Shown here: positions 1-64,000 of the stretch, piece after piece
Layout of the letters: every line of letters starts with the position of its first letter
Position numbering within the stretch: the stretch's first letter is position 1
NCBI RefSeq assembly: GCF_014203605.1
Contig: NZ_JACHJJ010000034.1
Span: 1-64,000, forward strand
Direction: 5' to 3'
DNA: 64,000 nt
Source: Thiemannella venezuelensis
Lineage (GTDB): Bacteria > Actinomycetota > Actinomycetes > Streptosporangiales > Streptosporangiaceae
Made by a program: the position numbers and the translations under genes
The notes under the pieces: model-generated
What the model was told of the DNA's origin: nothing
The model's input: the letters and a program-made list of their open reading frames with translations, nothing else
Database searches by the model: none

Positions 1-96
1 CTCCGCATTCACCAGATGCGGCGCCGAAAACGTCCGCGACACCGTCGAGACATGCACCCCCGACGCCCGCGCCACATCCCGGATCGTCACCGCCAT
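1..96 (-). CDS. LacI-family transcriptional regulator (N-terminal 32 residues, cut by window edge)
   Basis: Only the first 32 codons are inside the window. They encode a typical LacI helix-turn-helix: MAVTIRDVARASGVHVSTVS, continuing RTFSAP. The family consists of DNA-binding repressors whose C-terminal periplasmic-binding-like domain (outside the window) binds a sugar or sugar acid. The ATG at 96-94 follows a strong ribosome binding site (GGGAGGTGG just upstream). The gene diverges from a uronate degradation operon, and LacI-type operators lie in the shared intergenic region, so it is the likely local repressor of pectin/uronate genes. The family call is certain; ligand and targets are inferred from position and from the operator matches. 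Confidence 0.9.
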   Translation of the reverse strand, partial: MAVTIRDVARASGVHVSTVSRTFSAPHLVNAE

Positions 97-127
97 GACC
101 CACCTCCCGCACTCCGGCGCACCGTAA

Positions 128-141
128 CGCAGGCGGTTGCG
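128..141. promoter_or_regulatory. LacI-type operator in the regulator's own leader
   Basis: On the minus strand the site reads CGCAACCGCCTGCG, close to the TGCAACCGnTTGCA sequence repeated at 180-193, 288-301, 7687-7700 and 7762-7775. It lies 32 bases upstream of the regulator start codon, consistent with autoregulation. Confidence 0.55.
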
Positions 142-179
142 CCGCTACCAGAGACGGCTGAGGGCGATGACAGCGATGC

Positions 180-193
180 TGCGACCGGTTGCT
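180..193. promoter_or_regulatory. LacI-type operator, mid intergenic
   Basis: TGCGACCGGTTGCT has an ACCGGT palindromic core and matches the other four sites. It lies between the divergent regulator and the uronate operon and could serve either promoter. Confidence 0.55.
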
Positions 194-254
194 AGAAGCC
201 TCACGAAGATCCTGACAGAAACCTGCAGCTCACAGGGGTGCGGCAAATTAGCTC

Positions 255-301
255 TTGACGTTTCGGCCAGATGACGACACTGTGCAGTGCAACTGGTTGC
301 A
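255..301 (+). promoter_or_regulatory. Candidate operon promoter with LacI-type operator
   Basis: A TTGACG -35-like hexamer at 255-260 precedes a weak -10 region near 278-283. TGCAACTGGTTGCA follows at 288-301, with perfect six-base arms around a two-base centre. An operator just downstream of the -10 is the classical position for LacI-type repression of the uronate operon. The -10 assignment is weak. Confidence 0.55.
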
Positions 302-345
302 GTCTCCCGGGTTCCCCGGAGGCTGCCAGAAGGGAAAGACAACCC

Positions 346-1230
346 GTGAGCAGAACTCTTGTCACCGGGAGCGCAGGGCGCCTCGGGCGCAGCGTCGTGT
401 CCGCGCTCGCCGCGGCGGGGCACGAGGTCATCGGAGTGGACCGGGCGCCGGGCACCCCCGCCGACGCCGCCGCGACCCTCCCCGCCGACCTGACCGACCT
501 CGGCGAGGCGTACGAGGTGATCGCGAGGTTCCGGCCGGACGCCGTGCTGCACCTGGCCGCCATCGCCACCCCGTTCAGCCACAGCGACCAGGTGACCTTC
601 CGCACCAACACCCAGCTCGCCTTCAACGTGTGCGACGCGGCGGTGGCGCTGGGCGTGGGCAAGGTGATCGTCGCCAGCAGCCCGACCGTGATCGGGTACG
701 GCGCGCCGGGCGGCTGGACCCCCGCCTACCTGCCCCTCGACGAGGACCACCCGGCACGGCCGTGGAACGCCTACAACCTGTCCAAGCACGTCGCCGAGGA
801 GACGATGCGCTCCTTCGCCCGCGCCGCCACCGGCACGAAGCTCGCGGCGGTACGGCCCTGCTTCGTGATCGCGCCGGAGGAGTGGGAGGGCGCGCCGACC
901 CAGTCGGGCCACACGGTGACCGAGCGGCTGGACCGGCCCGAGATCGCCGGTGTCTCGCTGTTCAACTACATCGACGCCCGCGACGCGGCCGACCTGTTCA
1001 TCACCCTGCTCGACAAGCTGCCCGGGCTGCCGAACGGCGAGACCTTCTTCGCCGGGGCCGCCGACGCGCTGGCCCGCGAGCCGCTCGCGGAGCTGCTGCC
1101 GCAGGTCATCCCCTCCACCGCGGGCTTCGCCGACACCCTCACCGGCACCGCCCCCGCCTTCTCCTCCGCCAAGGCCGAGAAGCTGCTCGGCTGGCAGGCC
1201 AAGCGCAGCTGGCGCACCGAACTTTCCTGA
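346..1230 (+). CDS. NAD-dependent epimerase/dehydratase family protein, probably uronate dehydrogenase
   Basis: This is a 294-residue short-chain (extended SDR) enzyme with the nucleotide-binding motif TGSAGRLG near the N-terminus and a YxxxK catalytic pair (Y143, K147, in AYNLSK). Length and motifs fit uronate dehydrogenase (Udh), which oxidises D-galacturonate or D-glucuronate to the aldaro-lactone with NAD. The GTG at 346 is chosen because a purine-rich RBS (GAAGGGAAAG) precedes it. An in-frame ATG at 271 would place the start in front of the operator. It is the first gene of an operon with KdgD and an aldehyde dehydrogenase, which supports the uronate role. The family is certain, the exact substrate inferred. 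Confidence 0.75.
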   Translation: MSRTLVTGSAGRLGRSVVSALAAAGHEVIGVDRAPGTPADAAATLPADLTDLGEAYEVIARFRPDAVLHLAAIATPFSHSDQVTFRTNTQLAFNVCDAAVALGVGKVIVASSPTVIGYGAPGGWTPAYLPLDEDHPARPWNAYNLSKHVAEETMRSFARAATGTKLAAVRPCFVIAPEEWEGAPTQSGHTVTERLDRPEIAGVSLFNYIDARDAADLFITLLDKLPGLPNGETFFAGAADALAREPLAELLPQVIPSTAGFADTLTGTAPAFSSAKAEKLLGWQAKRSWRTELS

Positions 1231-1260
1231 TCTTTCCTGACGCAAGGAGCGACTGACACC

Positions 1261-2136
1261 ATGAATCTCAGCGGAGTGCTGTTCTTCCCCGTGACCCCGT
1301 TCGACGCCGAGGGCGCGCTGGCCGAGGACGTGCTCGCCGAGCACATCCGGCGCAACCTCGCGCACAACCCCGGCGGCGTCTTCGTGGCCTGCGGCACCGG
1401 GGAGTTCGCCGCGCTGTCGCAGGCCGAGCACGCCCGCGCCGTGGAGGTGGCGGTCAAGGAGGCCCAGGGCGCGGTGCCGGTGCTGGCCGGGGCCGGCGGC
1501 CCGCTCGGCGCCGCCCTGGAGCAGGCCCGCGCCGCCCGCGAGGCGGGCGCGGACGGCCTGCTGCTCATGCCGCCCTACCTGGCGCCGAGCTCCGGGCCCG
1601 GGTTCGCCGCGTACGTGCGCGCGATCGCCGCCGAGCTCCCCGTGATCGTCTACCAGCGCGGCCCGGTGGTGCTCGACCCCGCCGCGGTGGTGGAGCTGGC
1701 CCGCATCCCCGGCGTGTTCGGCCTGAAGGACGGCCTGGGCGACATCGACCGCATGCAGCGCACCGTGCTCGCGGTCCGCAGGGAGATCGGCCCGGACTTC
1801 ACCTTCTTCAACGGCCTGCCGACCGCCGAGCTGACCATGCCGGCCTACCGCGGCCTCGGCGTGGAGCTGTACTCCTCGGCGGTGTTCGCCTTCGCCCCCG
1901 AGATCGCCACCGCCTACTTCAACGGCGACGACCGGCTGCTGACGGAGTTCTACGCGCCCCTGGTCGAGCTGCGCAGCAAGGCCCCGGGCTACGCGGTCTC
2001 CCTGGTCAAGGCCGGGCTGCGGCTGCGCGGCCTGGACGTCGGCCCGGTCCGCGCCCCGCTGACCGACCTCACCCCGGAGCACCTGGCCGAGCTCGACGGG
2101 CTGCTCAAGCACGGCCTCGCCCTGGTGGGCGCATGA
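1261..2136 (+). CDS. kdgD: 5-dehydro-4-deoxyglucarate dehydratase (KdgD)
   Basis: This 291-residue protein belongs to the dihydrodipicolinate synthase/N-acetylneuraminate lyase family of TIM-barrel, Schiff-base enzymes. The Schiff-base lysine is K156 in VFGLKDGLGD and the catalytic tyrosine is Y131 in VIVYQRG. KdgD dehydrates and decarboxylates 5-keto-4-deoxyglucarate to 2,5-dioxovalerate in the oxidative uronate pathway. The N-terminus LSGVLFFPVTPFD and the aldehyde dehydrogenase of matching specificity downstream support KdgD over DapA. AAGGAG lies upstream of the ATG, and the stop overlaps the next start by four bases (ATGA). Confidence 0.85.
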   Translation: MNLSGVLFFPVTPFDAEGALAEDVLAEHIRRNLAHNPGGVFVACGTGEFAALSQAEHARAVEVAVKEAQGAVPVLAGAGGPLGAALEQARAAREAGADGLLLMPPYLAPSSGPGFAAYVRAIAAELPVIVYQRGPVVLDPAAVVELARIPGVFGLKDGLGDIDRMQRTVLAVRREIGPDFTFFNGLPTAELTMPAYRGLGVELYSSAVFAFAPEIATAYFNGDDRLLTEFYAPLVELRSKAPGYAVSLVKAGLRLRGLDVGPVRAPLTDLTPEHLAELDGLLKHGLALVGA

Positions 2137-3185
2137 TCAAGGACCTGCGGACCACCCTGCGGTCGGCGCCGCTGCGCCGGCCGTGGGGTGCGGACGTGCC
2201 GTACAACCACGTGATCGTGTGCGAGGTCGAGCTGGAGGACGGGCGGACCGGCACCGGCTTCTCCTGGACCCCGCAGATCGGGGCGCACGCCGTGCAGGCC
2301 CTGCTCGACCACGACGTCCGCGAGGCGCTGACCGGCCTGCCCGCCCACCCGGAGCTGGTGTGGGACCGGCTCGCCGTGCACCTGAGCGAGGCCGGGCGCG
2401 GCGGGCTGGCCACGGTCGCGATGGCCGGGGTCGACCTGGCGCTGTGGGACCTGCGCTGTGGGGCGTCGCCCCTGGCCGAGGTGCTCGGCCCGCGCCGGGA
2501 GAGCGTCCCGGTGTACGGCAGCGGCGTCAACCTGCACTACTCCCTTCAGGAGCTGGTCGAGCAGGCCGGCCGCTGGAAGGCCGCGGGCCACCCCGCCGTC
2601 AAGATCAAGGTGGGCAGGCCCGACCTCGCCGAGGACGTCGAGCGGGTCGCCGCGGTCCGCGAGGTGATCGGCCCGGACACGATCCTGATGATCGACGCCA
2701 ACCAGCGCTGGGACCTGCACCGGGCCCGCCGCGCGATCGCCGCGCTGGAGCCGTACGGCCTGCACTGGATCGAGGAGCCGCTGCCCGCCGACGACGTCGC
2801 CGCCTACGCCGAGCTGCGGCGGAGCATCGGCGTGCCGGTGGCGGCGGGTGAGAACGTCTACACCGTCCACGGCTTCCGCGACCTGCTCGTCGCGGGCGCG
2901 TGCGACGTGCTCCAGCCGAACGTGGTCAGGGTCGGCGGGATCACCCCGTTCCTGCGCGTGGCCGAGCTGGCCCGCGCCTTCGACGTGCCCGTCTACCCGC
3001 ACCTGCTGACCGAGCTGTCGGGGCAGCTGGCCCTGGCCCTGCACCACCCGGCCATGGTGGAGCTGGTCGAGGACGCCTCCCTGACCGACCTCGGGCTGCT
3101 GGCCGAGCCGTACCCGGTGCGGATCGGCGGCGCGGAGCTGCGCTCGGCGGGCAACCCGGGGCTGGGGCTGACATGGGCCCGGTGA
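2133..3185 (+). CDS. Enolase-superfamily (mandelate racemase/muconate lactonizing) enzyme, likely aldaro-lactone cycloisomerase or aldarate dehydratase
   Basis: This 350-residue protein has the enolase-superfamily layout: capping domain, then a beta-barrel with catalytic lysines K157 and K159 (KIK), metal ligands D188 (IDAN), E214 (WIEEP) and E240 (GEN), and a late histidine H290 (YPHLL). Members of this subgroup dehydrate glucarate/galactarate or isomerise galactaro-1,4-lactone. Placed between a uronate dehydrogenase-like gene and KdgD, either activity would yield 5-keto-4-deoxyglucarate. The cycloisomerase option would remove the need for a separate lactonase. Its start overlaps the kdgD stop, so the two are translationally coupled. 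Family certain, reaction inferred. Confidence 0.75.
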   Translation: MIKDLRTTLRSAPLRRPWGADVPYNHVIVCEVELEDGRTGTGFSWTPQIGAHAVQALLDHDVREALTGLPAHPELVWDRLAVHLSEAGRGGLATVAMAGVDLALWDLRCGASPLAEVLGPRRESVPVYGSGVNLHYSLQELVEQAGRWKAAGHPAVKIKVGRPDLAEDVERVAAVREVIGPDTILMIDANQRWDLHRARRAIAALEPYGLHWIEEPLPADDVAAYAELRRSIGVPVAAGENVYTVHGFRDLLVAGACDVLQPNVVRVGGITPFLRVAELARAFDVPVYPHLLTELSGQLALALHHPAMVELVEDASLTDLGLLAEPYPVRIGGAELRSAGNPGLGLTWAR

Positions 3186-3265
3186 CCGGACCGGTGACGG
3201 ACCTGATGGCAACTCCGATGACGGGCAGGGTGGCGGGCAGCGCGATGGGCGGGGAGAATCCCGGC

Positions 3266-4396
3266 GTGACCAGGGTTGTGCTCGCGGGCGCGTACGGCCA
3301 CGGCCGCTCGCATCTGGAGAACCTGCGCCGCCTGACCGCGCAGGGCCTGGTCGAGCTGGCCGGGGTCTGCGACGTGCGCCCCGTGGAGGCGGAGTGGCTG
3401 CACGGCCTGGGCTCTCCCGCGCAGGCGCACCCCGACGACCTGGCCGGGCTGGTCGAGCGCACCGGCGCGGAGATCACGATCCTGTGCACGCCCATCAACA
3501 CCCACGCCGACCTCGCGGTGACCGCGCTGCGCGCGGGCTCCCACCTGCTGCTGGAGAAGCCCCCCGCGGCCTCTCTGGCCGCCTTCGAGCGCATCGCCGC
3601 CGCCGTCGGGGAGACCGGCCTGGCCTGCCAGGTCGGCTTCCAGAGCCTCGGCTCCGCCGCGGTCCCCGCACTGCGCGAGCTGATCGCCTCCGGCGGGCTC
3701 GGCGAGGTGCGCGGCATCGGGGTGGCGGGGGCCTGGGAGCGGCCCGCCGAGTACTTCACCCGCTCGTCCTGGTCCGGCCGGCGGCGGCTGGACGGGCAGG
3801 ACGTGGTGGACGGCGCGCTCACCAACCCGTTCGCGCACGCCACGGCCACCGCGCTGGCGGTCGCCGGGGCCGAGGAGCTCGGCTCGGTCGCCTCGGTCGA
3901 GCTGGAGCTGTTCCACGCCAACCCGATCGAGGCCGACGACACCGCCGCGGCCCGGATCCGCCTGGCGGACGGCCGGGCGATCACGGTGGCCGTGACGCTG
4001 TGCGCGACGGGGCGGAGCGAGCCGTACCTGATCGTGCACGGCTCGGCGGGCACGGCCCGGCTGACCTACACCACCGACGACCTCGACGGGACCGTCCACC
4101 CCCGGGCGAACCTGCTGGAGAACCTCGTCGAGCACGTCAGGACCGGCGCGGAGCTGCTGGTCCCGCTGGCCCGCACCGGCGCGTTCATGGAGTTCATGGA
4201 GGCGGTACGGCTGGCGCCCGACCCGCTGCCGATCTCCGACGGGCACCAGACGCTCCACCCCGACCGGCGCGAGCTGCCCGGCATCCGGGAGCTGACGGAC
4301 CTCAGCGCCGAGCGGATGGCCCTGTTCTCGGAGCTGGGCACGCCGTGGGCGGCCGCCCCGGAGCCGGCCGCCGCCCCGGGAGCCGCACGTGGATGA
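3266..4396 (+). CDS. Gfo/Idh/MocA family oxidoreductase
   Basis: This predicted NAD(P)-dependent sugar oxidoreductase has about 376 residues. The N-terminal Rossmann segment VVLAGAYGHGR is followed by the family's ExP lysine motif at LLLEKPP (K98) and a C-terminal alpha/beta substrate domain. GTG 3266 is preferred because GGGGAG lies nine bases upstream and the Rossmann strand then starts the protein. In-frame ATGs at 3173, 3206 and 3245 would add a Thr/Gly-rich tail without homology signal. It overlaps the next gene by eight bases. The family acts on sugars, inositols or sugar acids; here a pectin-derived substrate is likely but unproven. Confidence 0.8.
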   Translation: MTRVVLAGAYGHGRSHLENLRRLTAQGLVELAGVCDVRPVEAEWLHGLGSPAQAHPDDLAGLVERTGAEITILCTPINTHADLAVTALRAGSHLLLEKPPAASLAAFERIAAAVGETGLACQVGFQSLGSAAVPALRELIASGGLGEVRGIGVAGAWERPAEYFTRSSWSGRRRLDGQDVVDGALTNPFAHATATALAVAGAEELGSVASVELELFHANPIEADDTAAARIRLADGRAITVAVTLCATGRSEPYLIVHGSAGTARLTYTTDDLDGTVHPRANLLENLVEHVRTGAELLVPLARTGAFMEFMEAVRLAPDPLPISDGHQTLHPDRRELPGIRELTDLSAERMALFSELGTPWAAAPEPAAAPGAARG

Positions 4397-5345
4397 GACG
4401 ACCACCGGACAAGCGCAGGGGAGCGAGACGGTCATGCGGGAGACGCACGCGGACGAGACGGCCGCACGGGAGCGGGCGGGCGGCACGGCCGTCCGCGAAC
4501 TGCGGGTCGCGGGCACGCCGGTGGCCTCCTACGTGTGGGAGCCCGACCTGCCGCCGGCCGACGCGCCGCGGCCGTACCTGCACCCGGTGCGCACGCTCGC
4601 GGGCACGGCGGTGACCGAGTACCGCCCCGACGACCACGTCCACCACCTGGGGGTCAGCCTGGCCGTCGCGGACGTCGGCGGGGTGAACTTCTGGGGTGGC
4701 CGGACCTTCGTCCGCGACCGGGGCGCCACCTGGCTGGACGATCACGGCCGCCAGCGGCACGACGCCTTCGACGAGCTTCCCGGCGGGTTCGGGGAGCTCC
4801 TGACCTGGATCGGTCCCGACGGCGCGACCGTCGCCCGCGAGGAGCGGACCGTGCTGGCCCGACCGGTGGCCGGGAAGACCCCGGCGGGTGCGTGGGCGCT
4901 GGACTTCTCCTTCGCGCTCACCGTGCGCGAGCCGCTGGAGATCAAGAGCTCGGCGTGCAAGGGACGGCCCGGGGCCGGGTACGGCGGGTTCTTCTGGCGC
5001 GCCCCCAAGGACGCGGCGGGCCTGGCCGTGTTCACCGGCGAGGGCGAGGGCGAGACCGCCGTGCACGGCAGCCGCACACCCTGGCTGGCGCTGGTCTCGG
5101 ACGCCTGGAGCCTGGTCTTCGTCCAGGCCGGGCCCGTGGACCCGTGGTTCGTGCGGGTCGCCGAGTATCCCGGGGTCGGCCCCGCGCTGGCCTGGGACCG
5201 GCCGCTGGCCGTCGCGGACACGCTGCGGCGGCGGGTGGTGACGGCCGTGGCGGACGGGCGGCTGGACAGGGCCGCCGCCGCGGAGCTGGCGGCAACGGCG
5301 GCGGACCTGCCGGACCCGGCCGGGACCGCGGAGACGGCGCCGTGA
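4389..5345 (+). CDS. PmoA-like (DUF6807) family protein
   Basis: This protein of about 318 residues matches the DUF6807/PmoA-related fold seen in carbohydrate catabolic operons, with features such as HPVRTL, DHVHHLGV, NFWGGRTF and a late WF-V-R motif (DPWFVRVAEYPG). No catalytic function is established for the family; it may act on or bind a sugar derivative in the cytoplasm. GTG 4389 overlaps the preceding stop. ATG 4434, with AGGGGAG upstream, is an equally good start and would drop an unconserved Thr/Glu/Arg-rich stretch. The four-base GTGA overlap with the next gene shows tight coupling within the operon. Confidence 0.65.
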   Translation: MDETTTGQAQGSETVMRETHADETAARERAGGTAVRELRVAGTPVASYVWEPDLPPADAPRPYLHPVRTLAGTAVTEYRPDDHVHHLGVSLAVADVGGVNFWGGRTFVRDRGATWLDDHGRQRHDAFDELPGGFGELLTWIGPDGATVAREERTVLARPVAGKTPAGAWALDFSFALTVREPLEIKSSACKGRPGAGYGGFFWRAPKDAAGLAVFTGEGEGETAVHGSRTPWLALVSDAWSLVFVQAGPVDPWFVRVAEYPGVGPALAWDRPLAVADTLRRRVVTAVADGRLDRAAAAELAATAADLPDPAGTAETAP

Positions 5346-7507
5346 AGGTCTTCGTCGCGGGCGACTCCACCGCCGCCACCTACCCGGTCACGCTCGCGCC
5401 GCAGGCGGGCTGGGGACAGGCGCTCCCGCTGTTCTGGGACGTGCCCGTGGTCAACGAGGCCATCCCCGGCGCCAGCGCGCGCAGCTCGATCGAGCGCCTG
5501 GGGATGTACGAGCGGATCATGGCCGCCATCGGGCCGGGCGACCTCCTGCTGATCTGCTTCGGCCACAACGATCCCAAGCACGACCAGGGCCGCTTCTCCG
5601 CGCCGTTCACCGGCTACCGGGACTTCCTGCGCCGCTACATCGACGGGGCCCGCGAGCGGGGCGCGCGCCCCGTGCTGGTCACCTCCGTGGAGCGGCGCAC
5701 CTGCGGCCCGGAGGGGACGCACGGCTCCTACCCCGAGGCGATGCGGGCCCTGGCCGCCGCCGAAGAGGTGCCGCTGGTCGACCTGCAGGCCGCCAGCCTC
5801 CGGCGCTGGCGGGAGCTCGGCCCGGAGACGACCAAGGAGCTGTTCCTCTGGCTCGCCCCGCACCCCAACTACCCGGACGGCAGCGCCGACGACACCCACT
5901 TCACCGGGCGCGGCGCGATCGAGGCGGCCCGGCTGCTGCTGGAGGCGGCGGGCGACCTGCTCCCGCCCGCCGTCCGTACCCCCCAAGCCGACCTCATGGA
6001 TTGGAGACCTGTCATGTCCGTGTGGAGCATCGACGCCCGCTCGGGTGAGCGGCGCCGCGAGTTCGCCTCCACCAGTGCCGAGGAGCTCGGCCTGGCCTGC
6101 CGCCGCGCCCACGAGCTGCTGTCCCGGCTGGACGAGGCCGGACCGCAGGGGCGGGCCGCGCTGCTTTCGGCCATGGCCGACGCCCTGGACGAGCGGGTGG
6201 ACGCCCTGGTCGCCGCCGCCGACGCCGAGACCGCGCTCGGCCTGCCCCGGCTGACCGGGGAGGTCGCCCGGACCAGCGGCCAGCTGCGCCTGTTCGCCGA
6301 GGTGCTGCGCGAGGGCTCCTTCCTCGACGTCCGGCTCGACGGCGCCGACGGGGTCAAGCCGGACCTGCGCCGGATGAACATCCCGGTCGGCGTGGTCGGC
6401 GTCTTCTCCGCCAGCAACTTCCCCTTCGCCTTCAGCGTCGGCGGCGGCGACACCGCCAGCGCGCTGGCCGCGGGCTGCCCGGTCGTCGTCAAGGCGCACT
6501 CCCTGCACCCGGAGACCTCCGAGCTGACCCTGGCCGCCCTCCAGGAAGGCGCCCGCGCGGCGGGTTTCCCCGCCGAGGTCGTCCAGCTCGTCCACGGCCG
6601 TGAAGCGGGGGTCGCGCTGGTCAACAATCCCCTGGTCAAGGCGGTCGGGTTCACCGGGTCGATCGGCGGCGGGCGCTTCCTGTACGACGTGGCCAAGGCC
6701 CGTCCCGAGCCGATCCCGTTCTACGGCGAGCTGGGCAGCCTCAATCCGTTCGTCATCACGCCCGGCGCGGTGGAACGCCGCACCGAGGAGATCGCGGCCG
6801 GACTCGTGGCCTCGGCGACGCTGGGCGCGGGGCAGTTCTGCGTCAAGCCCGGCCTCGTCCTGGCCCCGGAGGGCAGCGGGCTGGTCGAGGCGATGGCGGG
6901 GCACCTCACCGAGCTGGGCCCGCAGGTGCTGCTCGGTGACAGCATCAGGGAGAGCTTCGAGTCGGGCGCGAGCGAGCGGGAGGCCGTCCCGGGCCTGCGC
7001 GTGGCGGCCACCGGGCAGGTGGGCGACAACGAGCGGCAGGTGACGGCGCGGCTGATGACCGGGCCCATCTCCCTCCTGGACAGCACCGAGCTGCTGATGG
7101 AGGAGTGCTTCGGGCCGATGACCGTGGTGCTCACCTACGACAGCGAGGACCAGCTGACCGAGGCGCTGGCCGCCGCCCCCGGCAACCTGACCGCGACCCT
7201 GCACAGTGAGCCCGAGGAGGAGAAGCTGGCCTCCCGGATCACGGCGGTGATGCGGGACCGGGCGGGCCGGCTGGTCTTCGACGCCTACCCGACCGGGGTC
7301 GCGGTCGGCTGGGCGCAGCAGCACGGGGGGCCGTACCCGGCGACCACCGAACCGTCGACCACCTCGGTCGGCAGCGCGGCGATCTTCCGGTTCCTGCGGC
7401 CGGTCGTCTACCAGAACTGCCCGGCGCACCTGCTGCCCGAGGCGCTGCGGGACGGCAACCCGTGGCGGCTCCCCCGCCGCCTGGACGGAGTGCTCACGCA
7501 GCCCTGA
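5342..7507 (+). CDS. Bifunctional fusion: SGNH rhamnogalacturonan acetylesterase-like domain + 2,5-dioxovalerate (alpha-ketoglutaric semialdehyde) dehydrogenase
   Basis: One open frame of 721 residues with no stop between two complete domains. Residues 1-210 form an SGNH hydrolase: GDST with nucleophile S9, FGHND, and DDTH with H186, as in rhamnogalacturonan acetylesterases. From residue 225 an entire aldehyde dehydrogenase follows (about 497 residues counted from its internal ATG at 6014). It has E239 in FYGELGSLNPF and C276 in GQFCVKPG, in internal numbering; this cysteine context is typical of KGSA dehydrogenases that make 2-oxoglutarate. An RBS-like GGAG precedes ATG 6014, so a separate dehydrogenase could also be made. 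No signal peptide is visible. Whether the fusion is real or a lost stop is open. Confidence 0.75.
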   Translation: MKVFVAGDSTAATYPVTLAPQAGWGQALPLFWDVPVVNEAIPGASARSSIERLGMYERIMAAIGPGDLLLICFGHNDPKHDQGRFSAPFTGYRDFLRRYIDGARERGARPVLVTSVERRTCGPEGTHGSYPEAMRALAAAEEVPLVDLQAASLRRWRELGPETTKELFLWLAPHPNYPDGSADDTHFTGRGAIEAARLLLEAAGDLLPPAVRTPQADLMDWRPVMSVWSIDARSGERRREFASTSAEELGLACRRAHELLSRLDEAGPQGRAALLSAMADALDERVDALVAAADAETALGLPRLTGEVARTSGQLRLFAEVLREGSFLDVRLDGADGVKPDLRRMNIPVGVVGVFSASNFPFAFSVGGGDTASALAAGCPVVVKAHSLHPETSELTLAALQEGARAAGFPAEVVQLVHGREAGVALVNNPLVKAVGFTGSIGGGRFLYDVAKARPEPIPFYGELGSLNPFVITPGAVERRTEEIAAGLVASATLGAGQFCVKPGLVLAPEGSGLVEAMAGHLTELGPQVLLGDSIRESFESGASEREAVPGLRVAATGQVGDNERQVTARLMTGPISLLDSTELLMEECFGPMTVVLTYDSEDQLTEALAAAPGNLTATLHSEPEEEKLASRITAVMRDRAGRLVFDAYPTGVAVGWAQQHGGPYPATTEPSTTSVGSAAIFRFLRPVVYQNCPAHLLPEALRDGNPWRLPRRLDGVLTQP
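6003..6016 (+). promoter_or_regulatory. Internal ribosome binding site and ATG of the dehydrogenase part
   Basis: GGAG at 6003-6006 lies seven bases before ATG 6014, exactly where free-standing dehydrogenases of this family begin. It could give a second, shorter product from the fused frame. Confidence 0.5.
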
Positions 7508-7626
7508 CGGCGCGCCGGGGCGACCCGCCCCGGCGGTGCTCCGAGGGCGCGCCGGCGTCCCGCCCGCCCCTGCCCGACCAGACCCTCTCCCCTGGAGGCT
7601 CCGGCTCCGCACCCCGATCCGACCCT

Positions 7627-7662
7627 CGCGACCCCGGCGGGCTCACCGCTTCCGGGGTCGCG
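7627..7662 (+). terminator. Perfect 11-bp stem hairpin closing the uronate operon
   Basis: CGCGACCCCGG (7627-7637) pairs perfectly with CCGGGGTCGCG (7652-7662) around a 14-base loop, about 120 bases after the dehydrogenase stop. There is no T-tract, as is common in GC-rich actinobacteria. Confidence 0.6.
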
Positions 7663-7686
7663 GTCATGCCCGAATTCAAGGATTGA

Positions 7687-7700
7687 TGCAACCGCTTGTA
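7687..7700. promoter_or_regulatory. LacI-type operator upstream of pectinase
   Basis: TGCAACCGCTTGTA matches the operator consensus shared with the regulator region. Its centre is 75 bases from the operator at 7762-7775, a spacing compatible with looping. Confidence 0.6.
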
Positions 7701-7728
7701 ATCCACATGCGCTATTTCTCAGGATCTA

Positions 7729-7754
7729 TTGACGTGAATTAGGGATTACGTCAA
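7729..7754 (+). promoter_or_regulatory. Inverted repeat TTGACGT-N12-ACGTCAA with -35-like element
   Basis: A perfect seven-base inverted repeat lies between two LacI-type operators in the pectinase leader. Its left arm contains a TTGACG -35-like hexamer. It may be the promoter and/or a second regulator's site. Confidence 0.4.
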
Positions 7755-7761
7755 CGTTTCA

Positions 7762-7775
7762 TGCAACCGATTGCC
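7762..7775. promoter_or_regulatory. LacI-type operator just before the pectinase start
   Basis: TGCAACCGATTGCC ends 20 bases before the ATG at 7796 and keeps the CAACCG core of the other sites. A repressor bound here would block transcription of the pectinase gene. Confidence 0.6.
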
Positions 7776-7795
7776 GCTCCTCCTCAAGGTTGCAC

Positions 7796-10075
7796 ATGCG
7801 ACTTCTGACACTCCCCTCGGTGATCGTTCTGACGATCACCGCAGCGGCCGCACCGGCCGCCTCCGCCACCGGGTCCTCCACCGCCGGCCCCTCCGCCACC
7901 ATCGTGGTCGCGGCCGACGGCTCCGGCGACCACCGGACCGTGCAGGACGCCGTCAACGCCGTCCCGGCCGGCAACACCAGGCCGGTCACCATCCTGGTCC
8001 GCGAGGGCACCTACAGGCAGCAGGTGCTCATCCCCGCCGACAAGCCGCACATCTCGCTGGTCGGCGCCACCGGCGACCCGAGCAAGGTCGTGCTCACCTT
8101 CGACGCCGCCGCCTCCACCCCTAAGCCCGACGGCTCCGGGACCTACGGCACCTCGGGCAGCGCCTCCTACGTGATCAGCGCGCCCGACTTCACCGCCCGC
8201 AACCTCACCTTCGAGAACTCCTACGACGAGGCCGCCAAGGGCAGCAGCCAGGCCGTGGCGGTGCGGACCACCGGCGACCGGCAGGTCTACGAGAACGTCC
8301 GGTTCATCGGCAACCAGGACACCCTCTACGCCAACACCGCCACCGCCGGCACCGTGGCCCGGCAGTACTTCCGCAACTGCTACGTCGAGGGCGACGTCGA
8401 CTTCATCTTCGGCCGGGCCACCGCGCTGTTCCACAACTGCGTGATCAAGTCCCTCAACCGGGGTGCCGCCGACGGCAACAACGGCTACGTCACCGCGGCC
8501 AGCACGGAGATCTCCAACCCCTACGGCTTCATGATCTACCGCAGCCACCTGGTCAGCGACGCCCCCGCCAAGACCGTCCACCTGGGCCGCCCGTGGCCGG
8601 CCGGCGGCTCGGCCACCGCCCGGGGGCAGGTCCTGATCCGCGAGTCCTGGCTCGGCCAGCAGTTCAAGGACGCGCCCTGGACCGACATGTCCGGCCTGAA
8701 CTGGCGGGACGCCCGGCTCTCGGAGTACCTCAACCGCGGCCCGGGCGCGGCGGTCAACAACGACCGGCCGCAGCTGACCAGGGAGCAGGCCGAGCGGTTC
8801 GACCCCGAGGACTACCTCAGGGGCACCGACGGCTGGGACCCCTTCCGCAGCTTCCCCTCCCGCTCCGACCAGCAGCTCGGCCGCCAGGTGCTCCCGAAGA
8901 ACGACGGCTGGGCCGCGGCGGGCACCGGCACCACCGGCGGCTCGGCCGCCCGCCCCGAGAACATCTACACGGTCTCCACCAGGGCGCAGCTGCTCGCCGC
9001 GATCGGCAACCCCGCCGACAACACCCCGAAGATCATTTACGTGAAGGGCGCGATCGACGCCGACACCGACGACGCGGGCAACCCGCTCACCTGCGCGAGC
9101 TACGCGACGGGCGGCTACAGCCTCCAGGCCTACCTCGCCGCCTACGACCCGGCGGTCTGGGGCCGGGACAAGGTCCCCTCGGGCCCGCTGGAGGACGCGC
9201 GCAAGGCGTCCTACGAGAAGATGGCGCAGCACGTCACCATCACCCTCGGCTCCAACGTCACCCTCGTCGGCCTGGGCCGCGACGCCGCGCTGAAGAGCTT
9301 CGGCATCCGGATCACGAACGCCGACAACGTCATCGTCCGCAACCTCACCATCACCGACACCTCCGACTGCTTCCCGCAGTGGGACCCGACCGACGGCGAC
9401 GGGGGCGCCTGGAACGCCTCCTTCGACAACGTCGAGGTCTCCACCTCCACCCACGTGTGGCTGGACCACAACACCCTCAACGACGGCGACAACCCCGACT
9501 CGGGCCAGCCGCTGTACTTCGGCAGGCCGTACCAGGTCCACGACGGGCTGCTCGACGTGGTCCGCGGCTCCAACCACGTGACGCTGTCGTGGAACCACCT
9601 GAGCGGCCACGACAAGGTGATGCTGATCGGCAACACCGACAACCCGACCAGGTACGCCGAGGCCGACAAGCTCAAGGTGACGCTGCACCACAACCACTTC
9701 GAGGGCCTGGGCCAGCGGACCCCGCGGGTGCGCTTCGGCCAGGTGCACGTCTACAACAACTACTACACCGGCTCGGACATCTACCTCTACAGCATCGGCG
9801 TGGGCTTCGGCTCGCAGGTCTACGCGCAGGCCAACGCCTTCGACGGCATCCCCGCCGAGAAGGTGCTCTCGGTCCTGAAGGGCACCGCGATCACCGCCAG
9901 GGACAACCTGGTCGACGGCAGGCCCGCCGACCTGGTCGCCGCCCACAACGCCGCGCACGACCCCGACCTCGGCACCGACGCGGGCTGGACGCCCGCCCTG
10001 GTCACCCGGGTCGACCCCGCCCGCGCGCTGCGCGGCATCGTCCCCGCACGGGCGGGCGCCGGACGCATCGGCTGA
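7796..10075 (+). CDS. Secreted pectinesterase (CE8) - pectate lyase (PL1) fusion
   Basis: This 759-residue exported bifunctional pectinase starts with a signal peptide (MRLLTLPSVIVLTITAAAAP, cleavage near ASA). A CE8 pectin methylesterase beta-helix follows, with NQDTLY (D175), DVDFIFG (D202) and LGRPW. After a short linker near residues 375-385 comes a PL1 pectate lyase with VWLDHNT and RTPRVRFG (residues 641-648). The first domain de-esterifies pectin and the second cleaves the resulting polygalacturonate, feeding uronates to the adjacent operon. ATG 7796 is chosen because it begins the signal peptide; an in-frame TTG lies six bases earlier. Two LacI-type operators upstream suggest control by the regulator at the window start. 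Confidence 0.9.
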   Translation: MRLLTLPSVIVLTITAAAAPAASATGSSTAGPSATIVVAADGSGDHRTVQDAVNAVPAGNTRPVTILVREGTYRQQVLIPADKPHISLVGATGDPSKVVLTFDAAASTPKPDGSGTYGTSGSASYVISAPDFTARNLTFENSYDEAAKGSSQAVAVRTTGDRQVYENVRFIGNQDTLYANTATAGTVARQYFRNCYVEGDVDFIFGRATALFHNCVIKSLNRGAADGNNGYVTAASTEISNPYGFMIYRSHLVSDAPAKTVHLGRPWPAGGSATARGQVLIRESWLGQQFKDAPWTDMSGLNWRDARLSEYLNRGPGAAVNNDRPQLTREQAERFDPEDYLRGTDGWDPFRSFPSRSDQQLGRQVLPKNDGWAAAGTGTTGGSAARPENIYTVSTRAQLLAAIGNPADNTPKIIYVKGAIDADTDDAGNPLTCASYATGGYSLQAYLAAYDPAVWGRDKVPSGPLEDARKASYEKMAQHVTITLGSNVTLVGLGRDAALKSFGIRITNADNVIVRNLTITDTSDCFPQWDPTDGDGGAWNASFDNVEVSTSTHVWLDHNTLNDGDNPDSGQPLYFGRPYQVHDGLLDVVRGSNHVTLSWNHLSGHDKVMLIGNTDNPTRYAEADKLKVTLHHNHFEGLGQRTPRVRFGQVHVYNNYYTGSDIYLYSIGVGFGSQVYAQANAFDGIPAEKVLSVLKGTAITARDNLVDGRPADLVAAHNAAHDPDLGTDAGWTPALVTRVDPARALRGIVPARAGAGRIG

Positions 10076-10098
10076 CCGGCACCCCGCACGGCCCCTCC

Positions 10099-10130
10099 GG
10101 TACGGCCCGCGCCACCGCGCGGGCCGTACC
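10099..10130 (+). terminator. Terminator of the pectinase gene
   Basis: A perfect 13-bp stem (GGTACGGCCCGCG at 10099-10111 with CGCGGGCCGTACC at 10118-10130) and six-base loop start 24 bases after the stop codon. Confidence 0.75.
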
Positions 10131-10632
10131 CGTCCCACTCGGATGCGATGAGGGGAGTTCCGAAAGGCCGGCGGCCGCGTAGCCGGACGGACGCTGCCGG
10201 AGCCGCTGACCCCCGCCGCGGAAAGCGGCGACCGTCCGGCACCGCATCCGCGCCGGGAGGTCGTGAACGCGGTCTCCCGGGGACTCCACGGGTCCCACCG
10301 GAGCAGCAGGAAGCGGGAATCCTCGATCCCGGACCCACGGAGAGACCGTCCGTCTCCCCGGCATTGCCGTGAGCAATGAATATCGCTCACGGCAATGCCC
10401 TGCAAACGCCACTCCCCTTGCCGTCCCTCTGGCCGGGCACGTTCGCCGTCAGCCGTCGCGCTCCGGCAGCCCGCGGGGCAACCGGAGAATCGCGGGCGCC
10501 GTACCGGACGGCGCTGAAACTTACATGCCGGTTCCGGCGTCGCCGCAGGTCGCGCGGTCGCCCGCGACCGGCCGCCTTCCCGCTGCCGCAGGCCGCTCCT
10601 ACGATCTGCGGAGCCGAGGACGGGAGCAGACG
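10131..10632. other. Intergenic stretch between pectinase and esterase genes
   Basis: About 500 bases without a convincing gene: predicted frames here are Arg/Pro/Gly-rich and lack ribosome sites. The only clear structure is the long hairpin at 10360-10399. The esterase promoter presumably lies in the last 150 bases, but no clear -35/-10 pair was found. Confidence 0.5.
10360..10399. other. Perfect 15-bp hairpin of unknown role
   Basis: GGCATTGCCGTGAGC (10360-10374) pairs perfectly with GCTCACGGCAATGCC (10385-10399) around a 10-base A/T-rich loop. It lies about 285 bases after the pectinase stop, beyond a better placed terminator, and 233 bases before the esterase gene. It could be a regulatory site, a second terminator or an element remnant. 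Confidence 0.6.
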
Positions 10633-11730
10633 ATGCGGAGAACCAGCGCCGTGCTGATGGCGCTACTGGCACTGGCGGCGGGCGTGGCGGTGCTGACCGC
10701 CGCGCCCGCCGGCGCCGACACCATCAAGGTCATGCCTCTGGGCGACTCGATCACCGGGTCCCCCGGCTGCTGGCGGGCGCTGCTGTGGAACCGGCTCCAG
10801 GACGCCGGGTACACCGACGTCGACTTCGTCGGCACCCTGCCGGCGCAGGGCTGCGGGGTGCCCCACGACGGCGAGAACGAGGGCCACGGGGGCGCCCTGG
10901 TCACCGCCGTGGCCGCGCAGAACCAGCTGCCCGCCTGGCTGGCGGCCACCCGGCCCGACGTCGTGATGATGCACTTCGGCACCAACGACGTGTGGAGCAG
11001 CATCGCGCCCGCGACGATCCTCGACGCGTACACGAAGCTGGTGGACCAGATGCGGGCGAGCAACCCGGCCATGAAGATCCTGGTCGCCAAGATCATTCCG
11101 CTTGAGCCGCCCACCTGCTCCGCGTGCGGGCAGCGCGCCGTGAACCTCAACAACGCGATCCCGGCCTGGGCCTCGGCCGTCTCCACCCGGCAGTCGCCGG
11201 TGGTCGTCGTCGACCAGTGGACGGGGTTCGGCACGGGCACGGACACCTACGACGGGGTGCACCCGAACGAGGCGGGCAACCAGAAGATCTCCGACCGGTG
11301 GTATCCGGCGCTGGCGGACCTCCTGTCCGGCCCCACCCCGACGCCCACTCCGACGGTCACGCCCACCCCGACGCCCACGCCCACCCCGACCCCGACGCCC
11401 ACGCCGACCCCGACGGTCACGCCGGCGGGCGGCTGCACGGCGACGTTCACGACCGTCGGCCAGTGGCCGGGCGGCTTCCAGGGGGAGGTCACGGTCAAGA
11501 ACACCGGAACCACCGCGATGAACGCCTGGACGGTCCGGTGGACCTTCGCCGACGGCCAGCGGATCGACCAGATCTGGAACGGCACGCTGAGCGTGAGTGG
11601 CACCGCCGTGAGCGTGCGGAACTCCGGCTGGAACGGCGCCCTCTCCCCCGGCGCGTCGGCCGCCTTCGGCTTCCTGGCCTCCTGGAACGGCGTCAACACC
11701 CCGCCCGCCCCCACCTGTGCGCCCGTGTAG
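10633..11730 (+). CDS. Secreted SGNH/GDSL esterase with C-terminal CBM2 cellulose-binding module
   Basis: This 365-residue secreted protein has, in order, a signal peptide (to about residue 30, cleaved near AGA-D), an SGNH esterase domain (GDSI with nucleophile S39, HFGTNDVW, and DGVHPNEAG with the catalytic Asp/His), a Pro-Thr linker of alternating PT repeats (about residues 235-265) and a CBM2 module starting GGCTATF, with conserved Trp residues. It probably deacetylates plant polysaccharide while bound to cellulose, complementing the pectinase next door. The ATG at 10633 begins the signal peptide and follows a GGACGGGAG purine tract; the open frame upstream is not credible coding. Confidence 0.9.
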   Translation: MRRTSAVLMALLALAAGVAVLTAAPAGADTIKVMPLGDSITGSPGCWRALLWNRLQDAGYTDVDFVGTLPAQGCGVPHDGENEGHGGALVTAVAAQNQLPAWLAATRPDVVMMHFGTNDVWSSIAPATILDAYTKLVDQMRASNPAMKILVAKIIPLEPPTCSACGQRAVNLNNAIPAWASAVSTRQSPVVVVDQWTGFGTGTDTYDGVHPNEAGNQKISDRWYPALADLLSGPTPTPTPTVTPTPTPTPTPTPTPTPTPTVTPAGGCTATFTTVGQWPGGFQGEVTVKNTGTTAMNAWTVRWTFADGQRIDQIWNGTLSVSGTAVSVRNSGWNGALSPGASAAFGFLASWNGVNTPPAPTCAPV

Positions 11731-11826
11731 CCGCCGCGCAGGTGGGGCATCGCGGACAGCACCGGGCGCCCCGGGGGCGCCGCCGTACCGGAGCGCCTGG
11801 TCCACGGCCGTACGGCCGGGCGTGGA

Positions 11827-11945
11827 TCAGGCGCCGATCCTGCGGCGCACGTGTGCCGAGAGCCGGTCGACGGCGACGACGAGCACCATCGCCACCGCCA
11901 GGTGGGTGATCATCTCGCCGAACCGGAAGAGCTTGATCGACTGGT
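11827..11945 (-). pseudogene. 3' remnant of a PhnE-like phosphonate ABC transporter permease
   Basis: The last 39 codons (LFRFGEMITHLAVAMVLVVA then VDRLSAHVRRRIGA and stop) look like the final membrane helix and basic tail of a PhnE-type permease. They are joined in frame to a fragment of an unrelated oxidoreductase at about 11945. No permease start or other helices remain. This is one of three phosphonate-gene fragments packed into 450 bases. Confidence 0.55.
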
Positions 11946-12150
11946 TGACGAGGAACGGCTCGGGGGCCGAGGCGTAGACGCCGCGCCAGCGCTCGCGCAC
12001 GGCGAGGGGGCCGGCGCCCAGCAGGCGCGCGGTCTCGGCCAGGACGTGCCGGTCGAGCTCGTCGGAGCCGAAGGGGTCGGGCGTGGTGGCGTAGGCGTGG
12101 GTGTCGCCGATGACGAGATCGCCGTCCGGACGCTGGGTGAACATCAGGTT
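11946..12150 (-). pseudogene. Fragment of a TIGR03364-type FAD-dependent oxidoreductase
   Basis: About 65 codons (FTQRPDGDLVIGDTHAYATT, later VRERWRGVYASAPEPFLV) resemble the C-terminal part of the FAD oxidoreductases found in aminoethylphosphonate clusters. The FAD-binding N-terminus is missing, the 3' end runs into the PhnE fragment, and the 5' end abuts a fragment on the opposite strand. It is almost certainly not functional. Confidence 0.55.
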
Positions 12151-12154
12151 CAGC

Positions 12155-12274
12155 GGGGTGCTCACCGGCGGGCAGGACGCCACCGCGCTCGGCGCCGTCC
12201 GCCACACCCATCTGCTCCCCAGCGTGGCCGCCCTGCCCGCCCTGCTCTCGCCGGGCCACCGCCCGGAGTCCTGA
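12155..12274 (+). pseudogene. 3' remnant of a phosphonatase-like HAD hydrolase
   Basis: The short frame GVLTGGQDATALGAVRHTHL followed by LPSVAALPALL and a stop resembles the C-terminal end of phosphonatase-like (TIGR03351) hydrolases. It lacks every catalytic motif. It faces the oxidoreductase fragment, so an internal deletion has joined the ends of once-separate genes. Confidence 0.5.
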
Positions 12275-12346
12275 TCGACCGCGTGCCGTCCGGCCGTGCC
12301 GCGGGCTCCGGGCGGCGCGACGAGATCCGCCAACCGGTCCGGGACC

Positions 12347-13624
12347 TCAGTCGGTCAGCGGGCCGAACTCCTTGCGGGTGTCGATCACGTCGCCGAAGAG
12401 CTCCCACCGCTCGCCCTTGAACTCCATGAGCTGCATGGACTCGATGGGGAATCCGTCGTCCGCACCGGTGGTCATGGTCACCCCGGGCAGCAGCATGCCG
12501 ACCTGGACGCCGCCGAGCGCGCGCACGGAGTCCCGCAGCCCCTCGCGCGTCGGGCACTTCGCCGCCTCCATCGCCTTGTGGAAGCTGCTGGCCACCGCCC
12601 ACCCGAAGGTGTGGTACGGAACGGTCGGGTCGGCCTCGGGGACGTACTGCTTCATCTTCTCGTAGTAGAGCACCATCTCCGGGTCGTTCTTCCACTGCGG
12701 GTCGTTGGGGTCCTTGTAGTACGTGGCGGACACGATGCCCTGCACGTTCTCGAAGCCGACCGGCCGCAGCACGGTGATCGAGGCGGCGACGTTGTTGACG
12801 ATGTGCAGCGGGTTCCATCCCGTGTTCTTGGCGTCGGCCGCCAGCGCCTGGGAGCCGAACCTCGGCGTCGTGATGTTGAGGAACACGTCGGCCCCGGACT
12901 CGGCGAGGTTGCGCATCTGGGGGTCGACGCTCGGGTCGGAGACCTCGTAGCTCTGCTCGGCGACCACCGTGACCCCGCTGCCGTCGATGGCGCGCTTGAA
13001 CCCGCCGAACAGGTCCTTGCCGAAGTCGTCGTTCTGGTACAGCACCGCCACCTTGGCCTCGGGGCGCTCCTGCTTGAGGTACTGCGCGTAGACGCGGGCC
13101 TCGGAGACGTAGTTCGGCTGCCAGCCGATGGTCCACGGATGCGCGGTGTCGGTGCCCCACTTCGACGCACCGGTCGCGACGAAGACCTGGGGAACCTTGC
13201 GCTGGTTGGCGTAGTCCCAGGTCGCCGTGGTCGAGGGCGTGCCCAGTGTCTGGAAGAGGGCGAACACCTGCTCCTGCTCGACGAGCCTGCGGGCCTCCTC
13301 GACGGCCTTGGGCGGCTGGTAGCCGTCGTCGCGCACCACGAACTCGACCTTGCGCCCGCCGATCCCGTTCTTCTCGGCGTTGACGTAGTCGAAGTAGGCC
13401 TTGATGCCCTTGGGGATGTCGCCGTACGCGGAGGCCGGCCCCGACAGCGGGTAGATGCCGCCGAGCTTGATGCTCGTGTCGGTGATGCCGGTGGTCTGCT
13501 GGCCCTGGCACTGGCCCGCGGCCGTCGTCGCGCCCCCTCCGGTCTCCTCCCGCCCTCCGCAGGCCGCCGTGGCGAGCAGCAGGACCGCCGTCACCGCCGT
13601 ACAGCCGATGGCAGATCGCCGCAT
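12347..13624 (-). CDS. Branched-chain amino-acid/amide-type ABC transporter substrate-binding lipoprotein
   Basis: This 425-residue extracellular binding protein has a lipoprotein signal (basic start, hydrophobic run, lipobox LLATAAC with Cys near residue 22), then a two-lobed Peripla_BP_6 (LivJ-like) fold: IKLGGIYPLSGPASAYGDIP, IGGRKVEFVVRDDGYQPPKA, and later TIGWQPNYVSEA. It is the first of the transporter genes in map order but the last to be transcribed, four bases after the permease stop. Ligands of this family include branched-chain amino acids, amides, urea and aromatic acids. The adjacent acyl-CoA ligase suggests a carboxylic acid, but this is inference. Confidence 0.85.
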   Translation of the reverse strand: MRRSAIGCTAVTAVLLLATAACGGREETGGGATTAAGQCQGQQTTGITDTSIKLGGIYPLSGPASAYGDIPKGIKAYFDYVNAEKNGIGGRKVEFVVRDDGYQPPKAVEEARRLVEQEQVFALFQTLGTPSTTATWDYANQRKVPQVFVATGASKWGTDTAHPWTIGWQPNYVSEARVYAQYLKQERPEAKVAVLYQNDDFGKDLFGGFKRAIDGSGVTVVAEQSYEVSDPSVDPQMRNLAESGADVFLNITTPRFGSQALAADAKNTGWNPLHIVNNVAASITVLRPVGFENVQGIVSATYYKDPNDPQWKNDPEMVLYYEKMKQYVPEADPTVPYHTFGWAVASSFHKAMEAAKCPTREGLRDSVRALGGVQVGMLLPGVTMTTGADDGFPIESMQLMEFKGERWELFGDVIDTRKEFGPLTD

Positions 13625-13627
13625 TTC

Positions 13628-14662
13628 TTACTCCTTCCGGAGAATCTTCTTGGTCGAGCGCGCCACGCGGCCCGCCAGGCCGGCGAGACCGGTCGGAGCG
13701 ACGTACATCACCGTGATGATCAGCAGGCCGAAGATGACGCCGGGTGCGGCGTCGTTGACGTCCTGGGAGATGCCGGGCACGAACATCACGAACAGCCCGC
13801 CCAGCAGCGGTCCCGAGAACGAGCCCAGGCCGCCGACGACGATGCCCGCCAGCAGCGTGATCGAGAGGGTGACCGCGAACGAGTCCGGCGAGACGAATCC
13901 GATGACCCAGGTGTAGACGGAGCCCGCCGCCCCCGCGAACATCGCGCTCCAGGCGAAGGCGAGCGTCTTGTAGAACGACAGCCGCACGCCCATGACCTCG
14001 GCCGCCGCCTCGTTGTCCCGGACGGCGTGCAGCGCCCGGCCGACCCGCGAGTGCAGCAGGCCGCGGGCCAGCAGGAAGGCCGCGACGGCCACGGCCAGCG
14101 CCAGGAAGTACAGCCACTGGTCCTCGGCCAGTCCCGTCCAGGCCGGCGGCGCCGGTTTGCCGAGCGTCAGTCCCATGGAGCCGCCGGTCACCGACTCGAA
14201 GCGTTTGAGCAGCGGCACCAGGAAGATCGCGATGGCCAGTGTCACGAGGGCCAGGTAGAGCCCGCGCAGGCGCATGGCGGGCAGGCCGAGCGCCAGGCCG
14301 AGCGCGAACGCCGTCGCGGCGGCGGCCGGCAGGGTCAGCACGTGCGGCACGTCCCACCGGTCGAGCATGATCGCGGTCCCGTAGGCGCCGACGGCGAAGA
14401 AGGCGCCGTGGCCGAGAGAGATCTGACCGGCGTGGCCGACGAGCAGGTTCAGGCCGAGCAGCGCCACCGCGTAGACCAGCACCATGGTGAACTGGAAGAC
14501 GCGGAACGGCACGAGCTGGAACGGCAGGGAGCAGGCCACCGCGAGCAGCGCCGCCGCCACGATCCACCGCCGGCGCCCGGCGGCGATGCGCGCCAGGGCC
14601 CGTCCCCGGCCGGGCGCGTCGGCCCGCACGGGCTTCTCGGTCACCTCCGCCCGCCCGCTCAT
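13628..14662 (-). CDS. Branched-chain-type ABC transporter permease (LivM family)
   Basis: This 344-residue inner membrane permease has a short basic N-terminal tail, then about ten hydrophobic segments. The family motif NLLVGHAGQISLGHGAFFAV lies in the first third and GLGSFSGPLLGGLFVMFVPG near the end. It pairs with the LivH-type permease encoded just upstream, whose stop overlaps this start by four bases. ATG 14662 is chosen for that overlap; the frame open further upstream is a shadow of livH. Function as the second channel subunit is certain at family level. Confidence 0.85.
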   Translation of the reverse strand: MSGRAEVTEKPVRADAPGRGRALARIAAGRRRWIVAAALLAVACSLPFQLVPFRVFQFTMVLVYAVALLGLNLLVGHAGQISLGHGAFFAVGAYGTAIMLDRWDVPHVLTLPAAAATAFALGLALGLPAMRLRGLYLALVTLAIAIFLVPLLKRFESVTGGSMGLTLGKPAPPAWTGLAEDQWLYFLALAVAVAAFLLARGLLHSRVGRALHAVRDNEAAAEVMGVRLSFYKTLAFAWSAMFAGAAGSVYTWVIGFVSPDSFAVTLSITLLAGIVVGGLGSFSGPLLGGLFVMFVPGISQDVNDAAPGVIFGLLIITVMYVAPTGLAGLAGRVARSTKKILRKE

Positions 14663-15540
14663 GCCCGCTCCACCGCCGCCCGGCCGAACAGTCCCTGGGG
14701 CCGCAGCAGCAGGATGCAGAGGATTATGATCAACGGCACGCCCACCTTGAGGTCGGATCCGATGACGTCGACGTACGCGCCGGCGAGCGTCTCGGCGACG
14801 CCGACGACCAGGCCGCCCACCACCGCTCCCCCGGGGCTGTCGAACCCGCCGAGGGTCGCCGCGGCGAAGGCGTAGATCAGGACACCGCCCATCATGTTGG
14901 GCTCCAGGAAGAGCAGCGGCGCCACCAGGACCCCCGACACCGCGCCGACGGTGGCGGCGAGTCCCCAGCCGAGCGCCAGCGTCCAGCCGACCCTGATGCC
15001 GACGAGCCGGGCCGAGGTGGGGTTGGCCGCCACCGCTCGCATCCCCAGGCCGACCTTGGTGCGCTGGAAGAGCAGGTACAGCAGGCCCATGACCACGGCG
15101 ACCACCGCCATCACGCCCAGCGTCGAGTACCCCACGCTGAGCCCGCCGGCCTCGAGCGCGCCGCCGGGGAACGGGTTGGGGAAGTCCTTGATGAGGAACG
15201 ACCAGATCCATCCGGCGGCGGCGTTGACGAAGATGAACAGCCCCACGGTGACGATCACCACGGTCAGCTCGGGGGCGCCTTCCACCGGGCGGATGACGAC
15301 CCGCTCGATCAGCATGCCGCCCGCGAAGGACACCGCCAGCGTGAGCACCAGAGCCGGCCAGAACGGCAGGCCCGCCGCGGTGAACTGCCAGGCGATGTAG
15401 GCGGAGAACATCGCCAGCTCGCCCTGGGCGAAGTTGACGATCCCGGTGAACTGGTAGATCAGCACCAGTGCCAGGGCCAGGCTGGCGTAGATCGCGCCCG
15501 CGCCGAGCCCCTCGACGACCTGCTGCAGGAAGCCCACCAT
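14659..15540 (-). CDS. Branched-chain-type ABC transporter permease (LivH family)
   Basis: This 293-residue permease starts with MVGFLQQVVEGLGAGAIYAS and has the conserved YQFTGIVNFAQGELAMFSAY and FDSPGGAVVGGLVVGVAETL stretches, with about eight membrane helices. It forms the heterodimeric channel with the LivM-type protein, driven by the two ATPases transcribed ahead of it. It is two bases downstream of the LivF gene, within one operon of five genes running leftward. Confidence 0.85.
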   Translation of the reverse strand: MVGFLQQVVEGLGAGAIYASLALALVLIYQFTGIVNFAQGELAMFSAYIAWQFTAAGLPFWPALVLTLAVSFAGGMLIERVVIRPVEGAPELTVVIVTVGLFIFVNAAAGWIWSFLIKDFPNPFPGGALEAGGLSVGYSTLGVMAVVAVVMGLLYLLFQRTKVGLGMRAVAANPTSARLVGIRVGWTLALGWGLAATVGAVSGVLVAPLLFLEPNMMGGVLIYAFAAATLGGFDSPGGAVVGGLVVGVAETLAGAYVDVIGSDLKVGVPLIIILCILLLRPQGLFGRAAVERA

Positions 15541-15542
15541 GG

Positions 15543-16268
15543 CTAGACCCGGTATCCGAGGTAGGACCGGGCGACCTGCTCGTCGGCCCGGATGCGTTCC
15601 GCCGATCCCGACAGGACGATCCGGCCGCTCTCCAGGACGTGCGCCTGCTGGGCCACGCCAAGGGCGAGATGGGCGTTCTGCTCGACGACGACCACGGTGG
15701 TCCGCTCCTCTTCGTTGACCGCCCGCACGATGCGGAACAGTTCCTCGGTGACCAGCGGGGCCAGGCCCAGGGACGGCTCGTCCAGCAGGAGCAGCCGCGG
15801 CCGCAGCATGAGGGCCCGGCCGATCGCCAGCATCTGCTGCTCGCCGCCGCTGAGGCTGCCGGCCACCTGCTTCAGCCGCGTCCGCAGCACCGGGAAGTAG
15901 GCGCAGACGCGGTCCAGGTCGGCTCCGACCGCACCGCGCCCCCGCCGTACGAAGGCGCCCAGGCGCAGGTTCTCCTCGACCGTCAGCGGCATGAACGTGC
16001 CGCGTCCCTCGGGCACGTGCGCGACGCCCTGCCGGGCGAGCGCGTCCGGTGAGCGCCGGGCCAGGCCGGTCCCGTCGAGCCGGACGTCGCCGCGTACCCG
16101 GATCATGCCCGACAGCGCCCGCAGCAGGGTCGTCTTGCCCGCTCCGTTGGGCCCGAGGATGGCGCAGATCTCCCCGCGGCCCACGGTGAGGTCCACGCCG
16201 TGCAGCACCCGGGCGTCCCCGTAGCCGGCGTGCAGGCCCTCGACGGCCAGGAAGGCGTCGCCGCTCAT
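15543..16268 (-). CDS. Branched-chain-type ABC transporter ATP-binding protein (LivF family)
   Basis: This 241-residue ATPase has Walker A GPNGAGKT (residues 39-46), signature LSGGEQQ and Walker B LLLLDEPSLGLAP. Start ATG 16268 overlaps the stop of the preceding LivG gene by four bases. It works with LivG as the nucleotide-binding pair of the importer. Assignment to LivF rests on gene order, length and the EPSLGL sequence. Confidence 0.85.
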   Translation of the reverse strand: MSGDAFLAVEGLHAGYGDARVLHGVDLTVGRGEICAILGPNGAGKTTLLRALSGMIRVRGDVRLDGTGLARRSPDALARQGVAHVPEGRGTFMPLTVEENLRLGAFVRRGRGAVGADLDRVCAYFPVLRTRLKQVAGSLSGGEQQMLAIGRALMLRPRLLLLDEPSLGLAPLVTEELFRIVRAVNEEERTTVVVVEQNAHLALGVAQQAHVLESGRIVLSGSAERIRADEQVARSYLGYRV

Positions 16269-17023
16269 CCGGTCGTCCCCAGGTAGGCCCGCATGACCTC
16301 GGGGTCGCGCTGGACCTCGGCGGGCGGCCCTTCGGCGATCTTCCGGCCGAAGTTCAGGCAGACGACCCGGTCGCAGGTCCCCATGACGAAGCCCATGTGG
16401 TGCTCGACCACCACCATCGTCACGTCGAACTCCTCGCGGATCGCGCGCAGGGTGCCGGCGAACTCCCCGACCTCCGCGGAGTTGAGCCCGTTGACGGGTT
16501 CGTCGAGCAGCAGCAGCTCGGGGCGGCCGACCAGCGCCCGGGCCAGTTCCACCCGCTTGAGCGTGCCGAACGGCAGGCCCGTCGCCGGATGGTCGGCGAC
16601 CCGGGTCAGCGCCAGCCGGTCCAGCACCCCGTCCGCCTCGGCGCGGAGCCGGGCCTCCTCCCGGCGGACCCGCGGAAGCCGCAGCGACGCGGTGAGGAAC
16701 CCGGCCCCGCCGCGGTGGTGCGCGCCGACCAGCACGTTGTCGCGGACCGACATGTGCGGGAACAGGCCGAGGTTCTGGAACGTGCGCGCGATGCCCGCGG
16801 CCGCGATCGCGTGCGGCGGTACGGCCAGCAGGTCCTTCCCCTCGTACCGCACGGTTCCCGCATCGGCGTCGTACCGCCGCGTCAGGCAGTTGAACAGCGT
16901 GGTCTTGCCGGCGCCGTTCGGTCCGATGAGCCCGGTCATCTCACCGCGCCGCACGGAGAAGCCCACGCCGTCCAGGGCCGTGATGCCCCCGAAGCGGACG
17001 GTGAGACCGTGTACCTCCAGCAT
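16265..17023 (-). CDS. Branched-chain-type ABC transporter ATP-binding protein (LivG family)
   Basis: This 252-residue ATPase has Walker A GPNGAGKT (34-41), the LivG-typical FGTLKRVELARAL signature region, and LLLDEPVNGLN. ATG 17023 is chosen because a strong AGGAGG lies seven bases upstream and the protein then begins MLEVHGLTVRFGG like its family; the longer open frame is not needed. It is the first gene of the five-gene transporter operon, divergent from a PucR-type regulator, with an inverted repeat between them. Confidence 0.85.
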   Translation of the reverse strand: MLEVHGLTVRFGGITALDGVGFSVRRGEMTGLIGPNGAGKTTLFNCLTRRYDADAGTVRYEGKDLLAVPPHAIAAAGIARTFQNLGLFPHMSVRDNVLVGAHHRGGAGFLTASLRLPRVRREEARLRAEADGVLDRLALTRVADHPATGLPFGTLKRVELARALVGRPELLLLDEPVNGLNSAEVGEFAGTLRAIREEFDVTMVVVEHHMGFVMGTCDRVVCLNFGRKIAEGPPAEVQRDPEVMRAYLGTTG

Positions 17024-17047
17024 CCGGCCTCCTGTCGGGCCCAGGGA

Positions 17048-17060
17048 AGAACAATGTTCT
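17048..17060. promoter_or_regulatory. Inverted repeat AGAACAATGTTCT in the divergent promoter region
   Basis: Perfect six-base arms with a single central A lie 25 bases from the LivG start and 154 bases from the PucR-type start. This is a good candidate operator for the divergent regulator or another dimeric repressor. Confidence 0.5.
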
Positions 17061-17213
17061 GAAGTCGTGGTCAGCGTAGGTTCCGCCCGCCGGAGGCCGC
17101 ATTGGGCACGGCCGCCCAAGATGCGGCGGAGCTGTTGTCCGCCGCGCACAGCATGCGTCTCGGACCTGTCACAAGTCGTTGACCGTCTGCCCGAGGCCAG
17201 GGATCATCCCGAC

Positions 17214-18611
17214 ATGTCCGGTGGCTTCAGCACGGAAACGCTCACCCCCGCGGAAGCGGTCAGCGCCGAACGCGCGCGCATCCTCGCCGAGATCCTCGAC
17301 GACCTGGACGAGCTTGCCGGAGCCGCGGTCCGGGCGATGCGCGCCGAGATCCCGGCCTACGCCGCCCAGGACGAGGCGTTCCACGCCGACGTGCGGGACC
17401 AGGTCGCCCGGCACTACCGCAGCAAGCTGGCCGTGCTGCTCGAAGACCGCACGGTGATGCCCGACGACATCGCCTTCACCCGCCGGGCGGCGATGCGGAG
17501 GGCGCGGGCCGGGGTCGCCCTGGCCGACTACATCAACGCCTTCCGCGTCGGCCAGCAGGTTTTCTGGGAGTCGGTCATCGAACGCGCCGGGCGCTCGTCC
17601 GCCGGCCACGACGCCGCGCTCTCGCTGGCGGCCCCGCTGATGCGGTACTGCGACCTCGCCAGCACGCACGCGGCCAACGCGTACATGGAGTTCCAGCAGT
17701 ACGCCGCCGCCGAGGCGGTGCGGGAGAGCCGGGACCTGCTGGAGACCTTCCTCGCCGGGGGCGCGCCCACCCGCGGCCGCCAGCTCGCCGTGGCCCAGGC
17801 GCACGGCCTCGCGCCCGACGCCGCCGCCCCGCTGCTCGTCGTGATCGCGGTCCTGCTGCCGCACGCTCCCGGGTCCTGCGGGCAGGCCGTACCGGCCGGC
17901 CCGGACCGCGGCGCCGACGCGCGGCACGCGGCGTGCGCGGCGATCGCGCGGACCTGGGGGAACGGGATGAGGACGTTGTCGGTCGTACGGCACTCGGAGA
18001 TCGTGGCCGTCCCGGTGCTCGGCCCGGGAACCGGCCCACAGGAGTTGTGCGACCGGCTCCAGGCGGTGCGGGAGAACCTGCTCGGGGAGGAGATCGTCCT
18101 GGCCATGGGCGTCAGCACCGTGATCACCGGGACTTCCCGGATCCCGCAGGCCTACCAGGAGGCCCGCGCCGTCCTGGAGTTCCTCCCCGAGGAGGGGGGC
18201 ATGGCGGCGCTCCCCAGGATCACGCCCTTCCAGTACCTGGCGCTGAGAGCCGACGACACCGCCCGGCACCTGGTCGATCCGCGGATCACCTCGCTCCTGG
18301 CCGAGGACCGGGCGCGCGGCGGCGTGCTCACCGCCACGATCCGGGCCTTCGCCGCCGCCGACCTGAACCTGCGCGCCGCGGCGGAGCACCTGCAGATCCA
18401 TCCCAACACCGCCCAGTACCGCCTGCGGCGGATCCGCGCGCGCACCGGGCGCAACCTGCGCCGGATCAGCGATCTCGTCGACCTGCTCGTCGCGATCGCG
18501 CTCCACGACTCGCTGCCGCCGGGCACCGATTCCCGGCGGGAAAGACTGGCGGCCACGACCGATGATCGCCGCACGGGCCGGACGTACGGTCGTTTCCATG
18601 AACCTCGCTGA
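17214..18611 (+). CDS. PucR/CdaR-family transcriptional regulator
   Basis: This 465-residue activator-type regulator has an N-terminal sensory helical region (residues 1-170, with HYRSKLAVLLEDRTV and NAFRVGQQVFWESV), a central GGDEF-like degenerate domain (about 190-340) and a C-terminal PucR helix-turn-helix beginning near residue 384 (LNLRAAAEHLQIHPNTAQYR). Such proteins sense small metabolites and control catabolic genes. ATG 17214 follows a GAGG tract. The gene diverges from the ABC transporter operon and overlaps the acyl-CoA ligase gene by 14 bases, so it probably controls both. The inducer is unknown. Confidence 0.8.
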   Translation: MSGGFSTETLTPAEAVSAERARILAEILDDLDELAGAAVRAMRAEIPAYAAQDEAFHADVRDQVARHYRSKLAVLLEDRTVMPDDIAFTRRAAMRRARAGVALADYINAFRVGQQVFWESVIERAGRSSAGHDAALSLAAPLMRYCDLASTHAANAYMEFQQYAAAEAVRESRDLLETFLAGGAPTRGRQLAVAQAHGLAPDAAAPLLVVIAVLLPHAPGSCGQAVPAGPDRGADARHAACAAIARTWGNGMRTLSVVRHSEIVAVPVLGPGTGPQELCDRLQAVRENLLGEEIVLAMGVSTVITGTSRIPQAYQEARAVLEFLPEEGGMAALPRITPFQYLALRADDTARHLVDPRITSLLAEDRARGGVLTATIRAFAAADLNLRAAAEHLQIHPNTAQYRLRRIRARTGRNLRRISDLVDLLVAIALHDSLPPGTDSRRERLAATTDDRRTGRTYGRFHEPR

Positions 18612-20076
18612 CCGGCTCCGGCTCGCCGCCGAGCGACTCGCCGGGAGGACGGCCGTCACGCTCGACGGGGCGCAGCTCACCTACGGCGCGATGGAGCTGA
18701 TGAGCGCGCGCGTCGCGGCGCTGCTGCGGCGGCGCGGTATCGGCGCCGGCGACCGGGTGGCGGTCATGCTGCCGAACGTCCCGGAGTTCGCGGTCGTCTA
18801 CTACGGGGTGCTGCGGACCGGAGCCGTGGTCGTCCCGCTCGACCCGCTGCTGCGGAAACGGGAGATCGCCGCCTACGTCGGCGACTGCGGGGCCCGGCTG
18901 CTGATCGCCTGGCACGCCTTCGCCGAGACCGCCGAGGCCGGGACCGCGGGCACCGGCGCCGACTGCTTCTTCGTGGTGCCCGGGGAGTTCCCCCGCCTGC
19001 TGGGCGGTATGGCGGCCGAACGCGAGATCGTCCCGAGGTCCGCCGGCGACACCGCGGTCATCCACTACACCTCGGGAACGACCGGCCGGGCCAAGGGCAT
19101 CGAGCTCACCCACGCCAACCTGGGGAGCAACGCCGCGACGGTCTCCCGCATGCACGCGCTCGGGGTGGACGACGTCGTCCTCGGCGCGCTGCCGCTCTAC
19201 CACTCCTTCGGCCAGACCTGCTCGCTCAACGCGGCCGTCCACGCCGGCGCGCGCCTCACGCTGCTGCCGCGTTTCGAGGCGGGCCGCGCCCTGGAGGTGA
19301 TCCGGCGCGACGGGGTCACGGTCTTCCAGGGGGTGCCCACGATGTACATCGCGCTGCTCGACCACCCCGGAGCCTCCGACATGTCGCTGCTGCGCGTCTG
19401 CGTCTCCGGCGGCGCCGCCATGCCGCTCGACGTGCTGCGGGCCTACGAGACCCGGTTCGGCTGCCCGATCGTGGAGGGGTACGGCCTCAGCGAGACCTCC
19501 CCGGTGGCCGCGACCAACCGCGCCGGCCCCGGCCGCAGGCCCGGGTCCATCGGCTGGCCCGTCAAGGACGTCGAGATGAAGGTGGTCGGCGAGGACGGCC
19601 GCGAGCTGCCGCACGGCCAGGTCGGCGAGATCATCGTCCGGGGCCCGAACGTGATGAAGGGGTACTGGAACGACCCCGCCGCGACCGCGGAGGTCATCCG
19701 CGACGGCTGGTTCCACACCGGCGACCTCGGCAGGGTCGACGGCGACGGGTTCTTCTTCCTCGTCGACCGCCGCCGCGATGTGATCATCCGGGGCGGGTAC
19801 ACCGTCTACCCCCGCGAGGTGGAGGAGGTCCTGTACGAGCACCCCGCCGTACGGCAGGCGGTGGTCGTCGGGATCCCCCACCCGGAGCTGGGCGAGGAGG
19901 TCGCGGCCGTGGTGACGCTGCGCGCGCCGGTCGGCCCCGACGAACTGCGCGACTTCGCCAAGGAGCGGATGGCCGCCTACAAGTACCCCCGCCGGGTCTC
20001 GTTCACCGACGAACTGCCCATGACCCCCACCGGAAAGGTCCTCAAACGCACCCTCGGGCTGTCGCTGAACGAGTAG
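18598..20076 (+). CDS. AMP-forming long-chain/aryl acyl-CoA ligase
   Basis: This 492-residue ANL-superfamily enzyme activates a carboxylic acid to its CoA thioester via an acyl-adenylate. Visible motifs are the P-loop TSGTTGRAKG (158-167), YGLSETSP, GWFHTGDLG, DRRRDVIIRGGYTVYPREVE and the catalytic lysine in PTGKVLKR at the C-terminus. ATG 18598 lies inside the end of the regulator gene, so translation is coupled. Sequence resembles fatty acyl or aryl ligases; together with the adjacent importer it suggests uptake and activation of an organic acid. Confidence 0.85.
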   Translation: MNLADRLRLAAERLAGRTAVTLDGAQLTYGAMELMSARVAALLRRRGIGAGDRVAVMLPNVPEFAVVYYGVLRTGAVVVPLDPLLRKREIAAYVGDCGARLLIAWHAFAETAEAGTAGTGADCFFVVPGEFPRLLGGMAAEREIVPRSAGDTAVIHYTSGTTGRAKGIELTHANLGSNAATVSRMHALGVDDVVLGALPLYHSFGQTCSLNAAVHAGARLTLLPRFEAGRALEVIRRDGVTVFQGVPTMYIALLDHPGASDMSLLRVCVSGGAAMPLDVLRAYETRFGCPIVEGYGLSETSPVAATNRAGPGRRPGSIGWPVKDVEMKVVGEDGRELPHGQVGEIIVRGPNVMKGYWNDPAATAEVIRDGWFHTGDLGRVDGDGFFFLVDRRRDVIIRGGYTVYPREVEEVLYEHPAVRQAVVVGIPHPELGEEVAAVVTLRAPVGPDELRDFAKERMAAYKYPRRVSFTDELPMTPTGKVLKRTLGLSLNE

Positions 20077-20151
20077 CCCCGGACGCGCCGCCTAAGCCTT
20101 CTTTCATCCGGGAACAGACCCACTGCGAACCATATGCGGCCCGCGGTTGTC

Positions 20152-20165
20152 CAACCGGTTGGAAC
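20152..20165. promoter_or_regulatory. Perfect 14-bp palindrome TCCAACCGGTTGGA
   Basis: This perfect palindrome has a CAACCGGTTG core resembling LacI-family operators. It lies 78 bases before the deacetylase start and overlaps another repeat, CGGTTG-TC-CAACCG (20146-20159). Probably an operator for a sugar-responsive repressor. Confidence 0.55.
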
Positions 20166-20242
20166 GGTCCACGAACCACCCTGTTTCCGGGCCGTTCGCA
20201 GGGGACCGGAACGCGCCGGGTCCGGCGCAGGGGGAGGGCACG

Positions 20243-21160
20243 ATGGCGGGGACGGGGAGGTCGCACCGGGTGCGACCGGGGGCGGGACTGCGGCCGAGGG
20301 CGGGACTGCGGCCGAGGGCGGGGCTGTGGCCGACGGCCGCGCTCGCCCTGGCGGGCCTGACGGCGGCGTGCGGCACCGGCGGGGAGACCGGCCCCGCCGG
20401 GAGCGGGGCGGCCGCGACCCGGGCGGTGACCCCGGCCGCGCCGCCCGCCCAGACCGTACGGCCGCCGCTGCCGGACGGCGGCACACCGGACGGCGGCACA
20501 CCGGACGGCGGCCCGGCACTCGCCGTACACGCCGCCGGACCGGCCGACTGCCGCCGGGACAAGTGCGTGGCCCTCACCTTCGACGACGGTCCGGGCCCGT
20601 ACACCGACACGCTGCTGCGCCACCTCGCGGCGTACCGCGCCCGCGCCACCTTCTTCGTCGTGGGGCAGAGCGTCACGGCGAACCCCGGCGTGGTCCGGCG
20701 GACCGCCGAGGCGGGACACGAGATCGGCAACCACAGCTGGTCCCACCGCGACCTGACCACGCTGCCGGCCGCCGAGATCCGGCGCGACCTGGCCCGCACC
20801 GACCAGGCCGTCAAGGCGGCGGCGGGAATCGTACCGAAGATCGTCCGACCGCCGTACGGAGCCCTCAACGCCCTCGTCCGCAAGCAGACGTCGCGCCCCA
20901 TGGTCCTGTGGAACGTGGACACCGAGGACTGGAGACACCGCGACAGCGCCGCGGTGGCGCGCAGGGCCGTCAAGGCGGCGGCGCCGGGGGCCGTCATCCT
21001 GTTCCACGACATCCACCCCACGACGGTGAAGGCGATCCCGCGGGTGCTGAAGAGCCTTTCCGCGCGCGGCTACCGGTTCGTCACCGTCAGCGAACTGTTC
21101 GGCGGGGCGCCGCCGAGGCTCGTCCACGGCGGCGCCCCGCCGGCCGCGGCGAAGCTCTGA
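20243..21160 (+). CDS. Polysaccharide deacetylase (NodB domain) lipoprotein
   Basis: This 305-residue exported protein has a basic repeat-bearing start (three near copies of GLRPRA), a hydrophobic stretch, then lipobox LTAAC, so it is probably membrane-anchored outside the cell. After a Pro-rich linker with three DGGTP-type repeats comes a NodB homology domain: TFDDGPG (D114, D115), metal ligands H164 and H168 in HSWSH, RPPYG, and the late ILFHDIH. The family removes N- or O-acetyl groups from chitin, peptidoglycan or xylan; which one is unknown. GGGGGAGGG precedes ATG 20243. A 14-bp palindrome upstream suggests repression by a sugar-responsive regulator. Confidence 0.85.
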   Translation: MAGTGRSHRVRPGAGLRPRAGLRPRAGLWPTAALALAGLTAACGTGGETGPAGSGAAATRAVTPAAPPAQTVRPPLPDGGTPDGGTPDGGPALAVHAAGPADCRRDKCVALTFDDGPGPYTDTLLRHLAAYRARATFFVVGQSVTANPGVVRRTAEAGHEIGNHSWSHRDLTTLPAAEIRRDLARTDQAVKAAAGIVPKIVRPPYGALNALVRKQTSRPMVLWNVDTEDWRHRDSAAVARRAVKAAAPGAVILFHDIHPTTVKAIPRVLKSLSARGYRFVTVSELFGGAPPRLVHGGAPPAAAKL

Positions 21161-21245
21161 CCGCTCCCGCGGACGGCACCCGCGCGAGCCCGCTCCCGCC
21201 GCTGCCCGGCGGCTCCGGTGACGGGCACCCGGGAGGCCCTGCCGG

Positions 21246-22097
21246 TCAGAAGAGGGTCAGCGGCTCGGCGGGCATCGGCTCGGGCAGCGGTTCGACCTCC
21301 GGCAGCCCCGCCCGCACGTCGTCGTGGAACCGGCGGGCCAGCGCGAGCGCCTCGGCGTTGTCGGGGGTGTGGACGAACACGGTCGGCGAGCGGCCCTCGC
21401 GAAGCCACTCGGTGACCGCGCCGACCCAGTGCCGCCATCCCTCCACCGTGCGCGCCGTGTCGTCCCGGCCGATGTAGCGGACGATCGGCCGGTCGGTGAG
21501 CGCGCGCGACCGGCGGGGCAGGCGCGGTTTCTTCGCCCACGCCTCCCGCTCGGCGTCGCTGTCCGGCGGGCTCCGGAACAGCTCGGTGGTGTCGAAGGGG
21601 ATCCACTCGGCTCCGGCGCCCGCGAGGACCCGCTCGAGAAGTCCCGCGGACCTCGCGTCGTCGAAGAACGCGCGGTGGCGCACCTCGACGGCGTACCTGT
21701 ACGCGCCGGGGAGCCCGCGGAGGAAGACCGCCAGGGCGCCGAGGTCGGCCGGGGCGAACGAGCCCGGCAGCTGGATCCAGAGGGTCCGCGCCCGCGGGCC
21801 GAGCGGCTCGATCGCGTCCAGGAACGACCGGAGCTCCTCGTCGGCGCCGGCGAGGCGGCGCTCGTGCGTGATCGACCTGGGCAGCTTGGGCACGAGGCGG
21901 AAGTCCGGGGAGGTCTGCCGCGCCCACGACTCCACGGCGCTCCTGGCCGGCGTCGCGTAGAAGGTCGTGTTGCCCTCCACCGCGTTGCACCAGGTCGCGT
22001 AGGCCCGCAGGCGCTCCCCCTGGGGAAGCGGATGGGGCAGGAAGCGTCCCTGCCACGGCTTGTGCGTCCACATCGCGCATCCCACATGAAGCTGCAT
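21246..22097 (-). CDS. DUF72 family protein
   Basis: This 283-residue cytoplasmic TIM-barrel-like protein (YecE/DUF72) begins MQLHVGCAMWTHKPWQGRFL and has NAVEGNTTFYATP, LGPRARTLWIQLPGSFAP, YAVEVRHRAFF and RYIGRDD. The biochemical role of the family is not settled. ATG 22097 is used because the conserved start LHVGCAMW follows at once; the frame upstream is open but unconserved. It is convergent with the deacetylase gene. Confidence 0.8.
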   Translation of the reverse strand: MQLHVGCAMWTHKPWQGRFLPHPLPQGERLRAYATWCNAVEGNTTFYATPARSAVESWARQTSPDFRLVPKLPRSITHERRLAGADEELRSFLDAIEPLGPRARTLWIQLPGSFAPADLGALAVFLRGLPGAYRYAVEVRHRAFFDDARSAGLLERVLAGAGAEWIPFDTTELFRSPPDSDAEREAWAKKPRLPRRSRALTDRPIVRYIGRDDTARTVEGWRHWVGAVTEWLREGRSPTVFVHTPDNAEALALARRFHDDVRAGLPEVEPLPEPMPAEPLTLF

Positions 22098-22161
22098 GGC
22101 CCCGACGCTACCGAAAGCCGGCCCCGCGCCCGGCGCGGGGCCGTACACCGTCCGGGCGGGA

Positions 22162-22275
22162 TCACGTGCGGACCAGGGTCAGTCCTCCCTCGCCGCTCTT
22201 CCTGACCACGATGACCGCGTAGACGCCGGTCGCCTTCGGATCCGTGATGGTGACCCGTTCGACCCGGTTCGGCCC
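22162..22275 (-). pseudogene. Possible C-terminal remnant of an exported protein
   Basis: A short frame ends ERVTITDPKATGVYAVIVVR then KSGEGGLTLVRT and stop. The alternating beta-strand pattern resembles C-terminal domains of secreted peptidases. No start codon with a ribosome site is seen, and it borders the SDR gene. It could equally be chance coding in a GC-rich gap. Confidence 0.25.
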
Positions 22276-22319
22276 CCGCCGCCGCCCGTCGAGCGGCGGG
22301 CCGGTACCGGAGCCGCCGA

Positions 22320-23183
22320 TCAGCCGGGGAGGGTCTCCCCGCCGATCGGGGCGAGGACCTCGCCGGTGTAGTACGACGAGAGCCGCCCGGCCGCGAAGAA
22401 CACGTAGGAGGGCGCGATCTCGTCGGGATCCGCGGCCCGCTTCATCGGCGCCTGCTTGCCGAACTCCTCGACCCTCTCCTCGGGGAACGTCGCCGGGATC
22501 AGCGGCGTCCAGACCGGCCCGGGCGCCACCGCGTTCACCCGGATGCCCCGCTCCAGGAGGTTCTGCGCCATCGAATAGGTGAAGGCGTTGACCGCTCCCT
22601 TGGTGGCGGCGTAGTCCAGGAGCGTCTTGTTGCCGCGCAGCCCGTTGACGGAGGAGGTGTTGATGATCGCGCTGCCCTCGCGCAGGTACGGCAGGGCCGC
22701 CTTGGTGACCCGGTAGTAGCTGTGGATGTTGACCGCGAAGGTGTGCTCCCACTGCTCGTCGGTCAGCTCCTCCAGCGACTCCACCGGCGCCTGGTAGGCG
22801 ACGTTGTTGACCAGGATGTCGAGGCCGCCGAGCTCGGCCACCGTCTGCTCCACCGCCGAGGCGCAGTGGTCGCGGTCGCTCAGGTCGCCCGGGATCAGCA
22901 CGCAGCGCCGGCCGGCGGCCTCCACCAGCTTCCTGGTGTGGTTGGCGTCGTCGTGCTCGACGAGATAGGCGATCGCGACGTCGGCGCCCTCCTTGGCGAA
23001 GGCGACGGCGACGGCGCGGCCGATGCCCGAGTCACCCCCGGTGATCAGCGCGCGCCGGCCGGCCAGCAGGTCCCTGCCGGTGTAGTCGCGCATCTCGTCG
23101 CGGGGCTCGGGCGTCATCCGCCCGCTGTGGCCCGGGTACGGCTGGCTCTGCGCGGGCGGCGTGTTGTTCGCTTCCTCTGGCAT
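22320..23183 (-). CDS. SDR family oxidoreductase (glucose-1-dehydrogenase/YhdF-like)
   Basis: This 287-residue short-chain dehydrogenase has an N-terminal extension (NNTPPAQSQPYPGHSGRMTP) typical of the general-stress SDR subgroup, then the cofactor motif TGGDSGIG (48-55), NNVAYQ, and the active-site Y191xxxK195 (YAATKGAVNAF). Such enzymes use NADP on aldehydes, ketones or sugars and are often osmotic or stationary-phase induced. It is monocistronic. Substrate is unknown. Confidence 0.85.
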   Translation of the reverse strand: MPEEANNTPPAQSQPYPGHSGRMTPEPRDEMRDYTGRDLLAGRRALITGGDSGIGRAVAVAFAKEGADVAIAYLVEHDDANHTRKLVEAAGRRCVLIPGDLSDRDHCASAVEQTVAELGGLDILVNNVAYQAPVESLEELTDEQWEHTFAVNIHSYYRVTKAALPYLREGSAIINTSSVNGLRGNKTLLDYAATKGAVNAFTYSMAQNLLERGIRVNAVAPGPVWTPLIPATFPEERVEEFGKQAPMKRAADPDEIAPSYVFFAAGRLSSYYTGEVLAPIGGETLPG

Positions 23184-23283
23184 GCCCCGAACGTGCCCGC
23201 ATCCTCACGCGCCTAACACCCGCGCCCGGCCGCGCGGCCGGGCCTGCCTCGACCTGCCGGCGGCGGTCCACGGCACGGCGGCC

Positions 23284-23311
23284 CCTTCCCGGCAGGGACC
23301 GGCCGGGAAGG
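23284..23311 (-). terminator. Terminator of the TfoX-domain gene
   Basis: CCTTCCCGGC (23284-23293) pairs with GCCGGGAAGG (23302-23311) around an eight-base loop, 43 bases past the stop codon at 23355. A separate 20-base perfect palindrome, GCCCGGCCGCGCGGCCGGGC, lies at 23224-23243. Confidence 0.55.
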
Positions 23312-23354
23312 AGGCGGCCGGCGCCGTCCGGCGGCAAGGCGCGCACGCGCCCGT

Positions 23355-23606
23355 TCATCCTTCGGCGAGTTCGGCCACGAGTTCCTGCCTGCGCTCGGCG
23401 GGAATGAGGCGCCAGTCGACGTCCGCCAGCGCGCCCTCCATCGCCCACAGCGCGTTCAGCGACAATCCGGGGACGGCGGCGTCCCGCAGTCTCCGGTAGG
23501 CCTCCACCGCACCGAGTTCGGCGAGCCGGCCGGCGTCATGGACGCCCACCGTCTCCAGCCACGCCTCGCTCTTGGGTCCCAGATTGCGCAGATCTCTGAT
23601 CCTCAT
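23355..23606 (-). CDS. TfoX/Sxy C-terminal domain protein
   Basis: This 83-residue protein starts MRIRDLRNLGPKSEAWLETV and matches the helical TfoX C-terminal domain (helix-hairpin-helix-like, with LRNLGP and LNALWAMEGALADVDWR). In proteobacteria the domain occurs with competence regulators; stand-alone copies in actinobacteria have no known role. Upstream open frame is a shadow of other genes. A hairpin terminator follows. Confidence 0.75.
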   Translation of the reverse strand: MRIRDLRNLGPKSEAWLETVGVHDAGRLAELGAVEAYRRLRDAAVPGLSLNALWAMEGALADVDWRLIPAERRQELVAELAEG

Positions 23607-23789
23607 GCCGCCATTCTTCGGCAGCGGGCCCCCGAGCGGCATGCCGGACCGGTCACCGCCCGCGGGGATCGGCCGGGCGTTCGCTAGCATGGACCGCCGT
23701 CCGGCCGGTCGAGCGGTCAGCGGCCCCGGACGGGACCAGGCGAGGCGCCCCGGCGCAGCGCGGCACGGAACGGAATCGGGGTAGGACTC

Positions 23790-24137
23790 ATGGAACGCGG
23801 CGACGGTACGACGAGCTCGCGGCGGCTGCTCAGCGCGGACCTCCTCTCCGGGATGCCGTCCTTGCCGCCCGCCGCGCCGGGCGAGGAGTCGGAGACGCTG
23901 ACCACGGCGCTGACGGAGTTCAAGGGAGTCCAGATCGGGGTCTGGGACATCGCCCCCGGAGTGGCGACCGACACCGAGGTGGACGAGGTCTTCCTCGTGC
24001 TGGCCGGGAAGGGGAGGGTGGCCTTCGAGGACGGCTCCTCCCTCGAACTGCGGCCCGGCGTGCTGGTCGGCCTCGTGGCCGGCGACCGGACGACCTGGTC
24101 CATCGACGAGCCGCTGCGGAAGGTCTACTTCGCCTGA
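23790..24137 (+). CDS. Cupin domain protein
   Basis: This 115-residue small beta-barrel protein has the cupin pattern GVWDIAPGV, then E-V-D-E-V-F-L-V-L-A-G-K-G and, at the end, LRPGVLVGLVAGDRTTWSID. It resembles the Cupin_3 group (ethanolamine-utilisation/ureidoglycolate-type). The usual His metal ligands are largely absent, so it may bind a ligand rather than catalyse. It converges on the histidine kinase gene with a 13-base overlap of the 3' ends. Confidence 0.75.
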   Translation: MERGDGTTSSRRLLSADLLSGMPSLPPAAPGEESETLTTALTEFKGVQIGVWDIAPGVATDTEVDEVFLVLAGKGRVAFEDGSSLELRPGVLVGLVAGDRTTWSIDEPLRKVYFA

Positions 24138-26806
24138 GCGTCCCCGGGGCCGCCTGAGTGCTTCGGGCGCCCCGGGACGCCGGCGGGCAGGGTGAAGGCG
24201 AAGCGGGCGCCGCCGCCCGGGTTGTCGGTGGCGGTGATGGTTCCGCCGTGGCGTTCGACGACCCGTTTGCAGATGGCCAGCCCCAGCCCGGTGCCGCTGT
24301 AGGCGGTGGCCACCCGGTGGAATCCGGTGAAGATGGCCTGGTGCTCGCCCGGCGGGATGCCGATGCCCCGGTCGGCGATCTCGACGCGGATCCGCCCGTC
24401 GCCGGTCGGCGCGGCGGTGATGTCGACGTGGGCGGCGCGGCCGGGCGGGGTGTACTTGATCGCGTTGCCGATCAGGTTGTCGAGCAGCTGGCGGATCAGC
24501 GGCAGGTCGGCGCATACGGCCGGGAGCGGCCCGATGTACACCTGCGAGGCGGACATCGAGGGGTCGGCGGCGGCCGCGGTCAGGTGCTCGTCCACGACTT
24601 CACGCACCAGCTTGTTCAGGCCGACGGTGACGGGGGTCAAGGTCGCGTCGCGGGCGGTGGCGTACGCCAGCAGGTCGTCGATCAGCCGGCTCATGCGTTT
24701 GGTGGCGGCCAGGGCCCGGTCCAGGTGGCGCACGTTCTCCTCCTGGCCCGCCTGGTCGGACAGGTTCTCGTGGACCAGGTCGGTGAAGCCGCGCACCGCC
24801 GACAGCGGCCGTTTGAGGTCGTGGGCGACGACGCCGGCGAACGCGGTCAGCTCGGCTTCGCGCTCGCGAAGCGCGGTGATGGTGAATGAGGAGACGACCC
24901 CGCCGGTGATGTGGCCGTCGGGGTGCCGGAGCGGCCGGGCGTGCAGCATGATGACCCGCTCGACGCCGTCCGGGCCGGTCACGACGGCCTCCAGGTCGTC
25001 GACGCGCTCGCCGCGCAGGGCGCGGGCCATGGGGGCCTCCTCCACCGGGATCGGCGTGCCGTCGGGGTAGGTCATGCGGAGCTGCAGGGTGGCCTCACCG
25101 ATCGTCAGCGGCTTGCCGTCGTACGGGAGGGCGGCGCGGGCGATGCGGTTGGCGTGGACGAGCGCTCCGTCGGTGTCGCAGGTGATGACGCTGACGTTGA
25201 TGGCGTCCAGGAGCTGGGTCAGGTAGGCCTTCTGCGCGGCCAGCTCGTCGCGGGCGGCGCGCAGGTCGGCCTGGTCGGCCTCGTGGCGGGCCAGCTCGTC
25301 CTGCAGGGCGACGGCGGCTTCGGCGAGCCTGGCGTCGGCGCGGGCCCGGGCGGTGACGTCGTGGAAGACGGCCACCGCGCCCGGCTGCCCGGCGGCCAGG
25401 TCCAGCGGCCTGGCCGACACCGAGATGATCACCCCGTCGGGCCGGGCGGCGTTGCGGATCATCATCGGTACCTGCTCGACGTGTTCACCGGCCAGGGCGC
25501 GCACCAGTGGCAGCCGCCCTGTGGGGAACGGCGCGGCGCCGTCGGGGGTGAAGATGCCGTAGTGACTCTGCCAGGAGCTGATCCTGTCGCTGTCGGGCTC
25601 GATGCCCAGCAGGGTCTTGGCGGCCGGGTTGTGCAGCAGGAAGGCTCCGTGCTCGTCGACGACGCCGACGCCTTCGCCGACGCTGTCCAGGACCGCTGAG
25701 AGCAGGGTGGCCCGGCGGCGCGCGGATTCCTCGGCGGCGCTCAGTTCGGCGGTGGCCTCCGCCACCCGGGCACGGGCCCGGCCGCCGGTCAGCGTGAGGA
25801 TCGACACGGCCAGCAGCGCGCTCAGCGCGATCCCCGAGCCGGCCACCGCCGCGGGCAGGACGCCGCCCGCTCCGGGCGGCCGGGCGCCGACGACGTCCAG
25901 GTCCAGGATCCACTGGCGCTGGGCGACGCGGACCTGGCCGGTGCGGTGGAGAGGGCGCCGCCCGGCGGCGGCCCGTAGCGTGGCCACCGTCACGTCGGTG
26001 CCGTCGCTGTGATGGGCGCGGAGCCGTACGTCGGCGGCGTCCCGGGTGAGGCGGTGCAGGGTGGCGCCGACGAAGTCCTGGCCGCGCAGGCCCATCAGCA
26101 TCCAGCCGCGGAACGGCCGCGGAGTTCCCGCGGCCGGGGCCGGCCCGTAGACGGGGGCGGTCAGCACGAACGACAGCTGCCGCTGCCGGACCGGCAGATG
26201 CGCGTCGCGGATCAGCCGGTAGGGGTCGGAGACGGTGACCTGGCCGCTGCGCCGGGCCTCGACCAGGGCCTGGGCCGGAGCCGGGGCGCGGGTCAGGTCG
26301 ATGCCGATCGCCGGGGTGGTGACTCCGTCCAGGGAGTGGCTGAAGACGGAGAAGATGTGCTCGTGCTCGTGCTCGTGCCGGGTGTCGGCGGTGTCGAGCA
26401 CCAGGTCCGGCACACCGCGGCCGCGCCAGAGCTCCTGTACGCGGGGGATCTGCTCGTCGGTGGCCGGCACCATGAACGCGATCGAGGTGGCGCCGGCCAG
26501 GCGCATCTGCTCCAGCGGCCGCACGGTCCGGGTGAACCCGGCATGCGTCAGCGCGTCCGCCGCCCCGGCCGCCGCGGCCACCACACGCAGCGTGTCGACG
26601 TAGCGGGTGGTCTCGGCGGCCACCGCCTCGCGCACCAGGTCCATCCGCCGGTCGGCGGCTTCGTCGGCGGCGTGCTGCTGCGCGGTCCGCAGCGCGGCGC
26701 CGGCCCCGGCCGACAGCCCCGCTCCCACCACCGCGACCAGCGATGCCACCAGGACCGTCAACGCGCCGGCGGACCGGGCCGCACGCCCGAACCGATGTCT
26801 GATCAT
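24125..26806 (-). CDS. CHASE-PAS sensor histidine kinase
   Basis: This membrane histidine kinase of about 893 residues has an N-terminal membrane helix, an extracellular CHASE-like sensor domain (about 60-290, with TSIAFMVPAT and RPFRGWMLMGLRGQDFVGAT), a second helix near 320-345, two or three PAS domains (LLSAVLDSVGEGVGVVDEHG; YLTQLLDAINVSVITCDTDG), then HisKA with H662 in VVAHDLKRPLSAV and a HATPase with DRGIGIPPGEH and GTGLGLAICK. No receiver domain or partner regulator lies nearby. ATG 26806 has GTGGGAAG upstream; ATG 26827 is an alternative. Signal is unknown. Confidence 0.8.
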   Translation of the reverse strand: MIRHRFGRAARSAGALTVLVASLVAVVGAGLSAGAGAALRTAQQHAADEAADRRMDLVREAVAAETTRYVDTLRVVAAAAGAADALTHAGFTRTVRPLEQMRLAGATSIAFMVPATDEQIPRVQELWRGRGVPDLVLDTADTRHEHEHEHIFSVFSHSLDGVTTPAIGIDLTRAPAPAQALVEARRSGQVTVSDPYRLIRDAHLPVRQRQLSFVLTAPVYGPAPAAGTPRPFRGWMLMGLRGQDFVGATLHRLTRDAADVRLRAHHSDGTDVTVATLRAAAGRRPLHRTGQVRVAQRQWILDLDVVGARPPGAGGVLPAAVAGSGIALSALLAVSILTLTGGRARARVAEATAELSAAEESARRRATLLSAVLDSVGEGVGVVDEHGAFLLHNPAAKTLLGIEPDSDRISSWQSHYGIFTPDGAAPFPTGRLPLVRALAGEHVEQVPMMIRNAARPDGVIISVSARPLDLAAGQPGAVAVFHDVTARARADARLAEAAVALQDELARHEADQADLRAARDELAAQKAYLTQLLDAINVSVITCDTDGALVHANRIARAALPYDGKPLTIGEATLQLRMTYPDGTPIPVEEAPMARALRGERVDDLEAVVTGPDGVERVIMLHARPLRHPDGHITGGVVSSFTITALREREAELTAFAGVVAHDLKRPLSAVRGFTDLVHENLSDQAGQEENVRHLDRALAATKRMSRLIDDLLAYATARDATLTPVTVGLNKLVREVVDEHLTAAAADPSMSASQVYIGPLPAVCADLPLIRQLLDNLIGNAIKYTPPGRAAHVDITAAPTGDGRIRVEIADRGIGIPPGEHQAIFTGFHRVATAYSGTGLGLAICKRVVERHGGTITATDNPGGGARFAFTLPAGVPGRPKHSGGPGDAQAK

Positions 26807-26894
26807 GCTTCCCACGATTCTCACCATCGGCAGGCTGCGGCCGGAGTTGACGGCGCCGTGCCGACCTGCTCGGCGCGCCGTCTCCCGGCCGGGT

Positions 26895-27233
26895 TCACAG
26901 GCCCGCCCAGGCGGTGCCTTCCAGCAGCTCGCGCAGTTGAGCGGCACGTTTGTGGATCACGGCCAGCAGCTGCTCGTGCAGGCTGGCCGGCAGCGGCAGA
27001 TCCAGCAGGTTCTCACTGGCCGCGTAGATGGCCGCGATCGCGTTGCGCAACTCCGCCGAGATGTCCGCGCGCTGGTGCTCGTCCAGCCGCCACCACGATT
27101 CCAAGCCGGCGCAGCACGGCACCGGCGTGCCCGAACCGGCCGGCGGGCACGCGCGGCAGTGCTGGATCCGGCCGTCGACGGCCATGGTCTCGGCGGGATC
27201 GTCCTGCTCCGCTCGGTGGTCGGGTACGTCCAT
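26895..27233 (-). CDS. Small hypothetical protein with Cys motif
   Basis: This 112-residue protein is of unknown function. The N-terminal third carries a Cys/His-containing stretch (RIQHCRACPPAGSGTPVPCC) that could bind a metal; the rest is helical (DISAELRNAIAAIYAASENL). ATG 27233 is preceded by AAGGA at good distance. It lies 88 bases upstream of the kinase gene in the same direction and may be cotranscribed with it. A longer frame to 27407 is possible but Arg/Pro/Gln-rich. Confidence 0.55.
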   Translation of the reverse strand: MDVPDHRAEQDDPAETMAVDGRIQHCRACPPAGSGTPVPCCAGLESWWRLDEHQRADISAELRNAIAAIYAASENLLDLPLPASLHEQLLAVIHKRAAQLRELLEGTAWAGL

Positions 27234-27550
27234 AGCGCGTCCTTGCGAAAGGTTCCCCGGTAGCCGCGGCGGCCGCTGTTCCGGCTGTCGCGACTCCCGC
27301 TGCCACGGGTCTGCCTGTCGGCGCTCCCGCACCGGTTGCATCGGCGTTCCGGTACTGCAGTTGAGCAAATCCCTCCCGGGGCCGTACGGTGCCGCGGGCG
27401 TGCTCACCGGGCCCGCGGCGGACGCGGCCGGCGCCGCGTCCGCGCGGGTGGACGCGGCCGGCGCGGGGCGGTGTCAGCCGTCGCGCCCGGCACCGCGATC
27501 GGGTGCGCTCATGTCCCCCGTCCCGGGCGCGCCGTCGGCGAGCCCGTAGC
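27234..27550. other. Intergenic stretch with terminator hairpin
   Basis: No gene is supported here. It contains the likely terminator of the ROK kinase gene at 27418-27443 and short GC-rich repeats (GGACGCGGCCGGCG occurs twice, at about 27420 and 27450). Confidence 0.5.
27418..27443 (-). terminator. Hairpin downstream of the ROK kinase gene
   Basis: GCGGACGCGGC (27418-27428) pairs perfectly with GCCGCGTCCGC (27433-27443) over a four-base CGGC loop, 108 bases past the stop at 27551. Confidence 0.5.
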
Positions 27551-28465
27551 TCAGGTGCACGACGCCCTTCGGGCCGGCACCGGCAGGACGAGGGCCGCGG
27601 CGCCGAGGAGCCCGGCATCGCGCCCCAGGCGTGTCGGTTCCACGCGCAGGCGGCGCAGGTAGCCGAGTCCGGCGTCCCTGGCGACCGCCTGCCTGAGCGG
27701 GTCGAACAGGATCGGGCCCGCGGCGGCCACGCCTCCTCCGATGACGACGTGGTCGAGGTCGAACAGCGCCGCCGTGGTGAGGATCGCGGTCGCGAGTGCG
27801 TCGGCGGCGCGCTGGAAGGCGCGGCGCGCCAGGGGGTCTCCCCCGGCCGCCGCGGCGGCGAGCGCTTCGGCGTCCTCTCCGGTCCAGCCGTTGTCCCGGG
27901 CCCAGCCGACCATGCCGGGACCGCTGGCGAAGGTCTCCGTGCACCCCGTCGCGCCGCACGCGCAGGCGGGCCCGTGCGGATCGACGGTGATGTGCCCGAT
28001 GTGCCCGGCGTTCCCGGTCGGTCCCAGGTACGGCGTGCCGTCGAGGACCAGCCCGCCGCCGACACCGGTGGAGACCACCATGCCCAGCATGGTTCGGGGG
28101 CGGGCGGTGCCGCGCCACCATTCGCCCAGGGCCATGCACTGGGCGTCGCCCGCGAGCCGCACCGGGCGGCCGGGGAGCAGCCGCTCCAGGAACCCGACCA
28201 GAGGGAAGTCGCGCCAGCCGGGGATGTTCACCGGGCTGACCGTCCCCGCCTGCAGGTCGAGCGGGCCCGCCGAGCCCACTCCGACCGCCTCGATGCGGCC
28301 GGCGGGCACGCGGCCGGTGATCTCCGCGATCACTTCCGACAGCCTGTCCTCAGGGCAGGAGGCGCCGCGCAGCGGCAGTTCGCAGCGGGCCAGCATCTCG
28401 CCGTCGGCGCCGACCGCCGCCGCGGCGAACTTGGTCCCGCCGACGTCCACCGCCAGAGCGGTCAT
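27551..28465 (-). CDS. ROK-family sugar kinase (glucokinase-like)
   Basis: This 304-residue protein has the ATP-binding motif LAVDVGGTKFAAA at the N-terminus, the ROK signature GNAGHIGHITVDPHG, and the zinc-binding CACGATGC cluster, all hallmarks of ROK kinases; there is no helix-turn-helix domain. It likely phosphorylates glucose or another hexose in the cytosol. ATG 28465 is preceded by GAGG; eight extra codons upstream are possible. It stands alone; the long leader carries direct repeats that may bind a regulator. Confidence 0.85.
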   Translation of the reverse strand: MTALAVDVGGTKFAAAAVGADGEMLARCELPLRGASCPEDRLSEVIAEITGRVPAGRIEAVGVGSAGPLDLQAGTVSPVNIPGWRDFPLVGFLERLLPGRPVRLAGDAQCMALGEWWRGTARPRTMLGMVVSTGVGGGLVLDGTPYLGPTGNAGHIGHITVDPHGPACACGATGCTETFASGPGMVGWARDNGWTGEDAEALAAAAAGGDPLARRAFQRAADALATAILTTAALFDLDHVVIGGGVAAAGPILFDPLRQAVARDAGLGYLRRLRVEPTRLGRDAGLLGAAALVLPVPARRASCT

Positions 28466-29017
28466 CGCCGTGCCTCGGCCGCGCACGCGCGGGCCGGCAG
28501 ACCGGTGGCGGCCGCCGTGGCCGTGAGACGCCCGTTCACACGTCCTCCTGGTGTCGGGGGCAGGATCACTGGACGCATGGACGCAGGATCACTGGTCGCA
28601 CGATGCGACTTAACCGGATAAGAAAGCCACATACAAGCAGTCGATGGCAACGTTGTCAACGATGCTTCGGCCGCGGCATCGGCTCGGTGATTCCCGGCGT
28701 TCCTCCGGTCGCCTCCGGAGAGTGAATCCGGCTTTCCTCCCAGGGGAAACCAGCCGCACGACCGCGCCGCCGACACGGCAGGACCGGAGTCGCACGTCCG
28801 CGAAGTAACTGGTTAAGCCAGGAGTCCGGCCGAACGACCGGCGACCGCGGACGCCGTGCCACCCCGCGTCCCGCCGCGCCACCCCGCGTCCCGCCGCACC
28901 CCCGCTGTGCCTCACCCCCCGCTGCGCCGCGACGGAACGGAGCTCACCGGCACGACACTAAACTGGCATTGTTCGTTATCTTGTATCGTTCGTGTTTATG
29001 ACGTTAGGTTTGACGCC
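28466..29017. other. Intergenic region between ROK kinase and furA with several repeats
   Basis: No gene is supported. Visible elements: direct repeat GCAGGATCACTGG at 28560-28572 and 28583-28595; palindrome TCGCA-CGA-TGCGA at 28596-28608; CTTAACCGG near 28609 and its near inverse CTGGTTAAG near 28807; a 20-base tandem repeat (GCCACCCCGCGTCCCGCCGC) around 28858-28898; and an A/T-rich tract from about 28966 to 29012 that is the probable furA promoter and operator. Confidence 0.5.
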
Positions 29018-31721
<2,704 letters not shown>

Positions 31722-31727
31722 GCGGGA

Positions 31728-31760
31728 GTCCGGGCCGGCCCGCGCGGGACCGGCCCGGAC
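31728..31760 (+). terminator. Terminator after katG
   Basis: GTCCGGGCCGG (31728-31738) pairs perfectly with CCGGCCCGGAC (31750-31760), six bases past the katG stop. It also abuts the end of the truncated siderophore-interacting gene on the other strand. Confidence 0.75.
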
Positions 31761-31766
31761 CCGGCC

Positions 31767-31919
31767 TCACCCGCCCGCCGGTAACCGCAGAACGCGATCT
31801 TCCCCGAGCGTGACGCGCATGAAGTCGGGAGAGATGCGCTCGCTCCGCAGCACGCGCAGGGTGAGCGGTTCGGAGACGGCGGGTTTGACGCGGAGCGCGG
31901 TCATGCCGGTCTCCGCCAT
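31767..31919 (-). pseudogene. Truncated siderophore-interacting protein (N-terminal 50 codons)
   Basis: MAETGMTALRVKPAVSEPLT, then LRVLRSERISPDFMRVTLGE, matches the first beta-strands of the FAD-binding domain of SIP/ViuB ferric-siderophore reductases. It then breaks off into DRVLRLPAGG and a stop, against a usual length of roughly 250-300 residues. It lies downstream of the siderophore ABC transporter, where a SIP gene is expected, so a deletion probably removed its 3' part next to katG. Confidence 0.6.
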
Positions 31920-31993
31920 GGCACCCTCGCCGATCTTGTTAGCAAGGCCGGCCTTGGCGGCTGCCCCGATCATGCCGGGTCCCGGTCCGCCGG

Positions 31994-34069
31994 TCAGCGG
32001 TCCGCCTGCGCGCGCGAGCGCCACAGCAGCCAGACGAAGTACGGCGTGCCGAGCAGGGCGGTGACGATCCCCGCGGGCACCTGCGCCGGGGCGATGACGG
32101 TGCGTCCCAGCGTGTCGGCCAGGCTCACCAGCAGGGCGCCGAGGAGCACCGCCACGGGAAGGACGCGGGCGTGACCCGCCCCGACCAGGGCACGGGCGGC
32201 GTGCGGGGCGATCAGGCCCACGAACCCGACCACGCCCACGGCGGAGACCGCGGTGGCGGTCAGCAGGACCGAGCCGCCCAGGGCGGCCAGCCGTACCGGC
32301 TCCAGGGGGACGCCGAGGATGCGGGGGGTGTCCTCGTCCAGGGCGAGCAGGTCGAGGTCGCGACGGAGCCAGACGATCAGCGGGACCACCAGGACCAGGG
32401 CCAGCGCGACCGGGACGAGCTGGACGGGGAGGCGGCCGTAGGTGGAGCCGGACAGCCAGGTCAGGGCCATGGCGGTGTTCCACGGGTCGGCCTTCACGAT
32501 GATCATCACGGTGATGGCGGTGCACGCCGCCTGAACGCCGACGCCGATCAGCACCAGGCGGTCGGAGCTCAGCCCGCCTCGCCACGACAGCAGGTACACC
32601 ACGGCGGCGGCGACCAGCGCTCCGGTCATGGCCGCCGCGGACATCGGCCAGATCCCGGCGAGCGGCACGAGGACCAGCAGCGAGATCGCGCCCACGCCCG
32701 CACCGGCGGTGACGCCGAGCACGCCGGGCTCGGCCAGCGGGTTGCGGCACACGGCCTGGACGGCCGTGCCCGCGGCGGCCAGCGCGGCGCCGGCGAGCAC
32801 CGCGGCGAGGACCCGGGGATAGCGCTGGTCCAGCACGAAGGTGAGGCCGCGGCCGGTCCGCCCGTTCAGCCAGTTGACCAGGTCGCCGCCCAGGACCCAG
32901 GTGTCGCCGCCGAGCATGCCGAGGAAGACCGCTCCGGCGAGCAGGACCGCGCAGGCCGCCGCCACGGTCAGGAAGGCCGCGCGCGAGCGGGCCGCGACGC
33001 GCACGATCGGCGGCTGGCGGGTCGGTCCGGCGTCCCGGTAGCGGCGGGCCAGCCACACCATCACCACGGCGCCCAGCAGCGTGGTCACCACGCCGGGCGG
33101 CACGTCCACGCCCGCCTGCCCGCCGAAGACGGCGCGCAGCGCGATGTCGGAGGCCAGGACGACGAGCACGCCGACGAGGCCCGTCAGCGGCAGCGTCGTC
33201 CGGTGGCCGTGCACGCCCGGGAGCAGTCTGACGATCACCGGCGCGCACAGGCCGACGAACCCGACGGGGCCCGCGACGGTCACCGCGGCGGCGGCCAGCA
33301 CGACGGACAGGAGTGTGGCCCACAGGCGCAGCCGCCTGACGTTGACGCCGAGCACCGTGGCGGTGTCGTCGCCCAGGCCGAGGATGTCGAGCCTCGGCCC
33401 GGCCAGTACGGCGGCGGCCAGGGCCGCCAGGATCAGCGGCCCCATCTGCGTGACGGCTTCCAGGTCGCTCTGCACGAGCGAGCCGCTGCCCCAGGCGAAC
33501 AGGCCGGTGGTCTCCTCCTCGAAGAGGATCATCACCAGGTTGGTGAGCGAGTGGAGCGCCAGCGCGGTCGCCGAGCCCGCAAGGATCAGCCGGGTGGTGC
33601 CGGTCCGGCCGCCCGCGGCCAGCGCCATCACGAGGGCGGCCGCCGCCAGCCCGCCCAGCAGGGCGAGTATGCCCGACAGGGCCAGCGGCAGCGTCAGGCC
33701 GAAGGCGGCCGCCGCGGCGACCGCGAAATAGGCGCCGGAGCTGACCGCCAGCGTGTCGGGCGAGGCCATGGGGTTGCGGGAGACGGACTGCAGCAGCGCG
33801 CCGGCCACGCCCAGGGCGACGCCGACGGTGACACCGGCCAGCAACCGAGGCAGCCTGGAGGCCACCAGGATCCGGGCGGCCTCGCTCTCGCCGTCGCCGA
33901 ACGGCAGGCGGAGCAGGTCGAGCGCGCCGATCGACGACGTGCCCTGCGTCATGTGGACCGCGGCGGCCAGGACGACCGCCGCCAGCGTCAGGAGGACCAC
34001 GCCGGCGCCGCCCAGCCGCCGCAGCGGTGTGGTGGCGGGCGCCGGCGGGGCCTGGACCGAGGTGCTCAA
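31994..34069 (-). CDS. Iron-siderophore ABC transporter permease, two FecCD domains fused (FhuB-like)
   Basis: This permease of about 691 residues contains two full FecCD-type halves in one chain, each with VGFVGL and a GxD/GN-type loop (SRNPMASPDTLAVSSGAYFA in the first, CRNPLAEPGVLGVTAGAGVG in the second), about 18-20 membrane helices in all. Most relatives split these into two genes. The best start is TTG 34069, which overlaps the binding-protein stop by four bases and has AAGG upstream; no ATG lies before the first helix. It imports ferric siderophore with the flanking ATPase and binding protein. Confidence 0.85.
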   Translation of the reverse strand: MSTSVQAPPAPATTPLRRLGGAGVVLLTLAAVVLAAAVHMTQGTSSIGALDLLRLPFGDGESEAARILVASRLPRLLAGVTVGVALGVAGALLQSVSRNPMASPDTLAVSSGAYFAVAAAAAFGLTLPLALSGILALLGGLAAAALVMALAAGGRTGTTRLILAGSATALALHSLTNLVMILFEEETTGLFAWGSGSLVQSDLEAVTQMGPLILAALAAAVLAGPRLDILGLGDDTATVLGVNVRRLRLWATLLSVVLAAAAVTVAGPVGFVGLCAPVIVRLLPGVHGHRTTLPLTGLVGVLVVLASDIALRAVFGGQAGVDVPPGVVTTLLGAVVMVWLARRYRDAGPTRQPPIVRVAARSRAAFLTVAAACAVLLAGAVFLGMLGGDTWVLGGDLVNWLNGRTGRGLTFVLDQRYPRVLAAVLAGAALAAAGTAVQAVCRNPLAEPGVLGVTAGAGVGAISLLVLVPLAGIWPMSAAAMTGALVAAAVVYLLSWRGGLSSDRLVLIGVGVQAACTAITVMIIVKADPWNTAMALTWLSGSTYGRLPVQLVPVALALVLVVPLIVWLRRDLDLLALDEDTPRILGVPLEPVRLAALGGSVLLTATAVSAVGVVGFVGLIAPHAARALVGAGHARVLPVAVLLGALLVSLADTLGRTVIAPAQVPAGIVTALLGTPYFVWLLWRSRAQADR

Positions 34070-35052
34070 CCGGTGTAGGCCTTCACGACGGCCTCGGCGT
34101 ACTGCTTGGACGACAGCGGACCACCGAAGGTCCAGATGCCGTCGGGCAGCTTGGTGACCTGGTTCTTCTCGACGAACGGCAGCTTCTTCCAGATGGCGTT
34201 GGAGGCCAGCCCGTCGGCGAAGACGTCGACGCCGTCGGAGGCGTTGTAGAAGAAGCGGGTGTCGGGGTCCTTCAGCGCGGTCAGGCCCTCGACGTCGGTG
34301 TTGCCCAGCCCCCACACCGGGTCCACCTCGCCCGTCCAGGCGTTGGTCAGCCCGAGCTGCGTGGCGACGTCGGAGACCAGCGCGCCCTTGCCGAACGGAC
34401 GAATGGAGATCTTGCTGCCGTCCTTCCAGCCGTCGGCCATGACGAACGGCTTGCCGGCGAAGCCCGCGGCGGCGAGCTTGGCTTTGCCGTCGGCCAGCGC
34501 GGCGTCCATGTCGGCCAGGAGCTTGTCGGCCTCTGCGGTCTTGCCCAGCGCGGTGGCGATCGTCTTGAGGTCCTTGCGCATCCGGCCCAGGTTGTCCTTC
34601 GCGTCGCTGCCGGTCATCACGATGACGGGGACGAACTTCTCCAGCTGCGACACCAGCGCGGAGTCGCGCTTGGCCTCCATGACGATCAGGTCCGGCTGGA
34701 GGGCGACGATGGAGTCGACGCTCGGCTCCTGACGGGTGCCGACGTCCTTGACCGAGGGGTCGAGCTTGGCCGCGGTCACCCAGGTGCCGTAACCCTTGAC
34801 GTCGGCCACTCCGACCGGCATGACGCCGAGGCCGACCACCATCTCGGCCTCGCCCCACTCCAGGGCGACCACCTTGACGGCGGGACGGTCGAGGGTGATC
34901 TGCTTGCCTCGGTCGTCGGTCACGGTGATGGGGGCGGCGGAGGCCGTACCGCCGGAAGCGGCCGGCGCCGGGGCGGCGGTCTCGGTGGTGCCGCAGGCGC
35001 CGAGCACGGCGATGGCGGCCACGGCCACGAGGGCGGTGCGCAGGGGGTTCAT
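34066..35052 (-). CDS. Iron-siderophore ABC transporter substrate-binding lipoprotein
   Basis: This 328-residue lipoprotein has lipobox VLGAC (Cys near residue 20), then a Peripla_BP_2 fold: ITVDDRGKQITLDRPAVKVV, ALQPDLIVMEAKRD, and a late SKQYAEAVVKAYTG. It captures ferric siderophores at the cell surface. It is 10 bases downstream of the ATPase gene and overlaps the permease start, within an operon headed by an iron box. Confidence 0.85.
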   Translation of the reverse strand: MNPLRTALVAVAAIAVLGACGTTETAAPAPAASGGTASAAPITVTDDRGKQITLDRPAVKVVALEWGEAEMVVGLGVMPVGVADVKGYGTWVTAAKLDPSVKDVGTRQEPSVDSIVALQPDLIVMEAKRDSALVSQLEKFVPVIVMTGSDAKDNLGRMRKDLKTIATALGKTAEADKLLADMDAALADGKAKLAAAGFAGKPFVMADGWKDGSKISIRPFGKGALVSDVATQLGLTNAWTGEVDPVWGLGNTDVEGLTALKDPDTRFFYNASDGVDVFADGLASNAIWKKLPFVEKNQVTKLPDGIWTFGGPLSSKQYAEAVVKAYTG

Positions 35053-35062
35053 GGTATTCCTG

Positions 35063-35881
35063 TCAGGTTGTTGCAGAGACGCTTCTGGTGTGCCGGCCGA
35101 TCGGCCGGGTGATCACCGTCCCCGTCCTCGGGTCGTGCGTGACCTCGATGCGGATGCCGTACACGTCGGTGAGCAGTTCCTCGGTGAGGACCTCGGCGGG
35201 CGGCCCGTCGGCCCGGACGCGGCCGCGGTGCAGCAGGACGACGTGGTCGGCCAGCTCGGCGGCCTGGTTCAGGTCGTGCAGGACGACGCCGACGGCCACG
35301 TCGTGCTCATCGGCCAGGTCGCGCACCAGTTCCAGCAGCTCGATCTGGTAGCGCAGGTCCAGGAAGGTGGTGGGCTCGTCCAGGAGCAGGACGCCGGTGT
35401 CCTGCGCCAGGCAGGTGGCCAGCCACACGCGCTGCAGTTCGCCGCCCGACAGCTCGTCCGCCGGGCGGTCGGCCATCTCCGTGACGCCGGTGAGCTCCAT
35501 CGCCCTGGCCACCGCGGCCTCGCCGTCGGGGTCGTCCGCCCGCCACCGGCTCCGGTAGGGGTGCCTGCCGTATCCGACCACATCCCGGACCCTGACTCCG
35601 GACGGCGTGGGACGGCTCTGGGCCAGCAGTGTGACCCGCTTGGCGAAGTCGCGGGCCGGCATGTCCAGGGCGGACGCGCCGTCGGCCAGCGTCACCGTGC
35701 CCGCCGTCGGCCTGTGGAGCCGGGCCAGCGCTCGCAGCAAGGTGGACTTGCCGCTGCCGTTCGGACCCACCAGGGCCGTCACGCATCCCTGCCTCAAGGT
35801 GAGGTGGCCGCTCTCGACGGCGGTGGCGCCATGGTAGCTGAGACGCAGGTCGGCTCCGCGCAGCGAGATCTTCTCGGTCAC
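35063..35881 (-). CDS. Iron-siderophore ABC transporter ATP-binding protein (FecE/FepC)
   Basis: This 272-residue ATPase has Walker A GPNGSGKS (39-46), signature LSGGELQR and LLLDEPTTFLDLRYQIELLE. The frame is open to ATG 35935, but that would put the iron box inside the coding region. GTG 35881 (TEKISLRGADLRLSY) lies six bases after the box and begins where the family begins, so it is preferred, with little or no leader. First gene of the siderophore uptake operon. Confidence 0.85.
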   Translation of the reverse strand: MTEKISLRGADLRLSYHGATAVESGHLTLRQGCVTALVGPNGSGKSTLLRALARLHRPTAGTVTLADGASALDMPARDFAKRVTLLAQSRPTPSGVRVRDVVGYGRHPYRSRWRADDPDGEAAVARAMELTGVTEMADRPADELSGGELQRVWLATCLAQDTGVLLLDEPTTFLDLRYQIELLELVRDLADEHDVAVGVVLHDLNQAAELADHVVLLHRGRVRADGPPAEVLTEELLTDVYGIRIEVTHDPRTGTVITRPIGRHTRSVSATT

Positions 35882-35886
35882 GGAGA

Positions 35887-35905
35887 TTAGGTTAGCCTTA
35901 CCTAG
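35887..35905 (-). promoter_or_regulatory. IdeR/DmdR-type iron box
   Basis: TTAGGTTAGCCTTACCTAG matches the actinobacterial iron-box consensus TTAGGTTAGSCTAACCTAA at 17 of 19 positions. It lies directly upstream of the siderophore transporter operon, so iron-dependent repression by an IdeR/DmdR protein is expected. Confidence 0.85.
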
Positions 35906-35984
35906 CTGAATGTCAACTTCGTCCCCTTTGATCATGATCCGCGAACCGGTGACACCTCCGTGACCGCATCGAGGCGTTCCGTAC

Positions 35985-36014
35985 GGCCGCCCGGACCGGA
36001 CGGCCCGGGCGGCC
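35985..36014. terminator. Hairpin between lipoprotein remnant and iron operon
   Basis: GGCCGCCCGG (35985-35994) pairs with CCGGGCGGCC (36005-36014) around a ten-base loop. It would terminate leftward transcription from the 36-38 kb genes before the iron operon promoter. Confidence 0.45.
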
Positions 36015-36052
36015 GGAGCCGGAAGGGACCTGCGGCCGCAGCGGCGAGGTGC

Positions 36053-36270
36053 TCACCGTTCGCGGCCGGGGAGCGGGACGGGGACGGGCAGCCGGGGCGT
36101 CGCAGGCATCGCCCCCTCCATCTGCAGGAGGTCCTCGAAGCCGATGACGGAGCGGGCGGGCGGCGCCTTGATCGTGATCTTGCTGCCCCAGCCTCTGAAC
36201 CTGACGGTGCTGGTGACGACCGTACGGCCGGGCACGCCCGGCGTTCTTTCGGTATAGGAGCCGGTCAGTA
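36053..36270 (-). pseudogene. C-terminal remnant of a LppX/LprG-like or similar lipoprotein
   Basis: The frame LLTGSYTERTPGVPGRTVVT, then STVRFRGWGSKITIKAPPAR and SVIGFEDLL, has the 'YTGWG.PV.I.APPA' type ending common in actinobacterial surface lipoproteins. No signal peptide, lipobox or start with a ribosome site is present, so it is a 5'-truncated relic or a very short protein from ATG 36235. Low confidence in the family. Confidence 0.4.
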
Positions 36271-36405
36271 GGGCAGGAAGCCCTCGACGGCGATGTACAT
36301 CGCCCTGCGCAGCAGGATGAGCCTCAGCGGCTCGTCCGCCAGGTCCCTCAGCTCTGCGGGCAGGGTGCGGGGGTCGAATCTCCGGGGCAGCCGGGAGGCG
36401 ACCAC
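36265..36405 (-). CDS. Possible 46-residue small protein downstream of the MBL-rhodanese gene
   Basis: From GTG 36405 the frame reads VVASRLPRRFDPRTLPAELR, then DLADEPLRLILLRRAMYIAV and EGFLPY. It begins five bases after the MBL-rhodanese stop and could be translated by coupling. No family is recognised; it may also be the tail of a lost gene. Confidence 0.35.
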   Translation of the reverse strand: MVASRLPRRFDPRTLPAELRDLADEPLRLILLRRAMYIAVEGFLPY

Positions 36406-36410
36406 GCCGG

Positions 36411-37808
36411 TCAGTCCTCGGGACCGGTGACGGCCAGACCCGCGGCGGCGGCTTCGGCGTAGGCGTCGTCGATGTGCACCGCCCGGCGTCCGGCGCGGAC
36501 CAGCAGGCTGGTGGCGGCGGCGGCCCGGTAGCCCGAGCCGCAGTGCACCCACACCGTCCCCTCCGGCACCTCCGCCAGCCGGTCCGGCAGGTCGGGCAGC
36601 GGGATGTGGACGGCGCCCTCGATGCGCCCGGCCCGCCACTCGTTGCCCATCCGCACGTCCAGCACGACGTCGGCGGCCGGCAGGCGGCGCGGGGAACGGC
36701 CGGCGCGGACGGCGGCCAGGTCGGCGAACGCGGCCACCGTCAGCCCGACCAGGCGGCTCTCCTCTCCGCCGGCCCACCGCTCGGGGCCGCCGGTCGCGGC
36801 GGCGGCCGGACGGTCGATGCCGATGCGGGCCAGCTCGCGCTGGGCGGCGGCGACCTGTTCGGCCGTCTCGCCCAGCAGCGTGACGGGCGCACCCCACGGG
36901 GCCATCCAGCCCAGCCAGGTGGACATCGGCCCGTCCAGGCCGAAGCTGATCGTGCCCGCCAGATGCCGGTGGGCGAAGGCCTTTCGCGAGCGCAGGTCCA
37001 CCACCCACTCTCCGGCCTCGATCCGCTCACGCAGCCGATCCGCGCCGGCGGTCTCGGCCGGGGTCAGGTCGATCAGGTCGGCGCCGGTCGTGTTGCGCGC
37101 GCCCATGTGGGCGTAGTAGGCCGGGTAGGCGTCCAGACCGGCCAGGGTCCGGGCGACGAAGTCGTCGGCCTCCAGCCGCAGCGCCGCGTTGGCCTGCTTC
37201 TCCCTGCCGATGGTGGAGGCGGATGCGTCGGACCGGCCCGCCGAGCAGAAGCTGCCGAATCCGTGGGTGGGCCAGACGTGCGCGCCGTCGGGCAGCAGGT
37301 CGGCCAGGCGGCGCGCCGAGGCGTGCTGGCGGTGGGCCAGGGTGCGGGCGTGCCGGGCGCCGAGCAGGTCGGTACGGCCGGTCGTGCCGAACAGCAGCGA
37401 TCCGCCGGTGAACACGCCCACCGGTCCGTCCGGGCCGGTCAGCATGTACGACAGGTGGTTGAAGGTGTGGCCCGGCGTGGCCACCGCGGAGACCCGCATT
37501 CCCTCCGAAAGGGGGATCTCATCGCCGTCGGCCACGGCCAGCCGGTCGAATCCGACGGCGTCGGCGCCGGCGACCAGGTAGGCCGCGCCGGTCACCTTTG
37601 CCAGGGCCAGACCGCCGGAGACGTAGTCGTTGTGCAGGTGCGTCTCGGCCACGTGCGTGACGCGCACGCCCAGCCGGCCGGCCAGGGCCAGGATCCGGTC
37701 GATGTCGCGCTGCGGGTCGACCACCAGCGCGACCCGCCCGTCGTGAGCCAGATGACTGCGGTCGCCCAGAGAGGAGGTCTCCACCACCTCGACGTGGATC
37801 GTGGTCAT
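36411..37808 (-). CDS. MBL-fold hydrolase with two rhodanese domains (persulfide dioxygenase-like)
   Basis: This 465-residue protein has an N-terminal metallo-beta-lactamase domain with the THLHNDY metal motif (56-62), ATPGHTFNHLSYML and a GGSLLFG segment, as in ETHE1-like persulfide dioxygenases. A rhodanese domain lacking a catalytic Cys follows (about 255-345), then an active rhodanese with C423 in HCGSGYR. Such proteins oxidise glutathione- or mycothiol-persulfide and move sulfane sulfur. It diverges from an ArsR-type repressor gene, probably its regulator. Confidence 0.85.
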   Translation of the reverse strand: MTTIHVEVVETSSLGDRSHLAHDGRVALVVDPQRDIDRILALAGRLGVRVTHVAETHLHNDYVSGGLALAKVTGAAYLVAGADAVGFDRLAVADGDEIPLSEGMRVSAVATPGHTFNHLSYMLTGPDGPVGVFTGGSLLFGTTGRTDLLGARHARTLAHRQHASARRLADLLPDGAHVWPTHGFGSFCSAGRSDASASTIGREKQANAALRLEADDFVARTLAGLDAYPAYYAHMGARNTTGADLIDLTPAETAGADRLRERIEAGEWVVDLRSRKAFAHRHLAGTISFGLDGPMSTWLGWMAPWGAPVTLLGETAEQVAAAQRELARIGIDRPAAAATGGPERWAGGEESRLVGLTVAAFADLAAVRAGRSPRRLPAADVVLDVRMGNEWRAGRIEGAVHIPLPDLPDRLAEVPEGTVWVHCGSGYRAAAATSLLVRAGRRAVHIDDAYAEAAAAGLAVTGPED

Positions 37809-37849
37809 CGTGTCGCCGCCTTCACGTGTCGCCGCCGGGACCGGGTCCG

Positions 37850-37975
37850 TCAGGCCGGGTGCCCGGCGCCGGAGCCCCGGCGGTCCTCCAGCGGCAGGCC
37901 GGCCCGCTGCCGGACGTCGGCGCCGGTCAGGCCGCCGCGCCGCAGCTCGTCAACGGTCATCTTACGGAACGGCAT
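37850..37975 (-). CDS. Possible 41-residue small protein
   Basis: MPFRKMTVDELRRGGLTGAD, then VRQRAGLPLEDRRGSGAGHP, lies between the MBL gene and the ArsR gene, 42 bases upstream of the MBL start on the same strand. GGGGAA precedes its ATG. No family is recognised; coding status is uncertain. Confidence 0.3.
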   Translation of the reverse strand: MPFRKMTVDELRRGGLTGADVRQRAGLPLEDRRGSGAGHPA

Positions 37976-38101
37976 CCGGGATTCCCCGGAGCGGCTTTCA
38001 CCTGGGGTCCGGGAGCGGCTGAGGGGATCCCCGCGTCCCGGGACCGCTCCGCCCGGGTCCTCCCGTTCCCCGGCCGACGGCGGAGCGGGGTTGCCGGGCA
38101 T

Positions 38102-38126
38102 TGAATAATCGAATATCGTCGATAAT
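38102..38126. promoter_or_regulatory. A/T-rich operator-promoter with TATCG-T-CGATA palindrome
   Basis: An A/T-rich island in GC-rich DNA contains the inverted repeat TATCGTCGATA flanked by ATAATCG and AATCGAT. It abuts the ArsR start codon and is the likely autoregulatory ArsR site and promoter. The transcript may be leaderless, since no ribosome site precedes ATG 38129. Confidence 0.55.
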
Positions 38127-38128
38127 CG

Positions 38129-38464
38129 ATGAATGAGGACGTGGAACCGCTGGATCGCGCCTCCGCCGAGGAGTACGCGAGCTGGTTCAAGGCGCTGGCC
38201 GACGCCACGCGCATCCAGATCGTGTCGCTGCTGGCCCGGCGGCGGCGGCCGATGAGCGTGGGCGAGATCGTGGAGGTCTCCGGAGTGGGCCAGTCGACGG
38301 TCTCGCACCACCTGAAGATCCTGGCCGAGGTCCGGTTCGTGCTGGTGGACAGGCGGGGCGCCTCCAGCCTCTACCGGATCAACGAGAACTGCGTCGGCCG
38401 CTTCCCCACCGCCGCCGACGTGGTGATGGGCAACCCGGTGCCGGCGGCCCCGGCGTGCGAGTGA
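38129..38464 (+). CDS. ArsR/SmtB-family transcriptional repressor
   Basis: This 111-residue winged-helix repressor has WFKALADATRIQIVSLLARR and the recognition helix VGQSTVSHHLKILAEV. There is no Cys in the alpha-3 helix; the only Cys residues are late (ENCVG, PACE), so its sensing site is not the classical ELCVCDL type. It is 13 bases upstream of the ArsN-type acetyltransferase gene, forming an operon, and divergent from the persulfide dioxygenase-like gene. It could sense arsenite, a polysulfide or another thiol-reactive ligand. Confidence 0.85.
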   Translation: MNEDVEPLDRASAEEYASWFKALADATRIQIVSLLARRRRPMSVGEIVEVSGVGQSTVSHHLKILAEVRFVLVDRRGASSLYRINENCVGRFPTAADVVMGNPVPAAPACE

Positions 38465-38477
38465 AGGAGGACCGGCG

Positions 38478-39092
38478 ATGACCCGCGACGAGATGGCCGG
38501 GCGATGCTCCCATCCGGCCCGCACCGTGCCCGGCGGTGAGGCCGACGGCGGATCCGGCGGCCTGCCTCCGGCGGGCGGGACCGCCGCTCCGCCCGGCGTC
38601 GCCATCCGCCCGATGTGCGAGGCCGACGCCGACGAGGTCCTGGCGATCTACCAGGCCGGGCTCGACACCGGCGACGCCGGCTTCGAGACCACCGCGCCCG
38701 GCTGGGAGGCCTTCAGCCGCGGCAAGCTGCCCGGCCTGAGCCACGTCGCCGCGGACACCGCCACCGGACGCGTCCTCGGCTGGGTGGCCGCCTCGCCTGT
38801 CTCGTCCCGGTGCGTCTATGCCGGGGTCGTCGAGCACAGCGTCTACGTCCATCCCGGTCGCCGGACCCACGGCATCGGCCGCGCGCTGCTGACCGCCTTC
38901 ATCGCCGCCGGCGAGGACGCCGGCGTCTGGACGATCCAGGCCGGGATCTTCCCGGAGAACACCGCCAGCCTGCGTCTGCACGAGGCCCTGGGCTTCCGCA
39001 CCGTGGGCGTGCGCGAACGCCTCGGCCGCCACCACGGCGTCTGGCGGGACGTCGTGCTGATGGAGCGGCGCAGCACGGTCGCCGGCCGGTGA
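38478..39092 (+). CDS. GNAT N-acetyltransferase, ArsN/phosphinothricin acetyltransferase type
   Basis: This 204-residue protein has a low-complexity 45-residue start followed by a GNAT fold: IRPMCEADADEVLAIYQAGL, HSVYVHPGRRTHGIGRALLT (acetyl-CoA loop) and LGFRTVGVRERLGRHHGVWR. The 'GDAGFETTAP' and 'GxW.DVxLMERRS' segments are typical of phosphinothricin/arsinothricin acetyltransferases (ArsN1). It would inactivate an amino-acid toxin by N-acetylation. AAGGAGG precedes the ATG. Position behind ArsR fits ArsN; the true substrate needs testing. Confidence 0.75.
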   Translation: MTRDEMAGRCSHPARTVPGGEADGGSGGLPPAGGTAAPPGVAIRPMCEADADEVLAIYQAGLDTGDAGFETTAPGWEAFSRGKLPGLSHVAADTATGRVLGWVAASPVSSRCVYAGVVEHSVYVHPGRRTHGIGRALLTAFIAAGEDAGVWTIQAGIFPENTASLRLHEALGFRTVGVRERLGRHHGVWRDVVLMERRSTVAGR

Positions 39093-39162
39093 GACACCGC
39101 CGTGAGACGGCGGCGCGCAGCAGGCACCGGCCCGGGCGAGGCCCAGGCCATGACGGAACCCC

Positions 39163-40422
39163 TTACTTCGGCACCGGCCTGAGCGGTACGCGGTGGTAGG
39201 CCGTCAGCGCGACCGCGGCCAGCCCGCAGGCCAGCGCCACGGCCGACATCACCACGCCGTAGCCGATCACCGGGACCGCGGCGGCGGCCAGCAGCGGAGC
39301 CGCGGCCTTGGCCGCGGTGACGGGCAGGGCCAGGGCTCCGCTGACACCGCCGTAGGCGGCGGTGCCGTAGCGGTCGGCCAGGAGGGCGGGCCGGGCGATG
39401 GTCGCCACCCCGAAGCCGAGCCCGAACAGGGTAACCGCCGTGATCGCGCCCCCCGGGCCGCGGCCGATGACCGGCAGCAGGACCGCTCCGACGCCCTGCA
39501 GGGCGAATACGGCGGCGGTGACCCGGGCGACGGGCCACCGTCCGGACAGGGCGGTGCCGACCAGGCGGCCGGTGACCGACAGGACGCCGAGCAGTCCGGC
39601 GACGGTGGCGGCGAACACCGGGGGATGGCCGAGGACGACGAGGTAGGCGACCAGCAGCACGGCGACCACCGCGACGGCACCGGTCTGGGCGAGGAAGGCC
39701 GCGGCCAGCAGCCAGAACGCCCGCCCCCGCAGCGCGGCGCGCACGATCTCGGACCGGCCCGGCCTCGGTTCCGGCCCGGTGGCGCCGTGACCGGGCTCTC
39801 CACCGGGCTCTCCACCGGGCCCTCGGCGGGGCAGGACCGCCGCGTGCAACGGGATGGCCGGCACCGCGTAGACGGCGGCGAGGATGACCAGGGCCGTGCG
39901 CCAGCCGTACGCCTGAACGAGGAATCCGGTCAGCGGCAGGAAGACGCTGGAGGCGAATCCGGCCACGATGGTGACCGCCAACAGCGCCCGGGATCGGCGC
40001 GCAGGCGGGGTGACGGCGACGAGGACGGCGAAGGCCGCCTCGTACAGCACCATCGCCGAGGCGGCGCCCGCCACGGCCAGCACCGCGTACAACTGCGCCA
40101 GGGTGGTGACCTGCGACCAGGCCAGTACGGCGGCCGCGCCGAGCACGGACCCGGCCGTCATCAAGGTCCGGCCACCGCGCGCGTCCAGCAGGCGCCCCAC
40201 CAGCGGCGCGGCGAGCGCCGCGGTCAGCACCGACGTCGTCAGCGCTCCGGCGACCTGGGCGGTGTCCGCGTTCAGGTCGCGGCTCATGGGGACCAGCAGG
40301 ACGGCGAAGGCGTAGTACAGCACGCCGTACCCGGCGGTCTGGGTGACCGCAAGCGCCGCGACCAGCCGCGCGCCGCCGGCCGCCCCGGCGGTCCGCGGCA
40401 CGATCGGACACCTCTGGGACAT
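39163..40422 (-). CDS. MFS transporter in the metalloid island
   Basis: This 419-residue major facilitator has 12 predicted helices with GRLLDARGGRTLM after helix 2 and a basic central loop. It resembles oxalate/formate-type and drug-efflux MFS members. GGGAGGAAACG precedes the ATG. It is the last gene of a leftward operon with a Cys-ended flavoprotein and a 46-residue protein, so it may export the product of that enzyme. Substrate is unknown. Confidence 0.8.
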   Translation of the reverse strand: MSQRCPIVPRTAGAAGGARLVAALAVTQTAGYGVLYYAFAVLLVPMSRDLNADTAQVAGALTTSVLTAALAAPLVGRLLDARGGRTLMTAGSVLGAAAVLAWSQVTTLAQLYAVLAVAGAASAMVLYEAAFAVLVAVTPPARRSRALLAVTIVAGFASSVFLPLTGFLVQAYGWRTALVILAAVYAVPAIPLHAAVLPRRGPGGEPGGEPGHGATGPEPRPGRSEIVRAALRGRAFWLLAAAFLAQTGAVAVVAVLLVAYLVVLGHPPVFAATVAGLLGVLSVTGRLVGTALSGRWPVARVTAAVFALQGVGAVLLPVIGRGPGGAITAVTLFGLGFGVATIARPALLADRYGTAAYGGVSGALALPVTAAKAAAPLLAAAAVPVIGYGVVMSAVALACGLAAVALTAYHRVPLRPVPK

Positions 40423-40462
40423 CGTTTCCTCCCGGTTCTCTCCTCACGGATCACGGCACGGC

Positions 40463-41953
40463 TCAGCCGCAGCAGCCGCCCTCGTTCCCGGCGGCCCCGA
40501 CTCCCGCCAGGGGCAGCGGAGCCGCCGACAGGCCGCCGCCGACCCCGGTGGCCAGCCCGACCCGGGCCTCCTGCGCCTCGGCCAGGCTCGACGAGCACAC
40601 GCCGGTCTCGGGCAGCTCCAGCCGCACGTCGCGGGCGGCCTCCCAGTCTCCGGCGATGGCCGCCACCACCGAGCGGACCTGCTCGTAACCGGTGGCCATC
40701 AGGAAGGTCGGGGCCCGGCCGTAGCTCTTGACCCCGACGGCGTAGTAACCCGGCTCGGGATGGGCGAGCTCGTCGGCGCCGTGCGCGGGCACGGTGCCGC
40801 ACGAATGGTGGTTGGGGTCGATCAGCGGCGCCAGCGCGCGGGTGGAGCCCAGGACCGCGTCCAGGTCCAGACGCAGTTCGCTCGCGATGGAGTGGTCGGG
40901 CCGGTAGCCGGTGGCGGCCACGATCCGGTCGGCGGCGACCTTCTGCTCGTTCCCGGACGGATCCCGGCCGACCACCGTCACGGCCCCGCCGTCGACGGTG
41001 ACCGAGTGGGTGAAGAAACCGGTCAGCAGCGTGACGCGACCGGTCTCGACGAGTTCGCGCAGCCGGGTGCCGAGCGCGCCGCGGGCCGGCAGCGCGTCGG
41101 CCGCGCCGCCGCCGTAGGCACGGGCCGCCGACCCGGCGCGGATCGCCCAGGTGATCCGGGTCTGCGGGACGTCCCCGGCCAGGGCGGCCAGCGCGAGCAG
41201 GGTGGTGGCCGCCGAGTGGCCGGCGCCGACGACCAGGGTGTGCCTGCCGGCGTAGGTCGCGCGGTCGGCGCCCAGCACGTCGGGCAGGGCGTGGTCGACG
41301 AATCCGGCGGCCTCGGCCTCGGCCTCGCCGTGGGCGGGCAGGCCGCAGGCTCCCAGCGCGTTCGGGGTGGCCCAGGTGCCGGAGGCGTCGATGACCGCAC
41401 GGGCGGTGATCTCACCGCCGTCGGCCAGGCGGACCAGGAAGGGGGCCTGCTCGCGGCCGGTGGTGCGGACCCGGTCGAATCCGGTGCGGCTGATCCCGGT
41501 CACCCGCGCGTTCAGCCGCAGCTGCGGCGCGATCGCCGGATGGGCGGCCAGCGGGGCCAGATACCGCTCGACGAGTTCGGCGCCGGTGGGCAGCCAGTCC
41601 GGATCCGGGGCGTTCCAGCCGGTCGCCTCCAGCAGGCGGCGGGCGGCGGCGTCGATGTCGTACTTCCACGGGCTGAAGGTCCGCACGTGCCCCCACCGGG
41701 CGATCGAGGCGCCAACCCGGGGTCCGGCCTCCAGCAGCAGGAAGTCCAGGCCGCGGGCGGCCAGGTGCGCGGCGGCGGCCAGGCCCGCCGGACCCGCGCC
41801 GATCACCGCCACCGGCAGGGCGTCCAGGCGCGGGTCGACAGCCCGGGCCCGGACCGCCCGCCCGGCCTGTTCGTCGCGGACGGCCGGTACGGTCTGCACG
41901 GTCTGCGCGGTCTGCTCGGCGGGGGCGGCCGGGCCGCAGCATCCACTGTTCAT
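40463..41953 (-). CDS. FAD/NAD(P)-binding oxidoreductase with CCG ends
   Basis: This 496-residue flavoprotein has the FAD motif VAVIGAGPAGLAAAAHLAAR (near residues 50-70), a second NAD(P) motif HTLVVGAGHSAATTLL and the family end ATGYRPDH. It is unusual in having vicinal Cys pairs at both ends (MNSGCCG and GGCCG), which could bind arsenite or transfer metal thiolates. AGGAGGAGAG lies upstream of ATG 41953. It is cotranscribed with the MFS gene. Related enzymes are found in arsenic clusters, but the reaction is not known. Confidence 0.75.
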   Translation of the reverse strand: MNSGCCGPAAPAEQTAQTVQTVPAVRDEQAGRAVRARAVDPRLDALPVAVIGAGPAGLAAAAHLAARGLDFLLLEAGPRVGASIARWGHVRTFSPWKYDIDAAARRLLEATGWNAPDPDWLPTGAELVERYLAPLAAHPAIAPQLRLNARVTGISRTGFDRVRTTGREQAPFLVRLADGGEITARAVIDASGTWATPNALGACGLPAHGEAEAEAAGFVDHALPDVLGADRATYAGRHTLVVGAGHSAATTLLALAALAGDVPQTRITWAIRAGSAARAYGGGAADALPARGALGTRLRELVETGRVTLLTGFFTHSVTVDGGAVTVVGRDPSGNEQKVAADRIVAATGYRPDHSIASELRLDLDAVLGSTRALAPLIDPNHHSCGTVPAHGADELAHPEPGYYAVGVKSYGRAPTFLMATGYEQVRSVVAAIAGDWEAARDVRLELPETGVCSSSLAEAQEARVGLATGVGGGLSAAPLPLAGVGAAGNEGGCCG

Positions 41954-41999
41954 GATCTCTCCTCCTGGGGTGTACGGACGGCCGGGTTGCGGGCGGGAT

Positions 42000-42140
42000 T
42001 CAGCGGGTGAGCCAGACGGTGGCGCGGGCGCGTTCCATGACGGCCTCGGCCCGGCAGGCGGGGTCGCAGACGGCACCGGTGACCTCGTCGAAGACGACGG
42101 TCGCGGCGTTCGGACGGCGGCGGCGCAGCAGGAATCGCAT
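42000..42140 (-). CDS. 46-residue conserved-looking small protein with CDPAC motif
   Basis: MRFLLRRRRPNAATVVFDEV, then TGAVCDPACRAEAVMERARA, then TVWLTR. A strong AAGGAG lies before the ATG and the gene is 46 bases upstream of the flavoprotein gene. The CxxxC pair and basic start suggest a small metal- or nucleic-acid-binding protein. No family assignment is possible by eye, but spacing, ribosome site and composition support a real gene at the head of the three-gene operon. Confidence 0.65.
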   Translation of the reverse strand: MRFLLRRRRPNAATVVFDEVTGAVCDPACRAEAVMERARATVWLTR

Positions 42141-42165
42141 CCCGCACTCCTTGTTTCGAAGCTTG

Positions 42166-42228
42166 TCTAATCAATGTCAGCCTGCCACTCTGATTAGAGA
42201 AATGTCAAATTAGGTGCTGGTCTAATCA
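42166..42228. promoter_or_regulatory. Three TCTAATCA boxes in the divergent promoter
   Basis: TCTAATCA at 42166-42173 and 42221-42228 and its exact inverse TGATTAGA at 42191-42198 lie in an A/T-rich gap between the leftward flavoprotein operon and the rightward Cys-rich peptide gene. They are likely operator sites for an ArsR-type or other dimeric repressor acting on both directions. Confidence 0.6.
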
Positions 42229-42310
42229 GCCGGATCACCCAGGTGCATCCGTTCCCCGGGTCCGCCGTCTACCCCGGTGACGTGTCCACCCGAACGAGAG
42301 GACGACCACC

Positions 42311-42538
42311 ATGACCACGACCGACACCACGACCAGCACCACCACGACCGGCACCACCACGACCGGCACCACCACGACCGCCCCGGCCGCCGAGGCGCCC
42401 GCCACGGCCTGCTGCCCGGCCACCGCCCTGCAGACCTGCTGCGCGCCCGAGGACAAGGGCGCCTGCTGCGGAACCGCGGCAGGCGCCCCGAACGACCAGG
42501 CGGCCGCTCCGGCGCCCGGCGGCTGCGGCTGCCGGTAA
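42311..42538 (+). CDS. Thr-rich, Cys-rich small protein (putative metal/metalloid-binding peptide)
   Basis: This 75-residue protein has two parts: a Thr-repeat leader of about 24 residues (MTTTDTTTSTTTTGTTTTGT) and a Cys-rich tail with three CC pairs (TACCP, QTCCAP, GACCG) and a final CGC, nine Cys in total counting both ends of each pair. GAGAGGA precedes the ATG. It resembles a metallothionein in composition but no named family is recognised. A terminator follows, then a sigma factor gene. The Cys pairs suggest arsenite or copper/zinc binding; a ribosomal peptide precursor is an alternative. Confidence 0.7.
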   Translation: MTTTDTTTSTTTTGTTTTGTTTTAPAAEAPATACCPATALQTCCAPEDKGACCGTAAGAPNDQAAAPAPGGCGCR

Positions 42539-42551
42539 CACCCGCACGAGC

Positions 42552-42582
42552 CCGGGACCGGACCGAGGAGGTCCGGTCCCGG
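42552..42582 (+). terminator. Terminator or attenuator after the Cys-rich gene
   Basis: CCGGGACCGGAC (42552-42563) pairs perfectly with GTCCGGTCCCGG (42571-42582) around a seven-base loop, 13 bases after the stop and 22 bases before the sigma factor start. Confidence 0.6.
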
Positions 42583-42604
42583 ACACCCCGGAAAGAGGAA
42601 GATC

Positions 42605-43189
42605 GTGACACCGCACACCCGGCACACGGCCGACCCCACGGCGGCGGTCATCCAGATGCGCGCCCGGCTGGTCGCCTTCGTCGCCTCCCGTCTCGACCGG
42701 CCCGACGAGGCCGAGGACATCGTCCAGGAGGTCCTGATACGCATCGGCCGCGGCGCCGCCGGCCTCCGCGACACCGGGCGGCTGGAGGCCTGGGTCTACC
42801 AGATCACCCGCAACGCGATCATCGACCACCGTCGCGCGGCCGCCCGGGCGGACCGCGCCCATGCCAGGGCCGCCTTCGACCGCGGCCTGACCTCCGAGAC
42901 GGCCGACCCCGGCGCGCTGACCGCGCTGGCGGGATGCCTGGCCCCGATGCTCGCACGACTGCCCCAGCGCGACCGCCAGGCGATCGCGCTGGTCGACTAC
43001 GACGGCCTCACCCAGGCCGAAGCCGCCCGGCGGCTCGGCCTGTCGGTACCCGGGATGAAGTCGCGCGTCCAGCGCGCCCGGGCCCGGCTGCGCGCCCTGC
43101 TGCTGGCCTGCTGCCAGGTCGTCACCGACGTCCGCGGCGACGTGCGGGCGGTCCGGCCCTCCTCGGCCCCCTGCCCGTGCGGCGGCTGA
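42605..43189 (+). CDS. ECF-type RNA polymerase sigma factor (SigZ-like) with Cys-rich tail
   Basis: This 194-residue protein has region 2 (LDRPDEAEDIVQEVLIRIGR, with the DNA-melting WVYQITRNAIIDHRRA) and region 4 (LPQRDRQAIALVDYDGLTQA with KSRVQRARARLRALL). The C-terminal extension carries CC and PCPCGG cysteines that could sense thiol-reactive agents directly; no anti-sigma gene is adjacent. GTG 42605 follows GAGGAAG. It lies downstream of the Cys-rich peptide gene and faces an ArsR gene, so it probably activates genes of this island. Confidence 0.8.
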   Translation: MTPHTRHTADPTAAVIQMRARLVAFVASRLDRPDEAEDIVQEVLIRIGRGAAGLRDTGRLEAWVYQITRNAIIDHRRAAARADRAHARAAFDRGLTSETADPGALTALAGCLAPMLARLPQRDRQAIALVDYDGLTQAEAARRLGLSVPGMKSRVQRARARLRALLLACCQVVTDVRGDVRAVRPSSAPCPCGG

Positions 43190-43206
43190 CCGGCCGGATC
43201 CGGGCC

Positions 43207-43530
43207 TTACGGGCGGTCGGCCGGCGGGCAGCAGGCGCGCAGGCACGCCTGCAGGTCGCCCAGCGCCCGGCCGATCCGCTGCGGGTCGGCGCGGTAGTAG
43301 ACGGTCTTCCACTCCCGCCGCGCGGCCAGCACACCGCCCTCGCGCAGGGTCGCCAGCTGGGCGGAGGCCGCCGACTGCGCTAGGTTCAGGCGCTCGGCGA
43401 CCTGGCCCACGGTCAGCTCGGCTCCGCCGGAGAACAGCATGAGGATCTGCTGGCGGGTGTCGCTGGCCAGAGCCTTGAGCAGGGCGCGGGCCGCGTCCGT
43501 CAGCTCGATCCCGTCGGTGTTCACGGTCAT
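43207..43530 (-). CDS. arsR: ArsR-family repressor with C-terminal Cys triad
   Basis: This 107-residue winged-helix repressor has LLKALASDTRQQILMLFSGG and the recognition helix NLAQSAASAQLATLREGG. C96, C100 and C101 (ACLRACCPP) form a probable arsenite-binding site near the C-terminus, unlike the first ArsR of the island. ATG 43530 is used; in-frame ATGs a little upstream run into the operator. It is divergent from the ArsO-like flavoprotein gene across a perfect 32-bp palindrome. Confidence 0.85.
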   Translation of the reverse strand: MTVNTDGIELTDAARALLKALASDTRQQILMLFSGGAELTVGQVAERLNLAQSAASAQLATLREGGVLAARREWKTVYYRADPQRIGRALGDLQACLRACCPPADRP

Positions 43531-43547
43531 AGCATCACCCATCATCT

Positions 43548-43579
43548 TCATATTGTCATTTCGCGAAATGACAATATGA
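43548..43579. promoter_or_regulatory. Perfect 32-bp palindrome, ArsR operator
   Basis: The left half is TCATATTGTCATTTCG and the right half is its exact reverse complement, centred between 43563 and 43564. It fills the 58-base gap between the divergent arsR and flavoprotein genes, and is very A/T-rich for this genome, so it probably contains both promoters. Confidence 0.85.
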
Positions 43580-43588
43580 TGCGAACGT

Positions 43589-44680
43589 ATGAGCACTCCC
43601 CCTTTCGACGTCGCCGTCATCGGCGCCGGGCAGTCCGGCCTGGCCGCCGCCCACGCCCTGCTGAACGCGGGCCTGCGCCCGCTGGTGCTGGAGGCCGGCC
43701 CGCGCACGGCCGGATCCTGGCCCGCCTACTACGACAGCCTCACCCTGTTCTCCCCCGCCCGCCACAGCGCCCTGCCCGGCGCGCCGTTCGGAGGGGATCC
43801 GGACCGCTACCCGCACCGCGACGAGGTCGTCGCCTACCTGGAGCGCTACGCGGCCGGCCTGGACGCCGAGATCCGCACCGGTGCCGCCGTCACCGAGGTG
43901 CGGGCCGAGGGCGGCGATCTCGTCGTCCGGCTCGCCGACGGCACCGCCCTGCCCGCACCCGCGGTGATCGCCGCGAGCGGCTCCTTCGGCAACCCGTGCC
44001 TGCCCGCCCTCCCGGGGCAGGAGCGCTTCACGGGACGGATTCTGCACGCCGCCGCCTACCGCGCCCCGTCCCCCTACGCCGGCCGGCGCATCGTGGTGGT
44101 CGGCGCGGGAAACTCCGCCGTCCAGATCGCCCACGACCTCGCCCCCGTCGCCGCGGTCACCCTGGCGACTCGCACGGCGATCCGCTTCGTCGACCAGCGC
44201 CCCCTTGGACGTGACCTGCACTTCTGGTTCACCGTGACCGGTTTCGACCGGCTGCCCGCCCGCCTGATCGCCTCCCCGCCGACCACGCCGGTCCTCGATG
44301 ACGGCCGCTACCGCCGTGCCCTGGCCGAGGGACGGATGGACCGGCGGGAGATGTTCACCGGTTTCGCCGGCGAGGAGGTGATCTGGGCCGACGGAACCCG
44401 GGAGCACGTCGACGCGGTCATCTTCGCCACCGGATACCGGCCCCACCTGCCCTACCTGCATGCGCTCGGCGCCCTGGACGGACTGGGCCGCCCCCTCCGG
44501 CGCGGCGGCCTGTCCGCCGTCCACGCCGGGCTCGGTTTCCTGGGCCTGGAATGGCAGCGCAGCCCCTCCTCCAACACCCTGCGCGGCGTCGGCCGCGACG
44601 CCGCGCACCTGGCCCGGCGCCTGGCCGGTCACCTCAAGGCCCGCCGCGGCATCCGCCCGAGGGCCCGGACGGGCCGGTGA
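43589..44680 (+). CDS. ArsO-like flavin-dependent monooxygenase
   Basis: This 363-residue CzcO-type flavoprotein has an FAD motif VAVIGAGQSGLAAAHALLNA, an NADPH motif IVVVGAGNSAVQIAHDLAPV and the FATGYRP ending typical of flavin monooxygenases. Single-domain members are called ArsO when linked with arsR, as here across the shared palindrome. It likely oxidises arsenite or an organoarsenical, but substrate is unproven. The ATG lies ten bases after the palindrome, so ArsR binding would block it directly. Confidence 0.8.
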   Translation: MSTPPFDVAVIGAGQSGLAAAHALLNAGLRPLVLEAGPRTAGSWPAYYDSLTLFSPARHSALPGAPFGGDPDRYPHRDEVVAYLERYAAGLDAEIRTGAAVTEVRAEGGDLVVRLADGTALPAPAVIAASGSFGNPCLPALPGQERFTGRILHAAAYRAPSPYAGRRIVVVGAGNSAVQIAHDLAPVAAVTLATRTAIRFVDQRPLGRDLHFWFTVTGFDRLPARLIASPPTTPVLDDGRYRRALAEGRMDRREMFTGFAGEEVIWADGTREHVDAVIFATGYRPHLPYLHALGALDGLGRPLRRGGLSAVHAGLGFLGLEWQRSPSSNTLRGVGRDAAHLARRLAGHLKARRGIRPRARTGR

Positions 44681-44796
44681 ACGGCCCGGCCCCGGTCACG
44701 CCCGCCGTACCCCCGGCCGCGGAATGACGGGGCCGGTTCCCCCCGAGGGACCCGGACACGTGATCCCGGCCCCGAGGCGCCGTCCCGCCGCTCGCC

Positions 44797-45447
44797 TCAA
44801 CGGCCGAGACCGGCGTCACGGGCCCGGACGATGGCCTCGGCGCGGTCGGCGACGTGCATCTTGGCGAAGATGTTGGAAACGTTGTTGCGCACCGTCTTCG
44901 GCGACAGGAAAAGGGCCGAGGCGATCTGCGCGTTGGACCGGCCGGCCGCGACCAGTGCGAGGATCTCCCGCTCGCGCGACGTGAGCTGCGGGAACACCGG
45001 GTTGCCGACGGCCGCGGGGTTCTGGAAGAACTCGGCCACCCGCGACGCGACGGCCGGGCCGAAGATCGTCTCGCCGTGCGCGACGGCGGTGATCGCGCGG
45101 ACGATCTCCGCCTGACCGGCTCCCTTGAGCAGGTAACCGCGGGCGCCGGCGCGCATGGCCGCGAACAGGGTGGCGTCCTCCTCCGACATGGTCAGCACGA
45201 CGACGCCGATGTGCGGGCTGTCGGCCACGATCCGCCGGGTGGCCTCGATGCCGTCGAGCCCGGGCATCCGCACGTCCATCACGATCACGTCGGGCTGCAG
45301 GCCGGCGGCGCGCTCGACCGCCTCCGCGCCGTCCGCGGCCGTTCCCGCCACCTCGATGCCCGGGATGGAGCCGAGCAGCACCGCGAGCCCGTCCCGGTAG
45401 ACCGGGTGGTCGTCGGCCAGCAACACGCGGATGGCCTCCTCAGACAC
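44797..45447 (-). CDS. LuxR/NarL-family response regulator
   Basis: This 216-residue protein has a receiver domain (acidic pocket LLADDHP, phosphoacceptor Asp in DVIVMDVRMPG, conserved Lys in YLLKGAG) and a C-terminal LuxR helix-turn-helix (LTSREREILALVAAGRSNAQ). The start overlaps the histidine kinase stop by eight bases, so the pair forms a two-component system. Targets may include the divergent membrane protein gene and its own operon through the inverted repeat at 47480-47505. Confidence 0.9.
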   Translation of the reverse strand: MSEEAIRVLLADDHPVYRDGLAVLLGSIPGIEVAGTAADGAEAVERAAGLQPDVIVMDVRMPGLDGIEATRRIVADSPHIGVVVLTMSEEDATLFAAMRAGARGYLLKGAGQAEIVRAITAVAHGETIFGPAVASRVAEFFQNPAAVGNPVFPQLTSREREILALVAAGRSNAQIASALFLSPKTVRNNVSNIFAKMHVADRAEAIVRARDAGLGR

Positions 45448-47479
45448 CCGCCACCTCCTCTATCGGCAACCGCGCGCCGACCAGGGTCCCGCCGCCCGGA
45501 GGGCAGCTCACCCGGCAGTCCCCGCCCAGCTCGGCCGCGCGCTCACGCAGCGACTGCATGCCGACCCCGGCCACCACGTCGGGCGCGATTCCCGTGCCGT
45601 CGTCGCGTACCGCCACGTCGAGCGCGCCTTCCCGGACACGCAGGGTGATGTCGCAGCGCACCGCGCCCGCGTGCTTGACCACGTTGGCCAGCGCCTCGGA
45701 CACAATACGGTAGGCCGCCACCTCCACCGCCGCAGGCAGCGCGTCCAGCGCGCCGTCGCCGGTGACACGGACGTCGAGTGCGGCCGAGCGGAACCTGCCG
45801 GCCTGCTGCTCGATCGCGCGCAGCAGGCCCAGCTCGTCGAGCGCCGGCGGGCGCAGGTCGTGCACCAGCCTGCGCACCTCCGTCAGCACTCCGGACACCT
45901 CGCCCGCCGTCTGCTCCAGCAACCGGTCGGCCTGGGCGGGATCGGTGGCCGCGAGATTGCGCGCCGCCTCGACGCGCAGCCGCAGCGCGCCCAGGGTCGG
46001 GCCCAGCCCGTCGTGCAGGTCGCGGCGGAGTCTGCGGCGCTCCTCCTCTCGGGCCAGGACCATCTGGGCGCGGATGCGTTGCAGGTCGGCGCTGAGCTCG
46101 GTGGCCCGGGCGGCCGCGGCGGCCTGCCGTACGAGATCGCCCAGCAGCCGCTGGTCGCCCTCGCTCAGGTCGGTACGGCACAGCACCAGCCGCCCCACGA
46201 CCTCGCCCCGGTACGCCACCGGCAGCGACACCGAGGGCCCGCGGGGCGTGCCGTGCTCCACCACGGATCGGTCTCCGTTCGGGCGTTCGATCTCCACCCG
46301 CACGTAGACGAGCCGGAACGCCTGGGCCAGCGTCGTCGCGACCGCGATCAGCTGCTCGTCCGGATCGGTCGCCAGCTCCAGCCGCTCGGCCAGTGTGGAG
46401 ACCGCGGCGTAGGGATCGTGTCCCGTCCCGCGTACGAGCCGTCGCACCCCGCGCCACAGCCAGCCGCGCAGCGGCGCGTAGAGCACGGCGACGATCGCGA
46501 TCGCGGCCAGGGCGGAGTCGCGCTCGCCGAGCACGCTGCCCGCCACCGTGAACACCGCCACGTCCACCAGCACCACCAGCGCGGCCAGCGCCCCGTAGGC
46601 CACAGTGGCCGACAGCAGCCTGTCGATGTCGTACAGCCGGTATTTGGCGACCGCCACGACCACCGCCGCCGATGTGAGAGCGATGGCCAGGACGAACGTC
46701 GCCACCGGCACCTCGGGCGGTACCCGCAGCGGCAGCAGCAGCACGATCATGTCCACCAGCGCCGCCCACATCAGCCACCGGATCTGGGCTCGCCGTTCGG
46801 GGTCGGCCGCCCGGTAACGGCTCACCGTCACCGCGAACGGGATCACCAGGCTCACCAGGATCGACGGGTACGCCACCTGCAGCGCGGGCTCCCAGAACCC
46901 GTACGGCAGTGCGATCGCCAGCGGGTCGAGATCCAGTCGGGCGATCTCGGGCGGCAGTGGGACGCCGTGGAACCGCGTCAGAACCGCCGCCGGCGCCGTG
47001 ATCACCAGAGCGGACAGCAGCCCGGTGAACGCCAGGCTCGTGACCGACAGCGCGCGCCAGACCCGGCCCGCCGGCAGCCGCCCGTCCGGGAACAGCAGGA
47101 TCAGTATCGGCAGCCCGAGCAGCAGTGTGGCGCCGAAACGGGCGTAGAACCAGTAGGCGGCCGACGCGCCCGGCGTCCCCGGCACCACGTAGACGGCGTG
47201 CACCGCCCAGCTCACCGCCAGGCCGTCCACCAGCCACAGCAGCCCGAACCCGGTCAGCACCCAGGCCACGGCGTGGCGCGGCAGCATGCGCAACAGCAGC
47301 GCGCCCGGCACGAGCATCGCCAGCCCCGACAGCGCCGAAGGCCAGCCGGGCTCCAGCCCCGCCGCGTCCGGCACCGGGACTCCGCCCGCGCGGACGTCCA
47401 GCGCCACCGTCGCGACCGCGATGACCAGGCCGGCGACGGCAGGCACGACCGACAACGCTACTCGTCCCTTATCTGTCAT
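45440..47479 (-). CDS. HisKA_3-type sensor histidine kinase with membrane sensor and GAF domain
   Basis: This 679-residue kinase has an N-terminal membrane part of eight or more helices (residues 1-330, with DGLAVSWAVHAVYVVPGTPG), a GAF-like domain (about 360-480), a HisKA_3 dimerisation domain with the phospho-His in RRDLHDGLGPTLGALRL, and a HATPase (EALANVVKHAGA, DDGTGIAPDV, GVGMQSLRERA). ATG 47479 begins the first helix; the frame remains open upstream through unrelated DNA. It phosphorylates the overlapping LuxR-type regulator. Signal is unknown. Confidence 0.85.
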   Translation of the reverse strand: MTDKGRVALSVVPAVAGLVIAVATVALDVRAGGVPVPDAAGLEPGWPSALSGLAMLVPGALLLRMLPRHAVAWVLTGFGLLWLVDGLAVSWAVHAVYVVPGTPGASAAYWFYARFGATLLLGLPILILLFPDGRLPAGRVWRALSVTSLAFTGLLSALVITAPAAVLTRFHGVPLPPEIARLDLDPLAIALPYGFWEPALQVAYPSILVSLVIPFAVTVSRYRAADPERRAQIRWLMWAALVDMIVLLLPLRVPPEVPVATFVLAIALTSAAVVVAVAKYRLYDIDRLLSATVAYGALAALVVLVDVAVFTVAGSVLGERDSALAAIAIVAVLYAPLRGWLWRGVRRLVRGTGHDPYAAVSTLAERLELATDPDEQLIAVATTLAQAFRLVYVRVEIERPNGDRSVVEHGTPRGPSVSLPVAYRGEVVGRLVLCRTDLSEGDQRLLGDLVRQAAAAARATELSADLQRIRAQMVLAREEERRRLRRDLHDGLGPTLGALRLRVEAARNLAATDPAQADRLLEQTAGEVSGVLTEVRRLVHDLRPPALDELGLLRAIEQQAGRFRSAALDVRVTGDGALDALPAAVEVAAYRIVSEALANVVKHAGAVRCDITLRVREGALDVAVRDDGTGIAPDVVAGVGMQSLRERAAELGGDCRVSCPPGGGTLVGARLPIEEVAGV

Positions 47480-47505
47480 GACACGAATTACACCCGATTC
47501 GTGTC
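47480..47505. promoter_or_regulatory. Inverted repeat GACACGAAT-N8-ATTCGTGTC
   Basis: Perfect nine-base arms (47480-47488 and 47497-47505) lie immediately before the kinase start and 105 bases before the divergent membrane protein gene. It is a strong candidate binding site for the cognate LuxR-type regulator. Confidence 0.6.
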
Positions 47506-47609
47506 CCTCTGGTCTCGGGGCACCGGTCCCGTCCGGAACGGGACACCGGCCTCTGCCCGCCCGGGTCTCCCGGCGCGGAGGCTGGTGCCACGACAAGAAA
47601 GGAACGGCC

Positions 47610-48263
47610 ATGAACACCCACATCAGCACCACCCCGGCCAGGGCCAGGACCGACGTTCCCGCCCACGACCGGCCGTCCGCCCCCGGCGGCATCACCCCCT
47701 CCGCCGTGCGCCGACTCGGCCTCGCGCTCACCGCGGGCACCCTGGCCTGGGCCACGAGCATCTTCCTCTTCGGAACCGTGAACGAGGGGTTCGCGGAACG
47801 CGTCGGCGACCTGACCGGCCTCGCCTTCCAGGCGGGCGTGTTCGCCCTGCTCACCATCCAGATCCGGACCCGGGCGACGGGCTTGTCGCGGACCTCCAGG
47901 GTCATGCTCAAGGTCGAGCTCGTCCTGCTCGGCCTGGCCAGTGTGTGGTCGCTGCTGCACGGGCTGCTCCCCGAGCCCGCCCAGGACCACATGGCACTGG
48001 GCGTCCTCGACGCCTTCTGGCCGCTGTCCATGCTGGGAATGATGATCATCAGCGTGAAACTGGCGGCGGCCGGCCGGTGGCGGGGGCCGCTGCGCTGGTG
48101 GCCGCTGATCGCGGAGAGCTGGGGCGTGGTGACGGTGCCGCTGTTCATCGCGTTCGGCGAGGGCGCGTCGCGCTGGGTCGGCGGCGGGCACCTGCTCATC
48201 GGCTACGCCGCGCTCGGCGCACTCCTCGCCCTCCGTCCCGGCCTGGTCCTCCCGCGTGACTGA
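47610..48263 (+). CDS. Integral membrane protein of unknown function
   Basis: This 217-residue protein has a 40-residue polar start and about six hydrophobic helices (LGLALTAGTLAWATSIFLFG, LTGLAFQAGVFALLTIQI, VELVLLGLASVWSLLHGLL, and others). AGAAAGGAA precedes ATG 47610. It is divergent from the two-component genes across the inverted repeat, so it may be their output, for example an envelope stress or efflux-related protein. No family is recognised. Confidence 0.7.
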   Translation: MNTHISTTPARARTDVPAHDRPSAPGGITPSAVRRLGLALTAGTLAWATSIFLFGTVNEGFAERVGDLTGLAFQAGVFALLTIQIRTRATGLSRTSRVMLKVELVLLGLASVWSLLHGLLPEPAQDHMALGVLDAFWPLSMLGMMIISVKLAAAGRWRGPLRWWPLIAESWGVVTVPLFIAFGEGASRWVGGGHLLIGYAALGALLALRPGLVLPRD

Positions 48264-48498
48264 CCCGGCGCGACCGCCGTCTCCCCCGTACGGCACGCGG
48301 CGTGACGCGAGGGGCGCGGGGACCGCCCGTCCAGGGCGGATTCCCGGCTCCGGCGCGGCGGGCCGTACGGACGGGGCCGGCCGACCGGCAGGACAACATT
48401 AGAACAAGTATCAATAAATGGGATGTTGAGTGCGATAAGGGTAGGAACGTCTTGTCTCTATAAGAATCGCCGTCGAGTGATCCACGGGAGATGAGACC
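48264..48498. other. Intergenic region with A/T-rich promoter upstream of the GAF/PAS kinase
   Basis: The first half is GC-rich with no gene. The A/T-rich second half (from about 48390) holds a TATAAG -10-like hexamer at 48459-48464 without an obvious -35 partner. Nothing else is seen. Confidence 0.4.
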
Positions 48499-51141
48499 GT
48501 GAAGACGGAAGACCAAATCCATGATCCGAAGCGGCTTGAGGCGCTACGCGAAACGGGTCTGCTGGAGACTTCCCGCGCTCCGCTCCTGGACCAGGTGACC
48601 CGGATGGCGATCCGCCTGCTGCACGTGCGGGCGGCGATGGTGACGCTGATCACCGAGGACCGGCAGATCATCCTGAGTTCCGCGGGGATCAACGGGTCCC
48701 CGTCCAGGCGGCAGACGCCCCTGTCGCAGTCGATGTGCCGGCACCTGATCGTCGACGACGCGCCGCTGCTGGTGGCCGACGCCCGGCGCGACGAGCGGTG
48801 GCGCGGGATCGGGGCCGTCTCCCGCGGAGAACTGACCGCCTACGCCGGCATGCCGCTGCATTCGCCCGAAGGCCGGCCGCTGGGCGCCCTGTGCGTGATC
48901 GACGACCACTCCCACTCATGGCGGCACGACGAGCTGGAGACGCTGGAGGACCTGGCCTCGATGGCGGAGGCGGAGATCGCCTCCCGGTCGGCCGAGCGCA
49001 GGGCCCGGCAGGAGCTGGAGGAGGAGCGCACGTTCCTGTCGGCCCTGCTGGACAGCCTCGACGTCCCGGTCGCCGCCTGTGACGCCGAGGGCCGGATCGC
49101 CCGCTTCAACACGCCGATGCGGGAAGCCCTCCAGACGGAGGAGACACTGGCGGACAAGAGCCAGTGGGCGCGGGTCTACCAGCTGTTCCACCCCGACGGG
49201 AAGCACCTGCTGGCGGTCGACGAACTCCCCTTGGTCCGGGCCATGAGGGAGCGGTTCACCGGCCAGGAGGTCGTGGTCCGCACCCCGGGGAGGCCCCCGC
49301 GCCGGTTCCTCGTCAACGGCCATCCGCTCACCGCCCCCGGCGGACGCAACCTCGGCGCGGTGACCGCCGCCCACGACGTCACCGTCCAGCGCCGGGTCGA
49401 GCTGCGCCGCAGCATCCGGCACGCCGTGACGCAGGCACTGGCCGATGCGGGCTCCGCCGAGCAGGCCGCCCACGGCGTGATCGGCGCGATCACCGGCACG
49501 CTCGGCTGGACCTGCGGCGAGTACTGGCAGATCGCCCCCGGGGAGACCCGCATCACCCGCGCCGGATCCTGGGTACGGCCCGGCCGGAAGCTGCCGGACT
49601 TCACCGGCGAGGACCCGATGACCCTGCGCTCCGGGCAGGGGCTGCCCGGGCGGGTGCAGGACTCCGGCCGCCCGCTCTGGATCCGCGACCTGCGCGCCGA
49701 ACCGGAGGTCATGGTCCGCCTCGAAGAGGCGCTCGGCTCCGGCCTGCGCACGGCCGTCGGGCTCCCGGTGCACAGCGGCGAACGGGTGCTGGCCGTACTG
49801 ACCTTCTTCTCCGACACCGTCGAGGAGCCCGACGACGAGCTGCTCGACCTGCTCGGCGACGTGTGCGCCCACGTCGGCCGGTACATGGAGCGCCGCCGGG
49901 CCGAGGACCTCGCGCTGGCCCTGACCGCCAGCCGCCGCCGCTTCGACCAGGTCGTCTCCCAGGTCGACGACCTGGTGTGGACCATCGAGATCGACGACGA
50001 CCGGGTGCGCGTGCTCTACCTGAGCGGGAACACCACCGGGATATTCGGCGGTCAGCTCCCCCAGAGCTTCGACGCGGTCACCTTCGTCGAAGAACACGTC
50101 CATCCCGACGACCGGCAGGACTACGCCGACATGCACGCCGTGATGCGTACCGGGAGACCCGCCCGGGCCGAGTACCGCCTCACCGGCCTGGACGGCGTCA
50201 CCCGCTGGGTCTGGAGCCGGACGGTCCCGTACCGGGAGAACGGCCGGCTCTTCGCCGACGGCGTCTCCACCGACATCACCGAGCGGCGCAAGCTGCAGGA
50301 GGATCACGAACGCCTGCTCGCCCGGGAGCGCGAGCAGGTCCGCCGGCTGCGGGAGCTGGACCGGATGAAGGACGAACTGGTCGCCGTGGTCAGCCACGAG
50401 TTGCGCTCCCCCGTCGCCGTGGTCCGCAACTACGCCGAACTGCTCCTGGACGATCCGGGCCTGGACGACGCGCAGCGCGTGTTCGCCGACGTGATCGACC
50501 GCAAGAGCACCCACCTCCAGCACCTGGTCGACGGCCTGCTGGACCTGGCCCGCCTCGACGCGGGCCACGTCGGCATCGACCCCCGCCCGCTCTCGCTGAC
50601 CCGGCTGGTGAACCAGGCCGTGGACGAGCACCGGGCCGCCGCCGAGGCCAGGCACCTGTCCGTCGTCACGGAACTGGACCGCCACCTGCCCGTGCACGGC
50701 GACCCGATGCGGCTCCGCCAGGTGCTGGACAACCTGCTCTCCAACGCGATCAAGTACACCCCCGACGGGGGCACCGTCACCGTCACCGCCGGCTGCGACG
50801 GGGAGAGCACCGGGAACGGGGCCTGCCGGAAGGGAGACGGCCGGAAGGGAGACGGCCGGAAGGGAGACGGCCGGAAGGGAGACGGCCGGAAGGGAACGGT
50901 CGTGCTGACCGTCGCCGACACCGGCATCGGAATCCCCGCCGAGCAGTACCCGCGGCTGTTCGACCGGTTCTTCCGCGCCTCCACCGCGGTGGATTCCGGG
51001 ATCAAGGGCACCGGCCTGGGCCTGGCCATCACCAAATCGATCGTCGAGGCGCACGGGGGCGGCATCGTCGCCGCGCCGAGGGAGGGCGGCGGCACCGTCT
51101 TCACGGTACGCCTGCCGGTCGATCCGTCGGCACCGCACTGA
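48499..51141 (+). CDS. GAF/PAS hybrid-sensing histidine kinase with tandem-repeat insert
   Basis: This 880-residue soluble kinase has, in order, GAF (about 20-165), PAS (about 180-300), a second GAF (about 305-460), a PAS with PAC segment (about 475-600), HisKA with H633 in VVSHELRSPVAVV, and a HATPase (NLLSNAIKYTPDGG, DTGIGIP, GTGLGLAITKS). Between the N box and the G1 box, four exact copies of a 15-base unit insert RKGDG repeats. GTG 48499 follows GGGAGATGAG. No partner regulator is adjacent. Ligands are unknown. Confidence 0.85.
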   Translation: MKTEDQIHDPKRLEALRETGLLETSRAPLLDQVTRMAIRLLHVRAAMVTLITEDRQIILSSAGINGSPSRRQTPLSQSMCRHLIVDDAPLLVADARRDERWRGIGAVSRGELTAYAGMPLHSPEGRPLGALCVIDDHSHSWRHDELETLEDLASMAEAEIASRSAERRARQELEEERTFLSALLDSLDVPVAACDAEGRIARFNTPMREALQTEETLADKSQWARVYQLFHPDGKHLLAVDELPLVRAMRERFTGQEVVVRTPGRPPRRFLVNGHPLTAPGGRNLGAVTAAHDVTVQRRVELRRSIRHAVTQALADAGSAEQAAHGVIGAITGTLGWTCGEYWQIAPGETRITRAGSWVRPGRKLPDFTGEDPMTLRSGQGLPGRVQDSGRPLWIRDLRAEPEVMVRLEEALGSGLRTAVGLPVHSGERVLAVLTFFSDTVEEPDDELLDLLGDVCAHVGRYMERRRAEDLALALTASRRRFDQVVSQVDDLVWTIEIDDDRVRVLYLSGNTTGIFGGQLPQSFDAVTFVEEHVHPDDRQDYADMHAVMRTGRPARAEYRLTGLDGVTRWVWSRTVPYRENGRLFADGVSTDITERRKLQEDHERLLAREREQVRRLRELDRMKDELVAVVSHELRSPVAVVRNYAELLLDDPGLDDAQRVFADVIDRKSTHLQHLVDGLLDLARLDAGHVGIDPRPLSLTRLVNQAVDEHRAAAEARHLSVVTELDRHLPVHGDPMRLRQVLDNLLSNAIKYTPDGGTVTVTAGCDGESTGNGACRKGDGRKGDGRKGDGRKGDGRKGTVVLTVADTGIGIPAEQYPRLFDRFFRASTAVDSGIKGTGLGLAITKSIVEAHGGGIVAAPREGGGTVFTVRLPVDPSAPH
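50826..50895 (+). repeat. In-frame 15-base tandem repeat in the kinase ATPase domain
   Basis: CCGGAAGGGAGACGG is repeated exactly four times (50826-50885), then a partial fifth copy, encoding R-K-G-D-G repeats. Copy number can change by slippage without frameshift. Confidence 0.9.
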
Positions 51142-51310
51142 GCCGCCGGGCGACGGGATCCCGGCGGGCCCCGGCCCGCCCGCGCCGGCCCGAGCGCACC
51201 GGGAGGTGTCCGCCGGAGCGGAGCGAGGCCGGGCACCGGCTTCCCCGCCCGCCGGCGCGGGGTGGAAGACTGGTCCGGGGAGGATCGGCCCGGGACGTGA
51301 AGGAGTGGGC

Positions 51311-53035
51311 GTGGGCGGCAGGCCGTTGGTTCCGCACATGCGGCTGGATGAGCTGCTGTCGGAGCTGCAGGACCGGCTGGAGGCGGTGCTGGCGACCCGG
51401 GACCGGGTGCACGCCCTGCTGGAGGCCGTCGTCTCGGTCGGCAGCGACCTGGACCTGGAGACCGTGCTCCGGCGGATCATCGAGGCGGCCACCCGGCTGG
51501 TCGACGCCCGCTACGGGGCGCTCGGCGTGGTCGGCGAGGGCGGCACGCTGGAGCGGTTCATCCCGGTGGGGATGACCGAGGAGGAGATCGCGCGGGTCGA
51601 CCACTGGCCGCACGGCAAGGGCCTGCTCGGGCTGCTGGTCAAGGAGCCGCAGACGCTCCGGATGGCCGACATCACCGACCACCCCGAGTCGTACGGCTTC
51701 CCCGAGGGCCACCCGCCGATGCGCGGCTTCCTGGGTGTGCCCATCCGGGTCCGCGACGAGGTGTTCGGCAACCTCTACCTGACCGAGAAGGCCAGAGGGG
51801 GCGTTTTCGACGACGAGGACGAGGCCGTGGTGGTCGCGCTGGCCACGGCCGCGGGCGTGGCGATCGAGAACGCCCGGCTGTACGACGAGACCCGGCGGCG
51901 CGAAGACTGGCTGCGGGTCTCCACCGAGATGACCACCGGCCTGCTCTCGGGTGACGATCCCGGCCAGGTGCTGGCCACCATGGCCCGGCGCGCCCGGGAG
52001 CTGACCCACGCCGACACGGTCACGGTGAGCTTCCCGCACGGCGAGGGCATCCGGATCGAGATCGCCGGAGGGCTCGGCGCCGAGCACCTGCGCGGCCAGG
52101 ACCTGTCGCCGGAGGACTCGCCGGCCGGCGCCGCGCTGCGCACCGGCGAGACGCAGAGCACGCCGGATCTGCGCGAGCACACGGCCTACCCGCCCTACCT
52201 GCGGGACGTGCCGCTGGGACCGGCGATCGCCGTGCCGCTGGGCAAGGCCGGAGCGGTCCGCGGCGTGCTCGGCCTGGCCAAACAGGCCGGGTCGCCGTCG
52301 TTCAACGAGGCGGACCTGCGGATGGCCGAGGCGCTGGGTGATCAGGCGGCGGTCGCGCTGGAGCTGGCCGACGCGCGCCGCGACGCCGAGCGGCTGGGCC
52401 TGCTGGAGGACCGCGACCGCATCGCCAAGGATCTGCACGACGTGGTCATCCAGCGGCTGTTCGCGGTCGCCATGACCTTGATGAGCATGGTCAAGAGGGT
52501 GGACGACCCCACCGCGGCGGGCCGGCTGCAGCACGCGGTGGACGAGCTGGACCAGACCATCAAGGAGATCCGCTCCACGATCTTCGCGCTGCAGGCTCCG
52601 CCGCCGGCGTCCGGCGCCGTCCGCAGCCTGCGCGGCCAGGTGACGGAGCTGGTGGAGGCGGCGCGCGAGCAGCTCGGTTTCATGCCCGGGATCCGGTTGG
52701 AGGGCCCGCTGGACAACACGGTGCCCGAGGAACTGGCCGAGCAGTTGCGGGCGGTGCTGCGGGAGGCGCTGTCCAACGTCGCCCGGCACGCGCGGGCGGG
52801 CAGGGCCCAGGTCCTGGTGGGGGTCAGCGAGGGCACGTTGCTGCTGGAGGTCAAGGACGACGGCGTCGGCATCCCCGAGGGCGGGCGCCGCAGCGGATTG
52901 CGCAACCTCGCCGAGCGGGCGGCGCGCCTGGGCGGCACGTTCACCGCCGAACGGGCCGAGGGCGGCGGGAGCCGCCTGCGCTGGCGGGTGCCCCTCGACC
53001 GGAGGCGGTCCCCGGACACGACCTCCGCGCCCTGA
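51311..53035 (+). CDS. DosS/DevS-like haem-sensing GAF histidine kinase
   Basis: This 574-residue soluble kinase has two GAF domains (about 35-200 and 215-355), HisKA_3 with H376 in KDLHDVVIQRLFAVAM, and a HATPase. GAF-A carries GHPPMRGFLGVPIRVRD and GNLYLTEK: H134 and Y156 are 22 residues apart, as are the haem-ligand His149 and distal Tyr171 of mycobacterial DosS. An oxygen/NO/CO-sensing haem is therefore likely. GTG 51311 has AAGGAG five bases upstream. No DosR-type regulator gene is in the window; DosR-like boxes precede downstream genes. Confidence 0.85.
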   Translation: MGGRPLVPHMRLDELLSELQDRLEAVLATRDRVHALLEAVVSVGSDLDLETVLRRIIEAATRLVDARYGALGVVGEGGTLERFIPVGMTEEEIARVDHWPHGKGLLGLLVKEPQTLRMADITDHPESYGFPEGHPPMRGFLGVPIRVRDEVFGNLYLTEKARGGVFDDEDEAVVVALATAAGVAIENARLYDETRRREDWLRVSTEMTTGLLSGDDPGQVLATMARRARELTHADTVTVSFPHGEGIRIEIAGGLGAEHLRGQDLSPEDSPAGAALRTGETQSTPDLREHTAYPPYLRDVPLGPAIAVPLGKAGAVRGVLGLAKQAGSPSFNEADLRMAEALGDQAAVALELADARRDAERLGLLEDRDRIAKDLHDVVIQRLFAVAMTLMSMVKRVDDPTAAGRLQHAVDELDQTIKEIRSTIFALQAPPPASGAVRSLRGQVTELVEAAREQLGFMPGIRLEGPLDNTVPEELAEQLRAVLREALSNVARHARAGRAQVLVGVSEGTLLLEVKDDGVGIPEGGRRSGLRNLAERAARLGGTFTAERAEGGGSRLRWRVPLDRRRSPDTTSAP

Positions 53036-53066
53036 GGTCCGGGCGGGCCGGTCTTCCGGGCCGGAG

Positions 53067-53146
53067 GTCCCTGGCTTCCAGGGACAAAGGTCCTGCGCGG
53101 GGGTGACCTGCGGCGGTGCCGCCCCGCGGGGGGCCGCGCCTAGCGT
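53067..53146 (+). promoter_or_regulatory. DosR-like box cluster and promoter of the cysteine genes
   Basis: GGGACAAAGGTCCT (53081-53094) matches the DosR half-site pattern, and overlaps a perfect inverted repeat GTCCCTGG-ctt-CCAGGGAC (53067-53085). A TAGCGT -10-like hexamer lies at 53141-53146, identical to that before the NnrS-like gene. Confidence 0.55.
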
Positions 53147-53153
53147 TTGGGCC

Positions 53154-53258
53154 ATGTCCGATGCGTATCCGCCCCGCCTGGCCGGATCGCGGTTCGCGAT
53201 CCCCATGAGCGGATTCCACATCCGCCGGGTCTTCGACGAGCGCTGTACCGCGGCCTGA
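53154..53258 (+). CDS. 34-residue leaderless small ORF upstream of cysE-cysK
   Basis: [20 protein letters not shown] followed by [14 protein letters not shown]. The ATG begins eight bases after the end of the TAGCGT hexamer, so the transcript is probably leaderless. It carries one Cys near the end and precedes the serine acetyltransferase gene by 127 bases. It may be a regulatory leader peptide, a genuine small protein or chance coding. Confidence 0.45.
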
Positions 53259-53384
53259 CACCGTGCGGCTTCCGGCGTCCGGCCGCTTCCCGCGGCCCGC
53301 CGGCGCCTCCCCGAGGCCCCGGCGGATCCCCTGCCCGACCGGCCGGCGCCCACCATCACCGACATCTCGCCGAGGACGCCCTCC

Positions 53385-53942
53385 ATGCTCGAAGACCTCC
53401 GCGCCGCCTGCCGCCGCGACCCCGCGCTGCACGGCGGCCGCACGATCGAGGCCGTGCTCTACCCGGGCCTGTGGGCGGTGTGGGCCCACCGGCTGTCCCA
53501 CCGGCTGCACCTGCGCGGCGTGCCCTTCGCGCCCCGTCTCATCTCGCAGCTCGCCCGGCTCCTGACCGGCGTCGAGATCCACCCCGGCGCCCGCATCGGG
53601 CGGCGGCTCTTCATCGACCACGGGACGGGCGTCGTCATCGGCGAGACCGCCGTGGTCGGCGACGACGTCACGCTCTACCACCATGTCACCCTCGGCGGCC
53701 GGGGTTTCCACGCCGACGCCAAGGGCTCCGCCCGGCATCCCGTCCTCGGCGACCGGGTCGTCGTCGGTGTGGGGGCTTCGATCCTGGGCCGCGTGCACGT
53801 CGGCGACGACGCGGTGGTCGGCGCCCATGCCCTGGTCCTGGGAGACGTGCCCGCCGGAGCCCGGGCCTGCGCCCCGCCCTCCTCCGTCACTCCCGCCGCC
53901 TCGAACGTCCGCTCGCTCTCCCGCGCCACCACCAGGAGATGA
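53385..53942 (+). CDS. cysE: Serine O-acetyltransferase
   Basis: This 185-residue enzyme makes O-acetylserine from serine and acetyl-CoA, the first step of cysteine synthesis. An N-terminal helical part ([20 protein letters not shown]) precedes the left-handed parallel beta-helix with hexapeptide repeats ([40 protein letters not shown]). The stop overlaps the region of the cysK start, so the pair is coupled, as is usual for the cysteine synthase complex. The C-terminal tail is longer and more polar than in the enteric enzyme. Confidence 0.9.
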
Positions 53943-53947
53943 CCACC

Positions 53948-54871
53948 ATGCCCGCGATCCATCCCGGCGTCCTGTCCCTCGTCGGCCGCACCCCGCTGGT
54001 ACGGCTCTCGCGCTTCGGCGCCGGCCTGCCCGGCGGCCTCGTCGCCAAGCTGGAGTCCGCCAATCCGGGCGGCAGCGTCAAGGACCGCATCGCCCTTGCG
54101 ATGATCGAGGCGGCCGAGGACACCGGCCGCCTCGTTCCCGGCGCGCACCTCGTCGAACCCACCAGCGGCAACACCGGCATCGGCCTGGCCATGGCGGCCG
54201 CGGCCAAGGGGTACCGGCTGACGCTCACCATGCCCGAGAGCATGAGCGTCGAGCGCAGGGCCCTGCTCGCGGCGTACGGCGCCGACCTCGTCCTCACCCC
54301 GGCCGCCTCCGGGATGAAGGGCGCGGTGGCCGAAGCGGCCCGGCTGGCCGCCGAGCACGGCTGGTTCATGCCGCAGCAGTTCGCCAACCCGGCCAATCCC
54401 GACGTGCACCTGCGCACCACCGCCCAGGAGATCTGGGACGACACCGGCGGCGAGGTCGGCGTCCTCGTCTGCGGCGTCGGCACCGGCGGCACCGTCACGG
54501 GGGTGGGCTGGTTCCTGCGGGAGAAGAAACCGGACGTGCGGGTGGTCGCGGTCGAGCCCGCCGAGTCCCCGGTGCTCTCCGGAGGAGATCCGGGACCGCA
54601 TGGCATCCAGGGACTGGGCGCGGGCTTCGTGCCCGAGGTGCTGGACACCGGCGTCTACGACGAGGTGCTCCAGGTCGGCGTGGACGCCGCCCGCGACGCG
54701 GCCCGGCGGCTGGCCCATACCGAGGGCATCCTGGCGGGCGTATCCGGCGGCGCCGCCCTGCACGCCGCCACCGCCGTCGCCGCACGGCCGGAGAACGAGG
54801 GCCGCCTCGTCGTCGTGGTCCTCCCCGACACCGGCGAGCGCTACCTCAGCACTCCGCTGTTCACCGCGTAG
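53948..54871 (+). CDS. cysK: Cysteine synthase A (O-acetylserine sulfhydrylase)
   Basis: This 307-residue PLP enzyme makes cysteine from O-acetylserine and sulfide. PLP lysine is K45 in NPGGSVKDR; the asparagine loop [10 protein letters not shown] and the phosphate-binding [10 protein letters not shown] are present, as is the late GVSGGA. ATG 53948 has AGGAG nine bases upstream; an ATG three codons earlier is an alternative. Within a DosR-boxed cluster, cysteine synthesis may supply mycothiol or sulfur during hypoxia or NO stress. Confidence 0.9.
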
Positions 54872-54890
54872 GCCCCCGAGGCGGCTCCGT

Positions 54891-54908
54891 CCCCGGGAAA
54901 GCCCGGGG
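54891..54908 (+). terminator. Short hairpin between cysK and the hemerythrin gene
   Basis: CCCCGGG pairs with CCCGGGG over an AAAG loop, 20 bases after the cysK stop. The stem is only seven pairs, so it may be an attenuator rather than a full terminator. Confidence 0.4.
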
Positions 54909-54968
54909 CGGCGTCCCAGAACCCACGACCACCGCCGGCCGCCGGCCGGACGACGAGAAGGAGCCCCC

Positions 54969-55808
54969 ATGACCGTGCAGACGACCCCGCAGGACGCCGT
55001 CCTGGCGAGGATCCGCGCCCACCACGACCGGCTCGGCAGGACGGTGGCCGACCACACCGTGACCATCGCGCGTTCCATCGACAAACTGGTCTCGCCGTCC
55101 GCCCGGCAGGCGGTGCTGGCCGCCTTCTGCGCCGAGGAGGTGCTCCCGCACGCCGCGGCGGAAGAGGAGACGCTGTACCGCGTCGCCGACGCGCTGCCCG
55201 CGACCAGACTGCTCGCGCAGGCCATGCGCGACGAGCACACCCTGCTGCGCGAGCGGGCCGGAGAACTGGAGCGGGCGGGCACCTGGGGGGAGATCGTCGC
55301 CGCGGCCGCCGCGCTGGACGCCCTGTTCCAGTCGCACCTGGACAAGGAGAACGCGCTCCTGCTGCCCGCGCTCGCCGACGCCGGCGTCGATCTCTCCGCC
55401 CTGCTCGAAGGGATGCACGAGATCCTCGGTGAGCCGGCCGGGCCCCAGGGCTGCGGATGCGGCGGCTGCGGGTGCGGCGCCCGGGAACTCGCGGCGGGGG
55501 GCACCACGGAGGGCACCGCGGGGGACACCACGGGGGACACCACGGGGGACACGGCCGGGAACGGAGCCGGCGGCCCGGAACCCGTCGCCGGTGAGCTCGA
55601 CGTGCGCCGGATGGTCCCGGCCCGGCGCCACGCGCAGATCTTCGCCGCGTTCGGGGGGCTGCCCGCGGGCACGGCGTTCGTGCTCGTCAACGACCACGAC
55701 CCCAAGCCCCTGTACTACCAGTTCGCCGCCGAGCACCCCGGCGCGTTCACGTGGGAGTACGCCGAGTCCGGCCCGCAGGTGTGGCGGGTGCGCATCGGCC
55801 GCCCCTGA
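54969..55808 (+). CDS. Hemerythrin-HHE domain protein fused to DUF2249
   Basis: This 279-residue protein has an N-terminal four-helix hemerythrin-like domain with iron-ligand His/Glu residues (ARIRAHHDRLG, EVLPHAAAEEETLYR, AMRDEHTLL, FQSHLDKENALLLPAL). A linker carries CGCGGCGCG and GDT repeats, and the C-terminal DUF2249 domain reads ELDVRRMVPARRHAQIF to VWRVRIGR. Such fusions occur in denitrifiers and are linked to NO or oxygen handling. GGAG precedes ATG 54969. The Cys-Gly linker could bind metal. Confidence 0.85.
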   Translation: MTVQTTPQDAVLARIRAHHDRLGRTVADHTVTIARSIDKLVSPSARQAVLAAFCAEEVLPHAAAEEETLYRVADALPATRLLAQAMRDEHTLLRERAGELERAGTWGEIVAAAAALDALFQSHLDKENALLLPALADAGVDLSALLEGMHEILGEPAGPQGCGCGGCGCGARELAAGGTTEGTAGDTTGDTTGDTAGNGAGGPEPVAGELDVRRMVPARRHAQIFAAFGGLPAGTAFVLVNDHDPKPLYYQFAAEHPGAFTWEYAESGPQVWRVRIGRP

Positions 55809-56200
55809 CCGGGGAGCGGATCCCCCGCCTCCGGCGCGCGCTCCGGTGGCGGGACGGGCGTCGCGGGCGGGAACGGCGGGCAGAAGGACCGCGTTCGGCG
55901 GGACCTTGGCCTCTAGCAGGGCATAAGGGGTCCGAGATGGGATAGAGCAACGGAAACCACCTGCGGGGGAGGCCGGTCCAGCGGTAGCGACCGCTCACGG
56001 ACGAGGGACGCACCCGGCGCACGGCCACTCGGATGAGGGGCCGGCGGCCGGTGAACCGTCGGACATCTGAGCAGAGCGGATGACCCGCGCTTCCCCCCAG
56101 GTCAGACGGTCCGGCCCGCGGGGTGACGCCTTCACCCGCCGGGCCGGACCGCATCGATCACGGCGCCCGGGAACAAGCCGGTGCCACGAGGACGGATGAG
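55809..56200. other. Long leader/promoter region of narK
   Basis: No gene is supported in these 392 bases. It contains the DosR-like motif GGGACCTTGGCC followed by CTCTAGCAG at 55900-55919. The implied transcript would have an untranslated leader near 280 bases, so a second promoter closer to narK is possible. Confidence 0.45.
55900..55919 (+). promoter_or_regulatory. DosR-like motif upstream of narK
   Basis: GGGACCTTGGCCTCTAG closely resembles the motif before the PPOX gene (AGGACTTTCGCCTCTAA). It fits the GGGACTTTGGTCCC family less well than the sites at 60899 and 61748. Confidence 0.4.
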
Positions 56201-57442
56201 ATGAGCACTGACAGCATCGATCGGAAAACACCAGGCGAGGCCGACCGCCGGCCGGCGTTGATGTTGACGCTGGCCACCGTGGGATTCGCGGTGAACTTCT
56301 GGGCATGGGCGCTGCTGAGCCCGCTGGGGCCGCGCTTCAAGGACCTGCTGAGCCTGTCGGCCTCCGAGCAGGCGCTGCTGGTCGCGGTCCCGGTGATCGT
56401 CGGCTCGCTGGGCCGCATCCCCGTCGGCGCGCTCGCCGACCGCTTCGGCGGTCGCGTGATGTTCCCGCTGGTCTCGGCCGCGACCATCGTCCCGGTGCTG
56501 TTCATCGGCGTGGCCGGGCAGGGCTCGCTGGCGGCGCTGCTGGCCGGCGGGTTCTTCCTGGGCATCGGCGGCACGGCGTTCGCCGTGGGCGTGCCGTTCG
56601 TGGGCGCCTGGTTCCCGCCGGAGCGGCGCGGCCTCGCCATCGGCGTCTTCGGCATGGGCATGGGCGGCACCGCGATCAGCGCGCTGACCACGGTCAAGCT
56701 GGTCAAGACCAGCGGCGCGGCCACTCCGTTCCTGCTCACCGCCGCGGCCCTGGCCGTCTACGCCGTCGTGGCGTGGTTCCTGCTGCGCGACGCACCGGGC
56801 CGCACCGTCCCCACCCAGCCACTGATGGCGCGCCTGGCGGCCACCGCGAAACTGCCGATCACCTGGCAGGCGTGCATCCTGTACGCGGTGTCCTTCGGCG
56901 GGTATGTGGCGTTCTCCGTCTACCTGCCGGCCTACCTGCAGACCGCCTACGGGCTGGAGCAGGCCGACGCCGCCAACCGGATGGCCGGGTTCGTGGTGCT
57001 GGCGGTCGTGATGCGCCCGATCGGCGGCTGGCTGTCGGACCGGTTCGGACCGCTGCCCGTGCTGGTCGCGGTGTTCGCCGTGGTCGCCGCCTGCGCCTCG
57101 GTCCAGGCGCTCACCCCCGGCCTGATGCCTCTGGGCACGATCGCGTTCCTGACCATGGCCGCGGCGCTGGGCGCCGGCAGCGCCGCCGTCTTCGCGCTGG
57201 TGGCCGCGGTGGCTCCGGCCGACAAGGTGGGCTCGGTCACCGGCCTGGTCGGCGCCGCCGGCGGCCTGGGCGGGTTCGTTCCGCCGCTGGTGATGGGCTT
57301 CATCTACGGACGGCTCGGCTCCTACGGGCTGGGCCTGGCGCTGCTGGCGGGAGTTTCGCTGCTGACGCTGCTGCTGACGGTGACCGTGGTCCGTTCCACG
57401 ACCCGGCAGCGCACGGTCCAGCAGCCGGCGCCGTCACGGTGA
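56201..57442 (+). CDS. narK: Nitrate/nitrite MFS transporter (NarK type)
   Basis: This 413-residue protein has 12 membrane helices with the NarK-style first helix FAVNFWAWALLSPLGPRFKD, the loop-2/3 motif GALADRFGGRVMFP, glycine-rich helix 5 (GFFLGIGGTAFAVGVPFVGA) and its counterpart GSVTGLVGAAGGLGGFVPP, the nitrate signature. It imports nitrate or exports nitrite. GAGGA precedes ATG 56201. Its place among nitrite and NO genes supports respiratory use. Confidence 0.85.
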   Translation: MSTDSIDRKTPGEADRRPALMLTLATVGFAVNFWAWALLSPLGPRFKDLLSLSASEQALLVAVPVIVGSLGRIPVGALADRFGGRVMFPLVSAATIVPVLFIGVAGQGSLAALLAGGFFLGIGGTAFAVGVPFVGAWFPPERRGLAIGVFGMGMGGTAISALTTVKLVKTSGAATPFLLTAAALAVYAVVAWFLLRDAPGRTVPTQPLMARLAATAKLPITWQACILYAVSFGGYVAFSVYLPAYLQTAYGLEQADAANRMAGFVVLAVVMRPIGGWLSDRFGPLPVLVAVFAVVAACASVQALTPGLMPLGTIAFLTMAAALGAGSAAVFALVAAVAPADKVGSVTGLVGAAGGLGGFVPPLVMGFIYGRLGSYGLGLALLAGVSLLTLLLTVTVVRSTTRQRTVQQPAPSR

Positions 57443-57505
57443 ACCTCCGGGACCGGCCGCGACGACCGCATGCTCCCCCAGCGCTCCGGTGCGGGGGAGC
57501 ATCGC

Positions 57506-57525
57506 AGGACTTTCGCCTCTAATCT
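57506..57525 (+). promoter_or_regulatory. DosR-like motif and -10 of the PPOX gene
   Basis: AGGACTTTCGCCTCTAATCT combines a DosR-like half site with a good TAATCT -10 hexamer, 32 bases before the start codon. The close spacing is unusual for an activator. Confidence 0.4.
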
Positions 57526-57556
57526 CCCCCGCAGTCACTCTGACAGGCTGGAAAGC

Positions 57557-57970
57557 ATGAGACTCGACTCGGCAGGCCTGCAGGTGCTCTCCCACGACGA
57601 GTGCATGCACCTGCTGGCCTCCTGCCCGATCGGGCGGATCGTCTTCACCGATCGCGCCCTCCCGGCGGTACAGCCGGTCAACTTCTGTCTCGACGGCACC
57701 GACATCGTCATCCGTACGACGGTCGGCTCCAAACTGGCCGCCGCCACCCGCCGCACCATCGTGGCCTTCGAGGTGGACGACTTCGACCTCGAACGGCGCA
57801 CCGGGTGGTCGGTCACGGCCGTGGGGTACGCCCGGGCCGTCGACGACCCCCAGGAGACGGCCCGGCTGGCCGAGCTGCCGCTGACGCCGTGGGTGCCGGG
57901 CAGCCGCGACCACTTCATCGTCATCACCGCCGAGCAGGTCTCCGGCCGGCGGCTGCGACAGCCCGGCTGA
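57557..57970 (+). CDS. Pyridoxamine 5'-phosphate oxidase-family (PPOX) flavoprotein
   Basis: This 137-residue split-barrel protein begins DSAGLQVLSHDECMHLLASC and contains PIGRIVFTDRALPAVQPVNF and IVIRTTVGSKLAAATRR, as in the PPOX group of F420/FMN/haem-binding proteins common in dormancy regulons. The role is probably flavin- or F420-dependent reduction, or sensing, not vitamin B6 synthesis. It is followed by a very strong bidirectional terminator. Confidence 0.8.
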   Translation: MRLDSAGLQVLSHDECMHLLASCPIGRIVFTDRALPAVQPVNFCLDGTDIVIRTTVGSKLAAATRRTIVAFEVDDFDLERRTGWSVTAVGYARAVDDPQETARLAELPLTPWVPGSRDHFIVITAEQVSGRRLRQPG

Positions 57971-57974
57971 CCGC

Positions 57975-58028
57975 CGCGCCTGAAGGGGGCGGGCCCGGGA
58001 GGATCCGGGCCCGCCCCCTTCAGGCGCG
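57975..58028. terminator. 24-bp perfect-stem bidirectional terminator
   Basis: The arms 57975-57998 and 58005-58028 are exact reverse complements (left arm begins CGCGCCTGAAGGGGGCGGGC) with a six-base GAGGAT loop. It sits between the convergent PPOX and radical SAM genes and contains the radical SAM stop codon (58020-58022). Confidence 0.9.
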
Positions 58029-59318
58029 TCGCAGCAGCCTCGCCAGCTCCTGCGGATAGGGGAAGCTGCCCGGGACGTAGGAGCACCAGGGCTCCTCGGC
58101 CAGCGCGTCGCCGGTGAGGGCGAACGCGCGTGAACGCGAGCCGCCGCACACGGTGCGGAACTCGCAGGCCCCGCACCGTCCGGCCAGCCGGTCCGGGTCG
58201 CGCAGCGCGGTGAACACCGGCGAGGAGCGGTAGATCTCTGTCAGCGGGCGCTCCCGCACGTCACCGGCCGGCAGCGGCAGGAATCCCGACGGGGACACCT
58301 GCCCGGTGTGGGAGACGAAGACCAGGCCGCGGCCGGCGCTGACGTCGATCGGCGGGCGGCGGGTGCGGGAGGCGCGGACCAGGCCGGAGTGCACGGCGCG
58401 CCGCAGCAGGGTCCGGTACAGCGATCCCAGTCCGAGCCCGGTCACGTGGTCGGCCCCGTGGGCGTGCAGGATGTGGCGCTGGACGGCGATACGGCGGAAG
58501 TGGTGGGCCTCGGTGGCCTTGACCGGGACAGTCTCGGCGATGTCGTAGGCGAAGTTCAGCACGTCTTCGGTCTCGGCGGCGGTCAGGGAGGTGAGGCTGC
58601 GGCCCCGGCCGGTGGGCACCAGCAGGAACAGGCTCCACAGCAGCGCTCCGCGGTCGCGTACCAGGCGGGCGATGTCGGGCAGGTCCATCAGGTTGGCCCG
58701 GGTGACCGTGGTGTTGATCTGCACCTTGAGACCGGTCTCGCGGGCCTGCTGCCAGGCCTGGAGGGTCCGGCCGAACACCCCTGCGAAGCCGCGGAAGTCG
58801 TCGTGGCGGGCGGCGGTGGCGCCGTCCAGGCTCAGGGAGATGACGTTCGTGCCGGCCTCGCGCAGGCGTGCGAGGCCGTCGGCGGTGAGGGTGGGGGTGG
58901 CCGAGGGGGAGACGGCCGGGGCCAGGCCGAGTTCGCGGGCGCGGCCGATGAGCTCGTACAGGTCGGGCCGGGCGAAGGGGTCACCGCCGGTGATCACGAA
59001 GAGCGGGGCGGGGCGGCCGAAAGCGGTGATCTGCCGCATCAGCTCCACGGCCTCGTCCGTCGTCAGTTCGGAGGGGTCGCGCTCGGGGACGGCCTCGGCC
59101 CGGCAGTGCAGGCAGGCCAGAGGACAGGCCCGGGTCGCCTCCCAGATGACGATGAAGGGCGCGTCGGCGACGTCGCGGTGGACGTGGCGCACCGGGCGGG
59201 ACCGCCGTCCGGCGCCGGTCCCGCCCGGTGCCCCCGTACCGCCGGCGTTCCCGGAGGCGGGCGCGAAGGCCCCTCCTCCGGGAACGGCCGCGGCCTGTCC
59301 GTCGACCGTCTCGTTCAC
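58020..59318 (-). CDS. Radical SAM/SPASM protein (TIGR04053-like)
   Basis: This 432-residue enzyme has a Gly/Ala-rich start (about 40 residues), then the 4Fe-4S motif CPLACLHC (C65, C69, C72), the SAM-binding GGDPF, and a C-terminal SPASM-type Cys cluster (CGACEFRTVCGG and a late EPWC). Relatives include NirJ-like and peptide-modifying enzymes; TIGR04053 members occur with haem/nitrite genes. GTG 59318 overlaps the nitronate monooxygenase stop by four bases, so the two are cotranscribed. Substrate is unknown. Confidence 0.8.
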   Translation of the reverse strand: MNETVDGQAAAVPGGGAFAPASGNAGGTGAPGGTGAGRRSRPVRHVHRDVADAPFIVIWEATRACPLACLHCRAEAVPERDPSELTTDEAVELMRQITAFGRPAPLFVITGGDPFARPDLYELIGRARELGLAPAVSPSATPTLTADGLARLREAGTNVISLSLDGATAARHDDFRGFAGVFGRTLQAWQQARETGLKVQINTTVTRANLMDLPDIARLVRDRGALLWSLFLLVPTGRGRSLTSLTAAETEDVLNFAYDIAETVPVKATEAHHFRRIAVQRHILHAHGADHVTGLGLGSLYRTLLRRAVHSGLVRASRTRRPPIDVSAGRGLVFVSHTGQVSPSGFLPLPAGDVRERPLTEIYRSSPVFTALRDPDRLAGRCGACEFRTVCGGSRSRAFALTGDALAEEPWCSYVPGSFPYPQELARLLRRA

Positions 59319-60799
59319 GTTCCGGTGTTCCCTTCGTCGGTGACCCGCGCGGCCCGGCCGGTGCCGAGGAGATGGCCGACGACGTCGGCGGCCGTGTAGT
59401 CCTCCGGCAGCGCCCGCAGGAACCCGAGGTCGGTGCCGAGGGTCAGCAGGGGCGGCTCGGCGTAGCCGTCCGCGCGGTGCTGGCCGAGGCCGATCGCGCT
59501 GACCAGGCCGTTGCACAGGCAGCGGCGCCCGTCGGTGTCGGCGGCGGGCCGGCCCTTGCGGACGTGGGCGGCGACGGGCTCGGCCGGGCAGCGGTAGCCG
59601 ACGGTGTCGTCGGCCTTGAGGTAGGGCGTGCGCAGGTGCCCCAGGTCGCACAGGCGGGGCCGGGCGGCGTGGACGGCGTCGTCGGCCAGGGTGCCGTCCA
59701 CCGATGCGATCTTGAAGGGGAAGCCGGCCGGGGAGGCGCGCGGGTCGTTGCGGACCGTCAGCGCGCCGGCCGCGGCTTCGCCCAGCAGGCGCCGCCGGAG
59801 CCGGGCGTCCAGGCCGGACTCCCGGCACAGCGCGAAGGCGGTGCCGACCTGGATGCCGGTGGCGCCGGCCCGCATCGCCCGGGTCAGCGCACCGGGACCG
59901 GCGTGGCCGCCGGCCAGCCAGAACGGCAGCCCCAGTGCGGCGATCCTGCCGGTGTCGGGCACATCGCGTGGCCCGTAGACGGGCTCGCCGCTCCCGTCCA
60001 GGCGCATCCTGCCGCGCGGCGGGGCGCTGTGCCCACCGGCGGCGGGTCCTTCCAGCACGAACCCGTCCGGCCTGGTCTCGGGCCGGCGCGCCAGGTAGGC
60101 GGCCAGGACGTCGGAAGAGACGACGGCCAGCAGCCGGGGCCTGCGCAGCGACGGCAGCCGGGTCCCGGCCAGCAGGGCGGCCGGGTCGATCCCCGCGGTG
60201 TGGCGCTGCCCGGACACCGCGCCGGCGACCGTGACCGACACCTCACCGGCCCGGTGCGCGGCCAGCGCCTCCAGCAGCCGGGGGATCTCCGAGGGGATGC
60301 CCGCGCCCATGATCACGTAGCCGGCCCCGGCCAGCATCGCACCGTAGACCGCGGCGGGCGTCGCCATCTGGATCTTCTCCAGGTAGTTGATCCCGATCGG
60401 GCCGTCGTGGCCCTGCCCGGCCAGGTACACCTCGGTGAAGTTGGCCGCGACGGTCAGCTCGGTGCGGTCGCGGTGCGGCCGCAGGCCCAGCCGCGGCACC
60501 GGCCGGTACGGCGTGCCGGGGGCGATGCCGCCGGGCACGTGGTACCGGGCCAGGATCCGCTCGGCGACGCCGGGCAGCGGCAGGGCGGCCAGGGCGCGGC
60601 GCAGTTCGCCGCCGGGATCGCCGTGCTGCAGCCGGCGGGCGAGCACGACGTCGAGCGCGACACCGGACACCACGCCGAGCTGGCCGGTCCGGGCCACGGC
60701 CCGCGCCAGCCGCCACCCGGACACGGCCACCCCCATCCCGCCCTGGATGATCGAAGGAAGCCCCGCCGGAGGCGCGGTGGGCGGCTCGGTGATCGTCAA
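59315..60799 (-). CDS. Nitronate monooxygenase-family FMN protein
   Basis: This TIM-barrel flavoprotein of about 494 residues begins SIIQGGMGVAVSGWRLARAV, has IGINYLEKIQMATPAAVYGA, GFVLEGPAAGGHSAPPRG and the phosphate-binding GATGIQVGTAFALC, as in 2-nitropropane dioxygenases; the C-terminal part (residues 370-490, with several Cys) is longer than in classic enzymes. TTG 60799 is chosen because AGGAGG lies eight bases upstream. An in-frame ATG at 60949 would swallow the DosR-like box. First gene of the operon with the radical SAM protein. Confidence 0.75.
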   Translation of the reverse strand: MTITEPPTAPPAGLPSIIQGGMGVAVSGWRLARAVARTGQLGVVSGVALDVVLARRLQHGDPGGELRRALAALPLPGVAERILARYHVPGGIAPGTPYRPVPRLGLRPHRDRTELTVAANFTEVYLAGQGHDGPIGINYLEKIQMATPAAVYGAMLAGAGYVIMGAGIPSEIPRLLEALAAHRAGEVSVTVAGAVSGQRHTAGIDPAALLAGTRLPSLRRPRLLAVVSSDVLAAYLARRPETRPDGFVLEGPAAGGHSAPPRGRMRLDGSGEPVYGPRDVPDTGRIAALGLPFWLAGGHAGPGALTRAMRAGATGIQVGTAFALCRESGLDARLRRRLLGEAAAGALTVRNDPRASPAGFPFKIASVDGTLADDAVHAARPRLCDLGHLRTPYLKADDTVGYRCPAEPVAAHVRKGRPAADTDGRRCLCNGLVSAIGLGQHRADGYAEPPLLTLGTDLGFLRALPEDYTAADVVGHLLGTGRAARVTDEGNTGT

Positions 60800-60898
60800 A
60801 AGGGAACCCTCCTGCTCGTCCGGGGCGTGACCCGTTCGGAGTCCGGCCCGGGAGAAAACGGCATCCGGAAGATTCAACCGGGCGGATGCGGAGGCGCC

Positions 60899-60918
60899 GT
60901 AGTGACCAAAGTCCCGAA
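60899..60918 (-). promoter_or_regulatory. DosR-like box upstream of the nitronate monooxygenase operon
   Basis: On the minus strand the site reads TTCGGGACTTTGGTCACTAC, matching the DosR consensus TTSGGGACTWWAGTCCCSAA over the whole left half and most of the core. It lies 100 bases upstream of the TTG start. Confidence 0.65.
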
Positions 60919-61003
60919 GGCCGGGGCCGCCGGTCACCTGCCCGGCCACCGCCCGGTCAGGGGTCGGGCAGGACGGTCCGCGCGGCGGCGCACGCCCCGG
61001 GGG

Positions 61004-61498
61004 TCACTGTCCGGAGGCGAGGATCGTGCCGGCGGCGGCGAGCGCCGCTCCCGCTCCCATCAGCACCGCGCCCAGGCCGACGGCCAGAGAGGTGACCTGC
61101 CAGGCCTGGTAGGCGCTCATCAGGGAGGCGCGCAGCGTCTCGCCCATGAAGGCCGTCTGCCGCAGCACGGCGAGTCCTTCGTCGTCGCCGCCGGCGGCGT
61201 GCAGGTCGGCGCTGACCTCGGAGTAGCTGCGCCCCCCGGTGGCCTTGCGCACGTTGCCGCCGATCATCTCGGAGAAGACGCGCGCCTGCGTGCCGTTCTC
61301 CACCCGGTGCCCGGCGTAGCGGCCGTGCCCGGCGGGCAGCCCCCTGTCCGGGAAGGTGATCTTCTGGCGGATGAGCTCGTCGCGGATCTCCTCCTTGCCC
61401 CGCAGACCGCGCACCGTCATCACGGCGCCGGCCGTCAGCATGGCCACTCCGGTTCCGCCCAGCAGCAGCATCAGCGCCAGCCCCCGCGTACCGTCCAC
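61004..61498 (-). CDS. Small membrane protein of unknown function
   Basis: This 164-residue protein has one membrane helix at the start (LALMLLLGGTGVAMLTAGAV) and one at the end (VTSLAVGLGAVLMGAGAALA), with a polar extracytoplasmic-type middle (RQKITFPDRGLPAGH; ATGGRSYSEVSADLHAAGG). This two-helix layout recurs in actinobacterial stress regulons but has no known role. GTG 61498 has AAGGAG seven bases upstream. It lies between the two clearest DosR-like boxes. Confidence 0.65.
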   Translation of the reverse strand: MDGTRGLALMLLLGGTGVAMLTAGAVMTVRGLRGKEEIRDELIRQKITFPDRGLPAGHGRYAGHRVENGTQARVFSEMIGGNVRKATGGRSYSEVSADLHAAGGDDEGLAVLRQTAFMGETLRASLMSAYQAWQVTSLAVGLGAVLMGAGAALAAAGTILASGQ

Positions 61499-61858
61499 AG
61501 GTTCACTCCTTACCGGTCCACAACGAGATCCGTGGAGGTCACGGCGGCCCGCGACCGGTCCACGCACGGCCGGATCCGCTGCCGGACCGGGCCGCAGGCC
61601 CCTGAGAAGAGCCGCAAGGAAAGGGTGCGGCCTCGGCACCGGCGCCGGGCAGGGCCGCCGGTCCCCGATATCCCGGCCGAAAGTCCCTCCGGCCCCGGCC
61701 GGGCGGAGCGCGAACGGGCGCGGGCCGCGGGCCGCGACGGCGGAGAAAGGACTTTGGTCCCTGCCACGGCGGCCTTTGAGCCCGGCTCCCCCGGACCGGC
61801 GCGCACTAGCGTGGACGACGCCCCCTCCCCAATGACGATCAGCGGAGAGAACCCGGTC
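61499..61858. other. Divergent promoter region
   Basis: No gene is supported in these 360 bases. It contains the DosR-like box and -10 listed at 61745-61812; frames across it are Arg/Gly/Pro-rich without ribosome sites. Confidence 0.5.
61745..61812 (+). promoter_or_regulatory. DosR-like box and TAGCGT -10 of the NnrS-like gene
   Basis: AGGACTTTGGTCCCT (61748-61762) matches 11 of 12 core positions of GGACTWWAGTCC/C. A TAGCGT hexamer (61807-61812), identical to that of the cysteine gene promoter, lies 44 bases downstream. Confidence 0.65.
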
Positions 61859-63013
61859 GTGGCCCCAGAACCTACGACGGCGCGCCCGTCCGGGCACCGC
61901 CCGCCCATGCCCGACGGCCCGGCCGCCGTCCCCGGATCCCGCCCGGCCGTCGCGCGGCTCCCCCTGCTGGCCGGGGCCGCCGCCGCCCTCCTGGCCGGCC
62001 TCTACGGGGGGCTGGCCCTGCTGGTCCCCGAAGCTCCCGCCCCGGCGGCCCTCGCCGAGCAGCACGGACCGCTGATGGCCCTGGGGTTCCTGGGCACACT
62101 GATCGGCCTGGAGCGCGCGGTCGCGCTGCGACGCCCGTGGGGGTACGCCGCCCCGGCGCTGTCGGCGCTCGGCGCGGCGGCCCTGGCGGCCGGGGCCGAG
62201 CAGGCGGGCCGGCTGGCGCTGACCGCCGGGGGCGGCTGGCTCGTCGGGATCTATCTGGCGCTGCTGGGCCGGCGCCTCAGCCGCGCGGCGGTCATCCAGC
62301 TGGCCGGGGCCCTGGCCTGGTACGCGGGCGGGCTGCTGTGGCTGGGCGGGCGGCCGGTGCACGAGCTGGTGGTGTGGTTCGTCGCGTTCCACGTGCTGAC
62401 CATCGCCGGGGAGCGGCTGGAGCTGGCCCACGTGGCGTTCCTGCGGCGCGAGGCGGCCGGCGGGCTGACTGCGGCCGCCGCGGTGCTCGGCGCCGGGGCC
62501 GCGTGCTCGGTGTGGGCGCCGGGTGCCGGGACGCGCCTGGCCGGGGCGGCGATGGCGGCGGTGGCCGCCTGGCTGGCCTGGCACGACGTCGCCCGGCGGA
62601 CCGTGCGCGGGCGGGGACTGCCGCGGTACGCGGCCGTGTGCCTGCTGGCCGGGTACGGCTGGCTCGCCGTGGCCGGAGTCCTGTGGGCGGCCACCGGGCT
62701 GCGGGCCGGGCCGTACCTGTACGACGCGGCGCTGCACGCCCTGTTCCTCGGATTCGTGATGTCCATGGTGTTCGGGCACGCGCCGGTGATCCTGCCGGCG
62801 GTGCTGCGGGTGCGGCTGCCGTACCGGCCGGTGCTGTATGCGCCGCTGGCGCTGCTGCACGCCGCGGTGGCGGTTCGCGTCGCCGGCGATCTGGCCGGTG
62901 CGGGCGCGGTCCGCGCGGCGGGCGGCCTGCTCGCCGAAGTCGCTCTGCTCATGTTCGCCGGGTGCGCGGTCGCGGTGACGCGCTCGCGCACCCGGTCGCC
63001 TTCAGGGAGGTGA
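61859..63013 (+). CDS. NnrS-like polytopic membrane protein
   Basis: This protein of about 384 residues has around 12 hydrophobic helices, an early AEQHGPLMALGFLGTLIGLE motif, several His residues in helices (ELAHVAFLRRE, WHDVARR, LHALFLGFVMSMVFGHAPVI) and IAGERLEL. The 'HALFLGFVMSMVFGHAPVIL' segment resembles NnrS-family haem/copper membrane proteins linked with nitrite and NO reduction. GTG 61859 has GGAGAG upstream; ATG 61832 is an alternative. Its stop overlaps the ribosome site of the next gene, so both are one operon. Confidence 0.65.
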   Translation: MAPEPTTARPSGHRPPMPDGPAAVPGSRPAVARLPLLAGAAAALLAGLYGGLALLVPEAPAPAALAEQHGPLMALGFLGTLIGLERAVALRRPWGYAAPALSALGAAALAAGAEQAGRLALTAGGGWLVGIYLALLGRRLSRAAVIQLAGALAWYAGGLLWLGGRPVHELVVWFVAFHVLTIAGERLELAHVAFLRREAAGGLTAAAAVLGAGAACSVWAPGAGTRLAGAAMAAVAAWLAWHDVARRTVRGRGLPRYAAVCLLAGYGWLAVAGVLWAATGLRAGPYLYDAALHALFLGFVMSMVFGHAPVILPAVLRVRLPYRPVLYAPLALLHAAVAVRVAGDLAGAGAVRAAGGLLAEVALLMFAGCAVAVTRSRTRSPSGR

Positions 63014-63018
63014 CCGGG

Positions 63019-64000
63019 GTGACCTCGGTCGGAGTACGTATCGAGAAAGGGCCTCCGCCCGCCGCTCCCGTTCCGCGCCGTGCCTCGTGGCACCTGCGGG
63101 CGAACGCGGTCGTGGTGGGCTGGCTGGGGTTGACGGTGGCCGCGGCGCTGGCCGGCGAGGTGCTGCCGGCGCCGCGCTGGCTGCTGATCCACGTGTTCCT
63201 GCTGGGCGCGGTCAGCACCGCCGTCCTGATCTGGAGCGAGCACTTCACCGTCGCGCTGCTGCGCGCGCGGACGCCGGAGCCGCGCTGGAGCCTGGCCCGG
63301 CTGGCGCTGCTCAACGCCGCGACGCCGGCGGTGCTGTACGGGGTGGCGGTCGGGCCGTGGCCGGTGGCGGCGGCCGGGGCGGGTGTGGTCGTGGTCGTCG
63401 TGCTGTGGCACGCCGCCGTGCTGGTGCGGCTGGTACGGCGGGCGCTGCCCGGCCGGTTCGGGCACGTCATCGGCTGGTACGTGTGCGCGGCCGGGGCGCT
63501 GGCGGTCGGCGGGACGCTGGGCGGGCTGCTGGCCGCGCAGGTGGGGCACGGCGGCGTGCACGAGCGGTTGCACGCCGCGCACGCCGAGGTGAACCTGTTC
63601 GGCTGGGTCGGGCTGACGGTGCTGGGCACGCTGTTCACGCTGTGGCCGACGGTGCTGCGCACCCGCATGTCGGAGCGGACCCGCAGGGCGTCGGCGGTCG
63701 GGCTGCGGCTGGCGGTGCCGGGGCTGGCGCTGGCCGTGGCGGGCCTGCTGGCCGGCTGGCGGTGGGCGGCGGCGGCCGGGCCCGCGATGTACGCGGCCGG
63801 GGCTCTGGCCGCGGCGGTGCCGCTGGCCGAGGCCGTACGGCAGCGGCGCCCGCACACCGGGGCGGCCTGGATGCTGGGGGCGGCGATCGTCTGGTTCGAG
63901 GTGGCGCTCGCGGTGAACCTGGTGATCGCGGCCACGCGTCCGGCCGACGAGGTGGGCCATGCGCTGGAGCCGCTGCTGCCCGCGGTGCTGGTGGGGTTCG
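63019..64000 (+). CDS. Membrane N-terminal part of a probable copper-containing nitrite reductase/multicopper oxidase (cut by window edge)
   Basis: The first 327 codons encode eight or nine helices without copper motifs: SWHLRANAVVVGWLGLTVAA, LIHVFLLGAVSTAVLIWSEH, HAEVNLFGWVGLTVLGTLFT, and so on. Actinobacterial NirK-type multicopper oxidases can carry such a membrane region before the cupredoxin domains, and the NnrS-like protein is its usual neighbour, so the rest of NirK is expected beyond 64000. GTG 63019 follows GGGAGG. If no cupredoxin domain follows, this would be a stand-alone NnrS-like protein. Confidence 0.6.
   Translation, partial: MTSVGVRIEKGPPPAAPVPRRASWHLRANAVVVGWLGLTVAAALAGEVLPAPRWLLIHVFLLGAVSTAVLIWSEHFTVALLRARTPEPRWSLARLALLNAATPAVLYGVAVGPWPVAAAGAGVVVVVVLWHAAVLVRLVRRALPGRFGHVIGWYVCAAGALAVGGTLGGLLAAQVGHGGVHERLHAAHAEVNLFGWVGLTVLGTLFTLWPTVLRTRMSERTRRASAVGLRLAVPGLALAVAGLLAGWRWAAAAGPAMYAAGALAAAVPLAEAVRQRRPHTGAAWMLGAAIVWFEVALAVNLVIAATRPADEVGHALEPLLPAVLVGF

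Follow-up and report, generated by a model that had tools for sequence, protein, structure and literature searches.

The closest solved relatives of the two enzymes considered here are not fusions of this kind. The fatty aldehyde dehydrogenase of Vibrio harveyi (1EYY) and the semialdehyde dehydrogenase of Sinorhizobium (3V4C), which are the best matches to our dehydrogenase both by sequence and by predicted fold, occur by themselves, as chains of 510 and 528 residues that have no esterase domain. Similarly, the rhamnogalacturonan acetylesterase of Aspergillus (1DEO) and YxiM of Bacillus (2O14), which by profile belong to the same SGNH family as our esterase, carry no dehydrogenase partner. In dual-start genes, e.g., cheA, clpB and infB, one frame gives two products, a long one and one shortened at its N terminus; the locus described here resembles them in having one frame and two starts, but its short form would be an entire pathway enzyme, one that has its own gene in relatives. 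In the bifunctional proline enzyme PutA, long forms carry an inactive domain of the ALDH superfamily, i.e., a fused catabolic enzyme has an ALDH-type domain that can serve assembly rather than catalysis, although the partner enzyme and the pathway are unrelated to ours. Mammalian ALDH16A1 is a pseudoenzyme that lacks the catalytic residues and is thought to work via protein interactions (PMC10650815). To that extent it is like the dehydrogenase half of three Actinomadura proteins described below, but it has no esterase partner, and the Actinomadura proteins retain the catalytic Glu. Literature searches for this esterase-dehydrogenase fusion found none (the matches, by title, concerned fungal genomics or proteomics), and searches on fusions and internal starts in general found none on this fusion by title among the matches listed.

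The window, i.e., the whole 64,000-nucleotide stretch of Thiemannella venezuelensis DNA that was analysed, contains on its + strand (as for the other genes given with coordinates here) a frame of 721 codons at 5342–7507, with its stop at 7505–7507. As the original prediction had claimed, it joins an SGNH/GDSL esterase (approximately residues 1–206; 5342–5959) to an aldehyde dehydrogenase (residues 225–721; 6014–7507) through a short linker (residues 207–224; 5960–6013) without a stop codon; the Pfam GDSL and Aldedh domains cover residues 3–197 and 233–627. The mechanical open frame is longer, running from GTG 4535 (990 amino acids). We place the start at GTG 5342 because of the onset of homology there, the GGAG that sits 8 nt ahead of it, and the frame of Actinomadura montaniterrae, which is open just 9 codons upstream of the match. 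This GTG overlaps, as GTGA, the stop of a DUF6807 gene (4389–5345) directly upstream, which is the same neighbor in relatives. Because spurious open frames of great length often occur at this G+C (an antisense ORF of 956 amino acids covers the same DNA), an open frame alone is weak support; what places the fusion beyond chance is that 14 genomes share the fused frame, at identities as low as 66–69%. Since no stop closes the esterase, its translation must yield the fusion, barring frameshifting or cleavage. A structure prediction of the fusion (pLDDT 76.8, with residues 652–687 below 50; pTM 0.60) was too low in confidence to judge the domain interface.

Both domains have the catalytic residues that had been attributed to them. 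In the esterase (PF13472/PF00657), S9, G43, N76, D183 and H186 were invariant across the 10 fused proteins aligned, and represent the Ser, Gly, Asn and Asp-x-x-His blocks that we take to be catalytic in SGNH enzymes. Searched against solved structures, the esterase profile matched 2O14 (E 9.3e-18) and 1DEO (E 9.2e-12, over profile positions 2–84 only), presumably members of CE12. The protein opens directly on the first strand and GDST, with no signal peptide seen, which is another difference from 1DEO and 2O14. Its similarity to rhamnogalacturonan acetylesterases, and the adjoining pectinesterase and pectate lyase gene downstream (7790–10075; PF01095, PF00544), point to acetyl groups of pectin or rhamnogalacturonan as the putative substrate. 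The pectinesterase/pectate lyase gene lies in the same order in the Planobispora and Planomonospora loci.

The dehydrogenase half matched PF00171 (E 4.3e-42), and its N359, E463, C500 and H661 aligned, by counting in the alignment, with N147, E253, C289 and H450 of 1EYY, which we assume to be the catalytic residues of that enzyme. The fusion itself stands, but the names in the original prediction are less secure: the esterase substrate is putative, and against the curated NCBIfam models for 2,5-dioxovalerate (alpha-ketoglutaric semialdehyde) dehydrogenase the score was far below cut-off (NF052305, 76.5 versus 750; NF042993, 73.7 versus 770). The sugar-acid operon, in relatives as well as in the window, contains a KdgD-like 5-dehydro-4-deoxyglucarate dehydratase gene (1261–2136) that was above the cut-off of NF002958 (370 versus 278) and below that of TIGR03249 (290 versus 373.95), the only solved relative of its product at E<=1e-30 being 4UR7 (E 3.4e-53). 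We infer that the product of this KdgD-like enzyme is the aldehyde substrate of the dehydrogenase. Assignment of the first gene of the operon as a uronate dehydrogenase was weak, with no solved match at 1e-20 (3RFT, at E 1.9e-8, was twelfth of 29).

A search of the 345 genomes of the order for the same architecture (cut-off E<=1e-160) found the fused frame in 13, and Planomonospora parontospora makes 14. No stop occurs at the junction in close relatives: 12 of the 14 named esterase matches were fused, the two unfused ones coming from Nonomuraea soli and Paenibacillus sedimenti, which are more distant, and with the esterase alone as query each of the 10 closely matching genomes (at least 436 bits) contained an open fusion. 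The esterase of N. soli lacks a dehydrogenase half, and several relatives retain the dehydrogenase without an esterase, the free dehydrogenase being the commoner state; thus, neither half strictly needs the other. G132, G122, G084, G017 and G119, five close relatives whose dehydrogenase is unfused, have an operon that lacks this esterase, and the set of 38 genomes (out of 297) that matched the esterase at E<=1e-30 includes none of them. In G132 the esterase has been deleted and the ATG of the dehydrogenase kept, overlapping the prior stop as TGATG. In the esterase tree, the fused rows fell on one side of a branch (85/73, and 86% of bootstrap trees; the tool flagged long branches there), and in the dehydrogenase tree fused and unfused forms were interleaved, with four changes. 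Compared with two fusions, one fusion followed by several losses fits these trees best, although this is not proven. Both domains are under purifying selection, omega being below 0.15 for each in all 14 pairs tested, with clear synonymous divergence.

In three of the fusions, those of Actinomadura latina, A. bangladeshensis and Actinomadura sp. BRA 177, the dehydrogenase half is altered: the catalytic Cys and His are deleted in all three and the Asn is deleted or replaced in all three, and the Glu is kept throughout. All 12 internal gap runs in these dehydrogenase halves are multiples of three, and their omega is 0.089–0.133, which together suggest a non-catalytic role. A model of the A. latina protein (mean pLDDT 80.1) had 1EYY as its best Foldseek match; the alignment used held intact relatives, favoring that fold. 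It is also conceivable, although we regard it as somewhat unlikely, that this half is simply in decay and that no stop or frameshift has arisen in it so far. Fusions in which one had arisen would escape the search, since a frameshifted half would fall under the 1e-160 cut-off, and N. soli does lack the half altogether. In keeping with decay, KdgD is absent from the operons of the three (G246 has no KdgD match at E<=1e-30), and omega is roughly double the value for intact pairs. Against it, the three form one clade (100/99) with common deletion starts, so that the divergence among them is probably post-loss, and yet omega among them is still 0.09–0.13; the esterase-alone search returned only open fusions among its close matches. 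A preserved oligomer surface was sought by segment-wise omega in these altered proteins, and none was clear: all five dehydrogenase segments were relaxed, by 1.8 to 3.8 fold, without a clear pattern, and the esterase was tighter in this comparison (0.032 versus 0.083). Translational coupling to a downstream gene was considered as what might hold the altered dehydrogenase in frame, but inspection by eye of the 90 bases beyond the stop codon in six Actinomadura showed no abutting next gene.

The second feature of the original prediction, an internal ribosome-binding site and start, is also present, and its coordinates were correct: GGAG at 6003–6006 lies 7 nt before ATG 6014–6016 (codon 225), in frame with the fusion. 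This Shine-Dalgarno (SD) sequence extends over two codons, one for Trp and the other a rare AGA for Arg (6005–6007), the sole AGA among the 57 Arg codons of the gene; the stretch holding it encodes the WRPV at the end of the linker in the junction sequences. We consider a dual-start gene likely, with both the fusion and a free dehydrogenase as its products. In all 13 of the unfused relatives examined a GGAG stands ahead of the dehydrogenase, and GGAG with ATG or GTG is complete in nine of the 14 fused genomes, the full signal being missing in five.

An unlikely alternative is that the gene yields the 721-residue protein alone, with its internal SD left over from the ancestral leader. Consistent with this, the internal start codon is lost in three fused relatives: A. 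bangladeshensis has CTG, and in two Planomonospora (P. parontospora and ID82291) GAG/GAT replaces the start and CGG replaces AGA, yet the catalytic motifs of the dehydrogenase are kept (both have other in-frame starts with SD-like sequence, at ATG 198 and GTG 259). In A. latina the SD is lost. Against it, and despite clear synonymous divergence, when all 14 rows were used (columns with at least 10 Arg, rows not selected for the signal) the junction codon was AGA/AGG in 10 of 13 Arg rows, the top share of 51 columns; the next-best column had 5 of 13, with a background of 55 in 839 Arg cells. The junction codon is the single AGA among the 57–61 Arg codons of the gene in the window, three Planobispora and ID67723. 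By group the signal was less distinct: the Planobispora/Planomonospora set gave 5 of 7, against 4 of 7 for its next column, and Actinomadura gave 5 of 6, where two other columns were higher (6/6 and 6/7) and one equal, so that the codon is not unusual there. Earlier nine-row and group counts (1 of 37, 53 and 52 columns) were partly circular because rows had been picked for GGAG, which forces AGA/AGG at this position. By duplex energy the junction start ranked 2 of 31 in the window, 2–4 in seven other genomes and first in three, and was absent in three; on these ranks, SD strength is not decisive as proof of an internal start.

The linker need not be purely a translated ribosome-binding site. 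GGAG does precede unfused dehydrogenases, but the C-terminal letters of stand-alone esterases in genus g47 are similar (LTWPDERPV and the like), so that the linker may equally derive from an old esterase tail. An in-frame gap of two residues separates the linkers of the Actinomadura group from those of the Planobispora group.

We consider it very improbable that the two halves are separate proteins, the fusion being cleaved or a frameshift ending the esterase near the linker, with the open frame meaningless. The commoner state of the dehydrogenase is indeed free, and model confidence below 50 at residues 220–223 is compatible with an exposed linker, but conservation of both the frame and the residues of a Cys-less dehydrogenase half in three Actinomadura would be hard to explain if the halves were separate. 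A sequencing or assembly frameshift in the C6 run at 5979–5984 can be dismissed, because Planobispora genomes have the same length and frame across the run, and fused frames occur elsewhere.

Thus both options originally offered stand on sequence grounds, the fusion being conserved and the internal start retained, and they may hold together. With a dual-start gene, translation from GTG 5342 would yield the 721-residue fusion, and translation from ATG 6014, using the ribosome-binding site inside the linker codons, would yield extra free dehydrogenase of 497 residues; the two may co-assemble in one oligomer. The esterase would strip acetyl groups from imported pectin fragments, and the dehydrogenase would oxidize the semialdehyde made by KdgD. 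In the three altered Actinomadura, the dehydrogenase half would most likely persist as a scaffold that serves the assembly or stability of the esterase. A bolder proposal, which we advance tentatively, is that two neighboring operon genes became a mixed-oligomer device when one stop codon was lost. Through the fusion, esterase units would be docked on the oligomer of the dehydrogenase, and the proportion of esterase-bearing to free subunits would be set by the internal start; the dehydrogenase half of the three Actinomadura would afterward have turned into a pure scaffold, a pseudo-ALDH that survives owing to the dependence of the esterase on it.

For annotation, the fused protein is probably bifunctional. 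The relatives provide a natural series around one fusion: the unfused state, the fusion with its internal start, the fusion after loss of that start, the fusion to a partner without catalytic residues, and the unfused state that follows esterase deletion. This series allows tests of how a protein linker can arise from a ribosome-binding site, and of the stage at which a fused enzyme becomes a scaffold.

The frame at 5342-7507 on the plus strand is open from GTG 5342 for 721 codons, and Pfam places an SGNH/GDSL domain at residues 3-197 and an aldehyde dehydrogenase domain at residues 233-627 of this one read-through frame. GTG 5342 shares bases with the DUF6807 stop codon (GTGA); a longer mechanical open frame starts at GTG 4535 (990 aa), but homology and conservation begin only at 5342. 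The same DNA carries an antisense open frame of 956 aa (4742-7612, minus strand) that spans the whole fusion gene and is most likely just a consequence of the high G+C; because open frames are cheap at such G+C, conservation had to decide. As originally predicted, no stop separates the esterase from the dehydrogenase, and the frame is also stop-free in relatives. Omega for the esterase was 0.023-0.146 (14 pairs); since it is under purifying selection, the esterase is presumably made, and with no stop between the domains its translation would give the fusion, barring cleavage or frameshifting. Judged from sequence, the fusion is real and conserved.

The genus search covered one genome besides that of the window, and this second genome has the fusion at 86% identity. 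Among the matches listed from 297 family genomes, nine genomes gave stop-free matches along essentially the entire protein, and the relative G203 matched over residues 1-523; G203 was counted as fused because its frame was seen to continue to the dehydrogenase end. A search of 345 genomes of the order (E≤1e-160) gave 26 matches, 13 fused and 13 to a dehydrogenase alone, and a class-wide draw of 394 genomes gave six at 1e-150, all within the same family. With an esterase profile, the 297 family genomes yielded 38 matches at E≤1e-30, the ten closest of which (436 bits or more) were fusions, the remainder scoring 242 bits or less. Some distant esterase relatives in genus g4 sit within open frames of roughly 500 or 1436-1517 aa, and other multidomain versions of the esterase may exist. 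A test set beforehand was whether close relatives have a stop at the junction: in a named-genome search with the esterase, 12 of 14 loci were fused, the esterase standing alone in Nonomuraea soli and Paenibacillus sedimenti. Fused loci occurred in Planobispora (longispora, siamensis and takensis), Planomonospora (sp. ID67723, sp. ID82291 and parontospora) and Actinomadura (montaniterrae, sp. BRA 177, latina, sp. OS1-43, bangladeshensis and violacea); 11 of these 12 were already among the fused genomes of the other searches, so that P. parontospora brings the total to 14 distinct fused loci, the window among them. A literature search of limited coverage found no paper on this architecture.

The predicted internal ribosome-binding site and ATG are present: the final linker codons and start read GAT TGG AGA CCT GTC ATG, with GGAG in the linker 7 nt 5' of ATG 6014. 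All 13 unfused dehydrogenases whose starts were inspected likewise have GGAG ahead of the start, which makes part of the linker a translated ribosome-binding site; the linker may also descend from an esterase tail, given that the stand-alone esterases of one genus have similar C-terminal letters. The N. soli esterase (positions 4001-4744 of its locus) has a C-terminal tail stretch, VEWRTEG, that recalls the linker. GGAG with ATG or GTG is kept in 9 of 14 fused genomes; G228 (another relative) and A. latina retain ATG but lack GGAG, and the start position is CTG in A. bangladeshensis, GAT in ID82291 and GAG in P. parontospora.

When all 14 rows were used, AGA or AGG encoded the junction Arg in 10 of the 13 rows with Arg there. 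This share was the largest among 51 columns holding ten or more Arg (runner-up, 5/13), the background being 55 of 839 Arg cells. Earlier counts, made on chosen rows, were partly circular, because GGAG forces AGA/AGG. In the window, the three Planobispora and ID67723, the gene has 57-61 Arg codons, of which the junction codon alone is AGA; the two start-less Planomonospora have CGG there. By subset, the junction count was 5/7 in Planobispora/Planomonospora, where another column reached 4/7, and 5/6 in Actinomadura, where two columns were higher and one equal. In duplex energy the site ranked second of 31 in-frame ATG/GTG codons in the window, and in relatives first in three and 2-4 in seven, being absent in three. 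The codon and duplex evidence supports an internal start well, though not decisively, and the fusion gene probably has one.

In the dehydrogenase tree fused and unfused forms were interleaved, with at least four changes; in the esterase tree a single branch (85/73) separated the fused rows from the rest, with N. soli next, although a long-branch warning applies. A single fusion followed by repeated esterase loss fits these trees best. The N. soli locus keeps the esterase, with no dehydrogenase match in the locus. In G132, a close relative whose dehydrogenase is 91% identical, a natural deletion has removed the esterase: the DUF6807 frame now runs into the tail of the esterase gene and terminates at a TGATG that overlaps the start of the dehydrogenase. 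As read from this join, the deletion turned the internal start into an ordinary one.

The gene order is SDR dehydrogenase, KdgD, mandelate-racemase-like enzyme, Gfo/Idh oxidoreductase, DUF6807, esterase, dehydrogenase and pectinesterase/pectate lyase, and is common in full to the Planobispora and Planomonospora loci. Four unfused genomes (G132, G122, G017 and G119) have the identical order up to the dehydrogenase, with the esterase missing, as does unfused G084, except that its KdgD lies at another place in the locus. The DUF6807 protein (4389-5345) is the immediate upstream neighbour of the esterase or dehydrogenase in those loci of Planobispora, Planomonospora, Actinomadura and N. soli that were read. 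A second fusion in the cluster, at 7790-10075, is a single protein combining pectinesterase (PF01095) with pectate lyase (PF00544); it has nearly whole-length matches in Planobispora, Planomonospora and N. soli loci. At 12347-20076 lie a periplasmic binding protein and a branched-chain-type permease (minus strand), then a PucR-type regulator and an AMP-binding enzyme (plus strand). The identity of KdgD is fairly well supported, the first gene is weakly like uronate dehydrogenase, and the third looks like acid-sugar dehydratases and cycloisomerases; from established knowledge, the pathway would run from galacturonate to 2-oxoglutarate. Of the predicted 2,5-dioxovalerate dehydrogenase, the aldehyde dehydrogenase domain stood (Pfam), but the specific name is less secure, the protein falling below the NCBIfam cut-offs for it.

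Three Actinomadura (A. latina, A. bangladeshensis and sp. BRA 177) have a dehydrogenase half without its catalytic Cys, His and Asn: C500 and H661 fall within deletions, N359 is either deleted or substituted, and E463 is kept; sp. BRA 177 has an additional 126-nt deletion. All 12 internal gap runs in the three are multiples of three; selection of open frames fixes this for total length, but leaves single runs free. The three form one clade (100/99) and have two deletion starts in common, so the loss was probably ancestral to them. Pairwise omega for the altered half was 0.089-0.133 (likelihood ratio versus 1, 122.6-159.0), with every segment below 0.15, compared with 0.037-0.058 for the intact half in four Actinomadura pairs. 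The operon KdgD is missing in six of seven Actinomadura, G228 keeping an operon copy (73%); the six operons nevertheless keep the first and later genes. A. latina gave no KdgD match at 1e-30, and the five others had only 44-48% copies, on different contigs. Three of these six have a dehydrogenase half that is still intact, so the operon KdgD was probably lost first. The A. latina model retained an ALDH fold, with a mean pLDDT of 80.1, and matched 1EYY best; its alignment, however, included intact relatives. The altered half might serve as a scaffold; against this, the N. soli esterase stands without any dehydrogenase half, and fusions with frameshifted halves could fall outside the E≤1e-160 cut of the order search. 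The proposed non-catalytic role of the dehydrogenase half in these three Actinomadura would be the most surprising part of the finding.
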